Source of the DNA: Actinomycetota bacterium
GTDB lineage: Bacteria > Actinomycetota > Acidimicrobiia > Acidimicrobiales > Ilumatobacteraceae
NCBI GenBank assembly: GCA_009701715.1
Contig: WLJO01000004.1
Location: 1-64,000 of the forward strand
Reading direction: 5' to 3'
Length of the DNA stretch: 64,000 nt
A model generated the notes under the pieces. The model was not told the DNA's origin. It did not search any database and saw only the letters and a program-made list of their open reading frames with translations. Position 1 is the stretch's first letter. Every line of letters starts with the position of its first letter. A program made the position numbers and the translations under genes. Below are positions 1-64,000 of this stretch, in pieces.

Positions 1-103
1 TGAAGACGCCAAGGCCGATGACCAGTTGGTAGGGGCGGATGCGCTTGGGTCCGCTCGGGGCCGAACCGGCTCCGTGCGAATCGTGCGAGGCGTGCGTACT
101 CAT
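1..103 (-). CDS. 5' end of an unidentified gene, cut by the window edge
   Basis: An ATG at 103 (minus strand) opens a frame that runs off the left edge, so only the first 34 residues are visible. They contain His4, His7 and His10, a basic Lys-Arg-Ile-Arg stretch, and then the start of a hydrophobic segment, as in a small membrane protein with a cytoplasmic N-terminus. No strong ribosome binding site is seen. The function cannot be named from this fragment, and the call rests only on the open frame and its membrane-like composition. Confidence 0.4.
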   Translation of the reverse strand, partial: MSTHASHDSHGAGSAPSGPKRIRPYQLVIGLGVF

Positions 104-171
104 GACGAGGCGACGCTAGCGCGGCGGCATGCCGGTACAGAAGGAGCAGCTCGGGGGGATCCCCGGCCGGG

Positions 172-597
172 TCAGCCGAAGGACTGGCGGTCGAACTCGC
201 GGATCTTGCCCGCGAGGTACTCGAGCATGCGCCTGCTGAGGGCAGGTACCTGCTCGAGCACGGCGAGGAACTCCCGTTGCGGGATGACGAGCAGCTGGCT
301 GTCGGTGTCGCAGGTGACGGTGGCTGTCCGGGGGCCGTGGTCGAATAGGGACAACTCGCCGACGATGGCGCCCGCCTCAAGGGAGGCGACCTTCTTGCCG
401 TTTCGCCTCACGGTGGCGGCGCCGTTGAGGATGACGAACGCCTCCCTCCCTGTCTGGCCCTGGTCGATGATGACCTGACCTGCGGTTGCGGCGATCTCGT
501 CCCCCGCCTTCAGAACCTTCTCGAGGTCCTTGGTGCTGCAGACCGAGAACAACGGCACCTTTCGGAGCTGTTCCAGAGACTCTTTCTTGGTTGCCAT
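172..597 (-). CDS. Cyclic-nucleotide-binding (Crp/Fnr N-terminal type) domain protein
   Basis: This 141-residue protein is essentially one cNMP-binding beta-roll. The phosphate-binding cassette is recognisable: GELSLF at about residues 80-85 and PRTAT at about 89-93, the Gly-Glu and Arg-Ala/Thr positions that contact the cyclic nucleotide. There is no helix-turn-helix, kinase or channel domain, so it is a stand-alone sensor domain rather than a Crp regulator. The ATG at 597 is chosen because the domain starts directly after it; the frame stays open upstream but that part runs into galE's promoter region. It is divergent from galE across about 80 bp. The partner it regulates is not visible. 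Confidence 0.8.
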   Translation of the reverse strand: MATKKESLEQLRKVPLFSVCSTKDLEKVLKAGDEIAATAGQVIIDQGQTGREAFVILNGAATVRRNGKKVASLEAGAIVGELSLFDHGPRTATVTCDTDSQLLVIPQREFLAVLEQVPALSRRMLEYLAGKIREFDRQSFG

Positions 598-678
598 GTG
601 CGGATCATATGACTTGAGCGCAATGCGCGCTGACGGACCCCTACGCTCGGCCGGACAGGAGTCTGGGAGGGATGTCGG

Positions 679-1674
679 ATGGCGGTCTTGGTCGTTGGGG
701 GAGCCGGGTACATCGGGTCCGTCACGGTTCGCGCTCTGTTGCGCGCCGGCCGGGACGTGGTCGTGTTCGACGACCTGTCCACCGGCTTTCAGGAGGCAGT
801 CCCCGCGGGTGCCGCTTTCGTCCGCGGCGCCACACACGATGCGGCTGCGGTCCAGCAGGCCGTCGCCGATCACGACATCGACGTTGCCGTCCACTTCGCC
901 GCCAAGAAAGCCGCCGGCGATTCCATGCACCGACCCGGCCACTACTTCGCCGAGAACGTCGGAGGCAGCAACACCCTGCTCGACGCACTCCGGCTCGCAG
1001 GGGTGTCGCGTGTGGTCTTTTCGTCATCGGCAGCCGTCTATGGCAACGCCACGGCGCTCCCGATCGGGGAGGATGCCCCGAAGCACCCGGAGAACCCCTA
1101 CGGCGAGTCCAAACTCATCGTGGAGCAGATGCTCCGCTGGTACGACACCTGCCACGGCCTGCGCAGCGTCAGCCTGCGTTACTTCAACGCCGCCGGGGCC
1201 ACCGACGACGGCGAGGTCGGCGAGGACTTCGCCCAGAGCACCAACCTGGTTCCCGTGCTCATGAAGGCTGTGCTCGGGAAGCGCCCGCCGCTCGAGATCC
1301 TCGGCACGGATTACCCCACCCGGGACGGCAGCGCCGTGCGGGACTACATCCACGTGGAGGACCTGGCGACCGGCCATGTCAGGGCGGTGGAGTACCTCGA
1401 GCGCGGTGGCGCCACCACGGCCATCAACCTGGGCACGTCGCAAGGCTCGTCGGTGTGGGAGATCGTCCGTGCGGCCGAGGCCGTAATCGGCGGGCCAGTG
1501 CCGTACGTGGAGTCGCCGCGTCGGGCCGGCGATGCGGTGGAGTTGTACGCCGACATCAGCCGAGCCCGGGAACTGCTCGGCTGGGAGCCGGTGCGGGGCA
1601 TCGCCGAGATCATGGACTCCGAGTGGAAGTGGCGCCAACGACGCCCCGGCGGATTCGTCGGCGCTGTGAACTAG
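679..1674 (+). CDS. galE: UDP-glucose 4-epimerase
   Basis: This 331-residue extended short-chain dehydrogenase is predicted to interconvert UDP-glucose and UDP-galactose, supplying galactose for surface glycans. The NAD-binding GGAGYIGS lies at residues 7-14, the Ser triplet of the active site at 115-117, and the catalytic Tyr141-x-x-x-Lys145 in NPYGESK. The length fits GalE. A GGGAGGG ribosome binding site ends 7 bases before the ATG at 679. An overlapping ATG at 672 in another frame is not used. The last codons (VGAVN and stop) are duplicated about 80 bp downstream, on the far side of a dispersed repeat element at 1676-1738. The substrate within the epimerase family is inferred from overall similarity. 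Confidence 0.9.
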   Translation: MAVLVVGGAGYIGSVTVRALLRAGRDVVVFDDLSTGFQEAVPAGAAFVRGATHDAAAVQQAVADHDIDVAVHFAAKKAAGDSMHRPGHYFAENVGGSNTLLDALRLAGVSRVVFSSSAAVYGNATALPIGEDAPKHPENPYGESKLIVEQMLRWYDTCHGLRSVSLRYFNAAGATDDGEVGEDFAQSTNLVPVLMKAVLGKRPPLEILGTDYPTRDGSAVRDYIHVEDLATGHVRAVEYLERGGATTAINLGTSQGSSVWEIVRAAEAVIGGPVPYVESPRRAGDAVELYADISRARELLGWEPVRGIAEIMDSEWKWRQRRPGGFVGAVN

Positions 1675-1675
1675 C

Positions 1676-1738
1676 GACGAGGGAAGCGCTAGCGACGAGC
1701 CGCACGCCGAACTATGCCGAAGCGAAGCGGCGGCTATG
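1676..1738 (+). repeat. Dispersed two-block 63-bp element, copy A (galE/gpmA)
   Basis: A 26-bp left block (beginning GACGAGGGAAGCGCT), an 11-bp variable core and a 26-bp right block (TATGCCGAAGCG...GGCTATG) fill the space between the convergent genes galE and gpmA. The same two blocks recur at 36040-36101, 36117-36178 and 41782-41844. Here the element is flanked by an exact 18-bp direct repeat of the galE 3' end (1657-1674 and 1738-1755). The second repeat also supplies the gpmA stop codon on the minus strand. Confidence 0.85.
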
Positions 1739-1751
1739 TCGGCGCTGTGAA

Positions 1752-2501
1752 CTAGTGGCCGCCGGCCTGAGCGGCAACAGCGGCAGCCGCTGCAGCCACA
1801 GCATCGGCATCACCGAGGTACTTCGCCGACGTGACGTTCAGCGCATCGTCGAACGTGTAGAGGCGCGGCGCACCGGTGGGGATGTTCAACTCGGCAATGT
1901 CCTGCTCGGAGATTCCCTCGAGATGCATGACGAGCGATCTCAGGGAATTGCCGTGGGCGACGATGAGTACGTCCCATCCGGCCTGGAGCTGTGGCACCAC
2001 CACGTCGTACCAGTAGGGCAGCACGCGAGCAACAACGTCCTTGAGGCATTCCGAGCCAGGCAACACAGCAACAGGAAGGCGGCGATAGCGGGGGTCGTTC
2101 GCCGGGTGCTCGGGGCTCGACGTGTCGACGGGGGGCGGTGGAGTGTCGTAACTGCGGCGCCACAGTTTGGTTAGTTCCTCGCCATGGCGATCCGAAGTCT
2201 CTTTCTTGTCGAGTCCCTGCAGCGCGCCGTAGTGACGCTCGTTGAGCCTCCAGGAACGCTGCACGGGTAGACAAACCTGTCCGAGTTCGGTCAGCGCAAG
2301 GTGGGCGGTGATCACGGCGCGGGTGAGGAGCGAGGTGTGGACGACGTCGAACGACAGACCCTCGGCTTTCAGCGTTGTGCCCGCCGAGGCTGCCTCGGCG
2401 GTGCCCTTCTCCGTGAGCGGCACGTCGTGCCAACCCGTGAAGAGGTTCAACTGGTTCCACGTGCTCTCGCCGTGGCGGAGGATGACAAGGCTTCCGGTCA
2501 T
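1752..2501 (-). CDS. gpmA: 2,3-bisphosphoglycerate-dependent phosphoglycerate mutase
   Basis: This is a 249-residue histidine-phosphatase-fold glycolytic enzyme that interconverts 3- and 2-phosphoglycerate. The phosphohistidine motif LRHGESTWN places the nucleophile at His10. The family signature NLFTGWHDVPLTEKG is at residues 19-33, RLNERHYGALQGLDK at 85-99, and the second catalytic histidine at about 183 in VAHGNSLRSL. Length and motifs match dPGM proper rather than a general phosphatase. It is convergent with galE. The last codons, GGH and TAG, lie in the copy of the galE end created beside the repeat element, so this gene's 3' boundary was probably shaped by that event. Confidence 0.95.
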   Translation of the reverse strand: MTGSLVILRHGESTWNQLNLFTGWHDVPLTEKGTAEAASAGTTLKAEGLSFDVVHTSLLTRAVITAHLALTELGQVCLPVQRSWRLNERHYGALQGLDKKETSDRHGEELTKLWRRSYDTPPPPVDTSSPEHPANDPRYRRLPVAVLPGSECLKDVVARVLPYWYDVVVPQLQAGWDVLIVAHGNSLRSLVMHLEGISEQDIAELNIPTGAPRLYTFDDALNVTSAKYLGDADAVAAAAAAVAAQAGGH

Positions 2502-2535
2502 GGTGGACCCGACCGTAGTGCCCGCCGGGCCGGGC

Positions 2536-4275
2536 TCAGGAAGCGGACTGTGCGCCGCGGACGAGCGCGCCGGGAAGTGCTCCCGTGTGTGCGCCGTTCT
2601 CGAAGGTGACCGTTCCGGTCTTCACGGTGTACTTGTAGCCCGACGCGGTCTGCATGAGGCGACGTCCGCCGGCGGGCAGGTCGTGCACGATTTTCGGCGG
2701 GTGCGCAGCGATCGTTTCCATGTCGATCACGTTCACGTCACCGAGCAGGCCAGGTGCGAGGACGCCGCGGTCCATCCAACCGACGTGGGAGGCCGTGCGC
2801 TGGGTGATGTGGTGGACCAGCATCTCGAGGGGAAGCTTCTCGCCGCGGGTCCGGTCACGGCCCCAGAGCGCAAGCATCGTGGTGGAGAACGAACCGTCGG
2901 AGATGGCACCGCAGTGCGCCCCTGCGTCCGACAGGCCGATCAGCGAGCGGGGCGCAACCAGCATCTCCCGCGTGTCGTCGAGGTTCTCGTGGGCCCAGTT
3001 CATCAGCGGCATGTAGAGCAACTGGTTGCCATCGCGCTGGAGCAGCAGGTCGTACACGACTTCGGTCGGCGCGATACCCCGTGCGCTCGCCATCCCGGCG
3101 ACGGAGCGTTCCGTCGTCGGCTCGTAGTTGACCGGGTCCTCCATCGGGAACATCTTGTGGAAGCTGGTGGTGATCTCCTGGACGAGACCCTCGAAGCGGC
3201 CGGTGCCGTGCTCGCCGATGATGAGCCGACGGATGTCGGGGTCCTTCATCTTGGCAACACGCTCTGCGAGCGGCAGGGCGCTGAGTGCGCGGTATGTCTT
3301 GCCGGTCGCGAACGGGTTGAGCGTTGCGGTGAGACCGAGCAGCACGCCGATCGGCCGGGGCGCCACCTGGTTCTTCACATCGAAGCCCTCGGCGGTCATC
3401 TTGTTGGCGAACGCCGCCATCTCGCGCCAGCGGTTGGGCAGGTTCTCGGGCTGCTGGACGGTCATCGATAGCGGACGGCGAACGTTGCGCACCAATTCGG
3501 CCATCACGTCGAACTCGGACTGCACGAAGTCCTCATCGGTCGACAGGTATGCGTCGGAGATCAACTGGATCACGCCCTGGCCGACCTCGGTCAGTGCAGA
3601 CGCAAGGGCGGTGAGTTCGTCCACGCTCGAGAAGCGGGTCCCGAGCGGGGCGCCGTCCTTGGTGCGGTGGATGTAGGTGCGGCTCGTGGTGAAGCCGAGG
3701 GCACCCGCTTCGATACCCATCTTCACCTGACGGAACATCTCGGCGAGTTCGTCGCCGGTCGGGGACTCCATCGGGTCCGCCCCGCGCTCGCCCATCACGT
3801 ACGCGCGCAGCGGTGCGTGCGCCACCTGGGTGGCAACGTCCACTGCGTACTGACGGCGGTCGAGTGCGTCGAGATAATCGGAGAAGGTTTCCCAATCCCA
3901 CGCGAGGCCCTCGGTGAGTGCCGTACCGGGGATGTCCTCCACGCCCTCGAGCATCGAGATGAGGAATGCGTGGTCCGACGGCTTGGCCGGAGCAAAGCCC
4001 ACGCCGCAGTTGCCCATCACGAGCGAGGTGACGCCGTGGATGGACGACGGGGCAAGGAGCGGGTCCCACGTTGCCTGTCCGTCGTAGTGGGTGTGGATGT
4101 CCACGAAGCCGGGGGTCACGAGGTGGCCGGTGGCGTCAAGCGTGCGCTTGGCTTGGCCGGACAACTTCGGACCGACCTCGACGATTCGGCCTCCGGTAAT
4201 GGCTACATCGGCCTCTCGGGCCGGTGCCCCGGTACCGTCGACAACCGTCCCGCCCTGGATCAACAGATCGAACAT
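2536..4275 (-). CDS. N-acyl-D-amino-acid deacylase-type amidohydrolase
   Basis: The 579-residue protein of the amidohydrolase superfamily resembles D-aminoacylases, which hydrolyse N-acyl-D-amino acids. The N-terminal beta-sandwich leads into the metal motif GFVDIHTHYD (His61 and His63). A GNCGVGFAP segment with the family Cys is near residue 90, and SDAGAHCGA near the C-terminus supplies the catalytic aspartate. The ATG at 4275 is chosen because MFDLLIQGGTVVDG is the standard start of the family; an ATG at 4302 would add nine residues. It is divergent from dnaK. The exact substrate is unknown, since many actinobacterial paralogues of this size are uncharacterised. Confidence 0.85.
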   Translation of the reverse strand: MFDLLIQGGTVVDGTGAPAREADVAITGGRIVEVGPKLSGQAKRTLDATGHLVTPGFVDIHTHYDGQATWDPLLAPSSIHGVTSLVMGNCGVGFAPAKPSDHAFLISMLEGVEDIPGTALTEGLAWDWETFSDYLDALDRRQYAVDVATQVAHAPLRAYVMGERGADPMESPTGDELAEMFRQVKMGIEAGALGFTTSRTYIHRTKDGAPLGTRFSSVDELTALASALTEVGQGVIQLISDAYLSTDEDFVQSEFDVMAELVRNVRRPLSMTVQQPENLPNRWREMAAFANKMTAEGFDVKNQVAPRPIGVLLGLTATLNPFATGKTYRALSALPLAERVAKMKDPDIRRLIIGEHGTGRFEGLVQEITTSFHKMFPMEDPVNYEPTTERSVAGMASARGIAPTEVVYDLLLQRDGNQLLYMPLMNWAHENLDDTREMLVAPRSLIGLSDAGAHCGAISDGSFSTTMLALWGRDRTRGEKLPLEMLVHHITQRTASHVGWMDRGVLAPGLLGDVNVIDMETIAAHPPKIVHDLPAGGRRLMQTASGYKYTVKTGTVTFENGAHTGALPGALVRGAQSAS

Positions 4276-4392
4276 GGGCTCATCATGCCCCACCTGCGGC
4301 ATTGCGGCTAGCCCTAGGGGCCACTTCCCTCGTTGTTCGCGGTACCGAGGCGGCACGCGTGCCCCCGTTCGGTGCCACGAGCGTGGAAAAAT

Positions 4393-4413
4393 GCTGAGCG
4401 TATGTGACTCATG
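4393..4413. promoter_or_regulatory. Candidate HAIR (HspR) operator upstream of dnaK
   Basis: GCTGAGC, seven bases, then ACTCATG. Against the known HspR-associated inverted repeat CTTGAGT-N7-ACTCAAG it matches 4 of 7 and 5 of 7 with the exact spacing, and TGAG/CTCA are perfectly inverted. A possible promoter lies downstream: TTGTTC at 4430-4435, 18 bp, TAGAGT at 4454-4459. The match is weaker than the clpB site, but the gene content (hspR as the last gene of the dnaK cluster) supports it. Confidence 0.5.
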
Positions 4414-4508
4414 TTTTCTAACTGCGCCGTTGTTCATGGGTTTGGGGCACCTCTAGAGTGATGCTCAACTCCCCCCCCAAAATCCCCCCAACCCGGAGGT
4501 ACCCCACC

Positions 4509-6347
4509 ATGGCAAAAGCAGTCGGTATCGACCTCGGCACGACCAACTCCGTCGTCGCTTTCCTCGAGGCGGGCGACCCCGTCGTCATCCCCAACGCCGA
4601 GGGCACCCGCACCACGCCGTCCGTGGTCGCCTTCTCTAAGTCCGGGGAGGTGCTCGTCGGTGAGGTGGCCAAGCGTCAGTCCATCACCAACCCTGATCGC
4701 ACGTTCCGCTCCATCAAGCGGTTCATGGGCCAGAACTGGCACTCCGAGGACATCGATGGCAAGAAGTACACGCCGCAAGAGATCTCTGCCCGCACGCTCA
4801 TGAAGCTGAAGCGGGATGCCGAGGCGTACCTCGGCGACACCGTTACTCAGGCCGTCATCACGGTGCCCGCCTACTTCGACGACGCTCAGCGCACCGCAAC
4901 CAAGGAAGCCGGCGCCATCGCCGGTCTCGAGGTGCTCCGCATCATCAACGAGCCCACCGCAGCGGCACTCGCCTACGGCCTCGACAAGGGATCGGCGGAC
5001 GAGACCGTGCTCGTGTTCGACCTCGGCGGCGGCACCTTCGACGTGTCCGTGCTGGAGATCGGCGACGGCGTGTTCGAGGTGAAGTCCACCAACGGCGACA
5101 CCCAGCTCGGTGGCGACGACTGGGACGACCGCATCATCAAGTGGATGGTGGAGCGATTCAAGGCGGCGCAGGGCATCGACCTCGGTGCCGACCGCATGGC
5201 GACACAGCGCCTCAAGGAGGCCGCCGAGAAGGCCAAGATTGAGCTCTCGCAGGTGCAGCAGACGCAGATCAACCTGCCGTTCATCACGGCAACACCCAGC
5301 GGACCGCTTCACCTCGACGAGACGCTCACGCGTGCGCAGTTCGAGCAGATGACTGCAGACCTGCTCGACAAGTGCCGTGTCGTGTTCGAAAAGGCCCTTG
5401 CGGACGCAGGCGTCAGCAAAGGCCAGTTGCACCACGTGATCATGGTGGGCGGCTCCACCCGTATGCCGATGGTGCAGGACCTCGTGAAGGGCCTTACCGG
5501 GAAGGACCCGCACAAGGGCGTGAACCCCGACGAGGTCGTGGCGATCGGCGCAGCCATCCAGGCCGGTGTGCTGAAGGGCGAGGTGAAGGACGTCCTGTTG
5601 CTCGACGTGACCCCGCTGTCGCTCGGCATCGAGACCAAGGGTGGTGTGATGACCAAGCTCATCGAGCGCAACACCACTATCCCCACCCGCCGCAGCGAGG
5701 TGTTCACCACCGCCGACGACATGCAGCCCTCGGTGGAGATCCATGTGATCCAGGGTGAGCGCGAGATGGCGATGTACAACAAGACGCTCGGCAAGTTCCA
5801 GCTCGTGGACCTTCCCCCGGCGCCGCGTGGGGTGCCGCAGATCGAGGTCACGTTCGACATCGACGCGAACGGCATCGTGCACGTGTCCGCCAAGGACCGC
5901 GCCACCGGCAAGGAGCAGTCGATGACCATCACCGGTCAGTCCTCGCTGAGCAAGGACGACATCAACCAGATGGTCCGTGACGCAGAGGCACATGCCGAGG
6001 ACGACCGCCGCCGCAAGGAGGAGGCCGAGGTGCGCAACACCGCCGACAGCCTCGTCTACCAAACCGACAAGGTGCTGCGCGAGCAGGGCGACAAGGTGTC
6101 CGTAGACGAGAAGGCTGCCGTCGAAGGCCCGCTTTCGGACCTCAAGAAGACGCTCGAGGGCAACGACGTGGGCGCGATCAAGGAGGCGACGGACAAGTTG
6201 ATGACCGCCAGCCAGACGTTCAGCCAGAAGCTTTACGAGAACGCTGCTCGTGACACGAACGCAGCGGGCACGTCGGCATCGGGTCAGGGCGCGGGCTCGG
6301 TGAACGACGACGAGATCGTCGACGCCGAAATCGTCGACGACAAGTGA
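4509..6347 (+). CDS. dnaK: Chaperone DnaK (Hsp70)
   Basis: This 612-residue Hsp70 binds exposed hydrophobic peptides in an ATP-dependent cycle with DnaJ and GrpE, which are encoded next to it. Visible are the phosphate-1 motif [14 protein letters not shown] at the N-terminus, phosphate-2 [14 protein letters not shown], the adenosine motif VGGSTRMP, the substrate-domain segment [15 protein letters not shown], and an acidic C-terminus ending DAEIVDDK. The length matches actinobacterial DnaK. The ATG at 4509 follows a GGAGGT at 4495-4500 with 8-base spacing; the upstream in-frame GTG at 4458 has no such site. It heads the dnaK-grpE-dnaJ-hspR cluster. Confidence 0.98.
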
Positions 6348-6354
6348 GCCGTTG

Positions 6355-6888
6355 ATGAACGACGAGAACATCGAGACGGTCGACGTCGACGCAACAGATG
6401 CCGGTGGCGTTGACGACCTCGCTGACCTCGACGGCACCGACGCTGTGGAGCAGGCGGAAGAGGTTGTCGAGCACGACATCGAAGCGCTGCTCTCCGAGCG
6501 TGACCAGTTCAAGGACATCGCCCTCCGGCTCCAGGCCGACTTCGACAATTTCCGCAAGCGCGTGGCGGCGCAACAGTCCGACGAGGTCGACCGCGCAGCA
6601 GGGCGGCTTGCCGAGGCACTCCTGCCGGTGCTGGATGCGTGCGAGGCAGCGTTCACGCACGGGGTCGCAGGCGTCGAGCCGATCTGGTCCGCGCTCATCG
6701 GGGCCCTGCTGAAGCAGGGTCTCGAGGCGATGGATCTGGAGAACAAGGCATTCGACCCGAACCACGCAGAGGCTGTGATGCACGAGGAGGGTGACAGCGA
6801 GCACCCGGTGGTGTCCGAGGTGCTGCGTACCGGATACCTGTGGCGCGGCAAGGTGCTGCGCGCCGCCATGGTCAAGGTGCGCGGCTGA
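6355..6888 (+). CDS. grpE: Nucleotide exchange factor GrpE
   Basis: This 177-residue GrpE releases ADP from DnaK. An acidic, low-complexity N-terminus (about 45 residues) is followed by a long predicted helix with the typical FDNFRKRV segment, then the C-terminal beta domain with the motif AEAVMHEEG. The final VLRTGYLWRGKVLRAAMVKV is the family C-terminal signature. The ATG at 6355 is 7 bases after the dnaK stop, which suggests co-translation; a TTG three bases earlier is possible but unlikely. The order matches other actinobacteria. Confidence 0.95.
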   Translation: MNDENIETVDVDATDAGGVDDLADLDGTDAVEQAEEVVEHDIEALLSERDQFKDIALRLQADFDNFRKRVAAQQSDEVDRAAGRLAEALLPVLDACEAAFTHGVAGVEPIWSALIGALLKQGLEAMDLENKAFDPNHAEAVMHEEGDSEHPVVSEVLRTGYLWRGKVLRAAMVKVRG

Positions 6889-6922
6889 ACCCCGAAGAGG
6901 ATGACGACGAAGGAGGTGCGTG

Positions 6923-8095
6923 ATGGCGTCGCAGCGTGAATGGTTCGAGAAGAACTACTACGAAGTGCTCGGTGTGCCCGAGAGTGCACCCCAGAAAGAC
7001 ATCACCAAGGCCTATCGCAAGCTTGCGCGGCAGTACCACCCGGACGCGAACCCGGGTAACAGTTCGGCCGAGGATCGGTTCAAGGACATCAGTGCCGCGT
7101 ACGAGGTGCTCGGTGACGAGGCGAAGCGCAAGGAGTACGACGAGGTCCGTCGGCTCGGGCCGGTGGGCGGGGGCTTCGGCGGTCCCGGTGGCGGTGCGCC
7201 CGGTGGGTTCCGTTTCGATGTGGGTGGCTCCGACATGGGCGATCTGCTCGGCAACATGTTCGGTGGCGGCTCGCCCGGGCGTGGGCGCAGCGGTCGCGGT
7301 GGCGCCGGTGTGGGCCCGCAGCGAGGAGCAGACCTCGAGGCATCGCTGACGCTGGATTTCGTCGACGCGGCACACGGGATCACCACGAGCCTGCACCTCA
7401 CCACCGACGCCCAATGCAGCACATGTGGCGGTTCGGGAGCCAAGCCGGGCAGCAAGGTGAACACCTGCGGTGTGTGCCGCGGGCGGGGCGCCGTGGACGA
7501 CAACCAGGGATTCTTCGCGTTCTCATCGCCCTGTCGCGCGTGCAACGGAAACGGCGCCATTGTCGAGTCCCCGTGCGGGACCTGCCGGGGATCCGGCGTG
7601 GAGAAGCGGCCGCGTGAGGTGAAGGTGCGCATCCCCGCCGGCGTTACCGACGGCCAGCGGATCCGGCTGAAAGAGCGCGGTGGCCCCGGTCGCAAGGGTG
7701 GCCCCGCAGGGGACCTGTTGGTTGAGTGCCACGTGCGGGCGCACCCGGTCTTCGGGCGCGACGGGGACAACCTCACGGTCCGAATCCCGGTGACCCTCGC
7801 CGAACTCGCGCTCGGCAGCGAGGTGGAGGTACCGACACTTGAAGGACAGCGTGTTGTGCTGCGCCTTCGGGGTGGCACTCAGACAGGTAGCCGTCATCGC
7901 ATCAAAGGACGCGGCATCGAGAACGGCAAACATCACGGCGACCTCATCGTCACGGTGGACGTCGTGGTGCCCAAGCACGTCAGCGATGCACAGCGGGAGG
8001 CACTCGAGGCGTTCGAGGCTGCCTCAACCGGGTCCCCGCGCCAGGCGCTCTTCGACCTGTTGGGCTCTCCGCAGTCCGGCGGTGCGGGGCGATGA
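6923..8095 (+). CDS. dnaJ: Chaperone DnaJ (Hsp40, type I)
   Basis: This 390-residue co-chaperone delivers substrates to DnaK and stimulates its ATPase. The J domain carries the HPD motif within [11 protein letters not shown] Gly/Phe-rich linker follows (runs of [10 protein letters not shown] type), then the zinc domain with four CxxCxGxG repeats: [24 protein letters not shown] and CGTCRGSG, and the C-terminal substrate domains. The ATG at 6923 is preferred over the GTG immediately before it because AAGGAGG is well spaced from either and ATG gives the usual start. It overlaps hspR by 4 bases (ATGA), so the repressor is translationally coupled to dnaJ. Confidence 0.97.
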
Positions 8096-8475
8096 ACAGG
8101 CACCGCGCCGTCTACGTGATCTCGGTGGCGGCCGAACTGGCAGGCATGCACCCGCAGACGCTGCGCATCTACGAACGCAAAGGACTCCTCGAGCCTGCTC
8201 GTACCCCCGGTGGGAACCGGCGCTACAGCGAGGCCGACATCGAGCGTCTGCGCCGCATCACCGAACTGGCCGCCACCGGCATGAACCTGGCGGGTATCCG
8301 CAAGGTCATGCAGTTGGAAGATGAGGTGGCGCGCCTACACAGTGAAGTGCTACAACTACGTGAAGTGGTGAGGCAGGTGCAGGTGGAAGTGGATCGTCGA
8401 GCCCCTCGGCGAGATCTTGTGCCGCTCAGGCAGGCTGTCGTGGTGTTCGGCGAGCAGGCCCGTCGGAAAGATTAG
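8092..8475 (+). CDS. hspR: Heat-shock repressor HspR (MerR family)
   Basis: This 127-residue MerR-type regulator represses the dnaK operon and clpB in other actinobacteria by binding HAIR sequences, with DnaK as corepressor in Streptomyces. The winged-helix segment [20 protein letters not shown] and the following [18 protein letters not shown] are the HspR signature, and a leucine-rich coiled coil ([19 protein letters not shown]) forms the dimer helix. The start overlaps the dnaJ stop. HAIR-like sites upstream of both dnaK and clpB in this window support the expected feedback loop; that these sites are used is inferred. Confidence 0.95.
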
Positions 8476-8555
8476 GAATCGGCCGTTATCGTTCGGTTGG
8501 AGGGGCGTTGTGATAGCGAACTGAAGACGTTCCAGACGACAGGAGTTCGTCAAAA

Positions 8556-9281
8556 ATGCAGATCTCACGTCGAAATGTGTTGAAGATGGCAGGTGCTGCA
8601 GTGATCGGCGCCGCAGCAGCGCCCACGCTCGCTGCAGGCACCGCAGAGGCGGCTGGCACGTCTGGCCCGCCCTCCGTCGGGACGATGTATGTCAAGAAGC
8701 TTTGGGGAACGAAGTGGGTCAAGGTGAAGCGTCTGGTCCGTGGCCGGATGCGCACTGTGCGGATCAAGGTGCCCGCCACCCGCCCCGTGTTCAAGGGGAC
8801 CGGCTCGAGCAGCATCAACCGCGGTCTGGGCGTGCTCGGCGACTCATCCCCCATCGGCTCGGTCGGCCATGCGTGGATCTTCGGTCACCGCACCTCTCAC
8901 GGGGGCCCGTTCCGAAACCTCCACAAGCTGGATGTTGGCGACATCATTGACGTACTCGGATACCGCTATGAGGTACTCGCTCCTGGCAAGACCGTCGACG
9001 CCTACATCTGGCAGCGGCACCCGGTCACCGACGCGATCCTTACCTACGGGAAGGGCAGGCGGAAGAAGAACAAGCGGGCGCTGAGGCTGAACAGGTTCAC
9101 CGGCAAGATGGAAGAGTGGACGAACAACGAGGGTGTGCTCCGCAACCCGGAGGAGATCTTCGGTCCGCTCGCTGGGAGCCTGTCGCTGATCGCGTGCTCC
9201 CAGCCGAATCGCCTGCCTACCAATACCGACTTTCGGCTCGTCGTCCACTCGAAGTTATTGGGGCCGGTCCCGCCGACCTGA
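8556..9281 (+). CDS. Sortase with a twin-arginine signal (class E-like)
   Basis: This 241-residue extracytoplasmic cysteine transpeptidase is of the sortase fold. The N-terminus has SRRNVLK (residues 4-10), a hydrophobic AAVIGAAAA stretch and an Ala-rich cleavage region, i.e. a Tat-type signal instead of the usual Sec-type membrane anchor. The catalytic triad candidates are His111 in FGHRTSHGG, Cys214 in LIACSQPN, and Arg227 in TDFRLVV. There is no C-terminal membrane segment. No obvious LPxTG substrate lies beside it, and the visible part of the giant surface protein at 56.3 kb lacks its C-terminus. A clear terminator follows. A housekeeping or pilus role cannot be told apart here. Confidence 0.82.
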   Translation: MQISRRNVLKMAGAAVIGAAAAPTLAAGTAEAAGTSGPPSVGTMYVKKLWGTKWVKVKRLVRGRMRTVRIKVPATRPVFKGTGSSSINRGLGVLGDSSPIGSVGHAWIFGHRTSHGGPFRNLHKLDVGDIIDVLGYRYEVLAPGKTVDAYIWQRHPVTDAILTYGKGRRKKNKRALRLNRFTGKMEEWTNNEGVLRNPEEIFGPLAGSLSLIACSQPNRLPTNTDFRLVVHSKLLGPVPPT

Positions 9282-9299
9282 TCGGCATACACGAACGCC

Positions 9300-9355
9300 C
9301 GAACTGCCATCCCGTGCGCAACCGAATTGCGCTCAGGGATGGCAGTTCGCTTTTT
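9300..9355 (+). terminator. Rho-independent terminator after the sortase gene
   Basis: A 14-bp perfect stem (CGAACTGCCATCCC at 9300-9313 and its complement at 9336-9349) encloses a second small stem (GCGCAA/TTGCGC) and is followed by CTTTTT at 9350-9355. Confidence 0.93.
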
Positions 9356-9374
9356 CGGTTCCTAGGGTGAGGTC

Positions 9375-9854
9375 ATGGATCGCACCGCTGAATGGGACGT
9401 GCTCCGCGCCGAGCACCTCCGCCCGAAGGCCGACCGTCCGGCGAGTACTGCCCGTGGCGTGCACCACGTGGCCCTCCTCTGCGCCGACGTAGAACGGACC
9501 ATCCGCTTCTATCAGGAGGTGCTCGGCTTCCCGTTGACCGATCTTTTCGAGAACCGGGACTACCGCGGCTCCACGCACTTCTTCTTCGACATCGGTCACG
9601 GCAACGCCTTGGCCTTCTTCGATCTGCCCGGCCTTGACCTCGGACCGTACGCCGAGGTGTTGGGGGGCCTGCACCACCTTGCCATCAGTGTCACCCCCGA
9701 GCAGTGGGCCACCGCCCGGTCGCGCCTGGCTGATGCCGAGGTGGATACGGACGTGGTGAGTGGGGTGTCGATGTACTTCCGGGACCCGGATGGCACCCGT
9801 CTGGAACTGCTGAGCGACCCCCTCGGCGAGATGTACGGGAATATCGTCTTGTAA
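9375..9854 (+). CDS. VOC (glyoxalase/dioxygenase) superfamily protein
   Basis: This 159-residue protein has the two beta-alpha-beta-beta-beta modules of the vicinal-oxygen-chelate fold. The first starts at [19 protein letters not shown] and the second at GLHHLAISV. Likely metal ligands are a His in each module start and the Glu of [13 protein letters not shown] near the C-terminus. The family covers glyoxalase I, extradiol dioxygenases and resistance proteins, and nothing here fixes the substrate. It lies between a terminator and the clpB operator, so it is probably a single-gene unit. The ATG at 9375 is preceded by GGGTGAGG. Confidence 0.85.
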
Positions 9855-9860
9855 GCATAC

Positions 9861-9881
9861 GTTGATACACCCAGACTCAAG
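9861..9881. promoter_or_regulatory. HAIR operator for HspR upstream of clpB
   Basis: GTTGATA, the seven bases CACCCAG, then ACTCAAG. The right half-site is a perfect match to the HAIR consensus CTTGAGT-N7-ACTCAAG, the left half keeps TTGA in register, and the spacing is exactly seven. It ends 25 bases before the clpB start codon. Together with hspR 1.4 kb upstream this makes clpB a likely HspR target. Confidence 0.75.
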
Positions 9882-9906
9882 TTTCTTGAAGCGATGGAGT
9901 GAAGAT

Positions 9907-12429
9907 ATGGCATTCGACCCCAAGAAATGGACCGCGAAGACCAACGAGGCGTTCTCGGCGGCGATCGATCAGGCCAAGAGCCTGAACAACCCCGAACTCA
10001 CCCCGGACCACCTCCTGAGCGCGCTCATGGCCCAGAACGACACGATCGTCGGTCCGCTCGTGCAAAAGCTCGGCCTCGCCCCGCTCATGGTGCGCAACAA
10101 GGCCGACGAGGCTGTCGCCAAATTGCCCCGCGCGTACGGAGGCGGTGAGCCGCGTCTCAGCCGTGAACTGAGCAACGTCGTCGAGATGGCCGAGCGCTAT
10201 CAGAAGGACCTGAAGGACGATTATCTCTCCGCCGAGCACCTCGTGCTCGCGATGAACGCGCGTCTCGGCATTGGGTCCGAGGAGGTACTGCAGGCACTGC
10301 GCGAAGTGCGCGGATCGCACCGGGTTACCTCCCCGAACCCCGAGGAGCAGTTCCAGGCGCTGGAGAAGTACGGAACCGATCTCACCCAACGCGCCCGTGA
10401 CGGCAAGATCGATCCGGTCATCGGCCGCAACGACGAGATCCGTCGCACGATTCAGGTGCTCTCTCGCCGTACCAAGAACAACCCCGTGCTCATCGGCGAA
10501 CCAGGTGTCGGCAAGACCGCCATCGTCGAGGGTCTTGCACGTCGTATCGCGGACGGCGATGTGCCCGAGGGGCTGAAGAACAAGCGCCTCATCTCGCTCG
10601 ACCTTGGGTCGATGATTGCCGGGGCGAAGTACCGCGGCGAGTTCGAGGAGCGGCTCAAGGCTGTCCTCAAGGAGATCACCGACGCATCCGGCGAGGTGAT
10701 CACGTTCATCGATGAGATCCACACCATCGTCGGCGCCGGCGGCGCCGAGGGCGCAATGGATGCCAGCAACATGATCAAGCCGCTCCTCGCACGCGGCGAA
10801 CTGCACATGATCGGTGCCACGACACTCGACGAGTACCGCAAGCACATCGAGAAAGACGCTGCGCTCGAGCGCCGGTTCCAGCAGGTGTACGTGGGAGAGC
10901 CTTCGGTGGAGGACACCATCGCCATCCTGCGCGGTCTGAAGGAGCGCTACGAGGTGCACCACGGCGTGCGCATCCAGGACACGGCGCTCGTGTCGGCTGC
11001 TGTGCTGTCCAACCGGTACATCACCAGTCGGTTCCTGCCGGACAAAGCGATCGACCTCATCGACGAGGCAGGTTCGCGTCTGCGTATCGAGATCGACTCG
11101 CTCCCCACCGAGATCGACATTGTCGAGCGACGCATTCTGCAGCTGGAGATCGAGCACCTCGCATTGCAGAAGGAGAAGGACGTGGCCTCGGCGGAGCGTC
11201 TGCAAGCCCTGCTCGAGGAGCTCGACGCATTGCAGCAGCAGGCCACCACGATGCGCGAGCACTGGGAGGGGGAGAAGCACGCGATCGCGGCAATCCGCTC
11301 GCTCAAGGAGGAGCTCGAGCAGTTGCGTACGCAGGTGGAGCGCGAGAGCGACCTCAACGTTGCTGCAGAAATCCGTTACGGGCGCATCCCTGAACTGGAG
11401 CGCCGTGTCGAGGACGCAACGGCGCACCTTGACGAGCTGCAGAAGGGCAATCGGATGCTCAAGGAGGAGGTGGACGCCGAGGACATCGCCGAGGTGGTCT
11501 CCAAGTGGACTGGCGTGCCGGTGAGCAAGCTGATGGAGGGCGAGATGGCCAAACTCGTTCACCTCGAGGACCTGCTGCACCGGCGTGTCATCGGCCAGGA
11601 CGAGGCCGTGCATGCGGTGGCAAACGCGATCCGCCGCAGTCGTGCGGGTCTATCGGACCCTGACCGCCCGATCGGTTCGTTCATGTTCCTCGGGCCCACG
11701 GGTGTGGGAAAGACCGAACTGGCCAAGGCACTCGCAGAGTTCCTCTTCGACGACGAGCGCGCAATGGTCCGTATCGACATGGGCGAGTACATGGAGAAGC
11801 ACTCCGTGTCTCGCCTGATCGGTGCGCCCCCCGGTTACGTCGGCTACGACGAGGGCGGCCAGTTGTCCGAGGCAGTTCGGCGCCGTCCGTACTCGGTCGT
11901 CCTGCTCGACGAGATCGAGAAGGCACATCCCGACGTGTTCAACGTGCTGCTCCAGGTACTCGACGACGGACGTCTCACCGACGGTCAGGGTCGCACCGTG
12001 AACTTCACGAACGTCGTGATCATCATGACCTCCAACCTTGCGGGGGATCCGTCGTCGTTCTTCAAGCCGGAATTCGTGAACCGTGTGGACGACATCATCC
12101 GCTTCCGTTCGCTGGCGGCCGAGGATCTGCGCCCGATCGTGGAGATCCAGTTGAGCCACCTGAAGGAGCGCCTAGCAGCCCGCCGGATCACGCTCGTGGT
12201 CACGGATTCCGCACTGGACAAACTGGCCCGTGACGGTTACGACCCGGCCTTCGGTGCCCGGCCGCTCAAGCGGGTGATCCAGCGCGAACTGGGGGACCGT
12301 CTGGCCACCACCATCCTCGAGGGCAACGCGGCCGACGGGGACACCATCACCGTGGACTCGTCTGCTGCTACCGACGGCACCGAGGCCCCGGACGGTTTCG
12401 ACATCACCGTGGTGTCGCCCGTGGCGTGA
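9907..12429 (+). CDS. clpB: ATP-dependent disaggregase ClpB
   Basis: This 840-residue Hsp100 hexameric AAA+ machine works with DnaK to resolubilise aggregates. The N-domain starts [17 protein letters not shown]1 has Walker [10 protein letters not shown] near residue 203 and Walker B TFIDEIHT, a long coiled-coil M domain lies at roughly 400-525, and AAA2 has Walker [10 protein letters not shown] and Walker [12 protein letters not shown]. The ATG at 9907 follows GGAG at 9896-9899; an upstream in-frame ATG at 9862 would lie inside the HAIR operator. In AAA2 the segment between MTSNL and FKPEFVNR is shorter by about 9-10 residues than in the actinobacterial ClpB sequences I remember. Confidence 0.97.
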
Positions 12430-12505
12430 GCCGCACGCCCCGGAACACACAAGGCCAACGAAACAGGTACCCCGGCCTGAAACAGACCCGATAGGGTTCC
12501 CCCAC

Positions 12506-13780
12506 GTGCCGGTCACCGTTGTTGTAGGGAGTCAGTGGGGCGACGAGGGGAAGGCCAAGGTCATCGACCTCCTCTCGAACCAACACGACTACGTCATCCG
12601 TTATCAGGGCGGCCACAATGCCGGCCACACGATCGTTGCCGGCGGTGAGAAGTACGCCCTGCAGCTCGTGCCGTCCGGCGTGCTGTACCCCCACGTAACG
12701 CCTGTGATCGCCAACGGCGTGGTGGTGGACCCGATCACGCTGCTCGACGAGGTCGGTCGGCTGAGCGCCCGCGGCGTCGACACCTCGCGGCTCAAGGTGT
12801 CGAGCCAGGCCCATCTCATCCTGCCGTGGCACTTTGCCCACGACCGCCTCGCAGAGGGCAGTCGCGGCGACAACAAGATCGGCACAACCCTCAAGGGCAT
12901 CGGCCCGGCCTATGCGGACAAGGCCCGCCGCACCGGCCTCCGGGTTGGGGACATGCTCGACAGGAAGCGTTTCGCGGAACAGCTTGCCGAGCTCGGTGCG
13001 GCCGAGAGCGATCTCCTCGTCCACCTCGGTGGCGAGCCGCTCGACGTGCCAGCGATCGTGGAGCAGTACGCCGGCGATCTCGCGGATCGCGTGGCGCCGT
13101 ACATCACCAACACCGTTGCGCTGTTGCACGATGCACTTGCTCGCGGCAAGCGGCTGCTGCTCGAGGGTGCCCAGGCGACGTTTCTTGATATTGATCACGG
13201 CACGTACCCGTACGTCACGTCGTCGAACCCGACAGCTGGCGGTGCGTGCTCCGGTTCGGGTCTCGGCCCGCGAGACCTCGGCCGCATCGTCGGCATCACC
13301 AAGGCGTACACCACACGCGTTGGGTCCGGACCGTTCCCGACCGAGCTCACTGATGCACTCGGTGACACCCTGGTGGAGATTGGTCGTGAGTTCGGCACGG
13401 TGACCGGTCGCCGCCGTCGGCCTGGCTGGTTGGATCTGGTGATGCTGCGTCATGCTGTTCGGCTCAACAGCCTCACCGAGATCGCGCTCACCAAGCTCGA
13501 CGTACTGGACACGTTCGACAGCGTGCGCATCTGCACGGGTTATCGGGTGAACGGCACGGCGATCACCGAGTACCCGGACCGTCTCGACGTGCTTGGCCGG
13601 GTTGAGCCGGTGTACGTGGAACTTCCCGGCTGGGGCACTTCGATCGAGGGGGCCCGCCGCGTGGAGGACCTCCCGAATCGGGCCCGGGCATTCGTGGACC
13701 TCGTGGAGCGTGAAGTCGGCGTACCCGTCCGCTACGTGGGCGTGGGCGCCGATCGTGATGCGGTGGTGGAGCGGCCATGA
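12506..13780 (+). CDS. purA: Adenylosuccinate synthetase
   Basis: This 424-residue GTP-dependent enzyme joins IMP and aspartate in AMP synthesis. The N-terminal VVVGSQWGDEGKAKVIDLL is the P-loop-like signature, although the family usually has GDEGKGK, so one glycine is alanine here. GGHNAGHTIV (IMP loop), the LEGAQATFLDIDHGTYPYV segment and the C-terminal GTP-base motif TKLDVLD are all present. The start is a GTG at 12506. The gene overlaps purB by 4 bases (ATGA), so the two consecutive steps of AMP formation are coupled. Confidence 0.96.
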   Translation: MPVTVVVGSQWGDEGKAKVIDLLSNQHDYVIRYQGGHNAGHTIVAGGEKYALQLVPSGVLYPHVTPVIANGVVVDPITLLDEVGRLSARGVDTSRLKVSSQAHLILPWHFAHDRLAEGSRGDNKIGTTLKGIGPAYADKARRTGLRVGDMLDRKRFAEQLAELGAAESDLLVHLGGEPLDVPAIVEQYAGDLADRVAPYITNTVALLHDALARGKRLLLEGAQATFLDIDHGTYPYVTSSNPTAGGACSGSGLGPRDLGRIVGITKAYTTRVGSGPFPTELTDALGDTLVEIGREFGTVTGRRRRPGWLDLVMLRHAVRLNSLTEIALTKLDVLDTFDSVRICTGYRVNGTAITEYPDRLDVLGRVEPVYVELPGWGTSIEGARRVEDLPNRARAFVDLVEREVGVPVRYVGVGADRDAVVERP

Positions 13781-15081
13781 TCCCCCGTTACTCCACCCCC
13801 GAGATGACCGCTGTTTTCGACGACATCGGGCGGTTCAGCCGCTGGCTGGAGGTTGAGCTATTGGCAACCGAGGGCCAGGCCTCGATCGGCGTCGTGCCCG
13901 AGGCCGACGCGAGTGTGTGCCGGGCACGGGCGCCCCGCATCGACGCAGCGTTCGTGGATCGGGTGCTCGAGCGGGAGCAGGTGACCGATCACGACGTGGC
14001 GGCATTCGTCGACGTGTTGCAGGACGCTGTCGGCGCCCCGGAGGGTGCGTGGATCCACTACGGCCTCACCTCTACCGATGTGGTGGACACAGCGCTCGCG
14101 TGGATGCTTCGCGACGCAACGGACCTCATGCTCAAGGCATCAGACGAGTTCGTGCGCACTCTGAGGCGGTTGGCGCTCGACCACCGGGACACCGTGATGA
14201 TCGGCCGCACGCATGGCGTGCACGCCGAGCCGACCACGTTCGGCGCAAAGGTGGCCCTCTGGTGCCTCCAGGCAGACCGTGACCGCACCCGACTGCAGCA
14301 GGCGCGGGCAAACATCGCCGTGTGCAAGCTGTCCGGCGCGGTGGGCACCTACTCGAACATCGAGCCCGCCGTCGAGGCGTTTGTCGGTTCGGCAATCGGT
14401 CTGCGCCCTGTGCCCGCCACGCAGGTGCTTGCGCGCGACCGCCACGCGGAGTTCCTCTGGGCCTGTGCATCGGTCGCCGCAACGGTCGAGCTGGTAGCGG
14501 TTGAGCTTCGCCATCTGCAGCGCACCGAGGTACGCGAGGTGCAGGAGGGTTTCCGTGCGGGCCAGAAGGGTTCGTCGGCCATGCCGCACAAGCGCAACCC
14601 GATCTCGGCCGAGACGCTGTCGGGGCTCGCCCGCGTCGTCCGCTCCAACCTGATGGCGGGTCTCCAGGACGTTGCGCTCTGGCACGAGCGGGATATCTCG
14701 CACTCGTCGGTGGAGCGAGTCATCCTGCCGGACTCGGCGCAGTTGGCCTATTACATGCTGCGCCGCTGCACCCGACTGCTCGCCGGCCTGCAGGTGTTCC
14801 CCGAGCAGATGCTGAGCAATCTGTGGTCGAGCCACGGTCTGGTGTTCAGCCAGCCGGTGCTGCTGGCGCTCGTGCAGTCCGGGATGACCCGCGATGACGC
14901 TTATCGGGTGGTGCAGGAGAATGCGATGCGGGCTTGGGACGACCACCGGGACTTCCGCGGCCTGCTGGACGCCGACGGCCGGATATCGGTGTCTGCTGCA
15001 GTGCTCGACGAGGCCTTTGACCTCACCCGATCGCTGCGCAATATCGGCACCACGTTCGATGCGCTCGACGCCATCGACTGA
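13777..15081 (+). CDS. purB: Adenylosuccinate lyase
   Basis: This 434-residue member of the fumarase/aspartase superfamily cleaves adenylosuccinate to AMP and fumarate, and SAICAR to AICAR. The signature GSSAMPHKRNPISAE, which holds the catalytic serine loop, is at about residues 264-278. GLTSTDVVDTA and GRTHGVHAEPTTFG are the other two conserved regions. The start overlaps the purA stop. Length and motifs match the bacterial Bacillus-type PurB. Confidence 0.96.
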   Translation: MIPRYSTPEMTAVFDDIGRFSRWLEVELLATEGQASIGVVPEADASVCRARAPRIDAAFVDRVLEREQVTDHDVAAFVDVLQDAVGAPEGAWIHYGLTSTDVVDTALAWMLRDATDLMLKASDEFVRTLRRLALDHRDTVMIGRTHGVHAEPTTFGAKVALWCLQADRDRTRLQQARANIAVCKLSGAVGTYSNIEPAVEAFVGSAIGLRPVPATQVLARDRHAEFLWACASVAATVELVAVELRHLQRTEVREVQEGFRAGQKGSSAMPHKRNPISAETLSGLARVVRSNLMAGLQDVALWHERDISHSSVERVILPDSAQLAYYMLRRCTRLLAGLQVFPEQMLSNLWSSHGLVFSQPVLLALVQSGMTRDDAYRVVQENAMRAWDDHRDFRGLLDADGRISVSAAVLDEAFDLTRSLRNIGTTFDALDAID

Positions 15082-15092
15082 TACCGGGGCGG

Positions 15093-15509
15093 CTAGGCCG
15101 TGCGGTCGATACCGGCGGACTTGAGCACTCGGGGCTCAACTCCCACCTTGCGCCACGCACCATAGGAAATGCCCTGACGCTGGCTGTATTGCTTGGCGAC
15201 GCGAATGAAGTCGGTCTCCAGACCGGACAGGTCCACCATCTCGCCGAAATTCTCTAATTCGATCTCCAGGTCCATCTGCTCCTGAATGAGCTTCAGCTCG
15301 GAGAGCGCATCGGCAACGCAAAGTTCGTCGGCGACGGCCTTCAGGCGCTTCTTGATGGAGTCCGCAGTGCGCTTCCGGCCGCGCTTGGGGCGGTTGGTTC
15401 GCAGCGCTTCGAGGTAGTCACGCACGATGCGACCCTCGGCGCGTCCGGCGGCGAGAGCCGCCTTGTGCTGGTTGGTCATCGGATTTTTCGGGCCACTCTT
15501 TGCTGCCAT
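15093..15509 (-). CDS. Small basic protein of unknown function
   Basis: This 138-residue protein belongs to no named family that I recognise. It starts with a basic region rich in Lys and Arg (NRPKRGRKRTADSIKKRL at about 39-56, including an AT-hook-like RGRKR). A leucine/glutamate-rich helical middle (about 70-100) follows, then a C-terminal ISYGAWRKVGVEPRVLKSAGI segment. That tail looks like the small wHTH or SAP-like ends of several short actinobacterial proteins, so nucleic-acid binding is plausible but inferred. An AT-richer 114-bp upstream region with an inverted repeat may hold its promoter. Confidence 0.7.
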   Translation of the reverse strand: MAAKSGPKNPMTNQHKAALAAGRAEGRIVRDYLEALRTNRPKRGRKRTADSIKKRLKAVADELCVADALSELKLIQEQMDLEIELENFGEMVDLSGLETDFIRVAKQYSQRQGISYGAWRKVGVEPRVLKSAGIDRTA

Positions 15510-15529
15510 GAGATCTCACTTTACGTACC

Positions 15530-15548
15530 ACTAAGCGTCGAACTTAGT
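15530..15548. promoter_or_regulatory. Inverted repeat in the AT-rich gap before the small basic protein gene
   Basis: ACTAAG, seven bases, CTTAGT: a perfect 6-bp inverted repeat 20 bases upstream of the start at 15509. The whole gap 15510-15623 is clearly lower in GC than its neighbours and contains TTGACA (minus strand, 15562-15557) without a convincing -10 box. It may be an operator. Confidence 0.35.
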
Positions 15549-15623
15549 TCAATGATTGTCAAACTCGTTCGAATTGTACGCCCTTCTACAACACACCATT
15601 GTCTCGATTGTCCCGAATTTGGC

Positions 15624-16562
15624 TTAGCAGTTCGGAACGACCTCACGGGCGATGAGATTGAGATGTTCAAGGTCGCTGAGGTCCAGAACTTGGAGATACA
15701 TGCGCTGTACCCCTGCATCTCGAAAGCGACGGATGGTGGCGGCGGTTTCGGCCACCGTCCCGGCAGCACCATTTGCCCGCAGTTCGTCAGGCTCCCGACC
15801 GATTGCGGTCGCACGGCGAACGAACTCGGCTTCGTTGCGGCCCGCAGCCACCACCAGGGCAGCTGTGTAGCGCAGGGAAGCCGGGTCCCTGCCGATCGTC
15901 TCGCATGCCTTGCGGACCCCGGCGCTGGCCTCCTCGAATGCCTGGACGGAGCCGAAGGGAACGTTGAACTCCGACGCGTACTGCGCCGCGAGACGCGGTG
16001 TGCGCTTGGGGCCCCGTCCCCCGATGATGATGGGTGGGCCCGGCTGCTGGACCGGCTTGGGGAGCCCGGGTGAATCCTTCACCGACAGCGTCTTGCCCTC
16101 GTAGGAGAACGTTTCCCCGATGGGGGTGGACCAGAGGCCGGTAATGACCGCAAGGTGATCCTCGAGCACGTCGAAACGCCTGCCGAGCGGCGCGAACGGG
16201 ATCGCGTAGGCGTCGTGCTCCTGCTGGTACCAGCCCGCGCCCAGCCCGAGTTCGAGCCGGCCGCCGCTCATCTGGTCGACCTGCGCAGCCGTAATGGCGA
16301 GCACTCCTGCGTGGCGGAATGTTGCGGAGCAGACGAGCGTGCCGAGCCGAATACGGGAGGTGTCGCGGGCGAGTGCGGCGAGAGACACGAGCGCGTCGCT
16401 GGGCCCGGGAAGGCCCGACACGCTCCCCATCTTCAGGTAATGGTCGGAGCGGAAGAACGCACCGAAACCGAGGTCCTCGGCGCGCCTGGCCACGGCCAGT
16501 AGATCGTCATAGCTCGCACCCTGCTGGGGTTCGGTGAAGATCGCGATATCGGCAAGATTCAT
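15624..16562 (-). CDS. LLM-class F420-dependent oxidoreductase
   Basis: This 312-residue luciferase-like (TIM-barrel) oxidoreductase is of the kind that uses cofactor F420 in actinobacteria. Typical segments are the N-terminal EDLGFGAFFRSDHY, the RIRLGTLVCSATFRHAG strand, and GRLELGLGAGW (about 103-113), which forms part of the cofactor pocket. The substrate is unknown; members act on ketones, alcohols and F420H2-dependent reductions. The start at 16562 is divergent from pyrE, with about 100 bp between. F420 use rather than FMN is inferred from family and taxon. Confidence 0.85.
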   Translation of the reverse strand: MNLADIAIFTEPQQGASYDDLLAVARRAEDLGFGAFFRSDHYLKMGSVSGLPGPSDALVSLAALARDTSRIRLGTLVCSATFRHAGVLAITAAQVDQMSGGRLELGLGAGWYQQEHDAYAIPFAPLGRRFDVLEDHLAVITGLWSTPIGETFSYEGKTLSVKDSPGLPKPVQQPGPPIIIGGRGPKRTPRLAAQYASEFNVPFGSVQAFEEASAGVRKACETIGRDPASLRYTAALVVAAGRNEAEFVRRATAIGREPDELRANGAAGTVAETAATIRRFRDAGVQRMYLQVLDLSDLEHLNLIAREVVPNC

Positions 16563-16664
16563 GCGGCGACACTAGGCCCCGCCCCACCGATCGGTGGCCA
16601 CGGACCGTGGACACTATGAAAGCCGGCGCCCGGCGGGTTACCACGAGCAACTACGGTCATTCAC

Positions 16665-17216
16665 ATGGATGCCATCACCGAAGCCCTGCGGGAGCACGTA
16701 CTCAGCCATTCGCTGAAGCGCGGCGAGTTCACGTTGAAGTCGGGGGCCAAGAGTGAGTGGTTCCTCGACACCAAGCAGACGGCCTGCCGACCCGAGGGCA
16801 TACTCCTCGTTGCACAGGCGGCCCTTGCCCGGATTCCTGCCGATGCCGATGCCATCGGCGGGCTCACTATGGGAGCGGACCCGGTGGCGTTCGGCATCGC
16901 CGCGGTGGGGGCAACGATGGGGCGGAACCTGCGCAGTTTCAGCGTCCGCAAGGAGGCCAAGGACCATGGGGTCACCGGTCGGATCGCGGGGGCGCTGGTG
17001 CCCGGCGACCGAGTGATCGTTACCGAGGACACCGTCACGCGGGGCACCTCGATCATGGAGGCGGTTGACGCGGTCACGGCATTCGGTGCGCACGTGGTTG
17101 CCATCACGGTCATTGTTGATCGCGGCGGCACCTGCGGCGCTATGGCGGCCGAGCGCGGCATCCCGTTCCTGCCGTTGCTCACGGCGCCGGATCTCGGCTT
17201 CGGCTACGGCACCTGA
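16665..17216 (+). CDS. pyrE: Orotate phosphoribosyltransferase
   Basis: This 183-residue type I phosphoribosyltransferase transfers ribose-5-phosphate from PRPP to orotate in UMP synthesis. The PRPP loop VIVTEDTVTRGTSIMEA is at about residues 119-135, and the N-terminal FTLKSGAKSEWFLDTK is the family start, carrying the substrate Lys. SVRKEAKDHG is the flexible catalytic loop. The length is slightly short but complete. It stands alone from other pyr genes in this window. Confidence 0.93.
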   Translation: MDAITEALREHVLSHSLKRGEFTLKSGAKSEWFLDTKQTACRPEGILLVAQAALARIPADADAIGGLTMGADPVAFGIAAVGATMGRNLRSFSVRKEAKDHGVTGRIAGALVPGDRVIVTEDTVTRGTSIMEAVDAVTAFGAHVVAITVIVDRGGTCGAMAAERGIPFLPLLTAPDLGFGYGT

Positions 17217-17285
17217 GACGGCCTGACAACATGTGAACGTCTCCGGTCGGGTGCGAACGGGGGGAGCGAAGAAGGGAACGAGAAC

Positions 17286-18200
17286 ATGGCAAGCCCGCAG
17301 GCGGAGGAGTACCTCGCCAAGGCCCGCAAGTACCGGGAGAAGTTGCGCGCGGCCGGGGACCCGATCCCGGCGAGTGCCGCCGAGTTCCGCAAGGCCGACC
17401 AGTTCATGGACCTGCTCACGGGAGAGCCGACGTCGGTCACCTTCGAGGTTGGCACGGTCGGTGACATTCCGGGCCAGTGGGTGATCCCGAATGACGTCGA
17501 CCGGTCGAGCGTTCTGCTGTACCTCCACGGCGGAGGGTACGTGATGGGTTCGTCCGATACCCACCGCAAGATGGTCGGCCACCTCGCGAACGCCATCGGA
17601 ATCCAGGCCTTCGTGGCGGACTACCGCCTCGCACCCGAGCACCCGTACCCGGCCGCCGTCCGAGATGCGGTGGCTGTGTTCCGCGGCCTCCTCGCCGATG
17701 GCATCCGACCGAACCGGATCGTGGTGGGCGGTGACTCGGCCGGTGGCGGCCTGACGATCGCGATGCTGCTGTCCCTGCGTGACGACGGGCGGCCACTGCC
17801 CGCGGCAGCCATGTTGCTCTCGCCGTGGACGGACCTTGCCCTCACCGGCGAGAGCCTTGAGTCGAGGGAGCAGACCGACGTCACCGTCACGGCCGCGGGC
17901 GCACGCAAGATGGCTGAGTACTACCTCGGCTCGGCCAAGGTTCGTGCCCCGCTCGCCTCCCCGCTGTACGCGGACCTGCGGGGGATGCCCCCCACCCGAA
18001 TCCAGGTGGGGGCCGACGAGATCCTGCTCGACGACTCGGTGCGGATTGCCGAGAAGTTGAAGAACTCGCGTGTGGACGTGACGATCGAGGTGTTCCCCGA
18101 GATGCAGCACGTCTTCCAGTTCGGCGCAGGCACGCTGCCCGAGGCCGACGACGCCATCGCGAGGCTCGGCGAGTTCGCGCGCAGGCACCTGGGCGTCTGA
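17286..18200 (+). CDS. Alpha/beta hydrolase of the hormone-sensitive-lipase family
   Basis: This 304-residue serine esterase has the HSL-family oxyanion motif LHGGGYVMG at about 79-87 and the nucleophile in GGDSAGGG at about 147-154. The acid is in ADEIL and the general base is the His of MQHVFQF near the C-terminus. RLAPEHPYPAAV is the usual linker. The substrate is probably a short acyl ester. The N-terminal 45 residues form a helical cap. It is followed after 20 bp by a class II aldolase gene, possibly co-transcribed. A second HSL-type hydrolase is at 22920-23852. Confidence 0.87.
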   Translation: MASPQAEEYLAKARKYREKLRAAGDPIPASAAEFRKADQFMDLLTGEPTSVTFEVGTVGDIPGQWVIPNDVDRSSVLLYLHGGGYVMGSSDTHRKMVGHLANAIGIQAFVADYRLAPEHPYPAAVRDAVAVFRGLLADGIRPNRIVVGGDSAGGGLTIAMLLSLRDDGRPLPAAAMLLSPWTDLALTGESLESREQTDVTVTAAGARKMAEYYLGSAKVRAPLASPLYADLRGMPPTRIQVGADEILLDDSVRIAEKLKNSRVDVTIEVFPEMQHVFQFGAGTLPEADDAIARLGEFARRHLGV

Positions 18201-18220
18201 CCGGTGATGGAGCGCTGCTG

Positions 18221-18886
18221 ATGACCGCGCACGGACCGATGGACTTCCCTGAGGCGCGGGAGGCACTGGTGGACGCGGGGCAACGACTGGCCGCCCGCCG
18301 CCTCGTCACCGGGACGTCGGGAAACCTGTCCGTCCGTGTCGGCGACCGCATTGTCACCACACCGTCGGGGGTACCGCTCGATTCGCTCGACCCTGCTTGG
18401 CTCAGCCTCATCGACCTCGACGGAACCCACCTGTCCGGTGCCGTCCCCACCAGTGAGGTGCCCTTGCACCTCGCGCTGTACCGCAATACCGGTGCCGGTG
18501 CGATAGCGCACACCCACGCGGCGGTGTCCACTGCGGTGTCGTGCACCTGCGACGAACTGCCGGCTCTGCACTACAACGTGCTGCAGCTCGGCGGGCCCCC
18601 TCGCACGGCCCGCTACGCCACGTTCGGGTCCGAGCAGTTGGGCGAGAACGTGGTGCAGGCGCTCCGCGGAGGTCGCACGGCAGCGCTGATGCAGAACCAC
18701 GGGTCGGTGTCCGTCGGACACGACCTCGGACAGGCATGCGACCGGCTGGAACTGCTGGAGTGGCTGTGCGAACTGCACGTGGAGGCGCATCGGCTCGGCA
18801 CGCCACGGGTGTTGAGCGCCGCCGAACTCGCGGATGCCGAGCGGGCATTCGAGGACTACCGGAAGCGGCTCAAACCAGGGAGATGA
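18221..18886 (+). CDS. Class II aldolase/adducin family protein
   Basis: This 221-residue zinc-dependent aldolase is of the fuculose-1-phosphate aldolase or ribulose-5-phosphate 4-epimerase type. Conserved parts are TGTSGNLSVRVGDRIVTTPSG (phosphate/sugar site, about 28-48), the Glu of PTSEVPLHL, the zinc pair in IAHTHAAVS and a third His in MQNHGSV. It could act on a sugar phosphate, but similar proteins lie in many operons, so the substrate is unassigned. The 3' end overlaps the convergent selD by 17 bp. Confidence 0.85.
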   Translation: MTAHGPMDFPEAREALVDAGQRLAARRLVTGTSGNLSVRVGDRIVTTPSGVPLDSLDPAWLSLIDLDGTHLSGAVPTSEVPLHLALYRNTGAGAIAHTHAAVSTAVSCTCDELPALHYNVLQLGGPPRTARYATFGSEQLGENVVQALRGGRTAALMQNHGSVSVGHDLGQACDRLELLEWLCELHVEAHRLGTPRVLSAAELADAERAFEDYRKRLKPGR

Positions 18887-19904
18887 GGCCGGCCGGGCCG
18901 GCTGTTACCTCGCCGATCACCACGCCATCGTGGATCGTGCCGGCATGCTCCGGGGGGCACGACACCAGCAGCCCGCCCGAGGTCTGCGGGTCCGCGAGCA
19001 ACAGGCGATCCTCCTCGGACCCCCCGACGAGCAGGCCACCGACGAAGTCGAGGTTGCGCTGTGAACCAGCGGGAACGAAGCCGTCGACAATGAGCGACCG
19101 GGTGCCGTGGATCACCGGAAGCGCTGCAAGGTTGATCCGTGCCGAGACGCCGCTCGCGCCCAGCATCTTGTGGAGGTGCCCGGCGAGCCCGAATCCCGTT
19201 ACGTCCGTCATGGAGTGCGCACCTGCACGGCGTGCGTCCCGCGCAGCGGGTCCGTTGAACCGGCACATCGAGGCGACTGCGTGGGCGAAGGGCTCGGCGA
19301 GCGCGCCACCCTCGGCCACGGCGGCCGCATCGAGCCGCTTGTGGGCGGTGACGATGACACCGACACCGAGGGGTTTGGTGAGCACGAGCACGTCGCCCAC
19401 ACGGGCCTTCGCGTTGGTCAGCGGCTCGTGGCCCACAGCGAGTTCACCGATGACCACCTGGCCGTAGAGCGGCTCGGGCCCGTCCACCGTGTGCCCTCCG
19501 GCAATGATCCACCCGCCGTCGCGGGCGGCAGCGGCACCACCGGCAAACACGTCCCGCAGGAGGTCGAGGGGGAGTCGGTCCTTGGGCCACGCAGCGATGT
19601 TGAGCGCGAAGAGCGGCTCGGCCCCCATTGCGTACACGTCGCTCACGGCGTTCGTGGCGGCGATAGCACCGAATGTGAACGCGTCGTCGACGACCGGTGC
19701 GAAGAAGTCCACTGTTGCCACGAGGGCGCGCCCGTCAGGACGACGCCAGACAGCAGCGTCGTCACCCGTTTGTATCCCTACCCACAGGTCGGGATGCACA
19801 CTCGATTCAAGGGGCGACAGCACCTGCGCCAGCTCGGCTGGGCCGAGCTTGCAGGCTCAACCGGCGCCGTGGCTGAAGGCGGTAAGCCTCACGGGGTCGT
19901 TCAT
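18870..19904 (-). CDS. selD: Selenide, water dikinase, itself a selenoprotein (TGA read as Sec16)
   Basis: SelD makes selenophosphate from selenide and ATP, the selenium donor for selenocysteine and selenouridine. The conventional frame (from an internal ATG at 19823) is a full SelD body lacking its N-terminal active site. Reading through an in-frame TGA at 19857-19859 up to an ATG at 19904 restores it: LTAFSHGAG-U-ACKLG, aligning with the known SHGAGCGCK of Escherichia coli, where Cys17 is catalytic and Lys20 binds ATP. Sec16 and Lys19 take those positions. The body has DDAAV, the DFFAPVVDDAF motif, GGHTVDGPEP, MTDVTGFGLAGHL and DPQTSGGLL. The total is 344 residues including Sec. A perfect 8-bp hairpin follows the TGA. 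It is 41 bp downstream of the enoyl-CoA hydratase gene and overlaps the aldolase gene convergently. Confidence 0.93.
19831..19849 (-). promoter_or_regulatory. SECIS-like hairpin after the selD TGA codon
   Basis: Seven bases after the TGA, AGCTCGGC (19849-19842) pairs perfectly with GCCGAGCT (19838-19831) around the loop CCA. The apical loop lies 16-18 bases after the TGA, in the range known for bacterial SECIS elements. The 3-base loop has no GU, so its SelB contact is not canonical. Confidence 0.65.
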
Positions 19905-19920
19905 CGGGACTGACGGTAGC

Positions 19921-19940
19921 GGGAGCGCGGCTGCGCTCCC
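19921..19940. other. Hairpin between the hydratase gene and selD
   Basis: GGGAGCGC, loop GGCT, GCGCTCCC: a perfect 8-bp stem 17 bases upstream of the selD start codon. There is no U-run. It could be an attenuator or RNA-stability element. Confidence 0.45.
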
Positions 19941-19945
19941 GGCGT

Positions 19946-20866
19946 TCAGGCGACGACTTCGTCGACGAGACCCCAGTCGAGCGCGGTTGACGCATCGATG
20001 CGCGCCCCGGTGAGCCCGAGCCAGGCGGTCCGCTGCCTGCCGATGCGCCGGGGGATGGACACCGTTCCCCCGGCCCCCGGCACGAGACCGAGACCAATCT
20101 CGGGTAGTGAGATCACGGCATCGGGAGCGGCGACGATCCGGTGGGCGTAGGCGGGCAGTTCGATGCCGGCACCCATGCAGGCGCCGTGGAGATGCACCGA
20201 GACGCGACTGGCGAGCGTGGCCATCAGGCGCGCCGGGCTGCGGGTGAGCCGGACGAGGTGAGCCTCCGCGTTGCTGGCGAACGAGCCGAACTCGTCGAGA
20301 TCACCACCGCTGCAGAATGACGAGCCACTGCCGCGGAGCAGCACGGGGCGCGCCTCGGCGTCCGCGAGCGTTGTGATGAGTGCTTCGTTCAGTTCGTCGC
20401 GCATGCGTCGGCTGAACGCGTTGTGCACGTGGGGACGGCTCAGTGTGAGCGTGATCGTGTCAACAGCGGTCTCGATCTGCACCGCCGGGCCGATCTCGGC
20501 GAGCCGGTTCCCCGTTCGGTGCGCGCGTCGCCAGGCAGCGAACTCCGGCCCACCCTGCAGCATCGAGTAGGCGAGCGACTCCACCATGAGCCCCTGCTCG
20601 GTCGTGCGGGACTCGCCGCCACGCAGCAGCAGCACGAGAGTCATCGCTGCGAGTGGCGTCCGTTCGAACGCCTCGTGCAGTGCGTCGAGATCTGTAGGGG
20701 GTACCACGACATCGGCGAAGCGACTCGGTGTGTGACTGACGAACAGCGCCGGGAGGGAGGCGAGCGCGTTGTCGGTATCGGGCCCGTCGAGGAACGCGGC
20801 GCCGTCGGGCTCCACGATCACCATGGAGCCGCTCAGCTGTTCGTGGGCTAGCCCGGCCGTGTGCAT
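19946..20866 (-). CDS. Enoyl-CoA hydratase/isomerase family protein with an N-terminal extension
   Basis: This 306-residue protein has a crotonase fold from about residue 130 on. TLTLSRPHVHNAFSRRM starts the domain, the oxyanion segment is SSFCSGGDLDEF, and HGACMGAGIELPAYAHRIV is the second oxyanion region; a Glu in LPEIGLGLVPGAGG is in the catalytic position. The first 130 residues resemble nothing I can name and may pack as an accessory domain. Starts at 20866 or 20824 are both possible. It is upstream of selD on the same strand, with a hairpin between. The reaction is unassigned because the family includes hydratases, isomerases and hydrolases. Confidence 0.8.
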   Translation of the reverse strand: MHTAGLAHEQLSGSMVIVEPDGAAFLDGPDTDNALASLPALFVSHTPSRFADVVVPPTDLDALHEAFERTPLAAMTLVLLLRGGESRTTEQGLMVESLAYSMLQGGPEFAAWRRAHRTGNRLAEIGPAVQIETAVDTITLTLSRPHVHNAFSRRMRDELNEALITTLADAEARPVLLRGSGSSFCSGGDLDEFGSFASNAEAHLVRLTRSPARLMATLASRVSVHLHGACMGAGIELPAYAHRIVAAPDAVISLPEIGLGLVPGAGGTVSIPRRIGRQRTAWLGLTGARIDASTALDWGLVDEVVA

Positions 20867-20963
20867 GGCCCAGATGTCGCTGCCCGTATGGCGCTGGATG
20901 TCGATGCGCCTACGCTACGCGCACGACCGGTGCGAATGTTCCCGTACCTACCGTGCTGCGCCC

Positions 20964-22079
20964 ATGCTCGATCTCGCCCCGCTCCTCCTCGGTGACATCG
21001 ACCTCTCGGATGCCGACGCGCTGTGGACGGACTGCGGGGCGGCTGCGCTCACTGGGCGGCGGTCCGGCCCGCCGCTCCCCGGTCCGGTGGCGGTCGGGCC
21101 CTCGATGCGTTCGCTCGCCCTGCGTCTCCGCGAACTGTCCACACGGCTCGGGTTCGAGGTGATCGTTGACGGCCCGGCGCTGCTTGCCGAGCGGGCACGG
21201 ATCACGGGGCACGGGCGCCAGGGAACGGTGAGCTGCGGGGGTGCCTGCCGACTCCTCCGCGCGCTCGACGGTTGGGTGGCGGTGTCGCTCGCCCGCGACG
21301 AGGATCGCTCGTGCGTGCCCGCATGGCTGGAGATCGACGTGGACGTTGCCGATGCGCTTGCGGTGGACACTGCTGTGAGCGCAGCGGCCTGGGCGACCAC
21401 CACGGCGGTGCTGGTGGAGCGCGCTGCACTGCTCGGTATCCCGTGTGGGGCGCTCGGCGAGGTTCGCGAGGCGCAGGTACCAGCGAACCGACTCGGCACA
21501 GCGGAGCCCTTGCGCTCCCTCGACGGTCTGGTCGTGGTGGACCTCTCGTCGTTGTGGGCCGGTCCGCTGTGCGGGCGTCTGCTCCGCGCTGCCGGTGCGC
21601 GGGTCATCAAGGTGGAGAGCAGCACGAGGCCCGATGGCGCACGCAACGGCCCCCGGAGGTTCTTCGACCTGATGAACGCCGGCAAGGAGAGCGTGGTGCT
21701 CGACCTCGCGGCACGCGAGGGTCAGGCACGGCTCGCACAACTCGTCGACGGGGCAGACGTGGTGATCGAGGGATCGCGTCCGCGCGCGCTGCAGCAGATG
21801 GGCATCGATGCGGGGTTGTTCCGCGGGCGGGTCTGGCTGTCGATCACGGCATACGGGCGCAGCCAGCCGATGAGGGTGGGGTTCGGCGACGACACAGCGG
21901 TTGCGGGTGGGCTCGTTGCCCACGACGAGGCGGGGCCGGTGTTCGCGGCAGACGCAGCAGCCGACCCGATCAGCGGTCTGCTCGGTGCGGTCGCCGTGCT
22001 CAATCGCCTTGCCTCTGGTGACCGGTGGCTGGTGGACCTCTCGCTCGCCCACGCGGCGGCGCTCATGACGCGAGGCTGA
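20964..22079 (+). CDS. CoA-transferase family III (CaiB/BaiF) protein with unusual domain order
   Basis: The 371-residue protein has the family III N-terminal motif LDGLVVVDLSSLWAGPLCG, with RVIKVES and SVVLDLAAREG, only from about residue 185. A segment that resembles the usual middle or C-terminal part of these enzymes (CRLLRALDGWVAVSLAR) comes before it. The protein therefore looks permuted or like a fusion of a degenerate half with a Rossmann half, and the usual C-terminal third is absent. CoA transfer between acyl-CoA and a carboxylic acid is the family reaction; activity of this form is uncertain. The ATG at 20964 is chosen because upstream codons show no conserved residues. Confidence 0.72.
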   Translation: MLDLAPLLLGDIDLSDADALWTDCGAAALTGRRSGPPLPGPVAVGPSMRSLALRLRELSTRLGFEVIVDGPALLAERARITGHGRQGTVSCGGACRLLRALDGWVAVSLARDEDRSCVPAWLEIDVDVADALAVDTAVSAAAWATTTAVLVERAALLGIPCGALGEVREAQVPANRLGTAEPLRSLDGLVVVDLSSLWAGPLCGRLLRAAGARVIKVESSTRPDGARNGPRRFFDLMNAGKESVVLDLAAREGQARLAQLVDGADVVIEGSRPRALQQMGIDAGLFRGRVWLSITAYGRSQPMRVGFGDDTAVAGGLVAHDEAGPVFAADAAADPISGLLGAVAVLNRLASGDRWLVDLSLAHAAALMTRG

Positions 22080-22108
22080 TCAGCGCTTTTCCCGTAGAAC
22101 GGCCGGAC

Positions 22109-22843
22109 TCACTGGACGGACAGGTCGATGATGGCCTCGTGCTCGATGCTGCACACAATGGCGCCGTCGGCCCGGATTGTCATGTCGACGACAGCACGCT
22201 CGCCGGAGCGAACGAACCGGTCCACGACGCGCGACGTGATCTCGATGTCGGCGTTCGCGCGGGCGAGCGCGTGGTGTGTGATCCGGCTGCGGGTGTGGAT
22301 CCAGGGACCGCGCACGAGTTCTTTGGAGAACACGCCGTTCGCGAGCGACGGCCACACCGCAGGGTGCACGATCCCGCGCTCGACAAAGATGTCGAGGTCG
22401 TCACCGGCGCGAACCGCGTAGTCCGGACCGTGGTTGTCGTCGAGAGCGAACCGGTGCACGGGGAGGTCCTCGCCCGGCCGTTCGGCCTGCACACGCGTAT
22501 CCGCCTGCCAGGCCCGCACCACGGCGCGCGGGCTCGTGTCCGGGTCCACGATGGCGTCGACCACCACCGTGTCGTCGCTGTCCGTGCGCGGGGCGCAGCG
22601 AACGAGATCGTTCTGCAGCACCGGTACCCGGAGCCGCAGTTCGCAACCACCGCATTCGACCCAATCGAGGCCCCAGGCGGCCACGAGCGGGTGAACGAGG
22701 TACGCGTAGGTAGTGACACCGGCAACCAGCGCGCCCGCGAATCCCGCGGCCCTCGCACCCTCGTCGGTGTGGATCTTGTTGTGAGCGTGCTCGGGCAGGT
22801 TCTGCGCAACGGCTGACCACTCGACAGGAATCGATGTACTCAT
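22109..22843 (-). CDS. MaoC-like hot-dog-fold protein
   Basis: This 244-residue protein has an N-terminal MaoC-type motif, HNKIHTDEGARAAGFAGALV, resembling the hydratase 2 segment with catalytic Asp/His. A second hot-dog-like half follows (about 130-244). (R)-specific enoyl-CoA hydratases and similar actinobacterial dehydratases have this double arrangement. The start at 22843 is divergent from the hydrolase at 22920, with 76 bp between. The acyl substrate is unknown. It is convergent with the CoA-transferase gene. Confidence 0.72.
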   Translation of the reverse strand: MSTSIPVEWSAVAQNLPEHAHNKIHTDEGARAAGFAGALVAGVTTYAYLVHPLVAAWGLDWVECGGCELRLRVPVLQNDLVRCAPRTDSDDTVVVDAIVDPDTSPRAVVRAWQADTRVQAERPGEDLPVHRFALDDNHGPDYAVRAGDDLDIFVERGIVHPAVWPSLANGVFSKELVRGPWIHTRSRITHHALARANADIEITSRVVDRFVRSGERAVVDMTIRADGAIVCSIEHEAIIDLSVQ

Positions 22844-22919
22844 TCCACCCTGTCTAGTACCGACGGTCCGGTTTGTGGGGGGATCAGCGGCGCCCGCACC
22901 GATCGTGCAGAATCTCAGC

Positions 22920-23852
22920 ATGCCGCTCTCACCCGATGCCCGCTTCCTGCTCGACGCCTTTGCCGCCCTGCCCGCACTCGGCACCCTGTCGCCCCAGGAG
23001 ACCCGTGATGTGCTGGCAGCCGCTGCGGTCGCGATGCCCGAGATCCCGATGGCCAGTGTGGAGAACCGGACCGTGACGACACCGGGTGTCGATGTCCCGG
23101 TTCGTGTCTACACACCCACCGGGGCCACCTTCGGCGCTCCCGGCCCGGTGATCATGTTCTTCCACGGCGGGGGCTGGGTGGTCGGCAGCGTTGACAGTTA
23201 CGACCGCACCGCACGACGCCTCGCCGACGACACGGGCTGTGTCGTGGTGTCCGTCGACTATCGCCTCGCACCCGAGCATCGGTATCCGGCACCGCTGGAC
23301 GACTGCTACGCCGCCACCGAGTGGGTGGTGGCGAATGCCGGGTCGCTGAATGTTGACCCGGACCGCCTCGCCGTGTCGGGCGACTCGGCGGGTGGCAACC
23401 TTGCTGCAGCGGTGACGTTGATGGCCCGCGAACGTCGTGGCCCGGCGATTGCGTTCCAGTTGTTGATCTACCCCGTCACCGGAACCCCGTGGGACGGCCG
23501 CGCGTCGTACCGGGACAACGGCGACGGCTATCTGCTCACGAAGCAGTCGATGGAGTGGTTCACGGACCACTACGTGGGTGACCGGAGCAGGCTGGCAGAC
23601 CCGTACCTCGCGCCCATCCTCGCAACGGATCTCACCGGCCTGCCCCCTGCCCACGTGATCACCGCACAGTTCGACCCGCTGCGCGACGAGGGCGAGGCGT
23701 ATGCGGCGCGGCTGCTGGCGGCCGGTGTGCCCACCACGGTGACCCGCTACGACGGCCAGATACACGGCTTCTTCACGAACGACGCGTTCATGCGCGATGC
23801 GCGGCGTGCGCAGCTTGAGGCAGCGTTGCACGTTCGCGCTGCGCTCGGCTGA
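22920..23852 (+). CDS. Alpha/beta hydrolase of the hormone-sensitive-lipase family
   Basis: This 310-residue HSL-type esterase has the oxyanion motif FFHGGGWVVGS at about 81-91 and the nucleophile motif VSGDSAGGN at about 152-160. The acid is Asp in AQFDPLRDEG, and the base is His in GQIHGFFTN. RLAPEHRYPAPLDD is the conserved linker. It is about as close to actinobacterial lip-type esterases as to the other hydrolase at 17286-18200. The ATG at 22920 gives MPLSPDARFLLDAF, a common family start. The gene ends in a hairpin-containing convergent gap. Confidence 0.88.
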   Translation: MPLSPDARFLLDAFAALPALGTLSPQETRDVLAAAAVAMPEIPMASVENRTVTTPGVDVPVRVYTPTGATFGAPGPVIMFFHGGGWVVGSVDSYDRTARRLADDTGCVVVSVDYRLAPEHRYPAPLDDCYAATEWVVANAGSLNVDPDRLAVSGDSAGGNLAAAVTLMARERRGPAIAFQLLIYPVTGTPWDGRASYRDNGDGYLLTKQSMEWFTDHYVGDRSRLADPYLAPILATDLTGLPPAHVITAQFDPLRDEGEAYAARLLAAGVPTTVTRYDGQIHGFFTNDAFMRDARRAQLEAALHVRAALG

Positions 23853-23859
23853 CCTCCTT

Positions 23860-23905
23860 CTCGGTACCGAACGAGCAGAAAACGGCGGCCAGTTTCGGTA
23901 CCGAG
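23860..23905. terminator. Stem-loop between convergent genes
   Basis: CTCGGTACCGAA (23860-23871) pairs with TTCGGTACCGAG (23894-23905), a 12-bp perfect stem with a 22-base loop. No long U-run follows on either strand. It is placed as expected for a bidirectional terminator between the hydrolase and amidohydrolase genes. Confidence 0.6.
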
Positions 23906-23914
23906 TAGGCAGCG

Positions 23915-24913
23915 TCAGATTCGGTAGACGCGCTCGGCCGTGAGCGCGAAGAGATCCTCACGCTCGGCTGTGGGCATGCCCTGTGTCATCTTCTTGTAGG
24001 CGTTCCACATCGTCCGGTACGAGAAGGAAACCTTGTCCACCGGGAAGTTGGACTCGAACATGCAGCGCTTCGTGCCGAAGTGCTTGATGATGTGATGCAT
24101 CGCCGGGCCCCACGCGTCCACGATCTCGTCGCTGGTTGCGACCTTGCCGCGCTCGGCCCAGCCGCTGCCGTACGGGGCCATGCCCACACCACCGAGCTTC
24201 ACCATGACGTTGGGAAGCTGTGAGAGCTCCACGATGCGGTCTCGCCACAGGGCGTGGATCTCGTCCCTCCGCCCGGCGTACGTGCCGACGCCCAGCGGCG
24301 CGCCGATGTGGTTGAGGATGATGGTGGTGCCCGGGGCCGTCTTCGCGAGTTCGACGAGCTCTGGCATCTGTGGGTGGTACAGCCAGGCCTCGAACGAGTG
24401 GCCCCGGGCGCCGAGCTGCGCGAGGTTGGCCCGGAAGATGTCCTGGCCCATGAGACCCTCGGTGTTCGGCTCCTCCTTGCTGGATCTCGCCGCTCCGGTG
24501 GGATCGAACGCGAGTCGGTGGCGGATACCGCGGAATAACCCCTGGCCCGCTGCCTCGTGGGCAGCGAGCACCTCGGCAATGGTCTCGACCGGCAGTCGGA
24601 AGTCTGCGGAGCTGACGATTCCGGCGATGTAGGCGCCTGCGGTCTTGCGGCTCCGCTCGGCCTCGATCACCATTCGCTCGGTCTCGCCGACCACCGCGAA
24701 CGCCTCCGGCCCGGTCTCGTGGTACGACTCGCCGCACTCGATGAACACGGTCTTGTCTATGTAGTGCCCGCTGTTGGTGTCGAGGCGAAGCTCCTCGAGG
24801 TAGTAGCGGGGTGCGATCGGGCGGTCCGGTCGGTCGCCCCAGAGGTGGTGGTGCGGATCGACGATGCGCATGTGGGACTCGATCGGGTCCTCTGGCTTGG
24901 CCTCGCGCTTCAT
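23915..24913 (-). CDS. Amidohydrolase family 2 (TIM-barrel) protein
   Basis: This 332-residue metal-dependent hydrolase or decarboxylase is of the amidohydrolase_2 type. The metal motif VDPHHHLWG is near residue 18, a strand-5 His lies in IILNHIGAPLG, and the catalytic acid region is CMFESNFPVDK (about 290). Relatives cleave lactones of aromatic degradation or decarboxylate acids. It is translationally coupled to the upstream CoA-transferase gene (4-base ATGA overlap), which suggests both act on one catabolic substrate; this is an inference. Confidence 0.87.
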   Translation of the reverse strand: MKREAKPEDPIESHMRIVDPHHHLWGDRPDRPIAPRYYLEELRLDTNSGHYIDKTVFIECGESYHETGPEAFAVVGETERMVIEAERSRKTAGAYIAGIVSSADFRLPVETIAEVLAAHEAAGQGLFRGIRHRLAFDPTGAARSSKEEPNTEGLMGQDIFRANLAQLGARGHSFEAWLYHPQMPELVELAKTAPGTTIILNHIGAPLGVGTYAGRRDEIHALWRDRIVELSQLPNVMVKLGGVGMAPYGSGWAERGKVATSDEIVDAWGPAMHHIIKHFGTKRCMFESNFPVDKVSFSYRTMWNAYKKMTQGMPTAEREDLFALTAERVYRI

Positions 24914-26115
24914 GACAACACTCCCTTGGCCCGCAGGCCGGCGATCTGCTCGGACGAGTATCCGAGCGACAGTGCAACTTCCTCATTGTGTTCCCCGAGG
25001 AGCGGTACCGACGCATTGGGCTCCAGCGGGGTGCCGCTGAAGCGCGGTGCGGGGCGGACCTGACGCATCGGGCCGGCGGTGGGGTGCTCCCACTCCCAGA
25101 AGGTGTTGTTGTGGGCCAGTTGTTCGTCGTTGATGAGGCTGTCGAGCGTGTGGACCGGGCCACACGGCACCTCCTCGGCGAGCAGGCGCGGCAGCAGTTC
25201 CTCGGAGTCCCACTCGAGAAAAGCCGCCTCGAGGACCTCCCCGAGGGCAACGAAGTTCTCCGGCTTGAGCACGGCCTGGATGTTCGAAAAGCGCGGGTCC
25301 TCGCACCACTCGGGATGCCCGAGTGCGCGGAACAACCCGTGCCGCTCCTTGTCCGTACCGGCGAAATAGATGAGCTGACCCTCACCGCACCGGGTGACGC
25401 GCATTGTCTGGGAGAGCGTGGGACGCTGGGCAAACAGCGGGTCGTCGAGGATGGTGCGGCTCATCATCCCGTCCGGCCAGAAGAACGCGAGCGCTGCGTC
25501 GATCATCGCCACGTCGATCACCTGCCCGCGCACGAGCCCCCGCTCCCGGGCGAGGAGCGCAGCGGTGATCGCCTGGGCAACCGTGTACGACGTCGACTTG
25601 TCCGCAACGATCGTGCGGTGCACGTCGGCGAACGGCACCTCGGGGTTCACCTGTGCCGCAACGTGACCGGTAAGACCCTGGATGACCGGGTCGTAGACCC
25701 GCCGGTTGCTGTAGGGGCCGCTCTGGCCGTACCCGGACACGTCGACGTAGATCAGGTCCGGGTTCCTGGCCATCATCGCCTGCTTGCCGAAACCGAGGCG
25801 GTCACAGACGCCCGGGCGGAAGTTCTGCACGAACACATCGGCGGTATCGCAGAGGCGGAGCAGGAACTCGAGACCATCGGGTAAGGCAACGTCCACCGCC
25901 ACGCCCCGCTTGCCCCGGTTCATGTTGGCCACCAGCGGGGTGATGCCGCCGATGTTCACCTGGTTCGCCCGGACGATGTCGCCGCCAACCGTCGGCTCCA
26001 CCTTGATCACGTCCGCACCCTGATCGGCGAGCATCATCGTGGCGAGCGGTCCGGACACCACTTGGGAGATGTCGACGATCCGGTAGCCCTGCAGCGGTCC
26101 TGTCATGGGCGTCAT
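24910..26115 (-). CDS. CoA-transferase family III (CaiB/BaiF)
   Basis: This 401-residue protein has the standard architecture: the N-terminal LQGYRIVDISQVVSGPLATMMLADQGADVIKVE, the NMNRGKRGVAVDV segment, VFVQNFRPGVCDRLG, and the DVSGYGQSGPYS strand. The catalytic Asp is in the ADKSTSYTVAQAI/VIDVAMIDAALA region. It exchanges CoA between carboxylic acids, often to start degradation. The start is ATG at 26115 or 26106. It overlaps the amidohydrolase gene by 4 bp. Confidence 0.9.
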   Translation of the reverse strand: MTPMTGPLQGYRIVDISQVVSGPLATMMLADQGADVIKVEPTVGGDIVRANQVNIGGITPLVANMNRGKRGVAVDVALPDGLEFLLRLCDTADVFVQNFRPGVCDRLGFGKQAMMARNPDLIYVDVSGYGQSGPYSNRRVYDPVIQGLTGHVAAQVNPEVPFADVHRTIVADKSTSYTVAQAITAALLARERGLVRGQVIDVAMIDAALAFFWPDGMMSRTILDDPLFAQRPTLSQTMRVTRCGEGQLIYFAGTDKERHGLFRALGHPEWCEDPRFSNIQAVLKPENFVALGEVLEAAFLEWDSEELLPRLLAEEVPCGPVHTLDSLINDEQLAHNNTFWEWEHPTAGPMRQVRPAPRFSGTPLEPNASVPLLGEHNEEVALSLGYSSEQIAGLRAKGVLS

Positions 26116-26238
26116 CGTCGCGTGAAATCGGGGGATGTGCTGATGAACGTGCGCCGGACCGGCCGAACCTGAGAAACTACGTGCAGGCGTGGGGGCGCCC
26201 GGTTGCCCGGACTCCCTCCACATGCGAGGAGTAGAGAC

Positions 26239-26541
26239 ATGCAATTGAAGGCCGGTTCCCGCCTGCAGAGCACCGCCTGCGACACCCAAGTCATCGTGGT
26301 ACGCGCACCGAAAGACGAGGTAGACCTCCGTTGCGGGGGCCACCCACTGGCCGCTGCCGCCCCGGCCGAGAAGGCCGCGCTCGACCCGAAGCACTCCGGT
26401 GGGTCGGCGATGGGCAAGCGCTACGCAGATGAAGGCCTTGGCCTCGAACTGCTCATCACCAAGGCCGGTGCCGGCTCGCTGAGCGTGGGCGATGAGCCGA
26501 TGCTGCTCAAGGATGCAAAGCCGCTGCCGTCGAGCGACTGA
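26239..26541 (+). CDS. Small conserved-looking protein of unknown function
   Basis: This 100-residue protein has a clear GAGGAG ribosome binding site before the ATG at 26239. It has two cysteines, in QSTACDTQVIVVRAP (residue 13) and DLRCGGHPL (residue 31), then a short Ala-rich stretch and a C-terminal LSVGDEPMLLKDAKPLP. I believe I have seen similar short proteins beside acyl-CoA genes in actinobacteria, but no function is known to me. The paired cysteines could bind a metal or form a disulfide. It is divergent from the CoA-transferase gene and is followed by dsbB. Confidence 0.65.
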   Translation: MQLKAGSRLQSTACDTQVIVVRAPKDEVDLRCGGHPLAAAAPAEKAALDPKHSGGSAMGKRYADEGLGLELLITKAGAGSLSVGDEPMLLKDAKPLPSSD

Positions 26542-26627
26542 GCGACTGAGCGTCTGATCGACACGGTCTGGAGGGACGAAGGTCCTGACTGGTTGGTGTT
26601 CGCGCGCTGATAGTTCAGTAGCCCTAG

Positions 26628-27191
26628 ATGAGTACGGACACGTTGTCGACCCTCTTTGCGCTGCTCACCCTCGTGTGCGCGGCCGCGGTCGTCGTTACGT
26701 GGGTGGTGCTCGCCGGTGCCCGACTCGCCGCCGCAGACTCTGCGTGGGGAACGCTGCGCGATGCCCTGGGCGACCTGTCGCTCTGGTTCGCGTGGATCGT
26801 GGCGCTCACCGCTACGGCAGGGAGCCTCTACTACTCGATCGGTGCGCACTATGCACCGTGCGAACTGTGCTGGTACCAGCGGATCTGCCTCTATCCGCTC
26901 AGTGTCATCCTGTTGGTCGGTGCCGCCCACAAGGACCGCGCAGTGGCGTGGTACGCACTCCCGCCGGCCGTCATCGGCGCGGCGATCGCGGCGTACCACA
27001 CACAGTTGCAGGCCTTTCCCGAGCAGAAGACCTTCTGCGACCGCAACAACCCCTGCACCAACCGCTTCGTGTGGGAGTTCGGCTTCATCTCGCTGCCCCT
27101 GATGAGCCTTGTGGCACTTGCGTTCATCATCACGATGGTCGTCGTGTGGACCACGTCTTCCCGCCCACCCGAGGAGGTCGAATCCGAATGA
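26628..27191 (+). CDS. dsbB: Disulfide bond formation protein DsbB
   Basis: This 187-residue inner-membrane quinone-linked oxidase recharges thiol oxidases outside the cytoplasm. Four hydrophobic segments are visible (about 8-30, 50-70, 88-125, 152-175). The CxxC pair is Cys78-Cys81 in PCELCWYQR, and the second pair is Cys137/Cys143 in TFCDRNNPCTNRF. It overlaps by 4 bases (ATGA) with the thioredoxin-like gene downstream, its likely partner. Confidence 0.9.
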   Translation: MSTDTLSTLFALLTLVCAAAVVVTWVVLAGARLAAADSAWGTLRDALGDLSLWFAWIVALTATAGSLYYSIGAHYAPCELCWYQRICLYPLSVILLVGAAHKDRAVAWYALPPAVIGAAIAAYHTQLQAFPEQKTFCDRNNPCTNRFVWEFGFISLPLMSLVALAFIITMVVVWTTSSRPPEEVESE

Positions 27192-28081
27192 ACCAGAAGT
27201 CGAACAGGCCGTCGCGTCAACCCCAGCGCGGACGCAACCGTCAGGTGGGTACCCGTACCGCTGAGCGTGCTGCCGCGCGCAAGCGGACGCGGATGATCCT
27301 CGTTGCGGTGATGGGCGTGGTCATCGTGGGGGCCGTGATCGCAGCACTGCTCGCAGGGGGAGGCGACGAGCAGTCCTCGTCGAGCACCTCCACCACGGTG
27401 TTTGACGCAGCAGCGGTCGCAGCAGCCGTCACCGAGGTGCCCGCCTCGGCGTTCGACGCTGTCGGCAACGGCACGGCAACCGGTGGGCCCGAGCCGGTCA
27501 ACCTCACGCCGATCACGCAGGAGGGCAAGCCAGAACTGCTGTACGTCGGGGCGGAGTACTGCCCGTTCTGCGCGGCGCAGCGCTGGGCGATGGTCGCCGC
27601 GCTCTCCCGGTTCGGCACCTTTACCGGTCTGTCGGCATCACACTCGGCAACCGAGGACGTGTACCCGGACACGCCTACGTTCAGCTTCTACGGATCGGTC
27701 TACACGAGCGTGTACCTCGCCTTCACTGCGGTGGAAACGGAGACGAACGAGATGAGCGGGGGTTCGTACAAACCGCTGCAGAAACTCACGGCTGAGCAGG
27801 AGGCAGTGCTCGCGGAGTCCGGTCGCACGGGTATCCCGTTCCTCGACTTCGGCGGCAAGTTCCTTATTTCGGGGGCAAGCTTTGACCCCGGTGTGCTGGA
27901 AGAACGCAACGGACCGGGCATCGCGAAGTTGATGGCGGACCCCACGAGCAAGATTTCCCAGGCCGTGCTCGGCGCCGCGAACGGCATCACGGTGGCGATC
28001 TGCGGGATGACCGGCAACCAGCCTGCCTCGGTGTGCGACTCGCCGGGTGTGCAGGCCGCAAAGGCCGCCCTCGGGCTCTGA
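27188..28081 (+). CDS. Membrane-anchored thioredoxin-like (DUF929-type) protein
   Basis: This 297-residue protein has a basic cytoplasmic N-terminus, a membrane segment at about 36-56, a Ser/Thr linker and an extracytoplasmic thioredoxin-like domain. The redox motif is Cys125-Pro-Phe-Cys128 in AEYCPFCAAQRW, and two further cysteines lie near the C-terminus (AICGMTG, ASVCDSP). The coupled start with dsbB suggests that it is the DsbA-like oxidant renewed by DsbB. The family label DUF929 is from memory of the CPFCAAQRW signature. Confidence 0.85.
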   Translation: MNQKSNRPSRQPQRGRNRQVGTRTAERAAARKRTRMILVAVMGVVIVGAVIAALLAGGGDEQSSSSTSTTVFDAAAVAAAVTEVPASAFDAVGNGTATGGPEPVNLTPITQEGKPELLYVGAEYCPFCAAQRWAMVAALSRFGTFTGLSASHSATEDVYPDTPTFSFYGSVYTSVYLAFTAVETETNEMSGGSYKPLQKLTAEQEAVLAESGRTGIPFLDFGGKFLISGASFDPGVLEERNGPGIAKLMADPTSKISQAVLGAANGITVAICGMTGNQPASVCDSPGVQAAKAALGL

Positions 28082-28085
28082 TCGA

Positions 28086-28484
28086 CTACTTCATGAGCGG
28101 GGCGAGTTGTGCCTTCATGTCGTCGGGCATGCGAGCAACTTTTCCGTCGGGCCCAACGAGGCCGATGCGCACGGTGCCATCGGCGAGCAGTTCATCACCG
28201 CGCAGCACACGCTGTTGCCAACGGCTGGATGCACCACGGAGTTCGATGATCGAGGATTCGATGTGCACGATCTCGTCGGCGAGTGCCGGCTTGCGATAAC
28301 GAATATCGAGCTCGCTCACCACGAACTGGCAACCCGACGCATGCGGTCCGGCGAGCAGGATGCCGTTGTCGCGCAGTGCCTCCGTGCGACCGATCTCGAA
28401 CCACGTGACGTACACGGAGTGGTTCACGTGGGCATACGGGTCGAGATCCCGGAAGTGCACGCGGACCGGCGTGAGGTGAACCAT
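28086..28484 (-). CDS. Acyl-CoA thioesterase (4HBT hot-dog family)
   Basis: This 132-residue hot-dog protein has the 4-hydroxybenzoyl-CoA thioesterase/YbgC signature, FRDLDPYAHVNHSVYVTWFE at about 11-30, including the catalytic Asp and the HVNH segment. IRYRKPALADEIVHIES is the central strand. It hydrolyses some acyl-CoA; chain length is unknown. It is convergent with the thioredoxin-like gene, 4 bp apart, and lies downstream of the metal-repressor gene on the same strand. Confidence 0.85.
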   Translation of the reverse strand: MVHLTPVRVHFRDLDPYAHVNHSVYVTWFEIGRTEALRDNGILLAGPHASGCQFVVSELDIRYRKPALADEIVHIESSIIELRGASSRWQQRVLRGDELLADGTVRIGLVGPDGKVARMPDDMKAQLAPLMK

Positions 28485-28513
28485 GAATGCAGTCCTAGCC
28501 GGTTGGTGGCTTG

Positions 28514-28783
28514 TCAGGCGAGCTTCAGGAACAACTGCTCAACCTCGGCGAGGTTGAACCCGCTCTCTGCTGCTGCCTTCGGATCCGACAGGCAGTGCGA
28601 CATGCCGGTGACGAGCAGTTTGAAGCCGACTTGATCGAGTGCCTTGCCGGCAGCCGACACCTGGGCGACGATCTCGCGGCACTCACGGCCATCGGCGAGC
28701 ATCTGCTGGATGCCGCGGATCTGACCCTCGATGCGGCGAAGTCTTTTGTGCAGTTCCTGCTGGGTGGTGTCGTCGAGTTGCAT
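28514..28783 (-). CDS. CsoR/CstR-family transcriptional repressor
   Basis: This 89-residue all-helical repressor (DUF156) has the family start LHKRLRRIEGQIRGIQQML. In copper-sensing CsoR the ligands are Cys, then His 25 residues on, then Cys four residues after that. Here Cys35 and Cys64 are in place, but the middle position (60) is Gly, with a His at 63. Two cysteines without the central His is the pattern of CstR-type persulfide sensors. A strong AAGGAG site precedes the ATG. A G-rich site upstream may be its operator. The thioesterase gene downstream is an unlikely metal gene, so its targets lie elsewhere. Confidence 0.85.
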   Translation of the reverse strand: MQLDDTTQQELHKRLRRIEGQIRGIQQMLADGRECREIVAQVSAAGKALDQVGFKLLVTGMSHCLSDPKAAAESGFNLAEVEQLFLKLA

Positions 28784-28807
28784 GGTCCGGCTCCTTCCTC
28801 GACAAGT

Positions 28808-28824
28808 GTACGGGTGGGGGTATC
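28808..28824. promoter_or_regulatory. G-tract operator-like site upstream of the CsoR/CstR-family gene
   Basis: GTACGGGTGGGGGTATC, 25 bases before the start codon, resembles the GC-tract operators with TA-flanked G/C runs known for CsoR and CstR proteins. The inverted symmetry is imperfect. Confidence 0.4.
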
Positions 28825-28834
28825 TGACCGCTCC

Positions 28835-29926
28835 TCAGGACGCCGCCGGATTGGCCTTCAGGTGGTCGAAGCGGCCCGCCGGGCGGATGGCCCGGTAGGC
28901 GGGGATCACCGGGGCCAGGTCCTTGGGTGATGCCCCGTGGAGGATGACCCCGTCGGCCCCGAGGTCCAACTGGCGCAGCACGGCCTTGGCACACGTGTCG
29001 GCCGAGCCGTAGGTGGCGGGGGCGAGCCACTCGTCGGGGAGCAGTGTGGCCACGTGCTCGAGTTCGGCCGTGCTGGCCTTCTGGTCGAGGGCGCCCTTGA
29101 AGCCGGCGACGAACGGGTCCGCACGGAACCGAGCGAGCACGGCTGGGTCCCAGTTGTTGGTGCGCACCATGAGGTCCCCGTAGGCCTGCAGGTAGGTGGC
29201 GAGACGGCCGACGGTCTTCTTCAGGCGGATGTCCTCGGGGATCCAGTCGCCAATAGTGGCGTAGCAGCTCCACACGCGCACCTTGTCGGGGTCACGTCCC
29301 GCCTGCTCGGCAGCCTCCTTCACCGTGCGAACGCAGCGCTGCAGCGTCTCGTCGGTGAAGAAGGTGTGGAGGATCACGCCGTCGAACGCACGACCGCCGA
29401 GTGCGAGCGACTGCGGGCCGAACGCTGTGAGCATCAGTGGGATGTCCTCACGGAAGTCCGGGTCGATCTGCAGGAAGGGCCACCTGCCGGCCGGGCCGTT
29501 GTGGCCGATGATGGCCTCACCGTTCCACAGGCGGCGCATGATGCCCGCGAAGTCCTCCATCTGTGCGGTGGTGATAGTGGGCAGGCCGTATGCGTTGAAC
29601 ACTGCGTCCATGCCGCGGCCGAGGCCGAGCGCGAAGCGTCCGTTGGTGAGGCGGTGCATCGTGGTGCTGAAGCTGGCGGTCACCATCGGGTGGCGCGTGT
29701 TGTGGTTGGTGGCGCCGGTGGCGATGCCGAGCGTGCTGGTGACCGCGCCGGCCACACCGGAGATCGTGGCGATCTCCTTGATGTTGAAGCGTTCCGACAG
29801 GAAGGTGGATCCGAAGCCGAGCGCCTCGCCGTCTTTGCACTCCTGAATGAGGTCCTGCGGCGACTTCGGTGCGCCGGGCAATCCGTAGAAGGACAGCTCG
29901 TTGAGTTGCGGCAGCGCAGAGGTCAT
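28835..29926 (-). CDS. LLM-class F420-dependent oxidoreductase
   Basis: This 363-residue bacterial-luciferase-fold oxidoreductase differs from the one at 15624 by a longer insertion. Visible family parts are EALGFGSTFLSERFN, TLGIATGATNHNTRHP, GRFALGLGRGMD and a C-terminal GADGVILHGASPKDL. It resembles the subgroup frequent in mycobacteria and related fatty-acid or steroid degraders. F420 dependence is inferred. It is divergent from the acyl-CoA synthetase gene at 29997. Confidence 0.87.
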   Translation of the reverse strand: MTSALPQLNELSFYGLPGAPKSPQDLIQECKDGEALGFGSTFLSERFNIKEIATISGVAGAVTSTLGIATGATNHNTRHPMVTASFSTTMHRLTNGRFALGLGRGMDAVFNAYGLPTITTAQMEDFAGIMRRLWNGEAIIGHNGPAGRWPFLQIDPDFREDIPLMLTAFGPQSLALGGRAFDGVILHTFFTDETLQRCVRTVKEAAEQAGRDPDKVRVWSCYATIGDWIPEDIRLKKTVGRLATYLQAYGDLMVRTNNWDPAVLARFRADPFVAGFKGALDQKASTAELEHVATLLPDEWLAPATYGSADTCAKAVLRQLDLGADGVILHGASPKDLAPVIPAYRAIRPAGRFDHLKANPAAS

Positions 29927-29996
29927 GGGACGTAACGGTACGTGCTGTCGCCCCGCCCCGCTGAACGTCCACGACCCCGTGGTCTAGCGTTCGGGA

Positions 29997-31637
29997 ATGG
30001 CCCTTTCGTACGCATCGGGGACGAGCGCCGTCCCACTCCTCGGTCAGACCATCGGTGACAACCTCGAGGACACGGTTCGCCGCTTCGGCGAGCGTGAGGC
30101 GCTCGTCGTCGTGCACGAGGGGAAGCGGTGGACCTACACGCAACTGAACGACGACGTTGACCGCATCGCACGGCGATTGCTGGCGATGGGGCTGCAGGTG
30201 GGCGATCGCCTCGGCATCTGGGCGCCGAACTGCTCGGCATGGACGATGGTGCAGTACGCCACGGCGAAACTGGGCGTCATCCTTGTCAACATCAACCCCG
30301 CATACCGCACACACGAGGTGGAGTACGTGCTGCGCCAGTCGGGATGCCGCATGCTCATCGCTGCAGACGCGTTCAAGACGAGCAACTACCGGGCGATGAT
30401 CGACGAGGTGCGCGGCTCGCTGCCGGACCTCGAGCACGTGCTGTACATCGACACTCCCGAGTGGAACGATTGGCTCGACGGGCAGCAAGCACCGGAGGGC
30501 GAACTGCGCGAACGCATGGCCGGACTGTCGTTCGACGACCCGATCAACATCCAGTACACGTCGGGCACCACGGGCTTCCCCAAGGGTGCCACGCTCACGC
30601 ACCACAACATTCTCAACAACGGCTTCTTCGTGGCACGCGGCTGCAACTACACCGAGCAGGATCGTGTGTGCATCCCGGTACCGCTGTATCACTGCTTCGG
30701 GATGGTGATGGGCAACCTCGGCTGCACCACGCACGGCGCAACGATGGTGTACCCGGCGCCGTCGTTCGACCCGCTCGAGACGCTGCGCGCTGTGCAGGCA
30801 GAGCGCTGCACGAGCCTCTACGGCGTGCCCACGATGTTCATCGCTCAGCTCACGCACCCCAACTTCGCCGAGTTCGATCTGGCATCGCTGCGCACGGGCA
30901 TCATGGCTGGATCTCCGTGCCCGGTGGAGACGATGAAGCAGACGATGTCGCTGATGAACATGCGCGAAGTCGGTATTTGCTACGGCATGACGGAGACGTC
31001 GCCGGTGTCCACGCAGACGGCCGCCGATGACACCATCGAGCAGCGGACGGGAACGGTGGGCCGTGTGCACCCGCACGTGGAGGTGAAGATCGTCGACCCG
31101 GTGACAAACCGTTGTGTGCAGCGCGGCGAGAGCGGCGAGCTGTGCACGCGCGGGTACTCGGTGATGCTCGGCTACTGGAACGACTCGGAGAAGACCGCCG
31201 AGGCCGTCGACGCTGCCGGTTGGATGCACACCGGCGACCTCGCGGTGATGGACGATGCCGGCTACATCAACATCGTTGGTCGCAGCAAGGACATGATCAT
31301 CCGCGGCGGCGAGAACGTGTACCCACGCGAGATCGAGGAGTTCCTCTACTCGCACCCCGACATCGTCGACGTGCAGGTAGTGGGCGTGCCCGACGCGAAG
31401 TACGGCGAGGAAGTCATGGCGTGGGTGCGGCTGCGCGAGGGAGCGACACCGTTGGGCATCGACGACGTGCGCGCCTTCTGCCAGGGGCGTATCGCGCACT
31501 ACAAGGTGCCGAGGTACGTGCACGTGGTGGACGAGTTCCCGATGACGGTCACGGGCAAGATCCAAAAGTACAAGTTGCGTGACGCCGCGGTCGTACTCCT
31601 CGGCCTCGAGGATGCAGCAGCGATCCGTACTGCATGA
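29997..31637 (+). CDS. Fatty-acyl-CoA synthetase (AMP-binding family)
   Basis: This 546-residue adenylate-forming ligase activates a fatty acid through acyl-AMP to acyl-CoA. The P-loop-like [18 protein letters not shown] is at about 183-200, [12 protein letters not shown] is the A5 region, [26 protein letters not shown] holds A7-A8, and the catalytic lysine is in [13 protein letters not shown] near the C-terminus. The length fits medium- or long-chain members; chain specificity is unknown. It may be co-transcribed with the SMP-30 gene 37 bp downstream. Confidence 0.93.
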
Positions 31638-31674
31638 CAGAATCCGGGAAGTAATTCCGAGGAAGGGGATCTCG

Positions 31675-32604
31675 ATGAGTAACTGGAAACTGATCGCAAC
31701 CGGACTGCGTTTCCCGGAGGGGCCGATTTGGCTCCCGAACGGTGACGTGCTCGTGGTGGAGATCGAGCGTGGCACGCTGACGCGTGTGTCGCCCGACGGC
31801 AACAAGACCGTGGTGGGTGACTGCAAGGGTGGCCCGAACGGCGCTGCCATGGGCCCGGACGGCAAGGTGTATGTCTGCAACAACGGCGGCTTCATGTGGA
31901 CCGATGCAGATGGCCTGCTGTTCCCCGGCAACCAGCCGCCGGACTACATCGGTGGCCGCATCCAGAGCGTGGACATCAACACCGGCGAGGTGAAGGACGT
32001 CTACACCCAGTTCGAGGGTGTCGGCCTGCGCGGCCCGAACGACATCGTGTTCGACCGCAATGGCGGGTTCTACTTCACGGACCTCGGCAAGGGCCGCCCG
32101 GAGAGCGTCGACCGCGGAGCGATCTACTACGGCAAGCCCGACGGCTCACCGCTCGTCAAGGTGGTTGGCCCGCTCGACCACCCGAACGGCATCTCGCTGT
32201 CGCCCGACGACAAGACGCTGTACGTGGCAGAGACCATCACCGGTCGTGTGTGGCAGTGGACGCTCGACAGCCCCGGCGTGGTGTCGCAGGCCGGCGCCAT
32301 GTTCGCTGCGCCCGGTGGCGGCCGCCTGACGGTGGGCATGCCCGGCTACCAGTTGCTCGACTCGATGACGGTGGACAGCGAGGGCAACCTCTGCCTGGCC
32401 ACACTCATCACGGGCTGTGTGACGGTGGTGTCGCCCAAGGGAGAGATCCTTCGCCAGGTGGCCCCGCCCAAGCACGACCCGCTCGTCACGAACGTGTGCT
32501 TCGGTGGTGCCGATCTCAAGACGGCATTCGTCACGGTGTCTGCCTGCGGTGAACTGTGGTCGTGCGACTGGCCGGTGCCCGGCCACAAGCTGGCGAACTA
32601 CTGA
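31675..32604 (+). CDS. SMP-30/gluconolactonase family protein
   Basis: This 309-residue six-bladed beta-propeller lactonase has the metal-site Glu in RFPEGPIW (about 13-20), GPNDIVFDRNGGFYFTD in the middle and HPNGISLSPDDKTLYVAE later, as in SMP-30 and gluconolactonases that use Ca or Zn. The substrate lactone is unknown. Its place behind an acyl-CoA synthetase suggests catabolism. The ATG at 31675 is chosen from the family start SNWKLIATGLRFPEG. Confidence 0.87.
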   Translation: MSNWKLIATGLRFPEGPIWLPNGDVLVVEIERGTLTRVSPDGNKTVVGDCKGGPNGAAMGPDGKVYVCNNGGFMWTDADGLLFPGNQPPDYIGGRIQSVDINTGEVKDVYTQFEGVGLRGPNDIVFDRNGGFYFTDLGKGRPESVDRGAIYYGKPDGSPLVKVVGPLDHPNGISLSPDDKTLYVAETITGRVWQWTLDSPGVVSQAGAMFAAPGGGRLTVGMPGYQLLDSMTVDSEGNLCLATLITGCVTVVSPKGEILRQVAPPKHDPLVTNVCFGGADLKTAFVTVSACGELWSCDWPVPGHKLANY

Positions 32605-32632
32605 TCTGCAGAGTTGCTGATCGGTTGACCGC

Positions 32633-32694
32633 TCGGCCTTCGGGCCGATGCAGGTGAAACGTGTTGCGGTGGCCGTCCTTCGGGGCGGCCACCG
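32633..32694. terminator. Two UUCG-capped hairpins between convergent genes
   Basis: TCGGCC-TTCG-GGCCGA at 32633-32648, and a 12-bp stem CGGTGGCCGTCC (32667-32678) closed by TTCG and its complement to 32694. Both have the very stable C(UUCG)G tetraloop. There is no U-run. The position between the SMP-30 gene and the HisD-like gene fits bidirectional termination. Confidence 0.65.
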
Positions 32695-32706
32695 GCGCGT
32701 CCGTGC

Positions 32707-34029
32707 TCAGCCCTCCTGGCGGAGGCGAAGCGCAGCGGCGTGGGCGGGAAAACCCTCGTGTTCGGCGAGCGCAATGACGCTCGGTGCCATACGTCGCGCG
32801 GCGCGCAGGTCTGCCTTGGCAATGGCCGTGCGCTTCAGGAAGGTCTCGACGGTGATGCCGCTGCTGACGTGCGCGAAGCCACTGGTGGGCAGCGAGGCCG
32901 GGCAGCCGATCACGAAGTTCGCTGCGGAGAACGGCGTGTGCTGGCCCACGAGGATCTCGCCAGCGTTCACGAGCATCTCGAGCATGTCCTCCTCGGCATC
33001 CTGCGCAACGGCGATCTGCAGGTGCTCGGGCGCGAACTGGTTGGAGATCGACGCTGCAATGCCGAGCGAGTCCACGAGGATGCAGCCGCCGTTGACCCCG
33101 AGCGATGCACGGGCGGCTTCTGCACGTGCGGCAGGTAGGCCGGCGATCTGTCGCTGCAGCTCCACCTCCGTCGCTGCGGCAAGCGGAGCCGATGTGGTGA
33201 GCAGCACTGTGCAGGAGTCGGTGCCGTGTTCGGCCTCGATGAGGAGGTCTGCCGCAAGGCGTACGGGATCAGCGGTGTCGTCGGCGATGACGAGGCTCTC
33301 GGTGGGGCCGAGCACCATCATCGTGGCGACACCGAACCTCTGCATCTCCACCTGGGCGCATGTGACGGCGGGTGAGCCCGGGCCGACGATCTTGCGCACC
33401 TTCGGGATGCTCTCCGTGCCGAAGCCGAGTGCGGCGATGCCGGCCGGACCGTTCACACGGAACACGTTGCGGATGCCGAGGCGCTCGCAGACGACGAGCA
33501 CGGCTGGGTCGATCTCGCCGTTAGTTCCCGGGGCGGGCGGCACGACCACGACAATCTCGGGGACGCCCGCCACGACGGCTGGTGTCCCGAGCTGTGCGAT
33601 GACGCTCGGGTAGCTGGCCTTACCGCTCGGGCAGAACAGGCCGGCCGAGGAAATGGGGGTGGTCTTCTCGCCCACCCACAGGCCGGGCTCGGTCTCGAAG
33701 CCCCAGTTCTCGGAGCGCTTGCGCAACTCGCTGTTGAAGCGGTGCAGGTGCTCGATCATGTCGTCGATCGCGGCGAGGACTGACGGCGCCAGCCTCCCGG
33801 CCGCCGCAGCGAACTCTGCGTCGGTGGCCCGAAGCCCGCCCGGGCGCACGGTGGTGTGGTCGAACTTGGCGAGGGCGTCGCACACGGCGGCATCGCCGCG
33901 CAGACGGACGTCCTCGATGAGACCCACGATGGAGTCCCGGAGACCGGCGGGGATGATGTCGTCGAGACCCCGGGTGACGAGCAACCGGCGCTCGGTGTCG
34001 GTCATCTCGCTCCAGACCAGTTGGCGCAT
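32707..34029 (-). CDS. Histidinol dehydrogenase family protein with altered metal ligands
   Basis: This 440-residue protein has the HisD fold. The segment APEHLQ keeps the catalytic Glu335-His336 pair, EAEHG keeps one zinc His (268), and AHAAALRLR near the C-terminus keeps the last His. The Gln ligand is Glu265, the Asp ligand (GDY in HisD) is Asn371, and the NHVLPT motif reads PASLPT, so its His is lost. This points to a HisD paralogue with another alcohol substrate, as known for sulfopropanediol dehydrogenase, rather than the histidine biosynthetic enzyme. No his genes are near. The start ATG at 34029 is chosen by family length. Confidence 0.78.
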   Translation of the reverse strand: MRQLVWSEMTDTERRLLVTRGLDDIIPAGLRDSIVGLIEDVRLRGDAAVCDALAKFDHTTVRPGGLRATDAEFAAAAGRLAPSVLAAIDDMIEHLHRFNSELRKRSENWGFETEPGLWVGEKTTPISSAGLFCPSGKASYPSVIAQLGTPAVVAGVPEIVVVVPPAPGTNGEIDPAVLVVCERLGIRNVFRVNGPAGIAALGFGTESIPKVRKIVGPGSPAVTCAQVEMQRFGVATMMVLGPTESLVIADDTADPVRLAADLLIEAEHGTDSCTVLLTTSAPLAAATEVELQRQIAGLPAARAEAARASLGVNGGCILVDSLGIAASISNQFAPEHLQIAVAQDAEEDMLEMLVNAGEILVGQHTPFSAANFVIGCPASLPTSGFAHVSSGITVETFLKRTAIAKADLRAARRMAPSVIALAEHEGFPAHAAALRLRQEG

Positions 34030-34091
34030 CACGGGTGCTACGGGCGTATCGGGCACCCCCGCGACGCTATCGGGGGCGTACGCTCGCGGCG

Positions 34092-35267
34092 ATGGGCTCA
34101 GCACGCGTCCCCTACGTATCGGCCAAGCTGCAGGGCTTCGGCACCACGATCTTTGCCGAGATGTCGGCGCTCGCCATTGCCAAGGGCGCGGTGAACCTCG
34201 GGCAGGGGTTCCCCGACTACGAGGGCCCGGCGGTCGTGCTCGAGGCGGCGAAGGCGGCCATCGACGGCGGGCTCAACCAGTACCCGCCCGGGCCGGGAAT
34301 CCCGGCGCTTCGCCAGGCAATCGCCGAGCACCAGAAGCGCTTCTACAACCTCGACTACAACCCGGACACCGAGGTGTTCGTCACCGTCGGCTGCACCGAG
34401 GCACTCGCCGCGTCCATCATCGGTCTGTGCGACACCGGCGACGAGGTGGTGATGCTCGAGCCGTCGTACGACAGTTACTCCGCCGTGGTAGCGATGGCGG
34501 GCGCTGTCCCCAAGTACGTCACGCTGCGTCCGCCGCATTACGACCTCGATCTCGATGCGCTCCGCAAGGCGATTACCCCCAAGACCAGGCTGCTGCTCAT
34601 CAACACCCCGCACAACCCGACCGGCAAGGTGCTCACGCGTGAGGAGATGCAAGGCATCGCCGACCTCGCCATCGAGCACGACCTCATCGTCGTGTCCGAC
34701 GAGGTGTACGAGCACCTGGTGTTCGACGGGGTGAAGCACATCTGCATGGCGGAGATTCCCGGCATGCGCGAGCGCACGCTCGTGTTGTCGAGCGGTGGCA
34801 AGACATTCAACACAACGGGCTGGAAGGTGGGCTGGGTGTGCGCGCCGCCGCACCTCGTTGCTGCGGTTCGCACTGCGAAGCAGTTCCTCACCTACGTGGC
34901 GGGTGGCCCGTTCCAGGCCGGTATCGCAGCCGGCCTGCGACTGCCCGACGAGTACTACCGGGAGATCGCCGACGACCTGCAGATCAAGCGTGACCGCATC
35001 TGCGCCGGGCTCGAGGAGGCAGGCTTCCTCACCTACAAGCCCAGCGGCACGTACTTCGTCACGGTCGATATCCGCCCCGTTCGGCCCGACGGTGACGGTT
35101 TCGCCTTCTGTCGCGAACTGCCGGACCGCTGCGGCGTGGTGGCCATCCCGAATGTCGTGTTCTACGCGAACAAGGACGAGGGCAGGCACATGGTGCGGTT
35201 CGCCTTCTGCAAGCGGCACGAAGTGATTGACGACGCAACAACACGGCTCAAGGCGCTGACGCGGTGA
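34092..35267 (+). CDS. Class I/II aminotransferase (methionine/glutamine transaminase type)
   Basis: This 391-residue PLP enzyme has the family start VNLGQGFPDYEGP, QYPPGPGIPALRQAI, the NTPHNPTGKV motif, the VVSDEVYEHLVF aspartate/tyrosine pair, and the PLP lysine in SSGGKTFNTTGWKVGW. These match the YbdL/KAT group that uses glutamine or methionine with 2-oxo acids. The last codons overlap an omega-amidase gene (GTGA), as expected for a glutamine transaminase-omega-amidase route. DapC-like use cannot be excluded. Confidence 0.85.
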   Translation: MGSARVPYVSAKLQGFGTTIFAEMSALAIAKGAVNLGQGFPDYEGPAVVLEAAKAAIDGGLNQYPPGPGIPALRQAIAEHQKRFYNLDYNPDTEVFVTVGCTEALAASIIGLCDTGDEVVMLEPSYDSYSAVVAMAGAVPKYVTLRPPHYDLDLDALRKAITPKTRLLLINTPHNPTGKVLTREEMQGIADLAIEHDLIVVSDEVYEHLVFDGVKHICMAEIPGMRERTLVLSSGGKTFNTTGWKVGWVCAPPHLVAAVRTAKQFLTYVAGGPFQAGIAAGLRLPDEYYREIADDLQIKRDRICAGLEEAGFLTYKPSGTYFVTVDIRPVRPDGDGFAFCRELPDRCGVVAIPNVVFYANKDEGRHMVRFAFCKRHEVIDDATTRLKALTR

Positions 35268-36031
35268 AGGTCGCAATCATCCAGCACACCATCACGTGGG
35301 AGGACCGCGAGGCGAACTTCCATCATCTCGCCCCGCAGATCACCGCTGCTGCTGCCGCCGGCGCGCGCCTTGCCGTGCTCACCGAGACGTTCTCCACCGG
35401 CTTCGGTCGCGGGGACCGCATCGCGGAACCCGAGGACGGGCCGTCTGCCACGTTCCTGCGGGAGCAGGCGACGGCCAAGAACATCTGGGTGTGCGGCTCG
35501 TGCCCCGAGGTACCGCCGAACTCGCCCGGTGGCAAGCCGTACAACACGCTGATTCTTGCCGGTCCGAACGGTGAGGTGCACCGCTACCGCAAGGTCCACC
35601 CGTTCTCGTTCTCCGGCGAGCACGAGCACTTCAACGCCGGCACCGAACTGGTGAACGTGACGGTGGAGGGTGTTCGACTCGCACTGTTCGTGTGCTACGA
35701 CATCCGCTTCGCCGACGAGTTCTGGCAGATGGCCAAGCAGACCGACGCATACGTGGTGGTGGCGAACTGGCCCGAGAGCCGTCGCCTGCACTGGATGTCG
35801 TTGCTGCAGGCGCGCGCGATCGAGAACCAGGCCTACGTGATTGCCTGCAATCGGGTGGGCGAGGGAGGCGGGCTCGTGTACTCCGGCGACAGCCGCATCG
35901 TGGACCCGCTCGGCGAGATCGTCGTGTCGGCGGCACGTGAGGAAGCACTGCTTGTTGCCGAGGTGAGTGCGAGCCACGTCGCCGACGTTCGCACCCGCTT
36001 CCCGTTCCTCCCCGACAGAAGAACGTGTTGA
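35264..36031 (+). CDS. Omega-amidase (carbon-nitrogen hydrolase family)
   Basis: This 255-residue nitrilase-superfamily amidase has the triad Glu41 (LTETFSTGF), Lys110 (YRKVHPFSFSGEHE) and Cys144 (FVCYDIRF). The substrate-loop pattern resembles omega-amidases, which hydrolyse 2-oxoglutaramate or 2-oxosuccinamate from glutamine or asparagine transamination. It is coupled to the aminotransferase gene by a GTGA overlap. The final RTC and stop abut a dispersed repeat array, so the C-terminus may have been changed when that arrived. Confidence 0.87.
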   Translation: MKVAIIQHTITWEDREANFHHLAPQITAAAAAGARLAVLTETFSTGFGRGDRIAEPEDGPSATFLREQATAKNIWVCGSCPEVPPNSPGGKPYNTLILAGPNGEVHRYRKVHPFSFSGEHEHFNAGTELVNVTVEGVRLALFVCYDIRFADEFWQMAKQTDAYVVVANWPESRRLHWMSLLQARAIENQAYVIACNRVGEGGGLVYSGDSRIVDPLGEIVVSAAREEALLVAEVSASHVADVRTRFPFLPDRRTC

Positions 36032-36039
36032 TGCTCGGG

Positions 36040-36101
36040 CATAGCCGCCGCTTCGCTTCGGCATAGCCCTCGTGTGGCTCGTCGCTGGCGCTTCCCTCGC
36101 C
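36040..36101 (-). repeat. Dispersed two-block 62-bp element, copy B1 (tandem)
   Basis: In minus orientation the unit is the 26-bp block GGCGAGGGAAGCGCC..., the core ACACGAGGGC, and the 26-bp block ending GGCTATG. It is identical to copy B2. The 77-bp period includes a linker with CGATAAGTGCT (36102-36112), an exact copy of 11 bp from the 3' end of the neighbouring GNAT gene (36191-36201). Confidence 0.88.
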
Positions 36102-36116
36102 CGATAAGTGCTCGGG

Positions 36117-36178
36117 CATAGCCGCCGCTTCGCTTCGGCATAGCCCTCGTGTGGCTCGTCGCTGGCGCTTCCCTCGCC
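36117..36178 (-). repeat. Dispersed two-block 62-bp element, copy B2 (tandem)
   Basis: Second unit of the tandem pair, 77 bp from B1. All 62 bases match B1. It lies 9 bp from the stop codon of the GNAT gene and fills the convergent gap with the omega-amidase gene. Confidence 0.88.
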
Positions 36179-36187
36179 ACGCGCTCG

Positions 36188-36688
36188 TCACGATAAGTGC
36201 TTGGCGAGGAGGCTGACCGTCTTGGTGCCCCCCTCGGTGTCCTGCCGTCCGACCTCGGCAAAGCCGATCCGGTGGTGGAACCGCAGCGACGCCTCGTTCA
36301 TCGGCTTCACGTTCACCTCGCAGAACAGCCACGGCACGCGCCCGGCGATCTTTCGCTCGAGCTCCGCATAGATCCGGGCCCCGATGCCCCGGTTGCGCAG
36401 GTGCGAGTGAACCACGATCCGGTCGAGATAGGTAAACGACCCGTATCGCTCCGAGAACCAGCGGTAGTTGAGACTGTCGTAGTCGGCCCCCGGATCGAGG
36501 TTCAGGCAGAAGCCGGCCACGCCTTCGTGCCCGTCGACGTGCACACCGAGCGCGTACGACGCCATCGACCACAGTCCTGTCAGCCCCGGCAGGTCGAGTT
36601 GGCTTGTCGCCGGCACGGCAGCGTTGTTCAGCACGAGGACCGTCTCGAGGTCCGCCTCGTCGAGGTCCGTGATGCGCAAACCGCTCAC
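36188..36688 (-). CDS. GNAT-family N-acetyltransferase
   Basis: This 166-residue protein has the GNAT acetyl-CoA motif A in VHSHLRNRGIGARIYAELE (the R-x-x-G-x-G/A loop) at about 100-118 and the preceding strand FTYLDRIVV. The C-terminal NEASLRFHHRIGFAEVG is the usual last strand-helix. The substrate is unknown. The GTG start at 36688 overlaps the stop of the upstream transporter gene (GTGA), so the two are coupled; an acetyltransferase paired with a drug-type exporter could be a detoxification unit. Confidence 0.85.
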   Translation of the reverse strand: MSGLRITDLDEADLETVLVLNNAAVPATSQLDLPGLTGLWSMASYALGVHVDGHEGVAGFCLNLDPGADYDSLNYRWFSERYGSFTYLDRIVVHSHLRNRGIGARIYAELERKIAGRVPWLFCEVNVKPMNEASLRFHHRIGFAEVGRQDTEGGTKTVSLLAKHLS

Positions 36689-38121
36689 TGCCGCTTCTCG
36701 TCCTTGGGGTACGCGAAGAACCACACGGCGAGCACGAGGAAGAAGACCAACGAAATGGTGAGGTACACGCGGTGGAACGCAGCCACCGAACCCGTCACGC
36801 CAGCCGATCCGGACACGGCGATCACCATGGAGACGCCGATGGCACTGCCGAACGTGCGGAACGTCGTGATGGTGCCATTGGCAGCGCCGAAACGCTGTGG
36901 CTCCACACCGATGAGCGATGCAGCAGTGATGGTGGACCACGCGAGGCCAAGCCCGAGTCCGTACAGCACGGCGAACGGGAAGTAGCCCACCCAGTAGTTC
37001 GGTGTCGCACCGAGGGAGAAGTACATCCCGACGCCGGCACCGATCACGAGCAGGACCCCGCCGTTGACCATTCGCTTGATCATGCCCTTGTCGGACATCC
37101 GACCGGAGAGGTTTGCGGCGGCGAACACGACGATCGGGGTGGGGATCAGCGCAAGCCCGCTCTTGAGCACCGAGTACTTCCAGACGGTCTGCATGAACAG
37201 CGGCGTGGCGAACCAGAAGCCGGAGACCGGCATGTTGAAGATCAGCGTGGTCATCGCTGCACCGCTGAAACGACGGCGACGGAACAGAGCGAGGTCGAGC
37301 AGCGGCTGGGGGTGAACCCTCGAGCGCATCACGACGATCACGAACATCCCGACCGCGCCAAAGAAGCACGCGAGCACCTTCCAGCTCGTCCAGCCCCAGT
37401 GGTCCCCCTCGAGCACGCCGAGCGTGAGCGCAGCGAGAGCGATGCTCCCGAGCGGAACCGAGACGAAGTCCAGCCGGATGCCGGACTGGGGCTCGCTCGA
37501 CTCCTTGAGGTACTTGCGGCCGAGTAGGACGACGATCACGACCACGGGGATGTTCAGGAAGAAGATGGCACGCCAGCCACCGAGGGCGATGAGGCCAGCG
37601 CCGGCAGGCGGGCCGATCCCGCCGGCAAGCGCGGCGAACGACCCCCAGATCGACACTGCCAGGCTCCGTCTCGACGCCGGGAAGCCGGGAAGCGCCAGGG
37701 CGAGCGAGGTGGGCAGCATCAGGGCTCCACCGACGGACTGTACGGCACGTGCACCGATGAGCAGACCGACGTGCGGCGCGAGGCCTGCCGCCAGGCTCCC
37801 GATGGCAAAGGTGCTGATTCCGATGAGGAAGACGCGCTTGCGCCCGAAGAGGTCCGCGAGGCGGCCGGCGAGCAGCAGCAGCGAAGCCGTGCCAATGGAG
37901 TAGCTCGTCAGCACCCAGGCGAGCGTGGTGCGAGGTACGTCGGCGAACGAACTCTCGATCGACGGGAAGGCGACGTTGAGTGCCGTGGCGTCGAAACTCA
38001 CGAAGAACTGCGCACACGACGTCAGGAAGAGCGCGTACCAGGCCTCACGGGGGATGGGCTCGACGGAGCGCTTCCGCTGACCCTGCTCGGCGCCCGGTAC
38101 GAGCAGTTCCCCCTCCGCCAT
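36685..38121 (-). CDS. MFS transporter, DHA2 (14-helix) type
   Basis: This 478-residue membrane protein has about 14 hydrophobic segments. Motif A variant [13 protein letters not shown] follows helix 2, motif C-like [17 protein letters not shown] is in helix 5, and the [12 protein letters not shown] of helix 1 is the drug:H+ antiporter-2 signature. It probably exports a drug or metabolite by proton antiport. The ATG at 38121 lies 95 bp from the divergent msrA. It is coupled to the GNAT gene downstream. Confidence 0.9.
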
Positions 38122-38216
38122 GTGTCCACTATGGCCCACGGACCCCGCTGCGGCGTAACGGGCGTAACCTGAGGTCGGACACAGGGCCAGTAAACGAACA
38201 GGAGGTCGCTCGCGCG

Positions 38217-38873
38217 ATGTTCGCCAACAACAAGACCCAGATGATCGAGCCGGCAGACGCACTCCCGGGACGAACCGATCAGGTGATGCGAGTTCCCGAG
38301 GCACACTTTGTGAACGGCAACCCGATGAGTGGACCGTGGCCCGACGGCTGCGAGGTTGCCGTCGTCGGCATGGGCTGTTTCTGGGGTGCCGAGCGCAAGT
38401 TCTGGCAGGCGGACGGTGTCTATACGACGGCAGTCGGCTACGCGGGTGGCTACACGCCGAACCCAACGTACGAGGAGACCTGTTCTGGGCTCACCGGTCA
38501 CACCGAAGTGGTGCTCGTGGTGTTCGACACGGCGAAGACCTCGTACGAGCAAATGCTCAAGGTGTTCTGGGAGAACCACAACCCCACGCAGGGCATGCGA
38601 CAGGGCAACGACATGGGCACGCAGTACCGCAGCGCGGTCTATGCAACCTCGCAGGCGCAACTGGATGCGGCACTCGCCTCGCAGCAGGTCTTCCAGGAGC
38701 AGTTGTCTGCAGCGGGCTACGGCCCCATCACCACCGAGATCGCACCGACCGGGCCCTTCTACTTTGCCGAGCCATATCACCAGCAGTACCTCGGCAAGAA
38801 CCCGAACGGATACTGCGGGATGGGCGGCACCGGTGTGTCGTGCCCGATCGGTGTCGCGTCGGCCGGTAACTGA
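38217..38873 (+). CDS. msrA: Peptide methionine-(S)-S-oxide reductase MsrA
   Basis: This 218-residue enzyme reduces methionine-S-sulfoxide in proteins. The catalytic Cys54 is in [14 protein letters not shown], and TVGYAGG-type segment [32 protein letters not shown] and the resolving cysteines in the C-terminal [13 protein letters not shown] are present. The catalytic residue is an ordinary TGC codon, in contrast with the selenocysteine cases in this window. A GGAGGT lies 10 bases before the ATG at 38217. Confidence 0.95.
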
Positions 38874-38903
38874 CACCGCTCTACGACACCAGTCGCTCGT
38901 CGA

Positions 38904-39833
38904 CTACGTCCATCTTCGACCGGCGACTACGTCCCTCAGGATTTCCACGACCTCACTTGGACGTCGTGTCGCATGCCAACCGAGGTACACGACAACCCAG
39001 CCTAATCGTTGCACCCGAAGATCACGGTCCTCGTCCACGGCTGCGCGCACTGGACCGAAGTGGAAGCGTTTGCTGTGCGATTCCACCGCTACTCGGGCAT
39101 CTGGGAAGGCGTGATCGAACCTCGCCACCACCCGGCCCTCATGTCGGAGTTCGTACTGAGGAATGAGTCGGGGAAGGTCCGGATGGTCAATGATGCGGCG
39201 CACGACTTCCTCAAACCATGACTCGGGCACTGCGCCTGCTCGCGCGAACGCGTCGAGGTGGCCGAGGAGCACTTTGGTTCCTTGCTGGCCGGGGCGATGA
39301 AGGCGCTGTGCAACGGAGCGAATCGTGCGCAGGCTGAGTCCGTCACGGCGGGCGCCGATGAGCACCTGCAGCACGACGTCGGGGCTCACCACCGAACCGA
39401 GGTCAGCGAGCGTGTGTGCCTTCGACGTGCACGGGATACCGGCCACCGTGACGAGGTCCTTCTTGTCGAGTTGCGATGTGTGGTGGACGATCACCTTCAT
39501 CGTCACAGGCACCCGTAGACGTTGTTCGAGTGGGACACTGATGTCGGTGTGATTGAACGGGATGCCCTCAAAGCCGAAGAGCGCGGCAGCAGTTCGGTGA
39601 GAGGCCACGGCTCCCGACGACAGCCATGTAGCGGCTCGGGCGTCTCTGCGAACAGAAGAGGGGAATCCAGCGAGCCCAAGTATCTGTTCGCTGAAGGCAA
39701 CAATGCGGTTGTCGCGCAGCGCAGTCTTGATGCGGCGGCTGTCGATACCCAGCGCTGACGCCTGTTTTCGCAGAAAGACGCCGTGCTGCCGAACTGCGCG
39801 CTGAGTCAGCTGTGCCCAGGGGTCGACGCTCAT
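38904..39833 (-). CDS. AbiEi-like winged-helix plus DUF559-type nuclease-fold protein
   Basis: This 309-residue protein has an N-terminal winged helix as in type IV antitoxins (RQHGVFLRKQASALGIDSRRIKTAL), a middle AbiEi-like region (GAVASHRTAAALFGFEG, IPCTSKAHTLADLG), and a C-terminal region like Vsr/DUF559 folds (FDHAFPDARVAVES, then RDLRVQRLGWVVVYLGW). Actinobacterial genomes carry many such stand-alone proteins. No AbiEii nucleotidyltransferase is adjacent, so this is an orphan; its role in defence or regulation is unknown. Confidence 0.75.
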   Translation of the reverse strand: MSVDPWAQLTQRAVRQHGVFLRKQASALGIDSRRIKTALRDNRIVAFSEQILGLAGFPSSVRRDARAATWLSSGAVASHRTAAALFGFEGIPFNHTDISVPLEQRLRVPVTMKVIVHHTSQLDKKDLVTVAGIPCTSKAHTLADLGSVVSPDVVLQVLIGARRDGLSLRTIRSVAQRLHRPGQQGTKVLLGHLDAFARAGAVPESWFEEVVRRIIDHPDLPRLIPQYELRHEGRVVARFDHAFPDARVAVESHSKRFHFGPVRAAVDEDRDLRVQRLGWVVVYLGWHATRRPSEVVEILRDVVAGRRWT

Positions 39834-40011
39834 GGCGGCGCAACGTAGGCCCAGACCGCTGAGGAGATCATCGAAACCGGCGGGAAATGGGGAATCTGAC
39901 CTACCGCCCAGGCGAACCTTGAACCCACAGTGCGGTCAACTGCATCGTGAGCTCAAACTTCGCACAGTCCGACGATGCACGATGCGGTAACGAGCGTGGT
40001 TGTGGCGCTCG

Positions 40012-41145
40012 CTAGCGAGAGGGGCCCCAGCCGTGGGCGCGGATGTGGTCGCCGTCGGCATCGAGCGGCCGGCCGACCCAATCGAGCCTGCCCGGCGTGG
40101 CCGACAGTTTGGCGATGAGACCCTGCATCCACGTATCTCCCACCTGCACGATCGCGTCGCGTGCTGCATAGTGCGGGTCCGCGGCGATCTCACTCATGTC
40201 GAGTACCGGCCCGACGGCAGCCTCAGCCTGTTCGAAGTCCGCGAGTACCTGAGCCTGGGTACGGGCCGCACAGAAGGACCACATGGCTCCCTCCACGAGT
40301 TCCCTGTTGGCCACACGGTCGTCAAAGGTGCGGACCCGTTCGTCGTCGTCCAGCCCGAGCAGCTTCATGACGCGGGCGGCCACCGAGTTCGACGACGCTG
40401 ACAGGCCGACCCACTTGCCGTCCGAGCAGCGGTATGTCCCGCGGGGCACCGAGTACGGAAGTCCGGCCCCCATGCGTCCCTGCATCTCGCCGGTGGTCAT
40501 GAACAGCGAGATGAGCGGGCCCATGAGTTGGAACACGCTCTCGAGCAGTGAGACGTCCACCTCCTGACCGACGCCCGAGTGGAGCGCGATCATCGTGGCG
40601 AAGGCCGCCACCAGGGCAGTCACCTCGTCGGTGAGCGCGATGGCGGGCAGCAGCGGTTGACCGTCGGGCAGCCCGCTGATCGCCGACAGCCCACTCATCG
40701 CTTCGGCGATCGTGGCGAAGCCTGGTCTACCGGAATACGGGCCGTCCTGGCCGAAGCCGGTGATCCGGGTGATCACCAGTTTGGGTCGGCGGGCGAGGAG
40801 GACGTCCGGCCCGAGGCCGAGGCGCTCGAGCGTGCCGGGACGGAAGTTCTCGACGAGCACGTCCGCCTCGTCGACCAGACGAAGCAAGACCGCTCGGTCT
40901 GCATCGTCTTTCAGGTCCAGAGCGATGCAGCGCTTGTTCCGGTTTGCGAGCTTCCACCAGAGGGCCACGCCGTCACGGGGGTCCTTCCACGCGATGGAGC
41001 GCAGCGAGTCGCCCCCGTCGGGCCGCTCCACCTTGATGACATCGGCCCCGAAGTCGCCGAGGTACCGAGCGCAGTTCGGGCCGGCGAGCACGGACGAGAT
41101 GTCGAGGACGCGGAGTCCGGCAAGCGGTGTCATCGAACGGCTCAT
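40012..41145 (-). CDS. CoA-transferase family III (CaiB/BaiF)
   Basis: This 377-residue enzyme shows the family start LAGLRVLDISSVLAGPNCARYLGDFGADVIKVE, the NRNKRCIALDLK segment, DVLVENFRPGTLERLGLG, the RITGFGQDGPYS strand, and DVSLLESVFQLMG around the active site. It is the third member in the window after those at 20964 and 24910. The ATG at 41145 is preferred because GAGGG is well spaced; ATG at 41133 also fits. It is divergent from the ArsC-like selenoprotein gene. The acyl substrate is unknown. Confidence 0.88.
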   Translation of the reverse strand: MSRSMTPLAGLRVLDISSVLAGPNCARYLGDFGADVIKVERPDGGDSLRSIAWKDPRDGVALWWKLANRNKRCIALDLKDDADRAVLLRLVDEADVLVENFRPGTLERLGLGPDVLLARRPKLVITRITGFGQDGPYSGRPGFATIAEAMSGLSAISGLPDGQPLLPAIALTDEVTALVAAFATMIALHSGVGQEVDVSLLESVFQLMGPLISLFMTTGEMQGRMGAGLPYSVPRGTYRCSDGKWVGLSASSNSVAARVMKLLGLDDDERVRTFDDRVANRELVEGAMWSFCAARTQAQVLADFEQAEAAVGPVLDMSEIAADPHYAARDAIVQVGDTWMQGLIAKLSATPGRLDWVGRPLDADGDHIRAHGWGPSR

Positions 41146-41201
41146 CGGCACGCCCTCATGCTCTCACCTATGTGCGGATTCCTGTTCGCTACAGTCGAGC
41201 C

Positions 41202-41558
41202 GTGGCCAAGCCGATCATCTATCACAACCCTCATTGAAACTCCTCCAGCAATGCCGTGCGCATTGCCGAGGAGCTCGGCGTTGATGTCGATGTCGTCGTG
41301 TACCAAAAGACCCCTCCGGACCGGGCGGCGCTACAGCAGATCGTGGACCGTCTCGAGGACCCGGTAACCGAACTGGTACGCAGAGACTCGCTCTGGACGA
41401 AGCTCGGCCTTACCGACGCGGACGTGCAGACGGCTGATCAGGTGATCGACGTGATCCTCAAGCACAAGATGATCATGCAGCGACCCGTGGTGGTCACCGA
41501 CCGGAAGACGATCATCGGTCGGCCCAAGGACCGCGTGCGGGACTTGCTCTCGGCCTAG
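41202..41558 (+). CDS. ArsC/Spx-family thiol oxidoreductase, selenoprotein (TGA read as Sec12)
   Basis: A GTG at 41202 opens a frame of 118 residues with one in-frame TGA at 41235-41237. Read as selenocysteine, the N-terminus is IIYHNPH-U-NSSSN, which aligns with the ArsC motif YHNPRCSKS, so Sec12 sits exactly on the catalytic cysteine. Downstream, KTPPDRAAL, KLGLTDADV, MQRPVVV and the final GRPKDRVRDLL are ordinary ArsC-family features, and the length is right. Ignoring the TGA leaves a protein without its active site. A two-part hairpin starts two bases after the TGA. Glutaredoxin-linked arsenate reductases have this fold, but no ars genes are near, so a general thiol/selenol reductase role is also possible. 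It is divergent from the CoA-transferase gene; the 3' end overlaps the epsilon-subunit gene by 4 bp. Confidence 0.9.
41240..41273 (+). promoter_or_regulatory. SECIS element in the ArsC-like selenoprotein gene
   Basis: Lower stem CTCCTC/GAGGAG (41240-41245, 41268-41273), small internal loop, upper stem GCAATGC/GCATTGC (41248-41254, 41260-41266), apical loop CGTGC. The loop is 18-22 bases after the TGA and contains GU, as in known bacterial SECIS loops. All 13 base pairs are Watson-Crick. Confidence 0.85.
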
Positions 41559-41746
41559 CGGAAGGGGCGGTCGCGCCGTGCGGTGACGGGCCGCGCCCAC
41601 CAGCGTCCGCTGAAGCGCCATGACGCCGTGCGCTTGGCCTGGTCCGCAGTGAAGAGCAGCACGGGCTTGGGCCACAGGGCCTCTGCCGCGGCCATGATGG
41701 CCACGGCCTCCTCGTCGGTCGGTACGGGTGTGATCTCGGTGTTCAT
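41555..41746 (-). CDS. Acyl-CoA carboxylase epsilon-like subunit
   Basis: This 63-residue protein lies directly downstream of the carboxylase beta gene on the same strand. The N-terminal PTDEEAVAIMAAAEALW helix and the C-terminal Trp/Arg-rich WRFSGRWWARPV resemble the small epsilon subunits that stabilise actinobacterial acetyl/propionyl-CoA carboxylases. These subunits are poorly conserved, so the call depends strongly on position. The gap to the beta gene holds a dispersed repeat element. Confidence 0.75.
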   Translation of the reverse strand: MNTEITPVPTDEEAVAIMAAAEALWPKPVLLFTADQAKRTASWRFSGRWWARPVTARRDRPFR

Positions 41747-41781
41747 CGCGATGATCCTTGGGTGTGTCGTGCGGTACTGCC

Positions 41782-41844
41782 GGCGAGGGAAGCGCCAGCG
41801 ACGAGCCGGAAGCCGGACTATGCCGAAGCGGAGCGGCGGCTATG
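41782..41844 (+). repeat. Dispersed two-block 63-bp element, copy C (between carboxylase genes)
   Basis: Left block GGCGAGGGAAGCGCC... matches copy B exactly, the core is GGAAGCCGGAC, and the right block differs from the others at one base (GCGGAGC). It sits between the carboxylase beta stop (41854) and the epsilon start (41746), inside what should be one operon. The flanks show only a loose similarity (TGTCGTGCGGTACTG and TGTCGGCCGTATCAG), so a target duplication is uncertain here. Confidence 0.85.
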
Positions 41845-41853
41845 TCGGCCGTA

Positions 41854-43413
41854 TCAGAGGGGCATGTTGCCGTGCTTGCGCTTCGGCAACTCCTCGCGCT
41901 TGGTGGCCAGCAGCGCCAGTCCTGCGACAATCTTCTGCCGGGTCTCGGCTGGGTCGATCACGTCGTCGATGTAGCCGCGCTCTGCAGCGGCGTACGGGTT
42001 GGCGTACTTCTGTGTGTACTCCTCCACGAGCTCGGCACGACGGGCCACAGGGTCGGCGGCCTGCTGGAGCTCACGGCGATACACGATCTCGACGGCACCC
42101 TGTGGCCCCATCACCGCGAGTTCCGCGGTCGGCCATGCGTACGACAGGTCCGAACCGATGGACTTGGAGTCCATCACCACGTAGGCACCGCCGTACGCCT
42201 TGCGCGTGATGATCTGGATGCGGGGCACGGTGGCCTCGCAATAGGCGTACAGCAGCTTCGCGCCGTGACGGATGATGCCGCCGTACTCCTGATCCACGCC
42301 GGGGAGGAATCCAGGCACGTCTACGAAGGTGATGAGCGGGATGTTGAACGCGTCGCAGGTGCGCACGAACCGGGCGGCCTTTTCGGCCGAGTCGATGTCG
42401 AGGACACCGGCGAACATCATCGGCTGGTTGCCCACCACGCCAACAGCGCGACCGTTGACGCGCGAGAATCCGCACACGATGTTCTTGGCCCAGTGCGGGA
42501 AGTACTCGAAGAACTCGCCGTCGTCGACAACTTCAGCGATGACCTTCTTCATGTCGTACGGCTGGTTCGGCGATGCGGGGAGGATGTCGCGCAGCATCTC
42601 GCAGAGGCGCTCGGGGTCGTCGGTCGGCTCCGAGACCGGTGCATCCTCGAGGTTGTTCGACGGCAGGAACGACAGCAGATAGCGGACGTCGTCCAGGCAG
42701 GCCTTCTCGTCGGGCGACACGAAGGTGGCGACACCGGACTTGGACGCATGGCTCATGGCACCGCCGAGCTGCTCGAGGGTGACCTCCTCGCCGGTCACTG
42801 TCTTCACCACATCGGGTCCGGTGATGAACATGTGTGAACTCTCGGTCACCATGAAGATGAAGTCCGTCATGGCCGGCGAGTACACGGCACCACCGGCGCA
42901 CGGCCCGAGGATCACCGAGATCTGCGGGATGACGCCGCTCGAGAGCACGTTGCGGTAGAAGATGCCGCCGTAGGAGGCGAGCGACACGACCCCTTCCTGA
43001 ATGCGGGCACCGGCACCGTCGTTGAGTCCGATCACCGGGGCACCCACCTTGAGGGCGAGGTCCATCAGCTTGTGGATCTTCTCGGCGAACACCTCGCCGA
43101 GCGCGCCACCGAACACGGTGAAGTCCTGTGCGTACACGAACACCTTGCGGCCGTCGACGGTGCCCCAACCCGTGATGACGCCGTCGGTGTAGGGACGCTC
43201 GTCCAGGCCAGCGGTATGGGCACGGTGGCGGGCGAGGAGGTCGAGTTCCTGGAACGAGGCGGGGTCGAGGAAGTACTCGATGCGCTCTCGCGCGAGCATC
43301 TTGCCCTTCTCGTGCTGGCGCTCGACCGACCGGGGGGAACCGGCGTGGTACGCCTCCTCCCGGCGCTGGCGGAGGTCGTCCAGCTTCTCGTGCATCGGAT
43401 TCGGGTTCGTCAC
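41854..43413 (-). CDS. pccB: Acyl-CoA carboxylase beta (carboxyltransferase) subunit
   Basis: This 519-residue biotin-dependent carboxyltransferase is of the PccB/AccD type, making methylmalonyl-CoA from propionyl-CoA or malonyl-CoA from acetyl-CoA. Conserved segments include QDFTVFGGALGE, NDGAGARIQEGV, GPCAGGAVYSPAMTDF, the oxyanion loop around FVDVPGFLPG, and TRKAYGGAYVVM with GPQGAVEI. Asp at the specificity position cannot be assigned by eye. The epsilon-like gene is downstream; the biotinylated alpha subunit is not in the window. Confidence 0.92.
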   Translation of the reverse strand: MTNPNPMHEKLDDLRQRREEAYHAGSPRSVERQHEKGKMLARERIEYFLDPASFQELDLLARHRAHTAGLDERPYTDGVITGWGTVDGRKVFVYAQDFTVFGGALGEVFAEKIHKLMDLALKVGAPVIGLNDGAGARIQEGVVSLASYGGIFYRNVLSSGVIPQISVILGPCAGGAVYSPAMTDFIFMVTESSHMFITGPDVVKTVTGEEVTLEQLGGAMSHASKSGVATFVSPDEKACLDDVRYLLSFLPSNNLEDAPVSEPTDDPERLCEMLRDILPASPNQPYDMKKVIAEVVDDGEFFEYFPHWAKNIVCGFSRVNGRAVGVVGNQPMMFAGVLDIDSAEKAARFVRTCDAFNIPLITFVDVPGFLPGVDQEYGGIIRHGAKLLYAYCEATVPRIQIITRKAYGGAYVVMDSKSIGSDLSYAWPTAELAVMGPQGAVEIVYRRELQQAADPVARRAELVEEYTQKYANPYAAAERGYIDDVIDPAETRQKIVAGLALLATKREELPKRKHGNMPL

Positions 43414-43489
43414 GTCAAGCGAGGCTAGTCGCTGGGGTGGCTGGGGCGAAGGCTGGAGCCTGTGAGAGCTCGCTTCGGGGTCGATTTGT

Positions 43490-45322
43490 CTAGTTGGCGG
43501 CCTTCACCGGGGTGGTGTCCACCGGTTCGGTGATGTCCGGAACGGTTTGGCGCGTGATGTCGGTGGCGATCGTCGAACTGGTGGGCGTCGGCTCGGATCC
43601 GTCCTGGTTGCGTACGGCGAACTGGCCGCTTGCAGCCGGTAGGTCACCGTCGGGCCCGGTAGCGGTGACCGTGATGGTCCAGGTGCCGCTCGCCGGGAAC
43701 ACGAATCCTTGATCGGGGCCGAACCCGTATCTCGGCGAGCCCTCGATAGGCACCTCGATGCTTGCGGCGTTCACGTCGTTGGGCGTGAACGTCATGAGGC
43801 CGTTCGTAATGGTCTTGGGCTTGAGCAGCCGGAAGTGCACTTCGACCTGTGCCCCGACCTTCTTCGGGCCGAACGTGACCTCGACCTTGAACGTGCCGTC
43901 GTCGGACATCAGCGTGTTCTTGTTGACCGCTGCCGGGTCCGACGAGCCCGCATCGGGTGCCTTGGCGCCGGTCATCCAACCGGTGAGCAACAGCACGAAT
44001 GCACCGATCATGATCTCGGTGCGCACCGACTTGCGGAGACGCTGAGCGGGCCTGGGGGGGAGCGTGCGGGTGCGGGCGAGCCGTGAGCGCACGAACTGGC
44101 GGTTGGCGGTGCCCACGAAGGCCATCGCTGCAACCGCAAGGATCTTGAGCACGAGGATCTTGCCGTAACCGGTGTTGAGCAGGTTCCGCGCCCCGCCGAG
44201 GTGGAACGCGGCCTCGATGATGCCCGAGAAGAGGGTGAGCCCGAGTGCCGGCACGGCGATCCCGCGGAACCGCTTCAGCGCGGTGACAAGGTCTGCCTCA
44301 CCCGGACCGGCGAGCACCACCCGCGCGAGCAGCGCTGCGCCGCCGAACCATGCAGAGATGCCGACCATGTGGAGAATCCCGAACGGGACCGACAGGATCC
44401 CCTCGGAATGACGACTCCATCCGTAGGTGATGAGGGCCAGACCCGGTCCGCCGAATGCCATCCAGCGCGAAGTTGGGTCCACCACCCGCTCGGGGTGACG
44501 GGCTACCCATACCGACGCAGCCATCGCGAGGAAGCGGATGACAAGCACCTTGCCGTAGGTGGTATCGAGTGCGGATCCCCACGAGGTCGGCAGCATGCCC
44601 CGCGCGAGTGATACGCCCTTGATGTCTGCAGAGAGCGCTGCCAGCGAGATGAGGCTGCCGAACGTGCCGATCGCCCAGGCGGCGATCATGTGGCGGACGG
44701 TGAGCACGTACTCGACGCCCTCGGCCCATGCAAGCGCAACGAACAAGAGAGCACCCGCAAGGCCGGCAAGACCGATGTAGGCGAGGAGCCGGCCGATCAT
44801 GCCGAGGAAGCCACCACTGTAGTTGCTCTTCGTGAGGCCGAGCCCGCCCGTCTCGATCTTGATCGGTTCGGTGGTATCGGTGGTGTCGCCCGTGCCACTG
44901 CTGGAGCCCTCTGGGGCCTCGAGAATGAAGGCGAACTTGCCCGAGATTGGCTTGCTGCCATTGGGCCGCACGAGCCACGTGACGAGGTAGCCGCCGGCGG
45001 GCAGCCCAGTCTGTTCGAGCACCCGCACCTTGAGCGACGTGCGGTTGTTGAACGCGATCGGCTGGCCGACGTTCAGCAATTCCTTGTTTGCGTTCTGCAG
45101 CTGGATCACGGCCTCGATATCCGGCAGGATCGCCGCGAAGTTGAGGATGATCTCCGGCGGGGCGGCAGTGAGGGTCGCGCCGTCGGCCGGGGTGGTGGCG
45201 ATGACCGAGATCGGCCCGGTGGTTGGTGTCTGGGCATTCGCGGGCGCGCCGAGGCCGAGAGAACTGAACAGCAGTGTGAACAGTCCAGTCAGCAGCAGGA
45301 GGAGCGCGTGACGACGATGCAT
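43490..45322 (-). CDS. CopC-CopD fusion protein (copper-resistance type)
   Basis: This 610-residue membrane protein has a signal peptide (LLLLLTGLFTLLFSSLG), a CopC-like beta domain (TTPADGATLTAAPPEIILNF), an acidic Thr-rich linker, eight or so CopD-type membrane helices, and a C-terminal extracytoplasmic beta domain. It resembles YcnJ-type proteins that import or tolerate copper. The mature N-terminus lacks the usual first His ligand of CopC, so classical Cu(II) binding is doubtful. The ATG at 45322 gives the signal peptide. It is divergent from dnaX. Confidence 0.82.
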   Translation of the reverse strand: MHRRHALLLLLTGLFTLLFSSLGLGAPANAQTPTTGPISVIATTPADGATLTAAPPEIILNFAAILPDIEAVIQLQNANKELLNVGQPIAFNNRTSLKVRVLEQTGLPAGGYLVTWLVRPNGSKPISGKFAFILEAPEGSSSGTGDTTDTTEPIKIETGGLGLTKSNYSGGFLGMIGRLLAYIGLAGLAGALLFVALAWAEGVEYVLTVRHMIAAWAIGTFGSLISLAALSADIKGVSLARGMLPTSWGSALDTTYGKVLVIRFLAMAASVWVARHPERVVDPTSRWMAFGGPGLALITYGWSRHSEGILSVPFGILHMVGISAWFGGAALLARVVLAGPGEADLVTALKRFRGIAVPALGLTLFSGIIEAAFHLGGARNLLNTGYGKILVLKILAVAAMAFVGTANRQFVRSRLARTRTLPPRPAQRLRKSVRTEIMIGAFVLLLTGWMTGAKAPDAGSSDPAAVNKNTLMSDDGTFKVEVTFGPKKVGAQVEVHFRLLKPKTITNGLMTFTPNDVNAASIEVPIEGSPRYGFGPDQGFVFPASGTWTITVTATGPDGDLPAASGQFAVRNQDGSEPTPTSSTIATDITRQTVPDITEPVDTTPVKAAN

Positions 45323-45455
45323 GGGACACCCGAACGCTAATGGTTGGGGAGGGCCGTGCCGTGACAGGGGGCACCGTGGCGAGCAGGGAGGGTCTGTTCG
45401 GCGGATCTCCCGGGGTGAACCCGCCCGCGACACCCCCTGAGTAGGCTCGCTTGCG

Positions 45456-47201
45456 ATGGCTCAACAGTCGCTCTACCGCCGCTACCGCCCCCGCCGGTTC
45501 AGCGAACTCAAGGGGCAGGAGCATGTCGTCCGCGCCCTGCGCAATGCCGTCGCAACCCACCGGGAGGGCCAGGCCTATCTGTTCTCCGGGCCCCGGGGCA
45601 CCGGCAAGACCACGTCGGCACGCATCCTCGCGAAGGTGCTCAACTGTGAGAACCCGCTCGAGGGCGAACCGTGCTGCGAGTGCGAGTCGTGCAAGTCCGT
45701 CGAGGCGGGCACCAGTTTCGACGTCATCGAGCTCGACGCGGCCAGCAACAACAAGGTCGACGACATCCGGGAGCTCATCGAGCGCGTCAACCTCGGAACG
45801 CCGGGCAGGCACAAGGTGTACATCCTCGACGAGGTGCACATGCTCACCCCCGGGGCCGAGGCCGCCCTGCTCAAGACTCTCGAGGAGCCACCGCCGCACG
45901 TGGTGTTCGTGCTCGCCACCACGGATCCGCAGAAGGTGCGCGACACGATCCGCAGCCGTACGCAGCACTTGTCGTTCCACCTGCTCAACGAAAAAGAGCT
46001 TGAGGAGCACGTTCGTTGGGTTGCCGGCGACGCAGGGATTGAGCTCACCGACGACGCGGTGGAGGCAGTCGTGCGCCAGGGCGGCGGCTCCGCCCGTGAC
46101 ACGCTTAGCGCACTCGAAGTGGTGGCCGCCGGGGGCGGCGTTGCGCCCGAGATGATGCCGCTCGACGAGTTCGTCGAGTCCATCATCGAGCGTGACCCGG
46201 GCCGGGCACTCGCGGCAGTGGCTGCGTCGGCCCATCTCGGGCGTGACGCGAGGTCCATCGCGGAGGCAGTGCTCGCCCACCTGCGTGATTGCTTCTTATC
46301 GATCATGGCCCCCGAACTCGTGCAGTTGCCCGCGCACCGCGCCGAGGTGGTCAGCGAGCAGGCACACCGCCTCGGTGCCGCCGCGGCCGTTCGCGCGATG
46401 GAGGGCCTCGGCGACATCCTCGTAGAGATGCGCCACGCTCCCGATCCCCGCGTGTTGCTCGAGGTGGCACTGGTCAAGCTCACTAGCGAGGCAGCAGGGT
46501 CCGACATGGCGGCACTGCTCTCGCGTCTTGAGCGCCTTGAGCGCCAGGTGGCACAGGGTGGCATCGGAGCCGGTTCCGCCACCGGCCCGATTCCTCGCCC
46601 CGTGCCCACGGACCCAAACACCGGTCGGGCGGTGCTCGGCGGTCGGGCCAAGCAGGCGGCCGCGAGCGCGCCGGTGCCCGCTGCACCAACCGACCCAACA
46701 CCGTCGGCACCGCAACGACCCGTAGCAGCTCGTCCGGCGCCGACAGTGGCTGCTCCCCAGCCGGAACCGGCACCAGCGAACGCCTCCGCAGCGCCGCCGT
46801 CTGCGGTCGGCGGCGACCTCGTCGCTGTGTTCGACACGGTCGTGCGGCCGGGCCTCAAGGGCATGGCCAAGGCGCTGTACGTGGTCGCGCAGCCCAAGGG
46901 TGTTCGCAACGGCGCGCTGGTAATCGGGTTCCCGAACCAGGGCCATGCAGACAAAGCAGGTCAGTACCGGGCCGACATCGAAAAGGCGTTATCCGCTGCT
47001 ATCGGTGCCGCTGTCACCGTCTTCATCGAGGCCGATGCAGCGGCGGCAGCAACGCCGGTGGACGCTGAGGTGCCGGACCCGATCGATCACGAGGTGGACC
47101 TGTCCGACCTGCAGAGCGCCCCGCCGCAGGAGCAGGGCACGCACCTCGACCGGATCGCCAGTTCGTTCCCCGGGTCCACCTTCGTGGAGGGGTCCGCCTG
47201 A
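45456..47201 (+). CDS. dnaX: DNA polymerase III subunit gamma/tau
   Basis: This 581-residue AAA+ clamp-loader subunit has the N-terminal [18 protein letters not shown], Walker [10 protein letters not shown] at 45-53, zinc cysteines 64, 73, 76 and 79, Walker [11 protein letters not shown], and the sensor-1 segment LATTDPQKV. After residue 370 a Pro/Ala-rich linker leads to a C-terminal domain that should contact polymerase alpha. No frameshift slippery run was noticed. It is followed by recR one base later. Confidence 0.96.
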
Positions 47202-47202
47202 C

Positions 47203-47808
47203 GTGGCCGCCACCTACGCACCGCCGGTCCAGGCGCTCATCGACGAACTGGGACGACTGCCGGGGATCGGTCCGAAGTCCGCGCAGCGCATTGCTTTCCA
47301 CCTGCTGAAGCTGCCCACGCCCGATGCGGAGCGCCTTGCCACGGCGATCGTCGACGCCAAGGCGAAGGTTCGCTTCTGCGACCTCTGCTTCAACGTGGCC
47401 GAGGACCTGTTGTGCGGTATTTGTGCCGATGACCGCCGGGACGCAACGGTGCTCTGCGTGGTGGAGGAGGCACGGGACATCGTGGCGCTCGAGAAGACCG
47501 GCGAGTTCCGCGGTCGCTATCACGTGCTGCTCGGGGCCATCTCGCCGATCGAGGGCATCGGACCGGAGCAGTTGAAGGTTCGCGAACTGCTCACCCGTCT
47601 TGCCGACGCGTCGGTCACCGAGGTGATCGTGTGCACGAACCCGAACGTGGAGGGCGAGGCAACAGCGATGTACCTGGCCCGACTGCTCAAGCCGCTCGGT
47701 CTGACCGTTACCCGGCTTGCCAGTGGCCTGCCCGTGGGCGGCGATCTCGAGTACGCAGATGAGTTGACGCTCGGGCGGGCCCTCGAGGGCCGCCGCGCCA
47801 TGGACTGA
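47203..47808 (+). CDS. recR: Recombination protein RecR
   Basis: This 201-residue RecF-pathway protein loads RecA at gaps with RecO. The N-terminal HhH is [16 protein letters not shown], the zinc site is Cys59, 62, 71 and 74 ([17 protein letters not shown]), and the Toprim domain holds [14 protein letters not shown] and [10 protein letters not shown]-like [15 protein letters not shown]. The GTG start at 47203 follows the dnaX stop by one base, the classical dnaX-recR pair. Confidence 0.95.
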
Positions 47809-47829
47809 GCACCGGGCCATTAAAGAACT

Positions 47830-47890
47830 CTGGGGTACCAGTCCTCGAGTCGACAGCGGGCGGTCGTCAACTCGGGGACGGATACCCCAG
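47830..47890. other. Long structured hairpin between recR and the thiolase gene
   Basis: The outer stem CTGGGGTA/TACCCCAG (47830-47837, 47883-47890), a 3x3 internal loop, and a 14-position inner stem (47841-47854 with 47866-47879; one mismatch, one GU pair) close an 11-base loop. No U-run follows. It could act as a bidirectional terminator or be part of an RNA or protein-binding element. Confidence 0.6.
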
Positions 47891-47973
47891 AAAGGGCCTT
47901 GGGCATGGTGGGGGTCCCAAAGCGACCTTGTATTTCATTTACGTTACGACTGTTACGGAAGCCCGTCAAGTCA

Positions 47974-47993
47974 CCCCGAGAAATTTCTCGGGG
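47974..47993. other. Perfect 20-bp palindrome in the convergent recR-thiolase gap
   Basis: CCCCGAGAAATTTCTCGGGG is fully self-complementary. It lies in the least GC-rich part of the 266-bp gap 47809-48074, which has no open frame of note. It may be a terminator stem or a dimer-protein site. Confidence 0.5.
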
Positions 47994-48074
47994 CACGAAC
48001 GGTGACCGGGCTCACCGCAACCCCGAGGGGCCGGTGGATACACCCGTACCCTGCGGCCAGAACACCCGGCAGGT

Positions 48075-49256
48075 TTAGATGCTTCGGATGATCAGAGCAT
48101 CGCCCTGACCGCCGCCGCCGCACAGTGCAGCAGCACCCATGCCACCACCACGGCGCCGCAGTTCGAGCGCAAGCGACAGCGCCAAACGGTTGCCACTCAT
48201 GCCGATCGGGTGACCGAGCGCGATCGCGCCGCCGTTCACGTTGACGATCTCGTCGGAGATTCCGAGGTGTGCCATCGAGGCGATGCCGACCGCCGCGAAC
48301 GCCTCGTTGATCTCGAACAGGCTGATGTCGCTCACCTGCTTGCCGATCTTGGCGAGCGCCTTGAGGATCGCGTTGCTGGGCTGGTGCAACAGGGACGTGT
48401 TGTCCGGTCCTGCGACCATGCCGTAGCTGAGCACCTCGGCGAGCGGCGTGATGCCGCGAGCCTCCACGGCGCGCTTGGACATCATGACGATGGCTGAACC
48501 GCCGTCGCTGAGCTGCGATGCGTTGCCGGCGGTAACCGTGCCATTCGGGTCGAACGCCGGCTTCAGCCCGCCGAGCGATTCCATCGTGGTTCCGGGACGC
48601 ACACCTTCGTCGGTCTCCACGAGCAGCGGGTCACCCTTGCGCTGCGGGATCGACACGTTGACAATCTCGTCTGCGAGGCGCCCGTCCTTGGCAGCGTTCG
48701 CGGCGCGCTCGTGGGACTTCGCCGCAAGGTCGTCCTGTGCCTCTCGCGAGATGCTGCCGGCGCTGTATCGCTCGGTGCCCGTACCCATCAGACACGCGTC
48801 GAACGAGCACCACAGGCCATCTTTGATGATGGCGTCCGCGAGCTCGGTGTTGCCGTAACGGAACCCGCCGCGCGCACCCATCGCGAGGTACGGCGCAGCA
48901 GTCATGCTCTCCATGCCGCCGGCGATCACGATGTCTGCATCACCGGCCTGGATCATCTGGTCGGCGAGATAAATGGTGTTCAGGCCCGACAGGCAGACCT
49001 TGTTGATGTTGACCGACGGGGTCGACATCGGGATGCCTGCCTTCGCCGCCGCCTGGCGGGACGGCACCTGACCCTGCCCGGCCATGAGCACCTGCCCCAT
49101 GAGCACGTGCTCCACCTCATCGGGCTTCACCCCGGCACGCTCAAGGGCTGCCTTGATGGCAAAGCCACCGAGGTCTGCTGCGGTGAATGGGGCGAGAGCG
49201 CCACTCATCTTCCCGATGGGGGTGCGGGCGCCGGCAACGATGAAAGAACCTGACAT
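48075..49256 (-). CDS. Acetyl-CoA acetyltransferase (thiolase)
   Basis: This 393-residue thiolase has Cys88 in NKVCLSGLN as the acyl nucleophile, His in GHPIGMSGNR and Cys in AALCGGGGQG as the other catalytic residues, and EINEAFA in the middle. It condenses or cleaves acetoacetyl-CoA or longer 3-ketoacyl-CoA. The common GHPIGASG reads GHPIGMSG. The start ATG at 49256 matches the family start SGSFIVAGARTPIGK. Biosynthetic against degradative use is open. Confidence 0.93.
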   Translation of the reverse strand: MSGSFIVAGARTPIGKMSGALAPFTAADLGGFAIKAALERAGVKPDEVEHVLMGQVLMAGQGQVPSRQAAAKAGIPMSTPSVNINKVCLSGLNTIYLADQMIQAGDADIVIAGGMESMTAAPYLAMGARGGFRYGNTELADAIIKDGLWCSFDACLMGTGTERYSAGSISREAQDDLAAKSHERAANAAKDGRLADEIVNVSIPQRKGDPLLVETDEGVRPGTTMESLGGLKPAFDPNGTVTAGNASQLSDGGSAIVMMSKRAVEARGITPLAEVLSYGMVAGPDNTSLLHQPSNAILKALAKIGKQVSDISLFEINEAFAAVGIASMAHLGISDEIVNVNGGAIALGHPIGMSGNRLALSLALELRRRGGGMGAAALCGGGGQGDALIIRSI

Positions 49257-49309
49257 GACGATCACGCTAGTCGCCCGGGCGGGGGTCGGATACCGGTTGG
49301 TGCGATGAG

Positions 49310-50965
49310 TCAGGTGGCGATGACCGTGATGTCCACGCCGTTCGTGGAACGCGTCGGCCCGTTGCAGTAGCCGACGAAGACATCGACGTCGCACAGGTAC
49401 ACCGTGAAGGTGACCTTGCCCGGGAAGTATGCGCGGATCCGGATCTTCGCGGAATCCCTCCCGGGGCGGAAGCAGCCGCCGAGCTTCAGGTTCGACAGAC
49501 CGGGACCCTCTACACGCTTCAGGCCGGTGTGGCCCGGGCAGGCGAGCGAGTTCTCCCCGCCTGTGTAGGAAACCGAGTAGTCGAACTCGTGGAAGTCCCT
49601 GCCAGCAGGGAACGTCAGCGTGGTGCCGACGCTGCTCGTGAACGACGCGAGGTGAAAGCCGCTACCGGTGAGGGTGAGTGTGTTTCTCCCCGGTGCCGGC
49701 GTAGTGGAGGGCTCCCCTCCTGTGCCGGTCGGGTCCGTGGTGAGCGGGTCGCTGGCAGTCGGGTCCGTGGAAGGGGGTTGGCTCGAAGACGTTGAGGCGA
49801 TGGTGGTTGTTGCTGCAACGGATGTCGATACCGCCGTCGAGGACGGTGCACTGGCGTCCGGCGATGTTGATCCGGCGGGAAGGACCCCCGTGGTTGCCCC
49901 GTTGTTCGCGGCGGAATCGTTCTTGTTGCCCGACCGGGTGGCCACCACGATGATCGCGATCACGGCAATCAGCGCAACGGCCGCGATGCCGAGGTCCACG
50001 CCTCGCCTGCGCCTGCGAGTGATTGGGGATCCGTTCGCGTCGCGGGTGCGATCCGACCGCCTGCCGAGATGAGCATCTTGCGGGGCTCCGGCAGCGCGTG
50101 CCGCTGCCGCGGTGGCCAGCATGTCGGGTCCGGTCGCTGTGCGTGCTGCTGCGAGCAGTTCCTGGCGGAACAACTCCGCGCTGCTCGGACGCATCGTCGG
50201 GTCCTTTGCCATTGCGCCGACGATTGTTGCCTCGACGGGTGCGGGCACACCGAGCGACGACAGCGACGGCGGGCCCTCGCCGAGCAGTCGTGACACCACA
50301 GGGACCACGGTCTCGTCGGTTGGGCGGATGAACGGTGGCGCTCCCGCCAGTGCCTCGAACAGGGTGGAGGCCAGCGAATAGATGTCCGACCGTGCGTCCG
50401 CACCGCGGCCCTGCACCACTTCGGGTGCCATGTGGGAGAGACGGGACAGCGTCGCCCGTCCGCCGGTGGCCCCGGTGGTGTCGGGAGCCGTCTCGAGCGC
50501 GCGCACGCCGAAATCGGTGATGCGCGGCACGTCGTCGTCCGCGAGCAGGATGTTGCGCGGTGCGACGTCGCCGTGCACCACGTTCATGCGGTGCGCGGCC
50601 TCGAGCGCTGACGCGATCTCCGCGCCCAGTGCCACGGCTTCCTGCCAGCGGAGCCGACCCTCGCTCCCGATGAGATCGGAAAGCGAACGGTCCTGGTGCT
50701 CCACGACCACATACGGGTGCGAGTCACTGGTGGTGCCGGCGTCGTAGAGACGCGCAATGTTGGGATGTCGGTCAATGGACCGAACGGCCCGGCACACGGA
50801 CGTAAAACGATCGAACTGTTCGTCGCTCACCTGTTTGGCGAGCACCTTCACCACCACTCGTTCGCCCGTCTCGATGTCGATCGCCCGGAAGGTCTCGCGC
50901 ACCTCGTCAGAGGCAATGGGTTCGAAGTCGGTTACCCCGGGGACACGGTCGTACACAGATGTCAC
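49310..50965 (-). CDS. Transmembrane protein kinase with an HGDVAPRN catalytic loop
   Basis: This 551-residue protein has a cytoplasmic kinase domain (about 10-275), a membrane helix at about 324-343, a long Ser/Thr/Pro linker and an extracytoplasmic beta-rich domain with cysteines. VVVKVL gives Lys40 and DFG is at 151-153. The catalytic loop is HGDVAPRN (131-138): Asp133 and Asn138 are kept, but the Ser/Thr-kinase Lys is Ala, a pattern closer to the HRDLAARN of tyrosine kinases. The glycine-rich loop is not recognisable. GTG at 50965 is the likely start. It lies 28 bp downstream of a sister kinase gene. Confidence 0.82.
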   Translation of the reverse strand: MTSVYDRVPGVTDFEPIASDEVRETFRAIDIETGERVVVKVLAKQVSDEQFDRFTSVCRAVRSIDRHPNIARLYDAGTTSDSHPYVVVEHQDRSLSDLIGSEGRLRWQEAVALGAEIASALEAAHRMNVVHGDVAPRNILLADDDVPRITDFGVRALETAPDTTGATGGRATLSRLSHMAPEVVQGRGADARSDIYSLASTLFEALAGAPPFIRPTDETVVPVVSRLLGEGPPSLSSLGVPAPVEATIVGAMAKDPTMRPSSAELFRQELLAAARTATGPDMLATAAAARAAGAPQDAHLGRRSDRTRDANGSPITRRRRRGVDLGIAAVALIAVIAIIVVATRSGNKNDSAANNGATTGVLPAGSTSPDASAPSSTAVSTSVAATTTIASTSSSQPPSTDPTASDPLTTDPTGTGGEPSTTPAPGRNTLTLTGSGFHLASFTSSVGTTLTFPAGRDFHEFDYSVSYTGGENSLACPGHTGLKRVEGPGLSNLKLGGCFRPGRDSAKIRIRAYFPGKVTFTVYLCDVDVFVGYCNGPTRSTNGVDITVIAT

Positions 50966-50993
50966 GGTACCCACTGACGGCCCGCAGGAAGTG

Positions 50994-52892
50994 TCAGGTG
51001 ACCACCACGACAAAGGTGACTGATCCTGTCGGCCCCGACGGACCCCGCTCGTCGGTGAAGGTGTCGATCACGGTGTATGTGCCGGGCAGCGACGACGAGA
51101 GCGTGACGATTCGGGCGAGTCCGCAGCTCGAGTAGTTCATGATCAGGCGCTGCTGCTCGGGGCCGGACACGGTGCGGCTGTTGAGGCACAGCTGTGTCGA
51201 GCCGCCGCTCGGGACGAGCGTGACGGGGAGGACGTGGAAGCGGCCATCCGCCGGGATGCTGAACGAGGTGGGGCGCGCGGCGATCTCGATGGTCGCTGCG
51301 GTTGTGCCAGCAGGGTCGGTTGTCGCCGGCACTGCTGCTGCATCCGGGTCCAGCGTGAGGTCCGGTCGGGCCGCTGGCGTGCGCATGAGCGTGATCACGT
51401 TCTGGAGGTCGTTCCGGGCGGATTCGTCCCGGTAGAACCCGCTCAGGCTGAAGGTCTGACCGTCGAACCTCAGGGTTCCGGCGATGAGGTTCCGTCTCAT
51501 GCTCGCGAGCAACGTGATGGCGTCGTCCACCGACGTCCCGCTGTCGGGCTCCGGACCATCTTGGATCTGCAGGTCGTTCTCCAGCCGGCCCACGGATGCG
51601 AGAGCGTTCTTCAGGCGGGCGGCGCCCGTCGGGGAGGCCACGCCGGATAGTGAGGCGGTTGCCTGCTTCGAGTCGAATGATGCGACGAACGCATACGAGA
51701 CCGTGGGAACGGGTCGGAGGGTGTCGGTGCCCGGGGGTGACACCTCGCCGGCGACCGTGGTGTCGGGGACAGTTGTCGTCGGCCCGTTGTTCCCACTATT
51801 TCGGCTGGTGATCCAGACCACGGCTCCGGTGACGGTTCCTGACAGGATCGCGATGATCACGGCGATCGACGCAACGCGTCGCTCCCTCCGACGGCGGCGC
51901 TCGCGCCTGCCCGCAGCCGCGAGAAGCGGCGCGGCCTCGTCATTATCGAGCACGGGAAACTCGTCGATGAGCGGGTAGCCGTCGGGTGGCGTGTCCAATT
52001 CGTCGAAGGGAATGCCGCCCACCGACAGGGATCCGTCCGGAGACGGGGGATCTCCGTGCTCTGCGCCCGGCGAACGCGTAGTGGGCGCAACTGCTGCGAG
52101 TGCAAACGCGAATTCCCCGGCGGACTGCGGCCGCTCGGAGCGCTCCGTGGACAGTGCCGTGCGGATGAGTCCGTCAACGTCGCTCGGCACGCCGAACCCT
52201 GTGAGCGGGGCAGGGACGTCGCCGCCGATGCGTTCGGCCAGATCGGTGGCCTCCCGGTCTGCCGGGGCGCCGAACGGGGGCCGGCCGCTCATCGCCTCGT
52301 AGAGCACCGACGCGAGCGAGTACACGTCGGTGAGCGTGTCGGGCGGTCCGCCGGTAGCGACCTCGGGTGCACAGTGCACCAGTCGCCCACCGCTGACGGG
52401 ACCATTCGGTTCCGTGCCAGCGAACCTGAACAATCCGAGATCGGCAAGATGCGGCACACCAAGACTGTCGAAACGGATGTCTGTCGCCTTGAGGTCACCG
52501 TGCAGCACCTGCCGGCTGTGTGCAGCCGAGAGGGCACGGGCCACCTCGGTGCCGACGGCCACCGCATCGGTCCAGGTGATCCGACCGTGCTCGGCGACGA
52601 TGGTGGCGAGGTTGTCCGGGAGGTACGTCGTGATGACCCACGGGTGACCGCCCTCGTTCACGCCACTGGCGAGAACCTCCACGATCGAGGGCTCGTTGCC
52701 GAGCGCTGCGACGTTGGCCATGTCGTTGTCGAAACGCCGGATTTGATCGGCCGCGGTGAGACGGGCATTGAGCACTTTCACCGCGACGGTCCGGCCGCTG
52801 GCGAGGTGGAGGGAGCGGAATACCGCGGCGGTGTTGCCCCTACCGACGAGCAGGAGGTCCCCGACCCCCGGCACGAACTGGGACTGATCCAC
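50994..52892 (-). CDS. Transmembrane protein kinase with altered metal-binding motifs
   Basis: This 632-residue sister of the downstream kinase has a glycine loop VGRGNTAAVF at 16-25, Lys39 in VAVKVL, the catalytic loop HGDLKATD (131-138; the Mg-binding Asn is Asp) and DLG at 151-153 instead of DFG. An APE segment (CAPEVATGG) follows. A basic stretch precedes the membrane helix at about 340-361, and the extracytoplasmic part of about 270 residues holds an OmpA/BON-like alpha-beta segment and a terminal beta domain. Activity may be low or regulatory. It is upstream in a two-gene unit. Confidence 0.82.
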   Translation of the reverse strand: MDQSQFVPGVGDLLLVGRGNTAAVFRSLHLASGRTVAVKVLNARLTAADQIRRFDNDMANVAALGNEPSIVEVLASGVNEGGHPWVITTYLPDNLATIVAEHGRITWTDAVAVGTEVARALSAAHSRQVLHGDLKATDIRFDSLGVPHLADLGLFRFAGTEPNGPVSGGRLVHCAPEVATGGPPDTLTDVYSLASVLYEAMSGRPPFGAPADREATDLAERIGGDVPAPLTGFGVPSDVDGLIRTALSTERSERPQSAGEFAFALAAVAPTTRSPGAEHGDPPSPDGSLSVGGIPFDELDTPPDGYPLIDEFPVLDNDEAAPLLAAAGRRERRRRRERRVASIAVIIAILSGTVTGAVVWITSRNSGNNGPTTTVPDTTVAGEVSPPGTDTLRPVPTVSYAFVASFDSKQATASLSGVASPTGAARLKNALASVGRLENDLQIQDGPEPDSGTSVDDAITLLASMRRNLIAGTLRFDGQTFSLSGFYRDESARNDLQNVITLMRTPAARPDLTLDPDAAAVPATTDPAGTTAATIEIAARPTSFSIPADGRFHVLPVTLVPSGGSTQLCLNSRTVSGPEQQRLIMNYSSCGLARIVTLSSSLPGTYTVIDTFTDERGPSGPTGSVTFVVVVT

Positions 52893-53047
52893 GTCTCGAC
52901 GGTACTCAACAGCACTGGTCGAACCGTGGCGCCCGGGTAGGTGGTCTAATCGGGGTTCGTGACCGGGCGCATCCGAAGCCGTCCGCTCCCCGATCGGTAC
53001 GCCCGACTAGGTCCCGACTATCTACCCATCAGTAACCTCGCGTTTCT

Positions 53048-54385
53048 ATGCAGCAGATCCGTGACGCCATCCTCGCCGGTGCCCCCGGCGCGGAACTCGC
53101 AGCCCTCGCACTCCCCGAGTCCTACCGGGCCGCCGTGGTCCGCCGGGACGACATCGCGATGTTCGAGGGCGTTGCGTCGGCCGACAAGGACCCGCGCAAG
53201 TCGGTCCACATCCAAGACGTCGCCACGCCCGAACTCGCGCCAGACGAGGCCTACGTCGCGGTGATGGCCAGTTCCATCAACTTCAACACGGTGTGGACGA
53301 GCATCTTCGAACCGCTCCCCACCTTCGGGTTCCTTGAGCGGCTCGGCAAGGAGAGCATCTGGGGCAAGCGCCACGCACTGCCCTACCACGTGATCGGCTC
53401 CGACGCCTCCGGTGTCGTGCTGCGCGTGGGCTCAGCGGTGCGCAACTGGAAGCCCGGGGACCGCGTCACGATCCACTGCAACTACGTGGACGATCAGGAT
53501 CCCTCCGCTCACAACGACTCAATGCTCGCGAACAACGAACGAATCTGGGGTTTCGAGACGAACTTCGGCGGCCTCGCCGACCTCACGGTAGTGAAGGCCA
53601 ATCAGTTGATGCCCAAGCCCACGCACCTCACGTGGGAGGAATCAGCGGTGAACGCGCTCTGCAACTCCACGAGTTACCGCATGCTCGTGTCGGACAACGC
53701 TGCGCGGATGAAGCAGGGCGACACCGTGCTGATCTGGGGAGCCACCGGCGGCATTGGTGGCTATGCCGTGCAGTACGTCCTGAACGGCGGCGGTGTGCCC
53801 GTCGGTGTGGTGTCCTCGCCGGAGAAGGCTCAGTTGCTCAACGAGATGGGCTGCGAGGCGGTCATCGACCGGAAGGCCGAGGGGTACCGCTTCTGGAAGG
53901 ACGAGCACACCCAGGACGAATCGGAGTGGCGTCGCTTCGGCAAGCGTGTCCGCGAACTCGCGGGCGAGGACCCGGACATCGTGTTCGAGCACCCGGGCCG
54001 CCAGACGATGGGTGCGTCGGTCTTTTCGTGCAAGCGTGGGGGAACCATCGTCACGTGTGCAGCAACGTCGGGCTACATGGTGGAGTTCGACAACCGGCAT
54101 TTCTGGATGAAGCTGAAGAAACTGCTCGCCAGCCACTTCGCGAATTATCAGGAGGCCTGGCAGGCCAATCGGCTCATCGACATGGGCAGGATCCAGCCGC
54201 TGCTCTCAGACGTCTACACGCTCGCCGAGACGGGAGAGGCGGCCCGCAAGATCCACCGCAACGAGCACGAGGGCAAGCTTGGGATTCTCTGTCTGGCCCC
54301 CACCGAGGGTCTGGGCATCGACGACCCCGAGAAGCGTGAGCGAATCGGCGAGAAGAAGATCACGCTGTTTCGCGGTCGCGGCTGA
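53048..54385 (+). CDS. ccr: Crotonyl-CoA carboxylase/reductase
   Basis: This 445-residue zinc-free medium-chain dehydrogenase reductively carboxylates crotonyl-CoA to ethylmalonyl-CoA with NADPH and CO2. The N-terminal LPESYRAAVVRRDD, SSINFNTVWTSIFEP, the long GDRVTIHCNYVDDQD loop, the NADPH motif WGATGGIGGYAVQ, and EHPGRQTMGASVFSCKRGG are the Ccr signatures that separate it from plain enoyl reductases. It is the key enzyme of the ethylmalonyl-CoA pathway and of extender-unit supply. Methylmalonyl-CoA epimerase follows. Confidence 0.95.
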   Translation: MQQIRDAILAGAPGAELAALALPESYRAAVVRRDDIAMFEGVASADKDPRKSVHIQDVATPELAPDEAYVAVMASSINFNTVWTSIFEPLPTFGFLERLGKESIWGKRHALPYHVIGSDASGVVLRVGSAVRNWKPGDRVTIHCNYVDDQDPSAHNDSMLANNERIWGFETNFGGLADLTVVKANQLMPKPTHLTWEESAVNALCNSTSYRMLVSDNAARMKQGDTVLIWGATGGIGGYAVQYVLNGGGVPVGVVSSPEKAQLLNEMGCEAVIDRKAEGYRFWKDEHTQDESEWRRFGKRVRELAGEDPDIVFEHPGRQTMGASVFSCKRGGTIVTCAATSGYMVEFDNRHFWMKLKKLLASHFANYQEAWQANRLIDMGRIQPLLSDVYTLAETGEAARKIHRNEHEGKLGILCLAPTEGLGIDDPEKRERIGEKKITLFRGRG

Positions 54386-54462
54386 GCAAGCGACACCCTC
54401 ACGCCCTCACGAGCGAAACCGCACGGAACCCACGTTTGGGTACCGACGAACGGGGGGCCAGA

Positions 54463-54873
54463 ATGAGAGCCATGATCCTCACCGAAATCGACCACGTCGC
54501 CATCGCCGTCAAGGACCTCGATGCCGCCATCGACTACTACCGCCGTGCGTTCGGCGCCGAGGTGGACCACCGCGAGGTTGTCGAGAGCGACGGCGTGGAA
54601 GAGGCGCTCCTCAAGGTTGCCGAGAGCTACGTGCAACTGCTCACCCCCACCCGGGATGACTCGCCGGTCGCGAAGGCGATCGAGAAGCGTGGTGAGGGAC
54701 TCCATCACATCGGCTACCGCGTGAAGGACTGCGCCGCGGCTCTCGCATCGATGATCGCCGCCGGTGCGACCCCGATCGATAAGGCGCCCCGCCCGGGCAG
54801 TCGCGGCACCACGGTTGCGTTCATCCACCCGAAGGGCAGCTACGGCACGCTCATCGAGCTCGTCCAGGAGTAG
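54463..54873 (+). CDS. mce: Methylmalonyl-CoA epimerase
   Basis: This 136-residue VOC-fold enzyme interconverts the methylmalonyl-CoA epimers. TEIDHVAIAVKDLDAAIDYY starts module one and GEGLHHIGYRVKDC module two; the metal His residues and the final Glu in GTLIELVQE are in place. A GGGGGG run precedes the ATG at 54463; ATG at 54472 is also possible. The neighbourhood with ccr, and the carboxylase 11 kb away, fit one C3/C5 acyl-CoA route. Confidence 0.9.
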   Translation: MRAMILTEIDHVAIAVKDLDAAIDYYRRAFGAEVDHREVVESDGVEEALLKVAESYVQLLTPTRDDSPVAKAIEKRGEGLHHIGYRVKDCAAALASMIAAGATPIDKAPRPGSRGTTVAFIHPKGSYGTLIELVQE

Positions 54874-54888
54874 GCCGCCGGGTGTCCA

Positions 54889-56070
54889 TCAGGACACGCG
54901 GCACACGAGACCCTTCAGGTACTGGGCCTCGGGAAAGCTGAGCAGCACCGGGTGGTCGCTGGCCTGGTGCAGCCTGCCGACGACCTGTGCATCTCTCGCG
55001 GCGTCGAGCGCGGCATCGGCAACGATCTTCTGGTGCAGTTCGGGGGTCACGCTGCCGCTGCACGAGAACGTCAGGAGCATCCCACCGGGCGAGAGCAGCC
55101 GGAACGCGAGCCAGTTGAGGTCCTTGTAGGCACGTGCCCCGCGCTCCACCTGGGCCTTGTTGTGCACCAGTTTCGGAGGGTCGAGGATCACGAGGTCGAA
55201 TGTGGAGCCCGCGTCCCGGAGTCGGCGCAACTCGGTGAATGCGTCGGCCTCCACGAGGCTGCCGGTCGGCAGGCCGTTCGCAGCGAGGTTCTCGGCGGCG
55301 ATGCGGAGCGCGGGGCCCGAGGAGTCGACGGTGGTGACCTTGCTGGCACCGCCCTGCCACGCGGCAACGCTGAACGCCCCCGTGTATGCGAAGACGTTGA
55401 GCACCTTCTGGCCGCGAGCGAGTGCCCGTACGGTGGACCTGCTCTCACGCTGGTCGAGGTAGAAGCCGGTCTTGTGACCGCTGCGCACGTCGACGAGGTA
55501 GGTCGCACCGTCCTCGCTCACCTCAACGCGTTCGGGTGGCTCCACCCCGCGGAGCAGGCCCGTGCGCTCGGCGAGGCCCTCGCGCTGTCGAACCTCCACG
55601 TCGCTGCGTTCGTAGACCGAGGTAACCCCGTCGAGCGAGAGGCACGCATCGGCGATCGCATCCCGCCAGCGGTCCGCGCCGACCCAGGTGAGTTCCATAA
55701 CCGCCACGGACCCGTACCGGTCGACGATCACCCCGGGCAGGTGGTCGCTCTCGGCGAACACGAGCCGCGCAGCGGTGGTGCGCCCGGCAAGGTCGCTCCG
55801 GCTCGCCGCAGCACGCCGCACCCGGTCTGCGAAGAACTCGGCGTCGATCACGTCCTGTTCCATGAACGACCAGATGCGGACCGCGATCTGGGAGTCCGGG
55901 CTGTAGGCGCCCCAGGCAAGAAAGGTGCCATCGCTCGCAACCACCCGCACCGTGTCACCGGCAGATGCTGCGCCTCGAACCGACTCCACGGCCCCTGCGA
56001 ACACCCACGGATGCCACCGCCGGAGCGATCGGTCCTTGCCCGGGTGCAGGCGTACCACGGTCGACGTCAT
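54889..56070 (-). CDS. RlmI-like class I SAM-dependent rRNA methyltransferase
   Basis: This 393-residue protein has an N-terminal PUA domain (LHPGKDRSLRRWHPWVFAGAV), an EEHAD-like middle region, and a Rossmann methyltransferase with VLNVFAYTGAFSVAAWQGGASKVTTVDSS (SAM site) and the catalytic DPPKLV plus FSCSG motif. RlmI methylates cytosine 1962 of 23S rRNA at C5; the final cysteine motif fits a C5 enzyme. The target base is inferred. The ATG at 56070 is selected by the PUA start. Confidence 0.85.
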   Translation of the reverse strand: MTSTVVRLHPGKDRSLRRWHPWVFAGAVESVRGAASAGDTVRVVASDGTFLAWGAYSPDSQIAVRIWSFMEQDVIDAEFFADRVRRAAASRSDLAGRTTAARLVFAESDHLPGVIVDRYGSVAVMELTWVGADRWRDAIADACLSLDGVTSVYERSDVEVRQREGLAERTGLLRGVEPPERVEVSEDGATYLVDVRSGHKTGFYLDQRESRSTVRALARGQKVLNVFAYTGAFSVAAWQGGASKVTTVDSSGPALRIAAENLAANGLPTGSLVEADAFTELRRLRDAGSTFDLVILDPPKLVHNKAQVERGARAYKDLNWLAFRLLSPGGMLLTFSCSGSVTPELHQKIVADAALDAARDAQVVGRLHQASDHPVLLSFPEAQYLKGLVCRVS

Positions 56071-56197
56071 GCCAAGAGCATGACAGCCGCCCGGAGCGAC
56101 AGCGGGTTTGAGCACTCGACAACGAAGTCCGCTAGCTGATCCGTCTAGTGGTTGCGTGTCGGTGAAGTTGGTTGATGTCCCGAGTCACCGTGCGCCA

Positions 56198-56226
56198 TTG
56201 CCTGTACCGAGTGCGTCCTGCAATAC
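56198..56226 (+). promoter_or_regulatory. Candidate promoter for the giant surface-protein gene
   Basis: TTGCCT (56198-56203), 17 bp, CAATAC (56221-56226), about 80 bases before the start codon. The rest of the gap 56071-56308 shows no other feature. Confidence 0.35.
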
Positions 56227-56308
56227 TCTGCTGCGCTAGGTCGCTGCGCCCGCGTAGGGGTTACACGGAGTCGAGTGACCAATCGCCAAGTCGAAGGGCC
56301 GGTACGTC

Positions 56309-59300
56309 ATGTGCAGTTTCCTCAGGATCGGGGCGCGGCGCAGCTGCGCTCAAACGTCCACTTGTGCACAGGGATCGGCAAGGTGGCTCCGCCGGGCTGT
56401 GCTAGCGACTGTTGGCTTGGCCGCGGCACTCGTAGCACTGCAGGCCCTCACCGATCACCACCGGGCCGCGGCCTCGGAGCCCGCCGCCCGGCCTGCCGCA
56501 GGCGCGAGCAAGGGCACCGTCGTGCTCAATGGCCCGAACGGCATCAAGGTCAACGCCCGATTCAACGCCACGTCCTCGGGTAACTGGACGATCGGTGTTA
56601 CCGGTGGCAGCGGCACAATCGGAGGGATCACCCTGCGCAGCGGTGATTTCACCGGTGGGCTGCGCTCAATCGGCGGCCGCGTGTCCGGTGAGGTGCGGGT
56701 CAAGCTGTCGAACTCTCCGGCGCTCCTTGCGAGTTGGCGCCGAGAGTCAGTTCTGCGGCTCGTCTACTGGCAGGGTGGGCCCGGGCGGGCTTTGGTGGCC
56801 TCCACGAACGGAACGAGCCTGTCGACGTTTGGCAACGCCAGAGCCAGTTGGTCGGCGATGATCACGATGTGGGCCGGTAGAGATTCGAGCAGCGTCACCT
56901 TCACCGGACCCTTGCTGCGGAATGACACCTTCTACCTGAAGGGAACAGGCCAGGTTCTGCTGGGGACCGAACCCGTTGAGGTATCCGGCTACTACGCGAG
57001 CAAGGGCTACAACAAGAACCGACAGGCACGATGGGCGCTCTCCGGTACAGGAGGAGCCACCACCTTGCAGGGTGGAGGTCAGTTGCTCAGCAGTTCCCTG
57101 AGCGCATCGAGCAGAAACGCCTCGTTCACGGGGCGCGCCGTCATCAACCCGATCCCGGGCTCGAATGTTCAGGTAACGACCGATGTTTGGTTCCTCGATA
57201 CGAAAACCTGGTCGCTCAGGGTTCGCAGCGCAACACCCGAGACGTGGTCCCCGGTGTCGTTCGAGGGCCTGAGTGTGGATAGCGCCCACTTCGCAGGTCG
57301 CATCGTGAGCACAGCAAAGGGCGGTGTGCGCTGGTCACTGCAGACCGGCATGGAACTCCAACACGAGGACCTTGCTCTCGGTGGCACGTTCAACTCCTCC
57401 GGACCGGCTCGCTGGAACATGAACATAACCCGGGCCAGTGGATCACTGTTTGGGCTGAAGCACGCCCTGGAGATCACGAAGGTGGCTGGCGACATCAACT
57501 TCGACTCGGGAGCCATCGACGGCACGATTGACGTCTACCCCAAGGGTGCGTTGCTCATGAACCTCCCCGACGGATGGACAACCGAGACCAAGCTGAGTGT
57601 CAACTTCTCGAAGGCAGGCCCGGCCGCCCCGTTCACCCGCTCGATGAGCGCCAACTACACCGCTCGGAACGGCGACAGCCACCTCACGCTCGCCGGCACG
57701 TTCGCGTCCTCGAAAGCGTTCAAACTCGATGCCTCGGGTGCGCTGTACCTCAGCGGTATAGCGGTTCCCTTTGGAGGAACCTTCGAGAGCGCTGGATGGC
57801 TGAACGATGGAGTTCCGCGCACTGAGCCCTACTGGAACGTGTCTGGAAACATCGCAGACGCTGCGGGCGGCAAGGTACCGATCAGCGGAGGGATGAACGC
57901 CACAGGGGGAAGCTTCGGGTTGAGCAGCACCCAGCGTCCCCCGCTGTTCGTACAGGACCTGACGCCCGTCCAGCGCGTTCGCCACACAGTGAGGCAACTG
58001 GACGGATACGAGGACGCCTTCACAGGGCTCACCGATGTCGTGATGAAGAAGGCCGTGACGGTCGGAACAAAGTACTTCGCCGCATGGGTGAAGCAGTACG
58101 GCGTCACCTACAAGAACCAGAACGAATGGACCTACACCGCCACCCAAGATCTGGGCGACGACTTCGTGGCACAACTCGGTGACTCGACGCTCACTGTCCC
58201 GCGCAACGAGATCACTGGCACGCTCAGCTATTACTACGGCGAGTACACCTGGGACGTGACCGTCGCGGACATCTCGTGGACAGATCTCGCACCGGACGTA
58301 AACCTCTCGACGGATCTCGTGTTCTCCGATGTTTGCCCGTTGGACGACCCGGACCAGGAAAAATGCCCGGGTGAAGACCCCGACAACCTGTTCATTGGCT
58401 TGGTGAACGGAACGATTACGTTCCCCGATCCGGTCCCGGACCTGTCGACCAACGGCGCCATCCTGATCGCCGGAACTACACAGTGGGGTCGGCTCGAGGC
58501 CACGACAGCGGACATGGACTTTAGCTATCCCCCGTACGTCACCGCCGAGGTGAAGGATCCCGCGATGACCATCTGGTTAGGGGAACGCAAGGATCAGTTC
58601 GACCCGAACCTCGGTATGCCAGACCTCAGCGAGGCGACGAATGGATGGGGAGTTGAGTTCTGTGGAGACTTTGCCATCGGCATCCCCAAGATCAAGACGG
58701 TGGAAACCGGAGGATGTGTCGAGTGGACTCCAGCGGGTTGGGCCATCGGCCAAATCGATACGTCGGTTGGGTTCCTTCCGACTTCAGTGTCGAGTCTCGT
58801 GTCCACGCTCAGCACAGGACTCAAGAGCTTCCCGAGCCCGTCCGGGCTCGGCTACCTCATCGGGCAACGGGTGCGCGCAACCGCTGGTCAGGCGTGGATG
58901 GAGGGTTTCGTCACGACGTACACCGGCGGCTTCCTTGGCCTGAACATTGACACGCTGGGCGGCACCCCAACTTCGCTCTCGACTACATCGCTGTCGATTG
59001 CGAAGGGCCTCAAATCGTTCACGACTACCGCTGGGCTGAACTACAAGATTAACGATCGAGTGCGGCTGCTCTCGAAAGCCAACTTCAACAACTTCATGGA
59101 AGGCATCGTCACTTCCTATTCCGGGACAACACTCTCGCTGAACGTTGATGTAATTGGTGGTACTGGCACCTTCGCCGACTGGAACCTCTATGGCTCCTTC
59201 AATTCCTGGAACCTTGCTGCCCTTCGTGGCTTGAGCGACGATCTGACCACTGGCTCGACCAACGGCGTGTCGCTCAAGTCGTTTGCTCTCAAGGGCTTTG

Positions 59301-62300
59301 CGTGGACGAACATTGATCCCAGCGATCCTTCGCTCCCTGATTCATGGAACGGTGAGCTGCCCAAGATCAACCTTGGCAAGGCCCCGGACGGCAACTTCAT
59401 CCCGATCAATTTGCCCTTCAAGATCCCGCAACTCACTGCGAATCTCAAGTTCCCCGGGGCGCTGATGAAGGCGTTCGGTCTCCCGGAGTTCGACACCGTC
59501 ATCCCGGCCACCGGATTCTTCGACATCGACAAGCCGGAGTTCTCGGTTGACGCGAGCATCGACGTGAACCTGAAGAATCAGGGTTTTGAGCTTCGCTCGA
59601 TAAGCACCCACATCGGACTCGAGGACAGCACCTTCTCGCTCAGCCTCGGCGCCGACGCGACAGTAAAGGTGAAGGGCAACAAGTTCCCCGTGTCGGCATT
59701 TATTGGCATCGAGGCGGGCAAAGAGGCCGCTGGCATCGTCGTACGACTGGCCGCCAAGGGCATTGCGAGCAGTTTGAGTCTCGGTACCTTCGACCAACCG
59801 ACCCTGCTGCCCACCGGCAATTTTGAACCGGACAACACAGCGCTGGTCGAGGGCACCTTCGATGTCAAGCAGCCGGACTCAGTGCTTGCCAACGGTGGCT
59901 TTGAGAACACCGCCTCGCCACCGACGTTGAGTAACAGCGGCTTCGAGAACAACACTGGTCTCGAGTTGTACCCCGATGGTGGCTTCGAGGACGGGAGCCT
60001 TGGTTCGCTCCTCGCAAACGGCGACTTCGAGGACACCGACCAGACGAACAACGGCGACTTCGAGACCGGTGACTTTACGAACTGGTCGGTGCGATCGGGC
60101 TTTACCGGCTCGGTGCTTGCTGATTCGGCCCCAACGGACGAGGTCGGAAGCTTCGTCGCATTGATCAAGAACAACTCGGCCGCCGGTGCAACGAACACCA
60201 ACGACGCGTTAGTCGAATACGACTATGTCCCCACGGTGGTCAACACCACGTACACGATGGGTGCATGGGTGCGATCAGGCACGTCCTCGAACACCCGCGT
60301 GCGACTCGGCATCTACCAAGAACAGAACAATGGCATCCCTAGTGGATGCGGCTCCCTCTCGCAGGCATTCAGTTATTCGAGTTATTTCACCGTCACGTCA
60401 TCGTGGCAGTACGTCCAGTGGAGCACGGCGGGGCTGGCGTGCCGATCATCGGTTGCAATCGTGGCAGGAATCCCCGACGGCCAAACGACGGTGGCGTTCG
60501 ACAGCATCACGCTCTCGGTCGTCAAGGGGTCTGCCACGGGCAATATCGCGTTGGGGAACGTCACTCGTTTCGACCAGCTGAGCGGTAGTGCCAGCTCGGT
60601 CGTTTACTCGAATGCAGCGAATGCGCATTTGGGCGACGGCTTCATGTCCATCCGCGGGACCGCCACGAACTGGTCTGCTGGTTACACCGTGAATGAGGCC
60701 CTAGACCAAGGCGTGACGTATTCGTTCTCTGCGTGGGTGAAGTCCCCGACTGCGGCCGCAGTGAATGGATATCTGCGGATCGAATCGATCGGCGGAACAT
60801 CGGAGACCGTTCAGGTCCCCTTCTCCACCTCAGGATCCGGATGGAAGCACGTCATCCAGTCCATCAAGTTCGCGTACAGCGGTCACACCGGGGCGAAAGT
60901 CAGCTTCTACAACATGACCACGTTGAATACCGACCTCTACGTCGACGACGTCCTCTTCCAGCAGATCCCTACCGACTACTTCCAAGTCAGCCTCGCGGTG
61001 AACAAGGACCCGGGCGGATCCCACTCAGGAACGGGAAACCTTGAGATCCAGAACACCACCTCATGTGGCGGGTGCCGCGCGGATAGCCTGACGAATCTTG
61101 CCGCCCCGAGAGCTGGAGCGACCTACAGATTGTCGGCTTGGGTGCGCAACCCCACTTCCACGCCAACGGCAGCCTCGATCTGGATCAGCTGGGTAGGTGG
61201 GACCTCAGAATCGTATGGGAGCGCCTCCCGAACGATCACGAACAGCGATGGCTGGGTGCAGCTCACGACGTCGTACACGTACACCCAAGGTGACCACTCA
61301 AACGTTCAGGTCGTACTCCGAAACAGCACGATTAATGGGACGACCTTGCTGTTCGACGACGTGTCGTTGACTGGTATCAATACCGTTCAGGACCCGGCAC
61401 CGGCTGATGCATGGTCCACGGTCAACTTTGACGAGTCCAGCGTGCCGATCGTGTACTCCCCGGGAGTCTCTCTCACCAGCGACTACGCAAATCCAGGGAA
61501 ATCACTCGGCATGTTTGGGCCGAGCACCTCCTGGTGGTTCAACGCAGGAACCTCGAGCCCGGGTTATGCAAGCGGAGATTTCGATATCTCGACCGACATC
61601 TACTGGCCCGGGACCACAGCGGACCGAGCGCCGTTCGGGTTCTGGATGACCGGCAGTGGTACGACAAGTCCGAGCTCGAGTACTCAAGAGAACGTAACCG
61701 GCTATCTCTTCTATCTCAGCAACTATGACGGTGCCGGCAACGGCTTCTACACGGTCAGCAGCGGGAGTTGTTGTACGCAGATCTCCGGCAATTCCGACTT
61801 CCCGGGACTTGCTGCAGGGGTGTGGCACCGACTGAGGCTCAAGGCCATCGGCTCTACCGTGACTGCGACCGTCATCCGTCTGGATACTGGAGAACTTGAG
61901 GTAACCCGAACGGTTACCGTTCCGTCGGGGAACCGAGCGGGTGTTTTCGGCCAGAAGTTCACGAGCACGGGATCATCGACGGGCCATCGCTGGGACAACT
62001 TCAGCGGTGGCGAGACCAAGATCCTGCACACGGACAACCCAGCAAACGCGCACAGCGATAACGGCTATGTGCAGCTGGTCTCGTCGAACAACACGGCGAC
62101 GATGAAGCGCACCCTCGTGTTCTCCCCAGTCTTGGGCTCAACCTATGAGGCGTCGGCGTGGGTGAAAGCTCCTAGCGGGACTGTCAGTGGCTCGATTGTT
62201 GCCCGCACGACACTCACCGGCGAGACAGCAACCACGAATTTCACGGCGAACGGTACGTACCAACTGGTGAAAGTGCAGCTTCCAATAACGAAAACGGGCG

Positions 62301-64000
62301 CAGGCGGTATCACGCTTGAGCTGAACAACACCACCACAAACGTTTCCCTGTGGGTTGACGACGTGAACATCACCGCGATCGCGTTGTCGCAGCCTGACCC
62401 GTTTGTTGCTGGCGATGGCGGCCCCCTCACCACGGGAATCTATGTCGACCCTGTGAACGCACACGGCGGCAGCAACTATTTTGAGATCGTTGCCAAGACG
62501 GCAGCAGGCTGGATGTGGAAGCCAGTTTCCTACGACCTGACGGCCGGCGAGCAATACACGATGCAGGCTTGGGTGCGCTCGCCAACGGGAACGGCGGTGA
62601 ATGGCAAGATCGGCCTGTCCAACTACGGCGGCTCCCAGAACGACTATCGCGAGGTGGCGTTCACCGCCACGAGTACCTGGCAGCGCGTGTACCTCACCCT
62701 CCCGGTCGGCTCGAGCAGCAGCACCACCACGAGGCCACAGATCTACGTCTCTACACTCAACGTGCCGCTCGACGTCGACGATGTATCTGTTACCAAGGTT
62801 GGCACGTGGGGCATCGTGGAGAACGCAGTGACGACGATGAGCCAACTGGTGCTGAACAATCGCGACGCAGCCCAGAACGGCGCGAACTACCTGACGCTCA
62901 CTGAAACGTCGACTGCAGCAACAGCCACGTACACCATGGACACGCTCCCGCCGATGAGCAAGTCGAGTGGTGTGTCGCTCAGCAGCGGTCAGCTGAAGTC
63001 TGACGGCAATGGCGATTGGTGGTACTTCAACTCGGGCACCCCAGGCTACGTGTCCGGAAACTTCGACATGTCCACCGACGTGTACTGGCCCGCGCTCACC
63101 GCAGGTCAGATTGCGAACAAGGACGTGCTCAGCATCGGATTCTGGATCACCAACCCGGGTACGTCGCCGAACGGGTACCTACTCAAGCTGTTCAACGGTT
63201 CGTCGGACATGAACGCCGGTTTCTATTCCGTGAACGCCGGCAACAACACCAAACTTGCCGACCCCGGCTTCGGCCAACTCGCAAGCGGAATTTGGTATCG
63301 AGTGCGGCTAACGGCTACTGGTTCCTCGGTCACCGCGGTGATCACGCGCCTCGATAACAACACTGTGGTGCGAACGCAGACCTACACGATGCCGGCGGGC
63401 AACCGTTCGGGCGCGTTCGGACAGGTGAGCGGCGGGACGGCCGGGCCCAACGGGAATCGTCTCGACAACCTGATGATCTACGGAGCACCAGGTGGCGTTG
63501 CCGCCTCGGTGCCAACAACTATCGCATCGGGTTCGTCGTACTCGTACCACGCCTTTGTCCGGTCGACGACTGGTGCTCCAGTCAACGGTCAGCTGCGCTT
63601 GCGTTCGACGGGTGGCACCAACTCCGACGAGGTAGCCAGCGTGGCCTTCACGGCTACAGGTGAGTGGCAGGACGTTGGCCTCACGTTTACGTCGACTAAA
63701 ACGAACACCACGCTCATCCCTGAGATCGACCTGCTTCAGGCCGGTCAGCTCGATATCGACTCGGTGGACCTCCATCAGCTGGTCATCGTGCAGCCCGACC
63801 CGTGGGTGGCGACGGCCGGAGGGGGCGGCACAGTAACGGCGTTCGTTTACAACGACCCGACAAATGCGCACGAAGGTGATGGCCTATTCCGTGTGTCAAT
63901 GACGGGTGCGAATCCAGCATCTGTCTACCACGACATCGACGTCACGCCGACCGTCGGTTCTCGGTATTCGTACACGGCCTGGGTCCGCTCCCCATCGGGA
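56309..64000 (+). CDS. Giant secreted modular surface protein (3' end outside window)
   Basis: A single frame without a stop runs from the ATG at 56309 to the window edge (2,564 codons so far). A basic WLRRAV segment and a hydrophobic AALVALQAL stretch at about 27-48 form a signal peptide. Residues about 60-835 are beta-rich, Gly/Ser/Thr-rich and unrecognised. Two related 48-51-residue units (838-885 and 901-951) resemble segments found in phage tail fibres. After a series of NGGFE-type motifs (about 1170-1250) come repeated modules with AWVRSPTG-like strands and a NAHxG motif, like carbohydrate-binding jelly rolls. Two LamG-like domains (about 1720-1900 and 2220-2390) are interleaved. Adhesion or polysaccharide binding at the cell surface is inferred. 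Codon use and GC are slightly lower than in neighbouring genes, which may mean transfer. Confidence 0.93.
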   Translation, partial: MCSFLRIGARRSCAQTSTCAQGSARWLRRAVLATVGLAAALVALQALTDHHRAAASEPAARPAAGASKGTVVLNGPNGIKVNARFNATSSGNWTIGVTGGSGTIGGITLRSGDFTGGLRSIGGRVSGEVRVKLSNSPALLASWRRESVLRLVYWQGGPGRALVASTNGTSLSTFGNARASWSAMITMWAGRDSSSVTFTGPLLRNDTFYLKGTGQVLLGTEPVEVSGYYASKGYNKNRQARWALSGTGGATTLQGGGQLLSSSLSASSRNASFTGRAVINPIPGSNVQVTTDVWFLDTKTWSLRVRSATPETWSPVSFEGLSVDSAHFAGRIVSTAKGGVRWSLQTGMELQHEDLALGGTFNSSGPARWNMNITRASGSLFGLKHALEITKVAGDINFDSGAIDGTIDVYPKGALLMNLPDGWTTETKLSVNFSKAGPAAPFTRSMSANYTARNGDSHLTLAGTFASSKAFKLDASGALYLSGIAVPFGGTFESAGWLNDGVPRTEPYWNVSGNIADAAGGKVPISGGMNATGGSFGLSSTQRPPLFVQDLTPVQRVRHTVRQLDGYEDAFTGLTDVVMKKAVTVGTKYFAAWVKQYGVTYKNQNEWTYTATQDLGDDFVAQLGDSTLTVPRNEITGTLSYYYGEYTWDVTVADISWTDLAPDVNLSTDLVFSDVCPLDDPDQEKCPGEDPDNLFIGLVNGTITFPDPVPDLSTNGAILIAGTTQWGRLEATTADMDFSYPPYVTAEVKDPAMTIWLGERKDQFDPNLGMPDLSEATNGWGVEFCGDFAIGIPKIKTVETGGCVEWTPAGWAIGQIDTSVGFLPTSVSSLVSTLSTGLKSFPSPSGLGYLIGQRVRATAGQAWMEGFVTTYTGGFLGLNIDTLGGTPTSLSTTSLSIAKGLKSFTTTAGLNYKINDRVRLLSKANFNNFMEGIVTSYSGTTLSLNVDVIGGTGTFADWNLYGSFNSWNLAALRGLSDDLTTGSTNGVSLKSFALKGFAWTNIDPSDPSLPDSWNGELPKINLGKAPDGNFIPINLPFKIPQLTANLKFPGALMKAFGLPEFDTVIPATGFFDIDKPEFSVDASIDVNLKNQGFELRSISTHIGLEDSTFSLSLGADATVKVKGNKFPVSAFIGIEAGKEAAGIVVRLAAKGIASSLSLGTFDQPTLLPTGNFEPDNTALVEGTFDVKQPDSVLANGGFENTASPPTLSNSGFENNTGLELYPDGGFEDGSLGSLLANGDFEDTDQTNNGDFETGDFTNWSVRSGFTGSVLADSAPTDEVGSFVALIKNNSAAGATNTNDALVEYDYVPTVVNTTYTMGAWVRSGTSSNTRVRLGIYQEQNNGIPSGCGSLSQAFSYSSYFTVTSSWQYVQWSTAGLACRSSVAIVAGIPDGQTTVAFDSITLSVVKGSATGNIALGNVTRFDQLSGSASSVVYSNAANAHLGDGFMSIRGTATNWSAGYTVNEALDQGVTYSFSAWVKSPTAAAVNGYLRIESIGGTSETVQVPFSTSGSGWKHVIQSIKFAYSGHTGAKVSFYNMTTLNTDLYVDDVLFQQIPTDYFQVSLAVNKDPGGSHSGTGNLEIQNTTSCGGCRADSLTNLAAPRAGATYRLSAWVRNPTSTPTAASIWISWVGGTSESYGSASRTITNSDGWVQLTTSYTYTQGDHSNVQVVLRNSTINGTTLLFDDVSLTGINTVQDPAPADAWSTVNFDESSVPIVYSPGVSLTSDYANPGKSLGMFGPSTSWWFNAGTSSPGYASGDFDISTDIYWPGTTADRAPFGFWMTGSGTTSPSSSTQENVTGYLFYLSNYDGAGNGFYTVSSGSCCTQISGNSDFPGLAAGVWHRLRLKAIGSTVTATVIRLDTGELEVTRTVTVPSGNRAGVFGQKFTSTGSSTGHRWDNFSGGETKILHTDNPANAHSDNGYVQLVSSNNTATMKRTLVFSPVLGSTYEASAWVKAPSGTVSGSIVARTTLTGETATTNFTANGTYQLVKVQLPITKTGAGGITLELNNTTTNVSLWVDDVNITAIALSQPDPFVAGDGGPLTTGIYVDPVNAHGGSNYFEIVAKTAAGWMWKPVSYDLTAGEQYTMQAWVRSPTGTAVNGKIGLSNYGGSQNDYREVAFTATSTWQRVYLTLPVGSSSSTTTRPQIYVSTLNVPLDVDDVSVTKVGTWGIVENAVTTMSQLVLNNRDAAQNGANYLTLTETSTAATATYTMDTLPPMSKSSGVSLSSGQLKSDGNGDWWYFNSGTPGYVSGNFDMSTDVYWPALTAGQIANKDVLSIGFWITNPGTSPNGYLLKLFNGSSDMNAGFYSVNAGNNTKLADPGFGQLASGIWYRVRLTATGSSVTAVITRLDNNTVVRTQTYTMPAGNRSGAFGQVSGGTAGPNGNRLDNLMIYGAPGGVAASVPTTIASGSSYSYHAFVRSTTGAPVNGQLRLRSTGGTNSDEVASVAFTATGEWQDVGLTFTSTKTNTTLIPEIDLLQAGQLDIDSVDLHQLVIVQPDPWVATAGGGGTVTAFVYNDPTNAHEGDGLFRVSMTGANPASVYHDIDVTPTVGSRYSYTAWVRSPSG
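58820..59161 (+). repeat. Two phage-fibre-like units inside the giant protein
   Basis: Unit 1 (58820-58963) and unit 2 (59009-59161) share LKSF, GL-Y, RVR, MEG-VT-Y, L-(N)-D and a closing Gly-Gly. Similar units are common in tail-fibre and adhesin proteins, where they form trimeric or beta-helical segments. The resemblance is recognised from memory. Confidence 0.7.
59816..60075 (+). repeat. Iterated Gly-Phe-Glu linker in the giant protein
   Basis: The motif (N/D)GGFE or NGDFE occurs six times within about 85 codons (GNFEPDN, NGGFENT, NSGFENN, DGGFEDG, NGDFEDT, NGDFETG). It is the usual first strand of CenC-type carbohydrate-binding modules; here only the last copy is followed by a full module, so the others look like abbreviated or stacked starts. 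Confidence 0.8.

Follow-up and report, generated by a model that had tools for sequence, protein, structure and literature searches.

In 2005, a new selenoprotein family was described from Sargasso Sea data, namely arsenate reductases that contain selenocysteine (Sec) within a UXXS motif (14 sequences; PMC1088965), and GOS work from 2008 reported 77 sequences under the name "ArsC 1" (pfam03960, UxxS; PMC2398784). Sec-ArsC is also listed, with COG1393/TIGR00014, in a 2022 review (PMC9312934) and in a 2026 review, where the functions of such selenoproteins are regarded as largely uncharacterised (PMC13188914). The same superfamily includes the "Arsenate reductase 2" selenoproteins and the Spx family, which carry a UxxC or CxxC motif (UxxC: PMC2398784) as opposed to the UxxS of the gene studied here, and to which our Spx matches were weak. 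Our search of the open literature found no dedicated study of Acidimicrobi selenoproteins or of selenocysteine in Ilumatobacter, although one may exist elsewhere.

Here, we analyzed a window of 64,000 nucleotides of actinobacterial DNA (contig WLJO01000004.1, positions 1 to 64,000) that harbors a gene resembling these UxxS selenoproteins: It belongs to the PF03960 fold family, a predicted Sec replaces the catalytic Cys, the motif is UxxS, and a predicted SECIS lies just downstream. It differs from the published family, whose fragments are known to us by description, in its actinobacterial genome, with relatives labelled Actinomycetota or Ilumatobacter, and, by the same descriptions, in the 48 distinct Sec genes, the two recurring SECIS hairpins, and the in-clade Sec-to-Cys replacements reported below. 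The glutaredoxin-linked ArsC of plasmid R773 (PDB 1I9D, 1JZW) is likewise similar (E = 2.9e-16 over residues 5-116), with His8, Cys/Sec12, Ser15, Arg60, Arg94, and Arg107 aligned, whereas R773 ArsC carries Cys in place of Sec and our gene has a shorter C-terminus and no adjoining arsenic genes. The gene is a genuine new member of the published selenoprotein family, and not a new kind of system. On the sequence comparisons that follow, we are highly confident that it is a functional selenoprotein gene, specifically a glutaredoxin-type ArsC of the UxxS subtype whose codon-12 UGA would be decoded as Sec under the direction of a hairpin.

Reading frame, in-frame TGA, and start codon

Translation through the TGA yielded a protein that begins with VAKPIIYHNPH-U-NSS, where the Ser located three residues past the TGA creates the UxxS motif (U-N-S-S). 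This read-through protein matched Pfam ArsC (PF03960) over residues 7-114 (E = 5e-15; 56 bits, versus a cut-off of 24) and NCBIfam arsC (TIGR00014) with E = 1.3e-26 and 93.3 bits, i.e., below the curated equivalog cut-off of 106.05, and the nearest solved structures were arsenate reductases, e.g., 1JZW and 3RDW (E = 2.9e-16). The predicted product is a member of the glutaredoxin-type ArsC family. The coordinates, GTG start, codon-12 TGA, and read-through frame given in the initial annotation were all reproduced, as was its observation that the full-length ArsC architecture continues in frame, given the span of the PF03960 match. Its placement of the TGA on the catalytic Cys of the ArsC motif was borne out by the alignment with Cys12 and by a comparison of 70 homologues. 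The expectation that a conventional gene caller would report a headless protein from GTG 41256 held, as the ORF listing contains just an internal 100-residue ORF at 41256-41558. Because standard gene callers truncate the gene in this manner, with loss of the active site, the enzyme is probably misannotated across the whole order.

Coordinates and strands of the predicted features, in window positions
Feature	Position	Strand	Remarks
selD (selenophosphate synthetase)	18942..19904	-	348.9 bits; own in-frame TGA at 19857-19859, at the active-site SHGAG-U-ACK
TACAGT, putative -10 element	41190..41195	+	6 nt ahead of the GTG
Predicted Sec-containing ArsC-family gene	41202..41558	+	357 bases, 118 residues; GTG start; lone in-frame TGA (UGA = Sec) at codon 12; closing TAG at 41556-41558
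In-frame TGA, read as selenocysteine	41235..41237	+	Aligned with catalytic Cys12 of R773 ArsC
Additional lower 6-bp stem, CTCCTC/GAGGAG	41240-41245/41268-41273	+	Present here, mostly not conserved in relatives
Conserved putative SECIS apical hairpin, GCAATGC-CGTGC-GCATTGC	41248..41266	+	Upper 7-bp stem 41248-41254/41260-41266; loop CGTGC 41255-41259, starting 17 nt past the TGA

The putative -10 element recurred at a characteristic position: Of the 53 homologues whose start codon precedes codon 12 by 11 codons, 47 carry a TANNNT motif that terminates 5-9 nt ahead of the start, as compared to 3 of 3131 control positions. This placement supports the assigned start codon, and the data suggest that the Sec-ArsC mRNA is leaderless, with Sec at codon 12.

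Codon 12 and the downstream hairpin among homologues

When set against the rules for a bacterial SECIS (a loop of 3-9 nt with a G within its first two positions, an upper stem of 4-16 bp, a distance of 16-37 nt from the UGA, and an MFE of at most -7.5; PMC13188914), the hairpin at this locus falls within every limit (loop CGTGC, 7 bp, 17 nt, -19.5 kcal/mol). Upon synonymous recoding with local codon usage, 18.6% of the trials yielded some stem of at least 7 bp that obeyed the loop/distance rule, while 0.14% gave the upper 7-bp stem at its exact place and 0.02% gave the two stems at once. Since qualifying stems are this frequent, and since the folding z-score for this locus alone is just -1.95, the hairpin by itself constitutes weak evidence. 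Its conservation in relatives is what places the predicted element far beyond chance.

To compare relatives, we searched 297 related genomes, 148 of which proved to contain ArsC homologues, and extracted 70 distinct sequences from the search matches plus fetched stretches. The best-matching homologues nearly all contained exactly one TGA, and codon 12 read TGA in 48 of the 70 genes and TGC or TGT in the remaining 22, such that predicted Sec or Cys, and nothing else, occupied this position. TGA also stands at codon 12 in the copy from the same genus as the window's genome (76-77% identical), and the residues ahead of the TGA are conserved in the homologues as I(Y/F)HNP(H/N). One candidate, from genome G058, was discarded as a TGA gene because it has TGC at this codon. 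The predicted Sec-ArsC is widespread in one group of Actinomycetota.

The hairpin itself was constrained at the nucleotide level. Its codons AAT GCC GTG and ATT were invariant in all 32 TGA genes of this hairpin class (this gene included), whereas outside the hairpin, the same genes used ATT for 2 of 173 Ile codons and AAT for 4 of 17 Asn codons (Fisher 2e-35 for ATT, a nominal value since the sequences are related). The upper 7-bp stem was complete in 23 of the 32 and retained 6 of its 7 pairs in the other 9. The initial annotation had described a two-part stem of 6 plus 7 bp with the loop CGTGC at the right distance from the TGA; the distance of the hairpin and its upper stem were upheld in relatives, and both stems are indeed present here, but the lower stem had all 6 pairs in just 4 of the 32 and is hence not part of the conserved element. 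The conserved putative SECIS is the apical 6-7-bp hairpin only. Cys homologues that share the similar peptide NAVKIAEEL used AAC/ATC codons or had an otherwise broken hairpin. The invariant AAT...ATT, the rarity of ATT elsewhere, and the loss of the hairpin in Cys homologues together show selection acting on the RNA, i.e., on a SECIS. Folding energy was rejected as a source of evidence on its own, because Sec and Cys genes could not be told apart by the MFE of the 48 nt past codon 12 (medians of -14.9 versus -15.4).

Beyond the 32, two TGA genes (L076, L077) kept the hairpin with one G-U pair, and ten from other families of the order (L107-L116) displayed all or part of a second SECIS-like hairpin, mostly CCUUGGC-GGUC-GCCGAGG, whose loop starts 23 nt past the TGA and whose stem is altered on both sides in L113. 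Neither hairpin was present in the TGA genes L104, L106, L117, and L118. Because Cys rows (L064, L080, L081, L082/L083), all without the hairpin, are interspersed with Sec rows in the tree, the pattern reads as repeated Sec-to-Cys replacement inside the clade, with many of the tree forks weakly supported.

These comparisons bear directly on whether the TGA is a Sec codon at all. Were it a true stop, the locus would be a pseudogene or encode a truncated product initiated at GTG 41256, which is what gene callers would deliver with their 100-residue ORF and which would fit an assembly where selC was not found. However, dozens of independent genomes share this TGA, each time in an intact frame and behind conserved residues, the hairpin does not vary at its synonymous sites, and initiation at the internal GTG would cost the protein its catalytic loop and its first strand, so we consider this reading very improbable. 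Even more remote is that the TGA represents a sequencing or assembly error for TGC or TGT: The window does come from a 96-contig draft assembly, but in relatives that were assembled separately, this codon is likewise TGA and is followed by the same hairpin. Both readings are thus already contradicted by the comparative data, and of the refuting outcomes named by the initial annotation, neither a miscalled TGA nor homologues lacking conservation upstream of it is borne out.

Selenocysteine machinery of the genome

Decoding of UGA as Sec would call upon SelB and Sec-tRNA. The genes selA (393.5 bits) and selB (271.3 bits) were found next to each other at 95146-97388 of the contig that also carries the ArsC gene, and, like the selD gene in the window, they scored above curated cut-offs. 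By its own in-frame TGA, selD is itself a predicted selenoprotein gene. When codon usage along the 102-kb contig was scanned for additional read-through genes, SelD was recovered, and the rest looked, by eye, like ordinary stops or shadow frames.

Neither the Rfam tRNA-Sec covariance model (whose best matches were ordinary tRNA-Cys/Ser/Leu/Arg), nor anticodon plus T-arm patterns, nor the selC DNA of a genus-mate as query detected selC in the 96-contig draft assembly, and it was absent beside selA/selB. Relatives commonly possess the gene, with selC at 58 bits or more in 43 of 60, both genus-mates included. In one of these (G002), the starts of selC and of a cpaF-type ATPase gene are about 320 bp apart, and several other relatives have cpaF homologues within about 3 kb of selC. 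The best cpaF homologue here (58% identical) lies at C62:9667-10779, and the contig stops at 10788, which is the side expected to carry selC; on the other side of the cpaF homologue are TadB/TadC-like genes, as in G002. Given that this homologue of selC's neighbor in G002 reaches the contig end, selC is probably missing due to a contig break. The initial annotation had proposed a check for selA, selB, and selC, two of which we recovered, and these, together with selD, support its selenoprotein reading. The lack of selC counts against that reading, but the adverse outcome was defined for a complete genome, and in this 96-contig draft the lack is best explained by the contig end. Across 61 genomes, selC was present in 17 of 19 with Sec-ArsC and in 26 of 42 without (p = 0.036), hence Sec-ArsC tracks selC only moderately, as many selC-bearing genomes are without it. 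Among genomes with the nested Cys rows, G013, G017, and G027 retain selC, and G012 had none over the cut-off.

Active site, arsenic context, and wider readings

The active site was fully retained among homologues, with His8, Asn9, Cys/Sec12, Ser15, Arg60, Arg94, and Arg107 kept in 70 of 70 sequences (R773 numbering, from a reference sequence that agrees with the 1JZW alignment). Arg60, Arg94, and Arg107 of ArsC are the arsenate-binding residues. Concerning the genomic context, the initial annotation had noted that no arsenic genes surround the locus; we indeed found none adjacent to it, although the genome contains acr3 elsewhere. An Acr3 arsenite-exporter gene over the cut-off is located at C53:13258-14247, and a second acr3 at C20:32940-33545 is cut by the contig end. 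These copies (L131/L133 on C53 and L134 on C20) encode near-identical protein where they overlap and each sits near a contig end; possibly, the assembly was interrupted here by a repeat or by a strain variant. A neighborhood comparison across relatives revealed no conserved functional partner and no conserved arsenic neighbor: A CaiB-type CoA transferase is located upstream in the genus-mate and in G013, and RecR adjoins the gene in others.

Since the active-site residues are kept and Acr3 genes are present in the genome, it is plausible that arsenate is reduced and the product then exported. The proposed sequence of events would start with the insertion of Sec into the ArsC product, where SelB with Sec-tRNA would decode the UGA as directed by the short hairpin 10-29 nt downstream of it. 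The Sec selenolate would then, judging from the conserved active site, attack arsenate at the conserved Arg residues that bind it, after which a presumed small-thiol or glutaredoxin-like partner would resolve the intermediate. Arsenite would thereby be released, and Acr3 could export it. While arsenate is, by our reading, the putative physiological substrate, the protein could also be a real selenoprotein with another job, namely a Sec-dependent reductase of the ArsC/YffB/Spx superfamily with a general role in thiol reduction or deglutathionylation. The lack of arsenic genes nearby, the lack of a conserved arsenic neighbor, and the score under the TIGR00014 equivalog cut-off are in line with such a role; the arsenate-binding Arg residues, His8, and Ser15, invariant in the 70 sequences, the arsenate reductases as closest solved structures, and the presence of acr3 in the genome all speak against it, and we consider it possible but rather unlikely.

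The close Sec and Cys versions, with a hairpin only where it is needed, make a clean comparison possible, both of how a SECIS functions and of how Sec is exchanged for Cys, and they suggest that selenium is used for arsenate reduction in many Actinomycetota. A broader reading, which in our estimate could equally well hold or fail, is that this actinobacterial order possesses a lineage-wide, near-invariant SECIS (GCAAUGC-CGUGM-GCAUUGC), with Sec decoded only 11 codons into leaderless Sec-ArsC mRNAs and repeated Sec-to-Cys replacement accompanied by hairpin loss. If true, the order would provide a natural series to test the benefit of selenium in arsenate reduction, as well as SECIS decoding without a 5' leader.

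Apart from the predicted selenoprotein genes, we observed that the string GKRQRRATRGLCRSEAAAMPEH and similar strings recur in translated frames at 41758-41860, at 35833-36261, and elsewhere between genes, which points to a DNA repeat that is scattered through the intergenic regions of the window.
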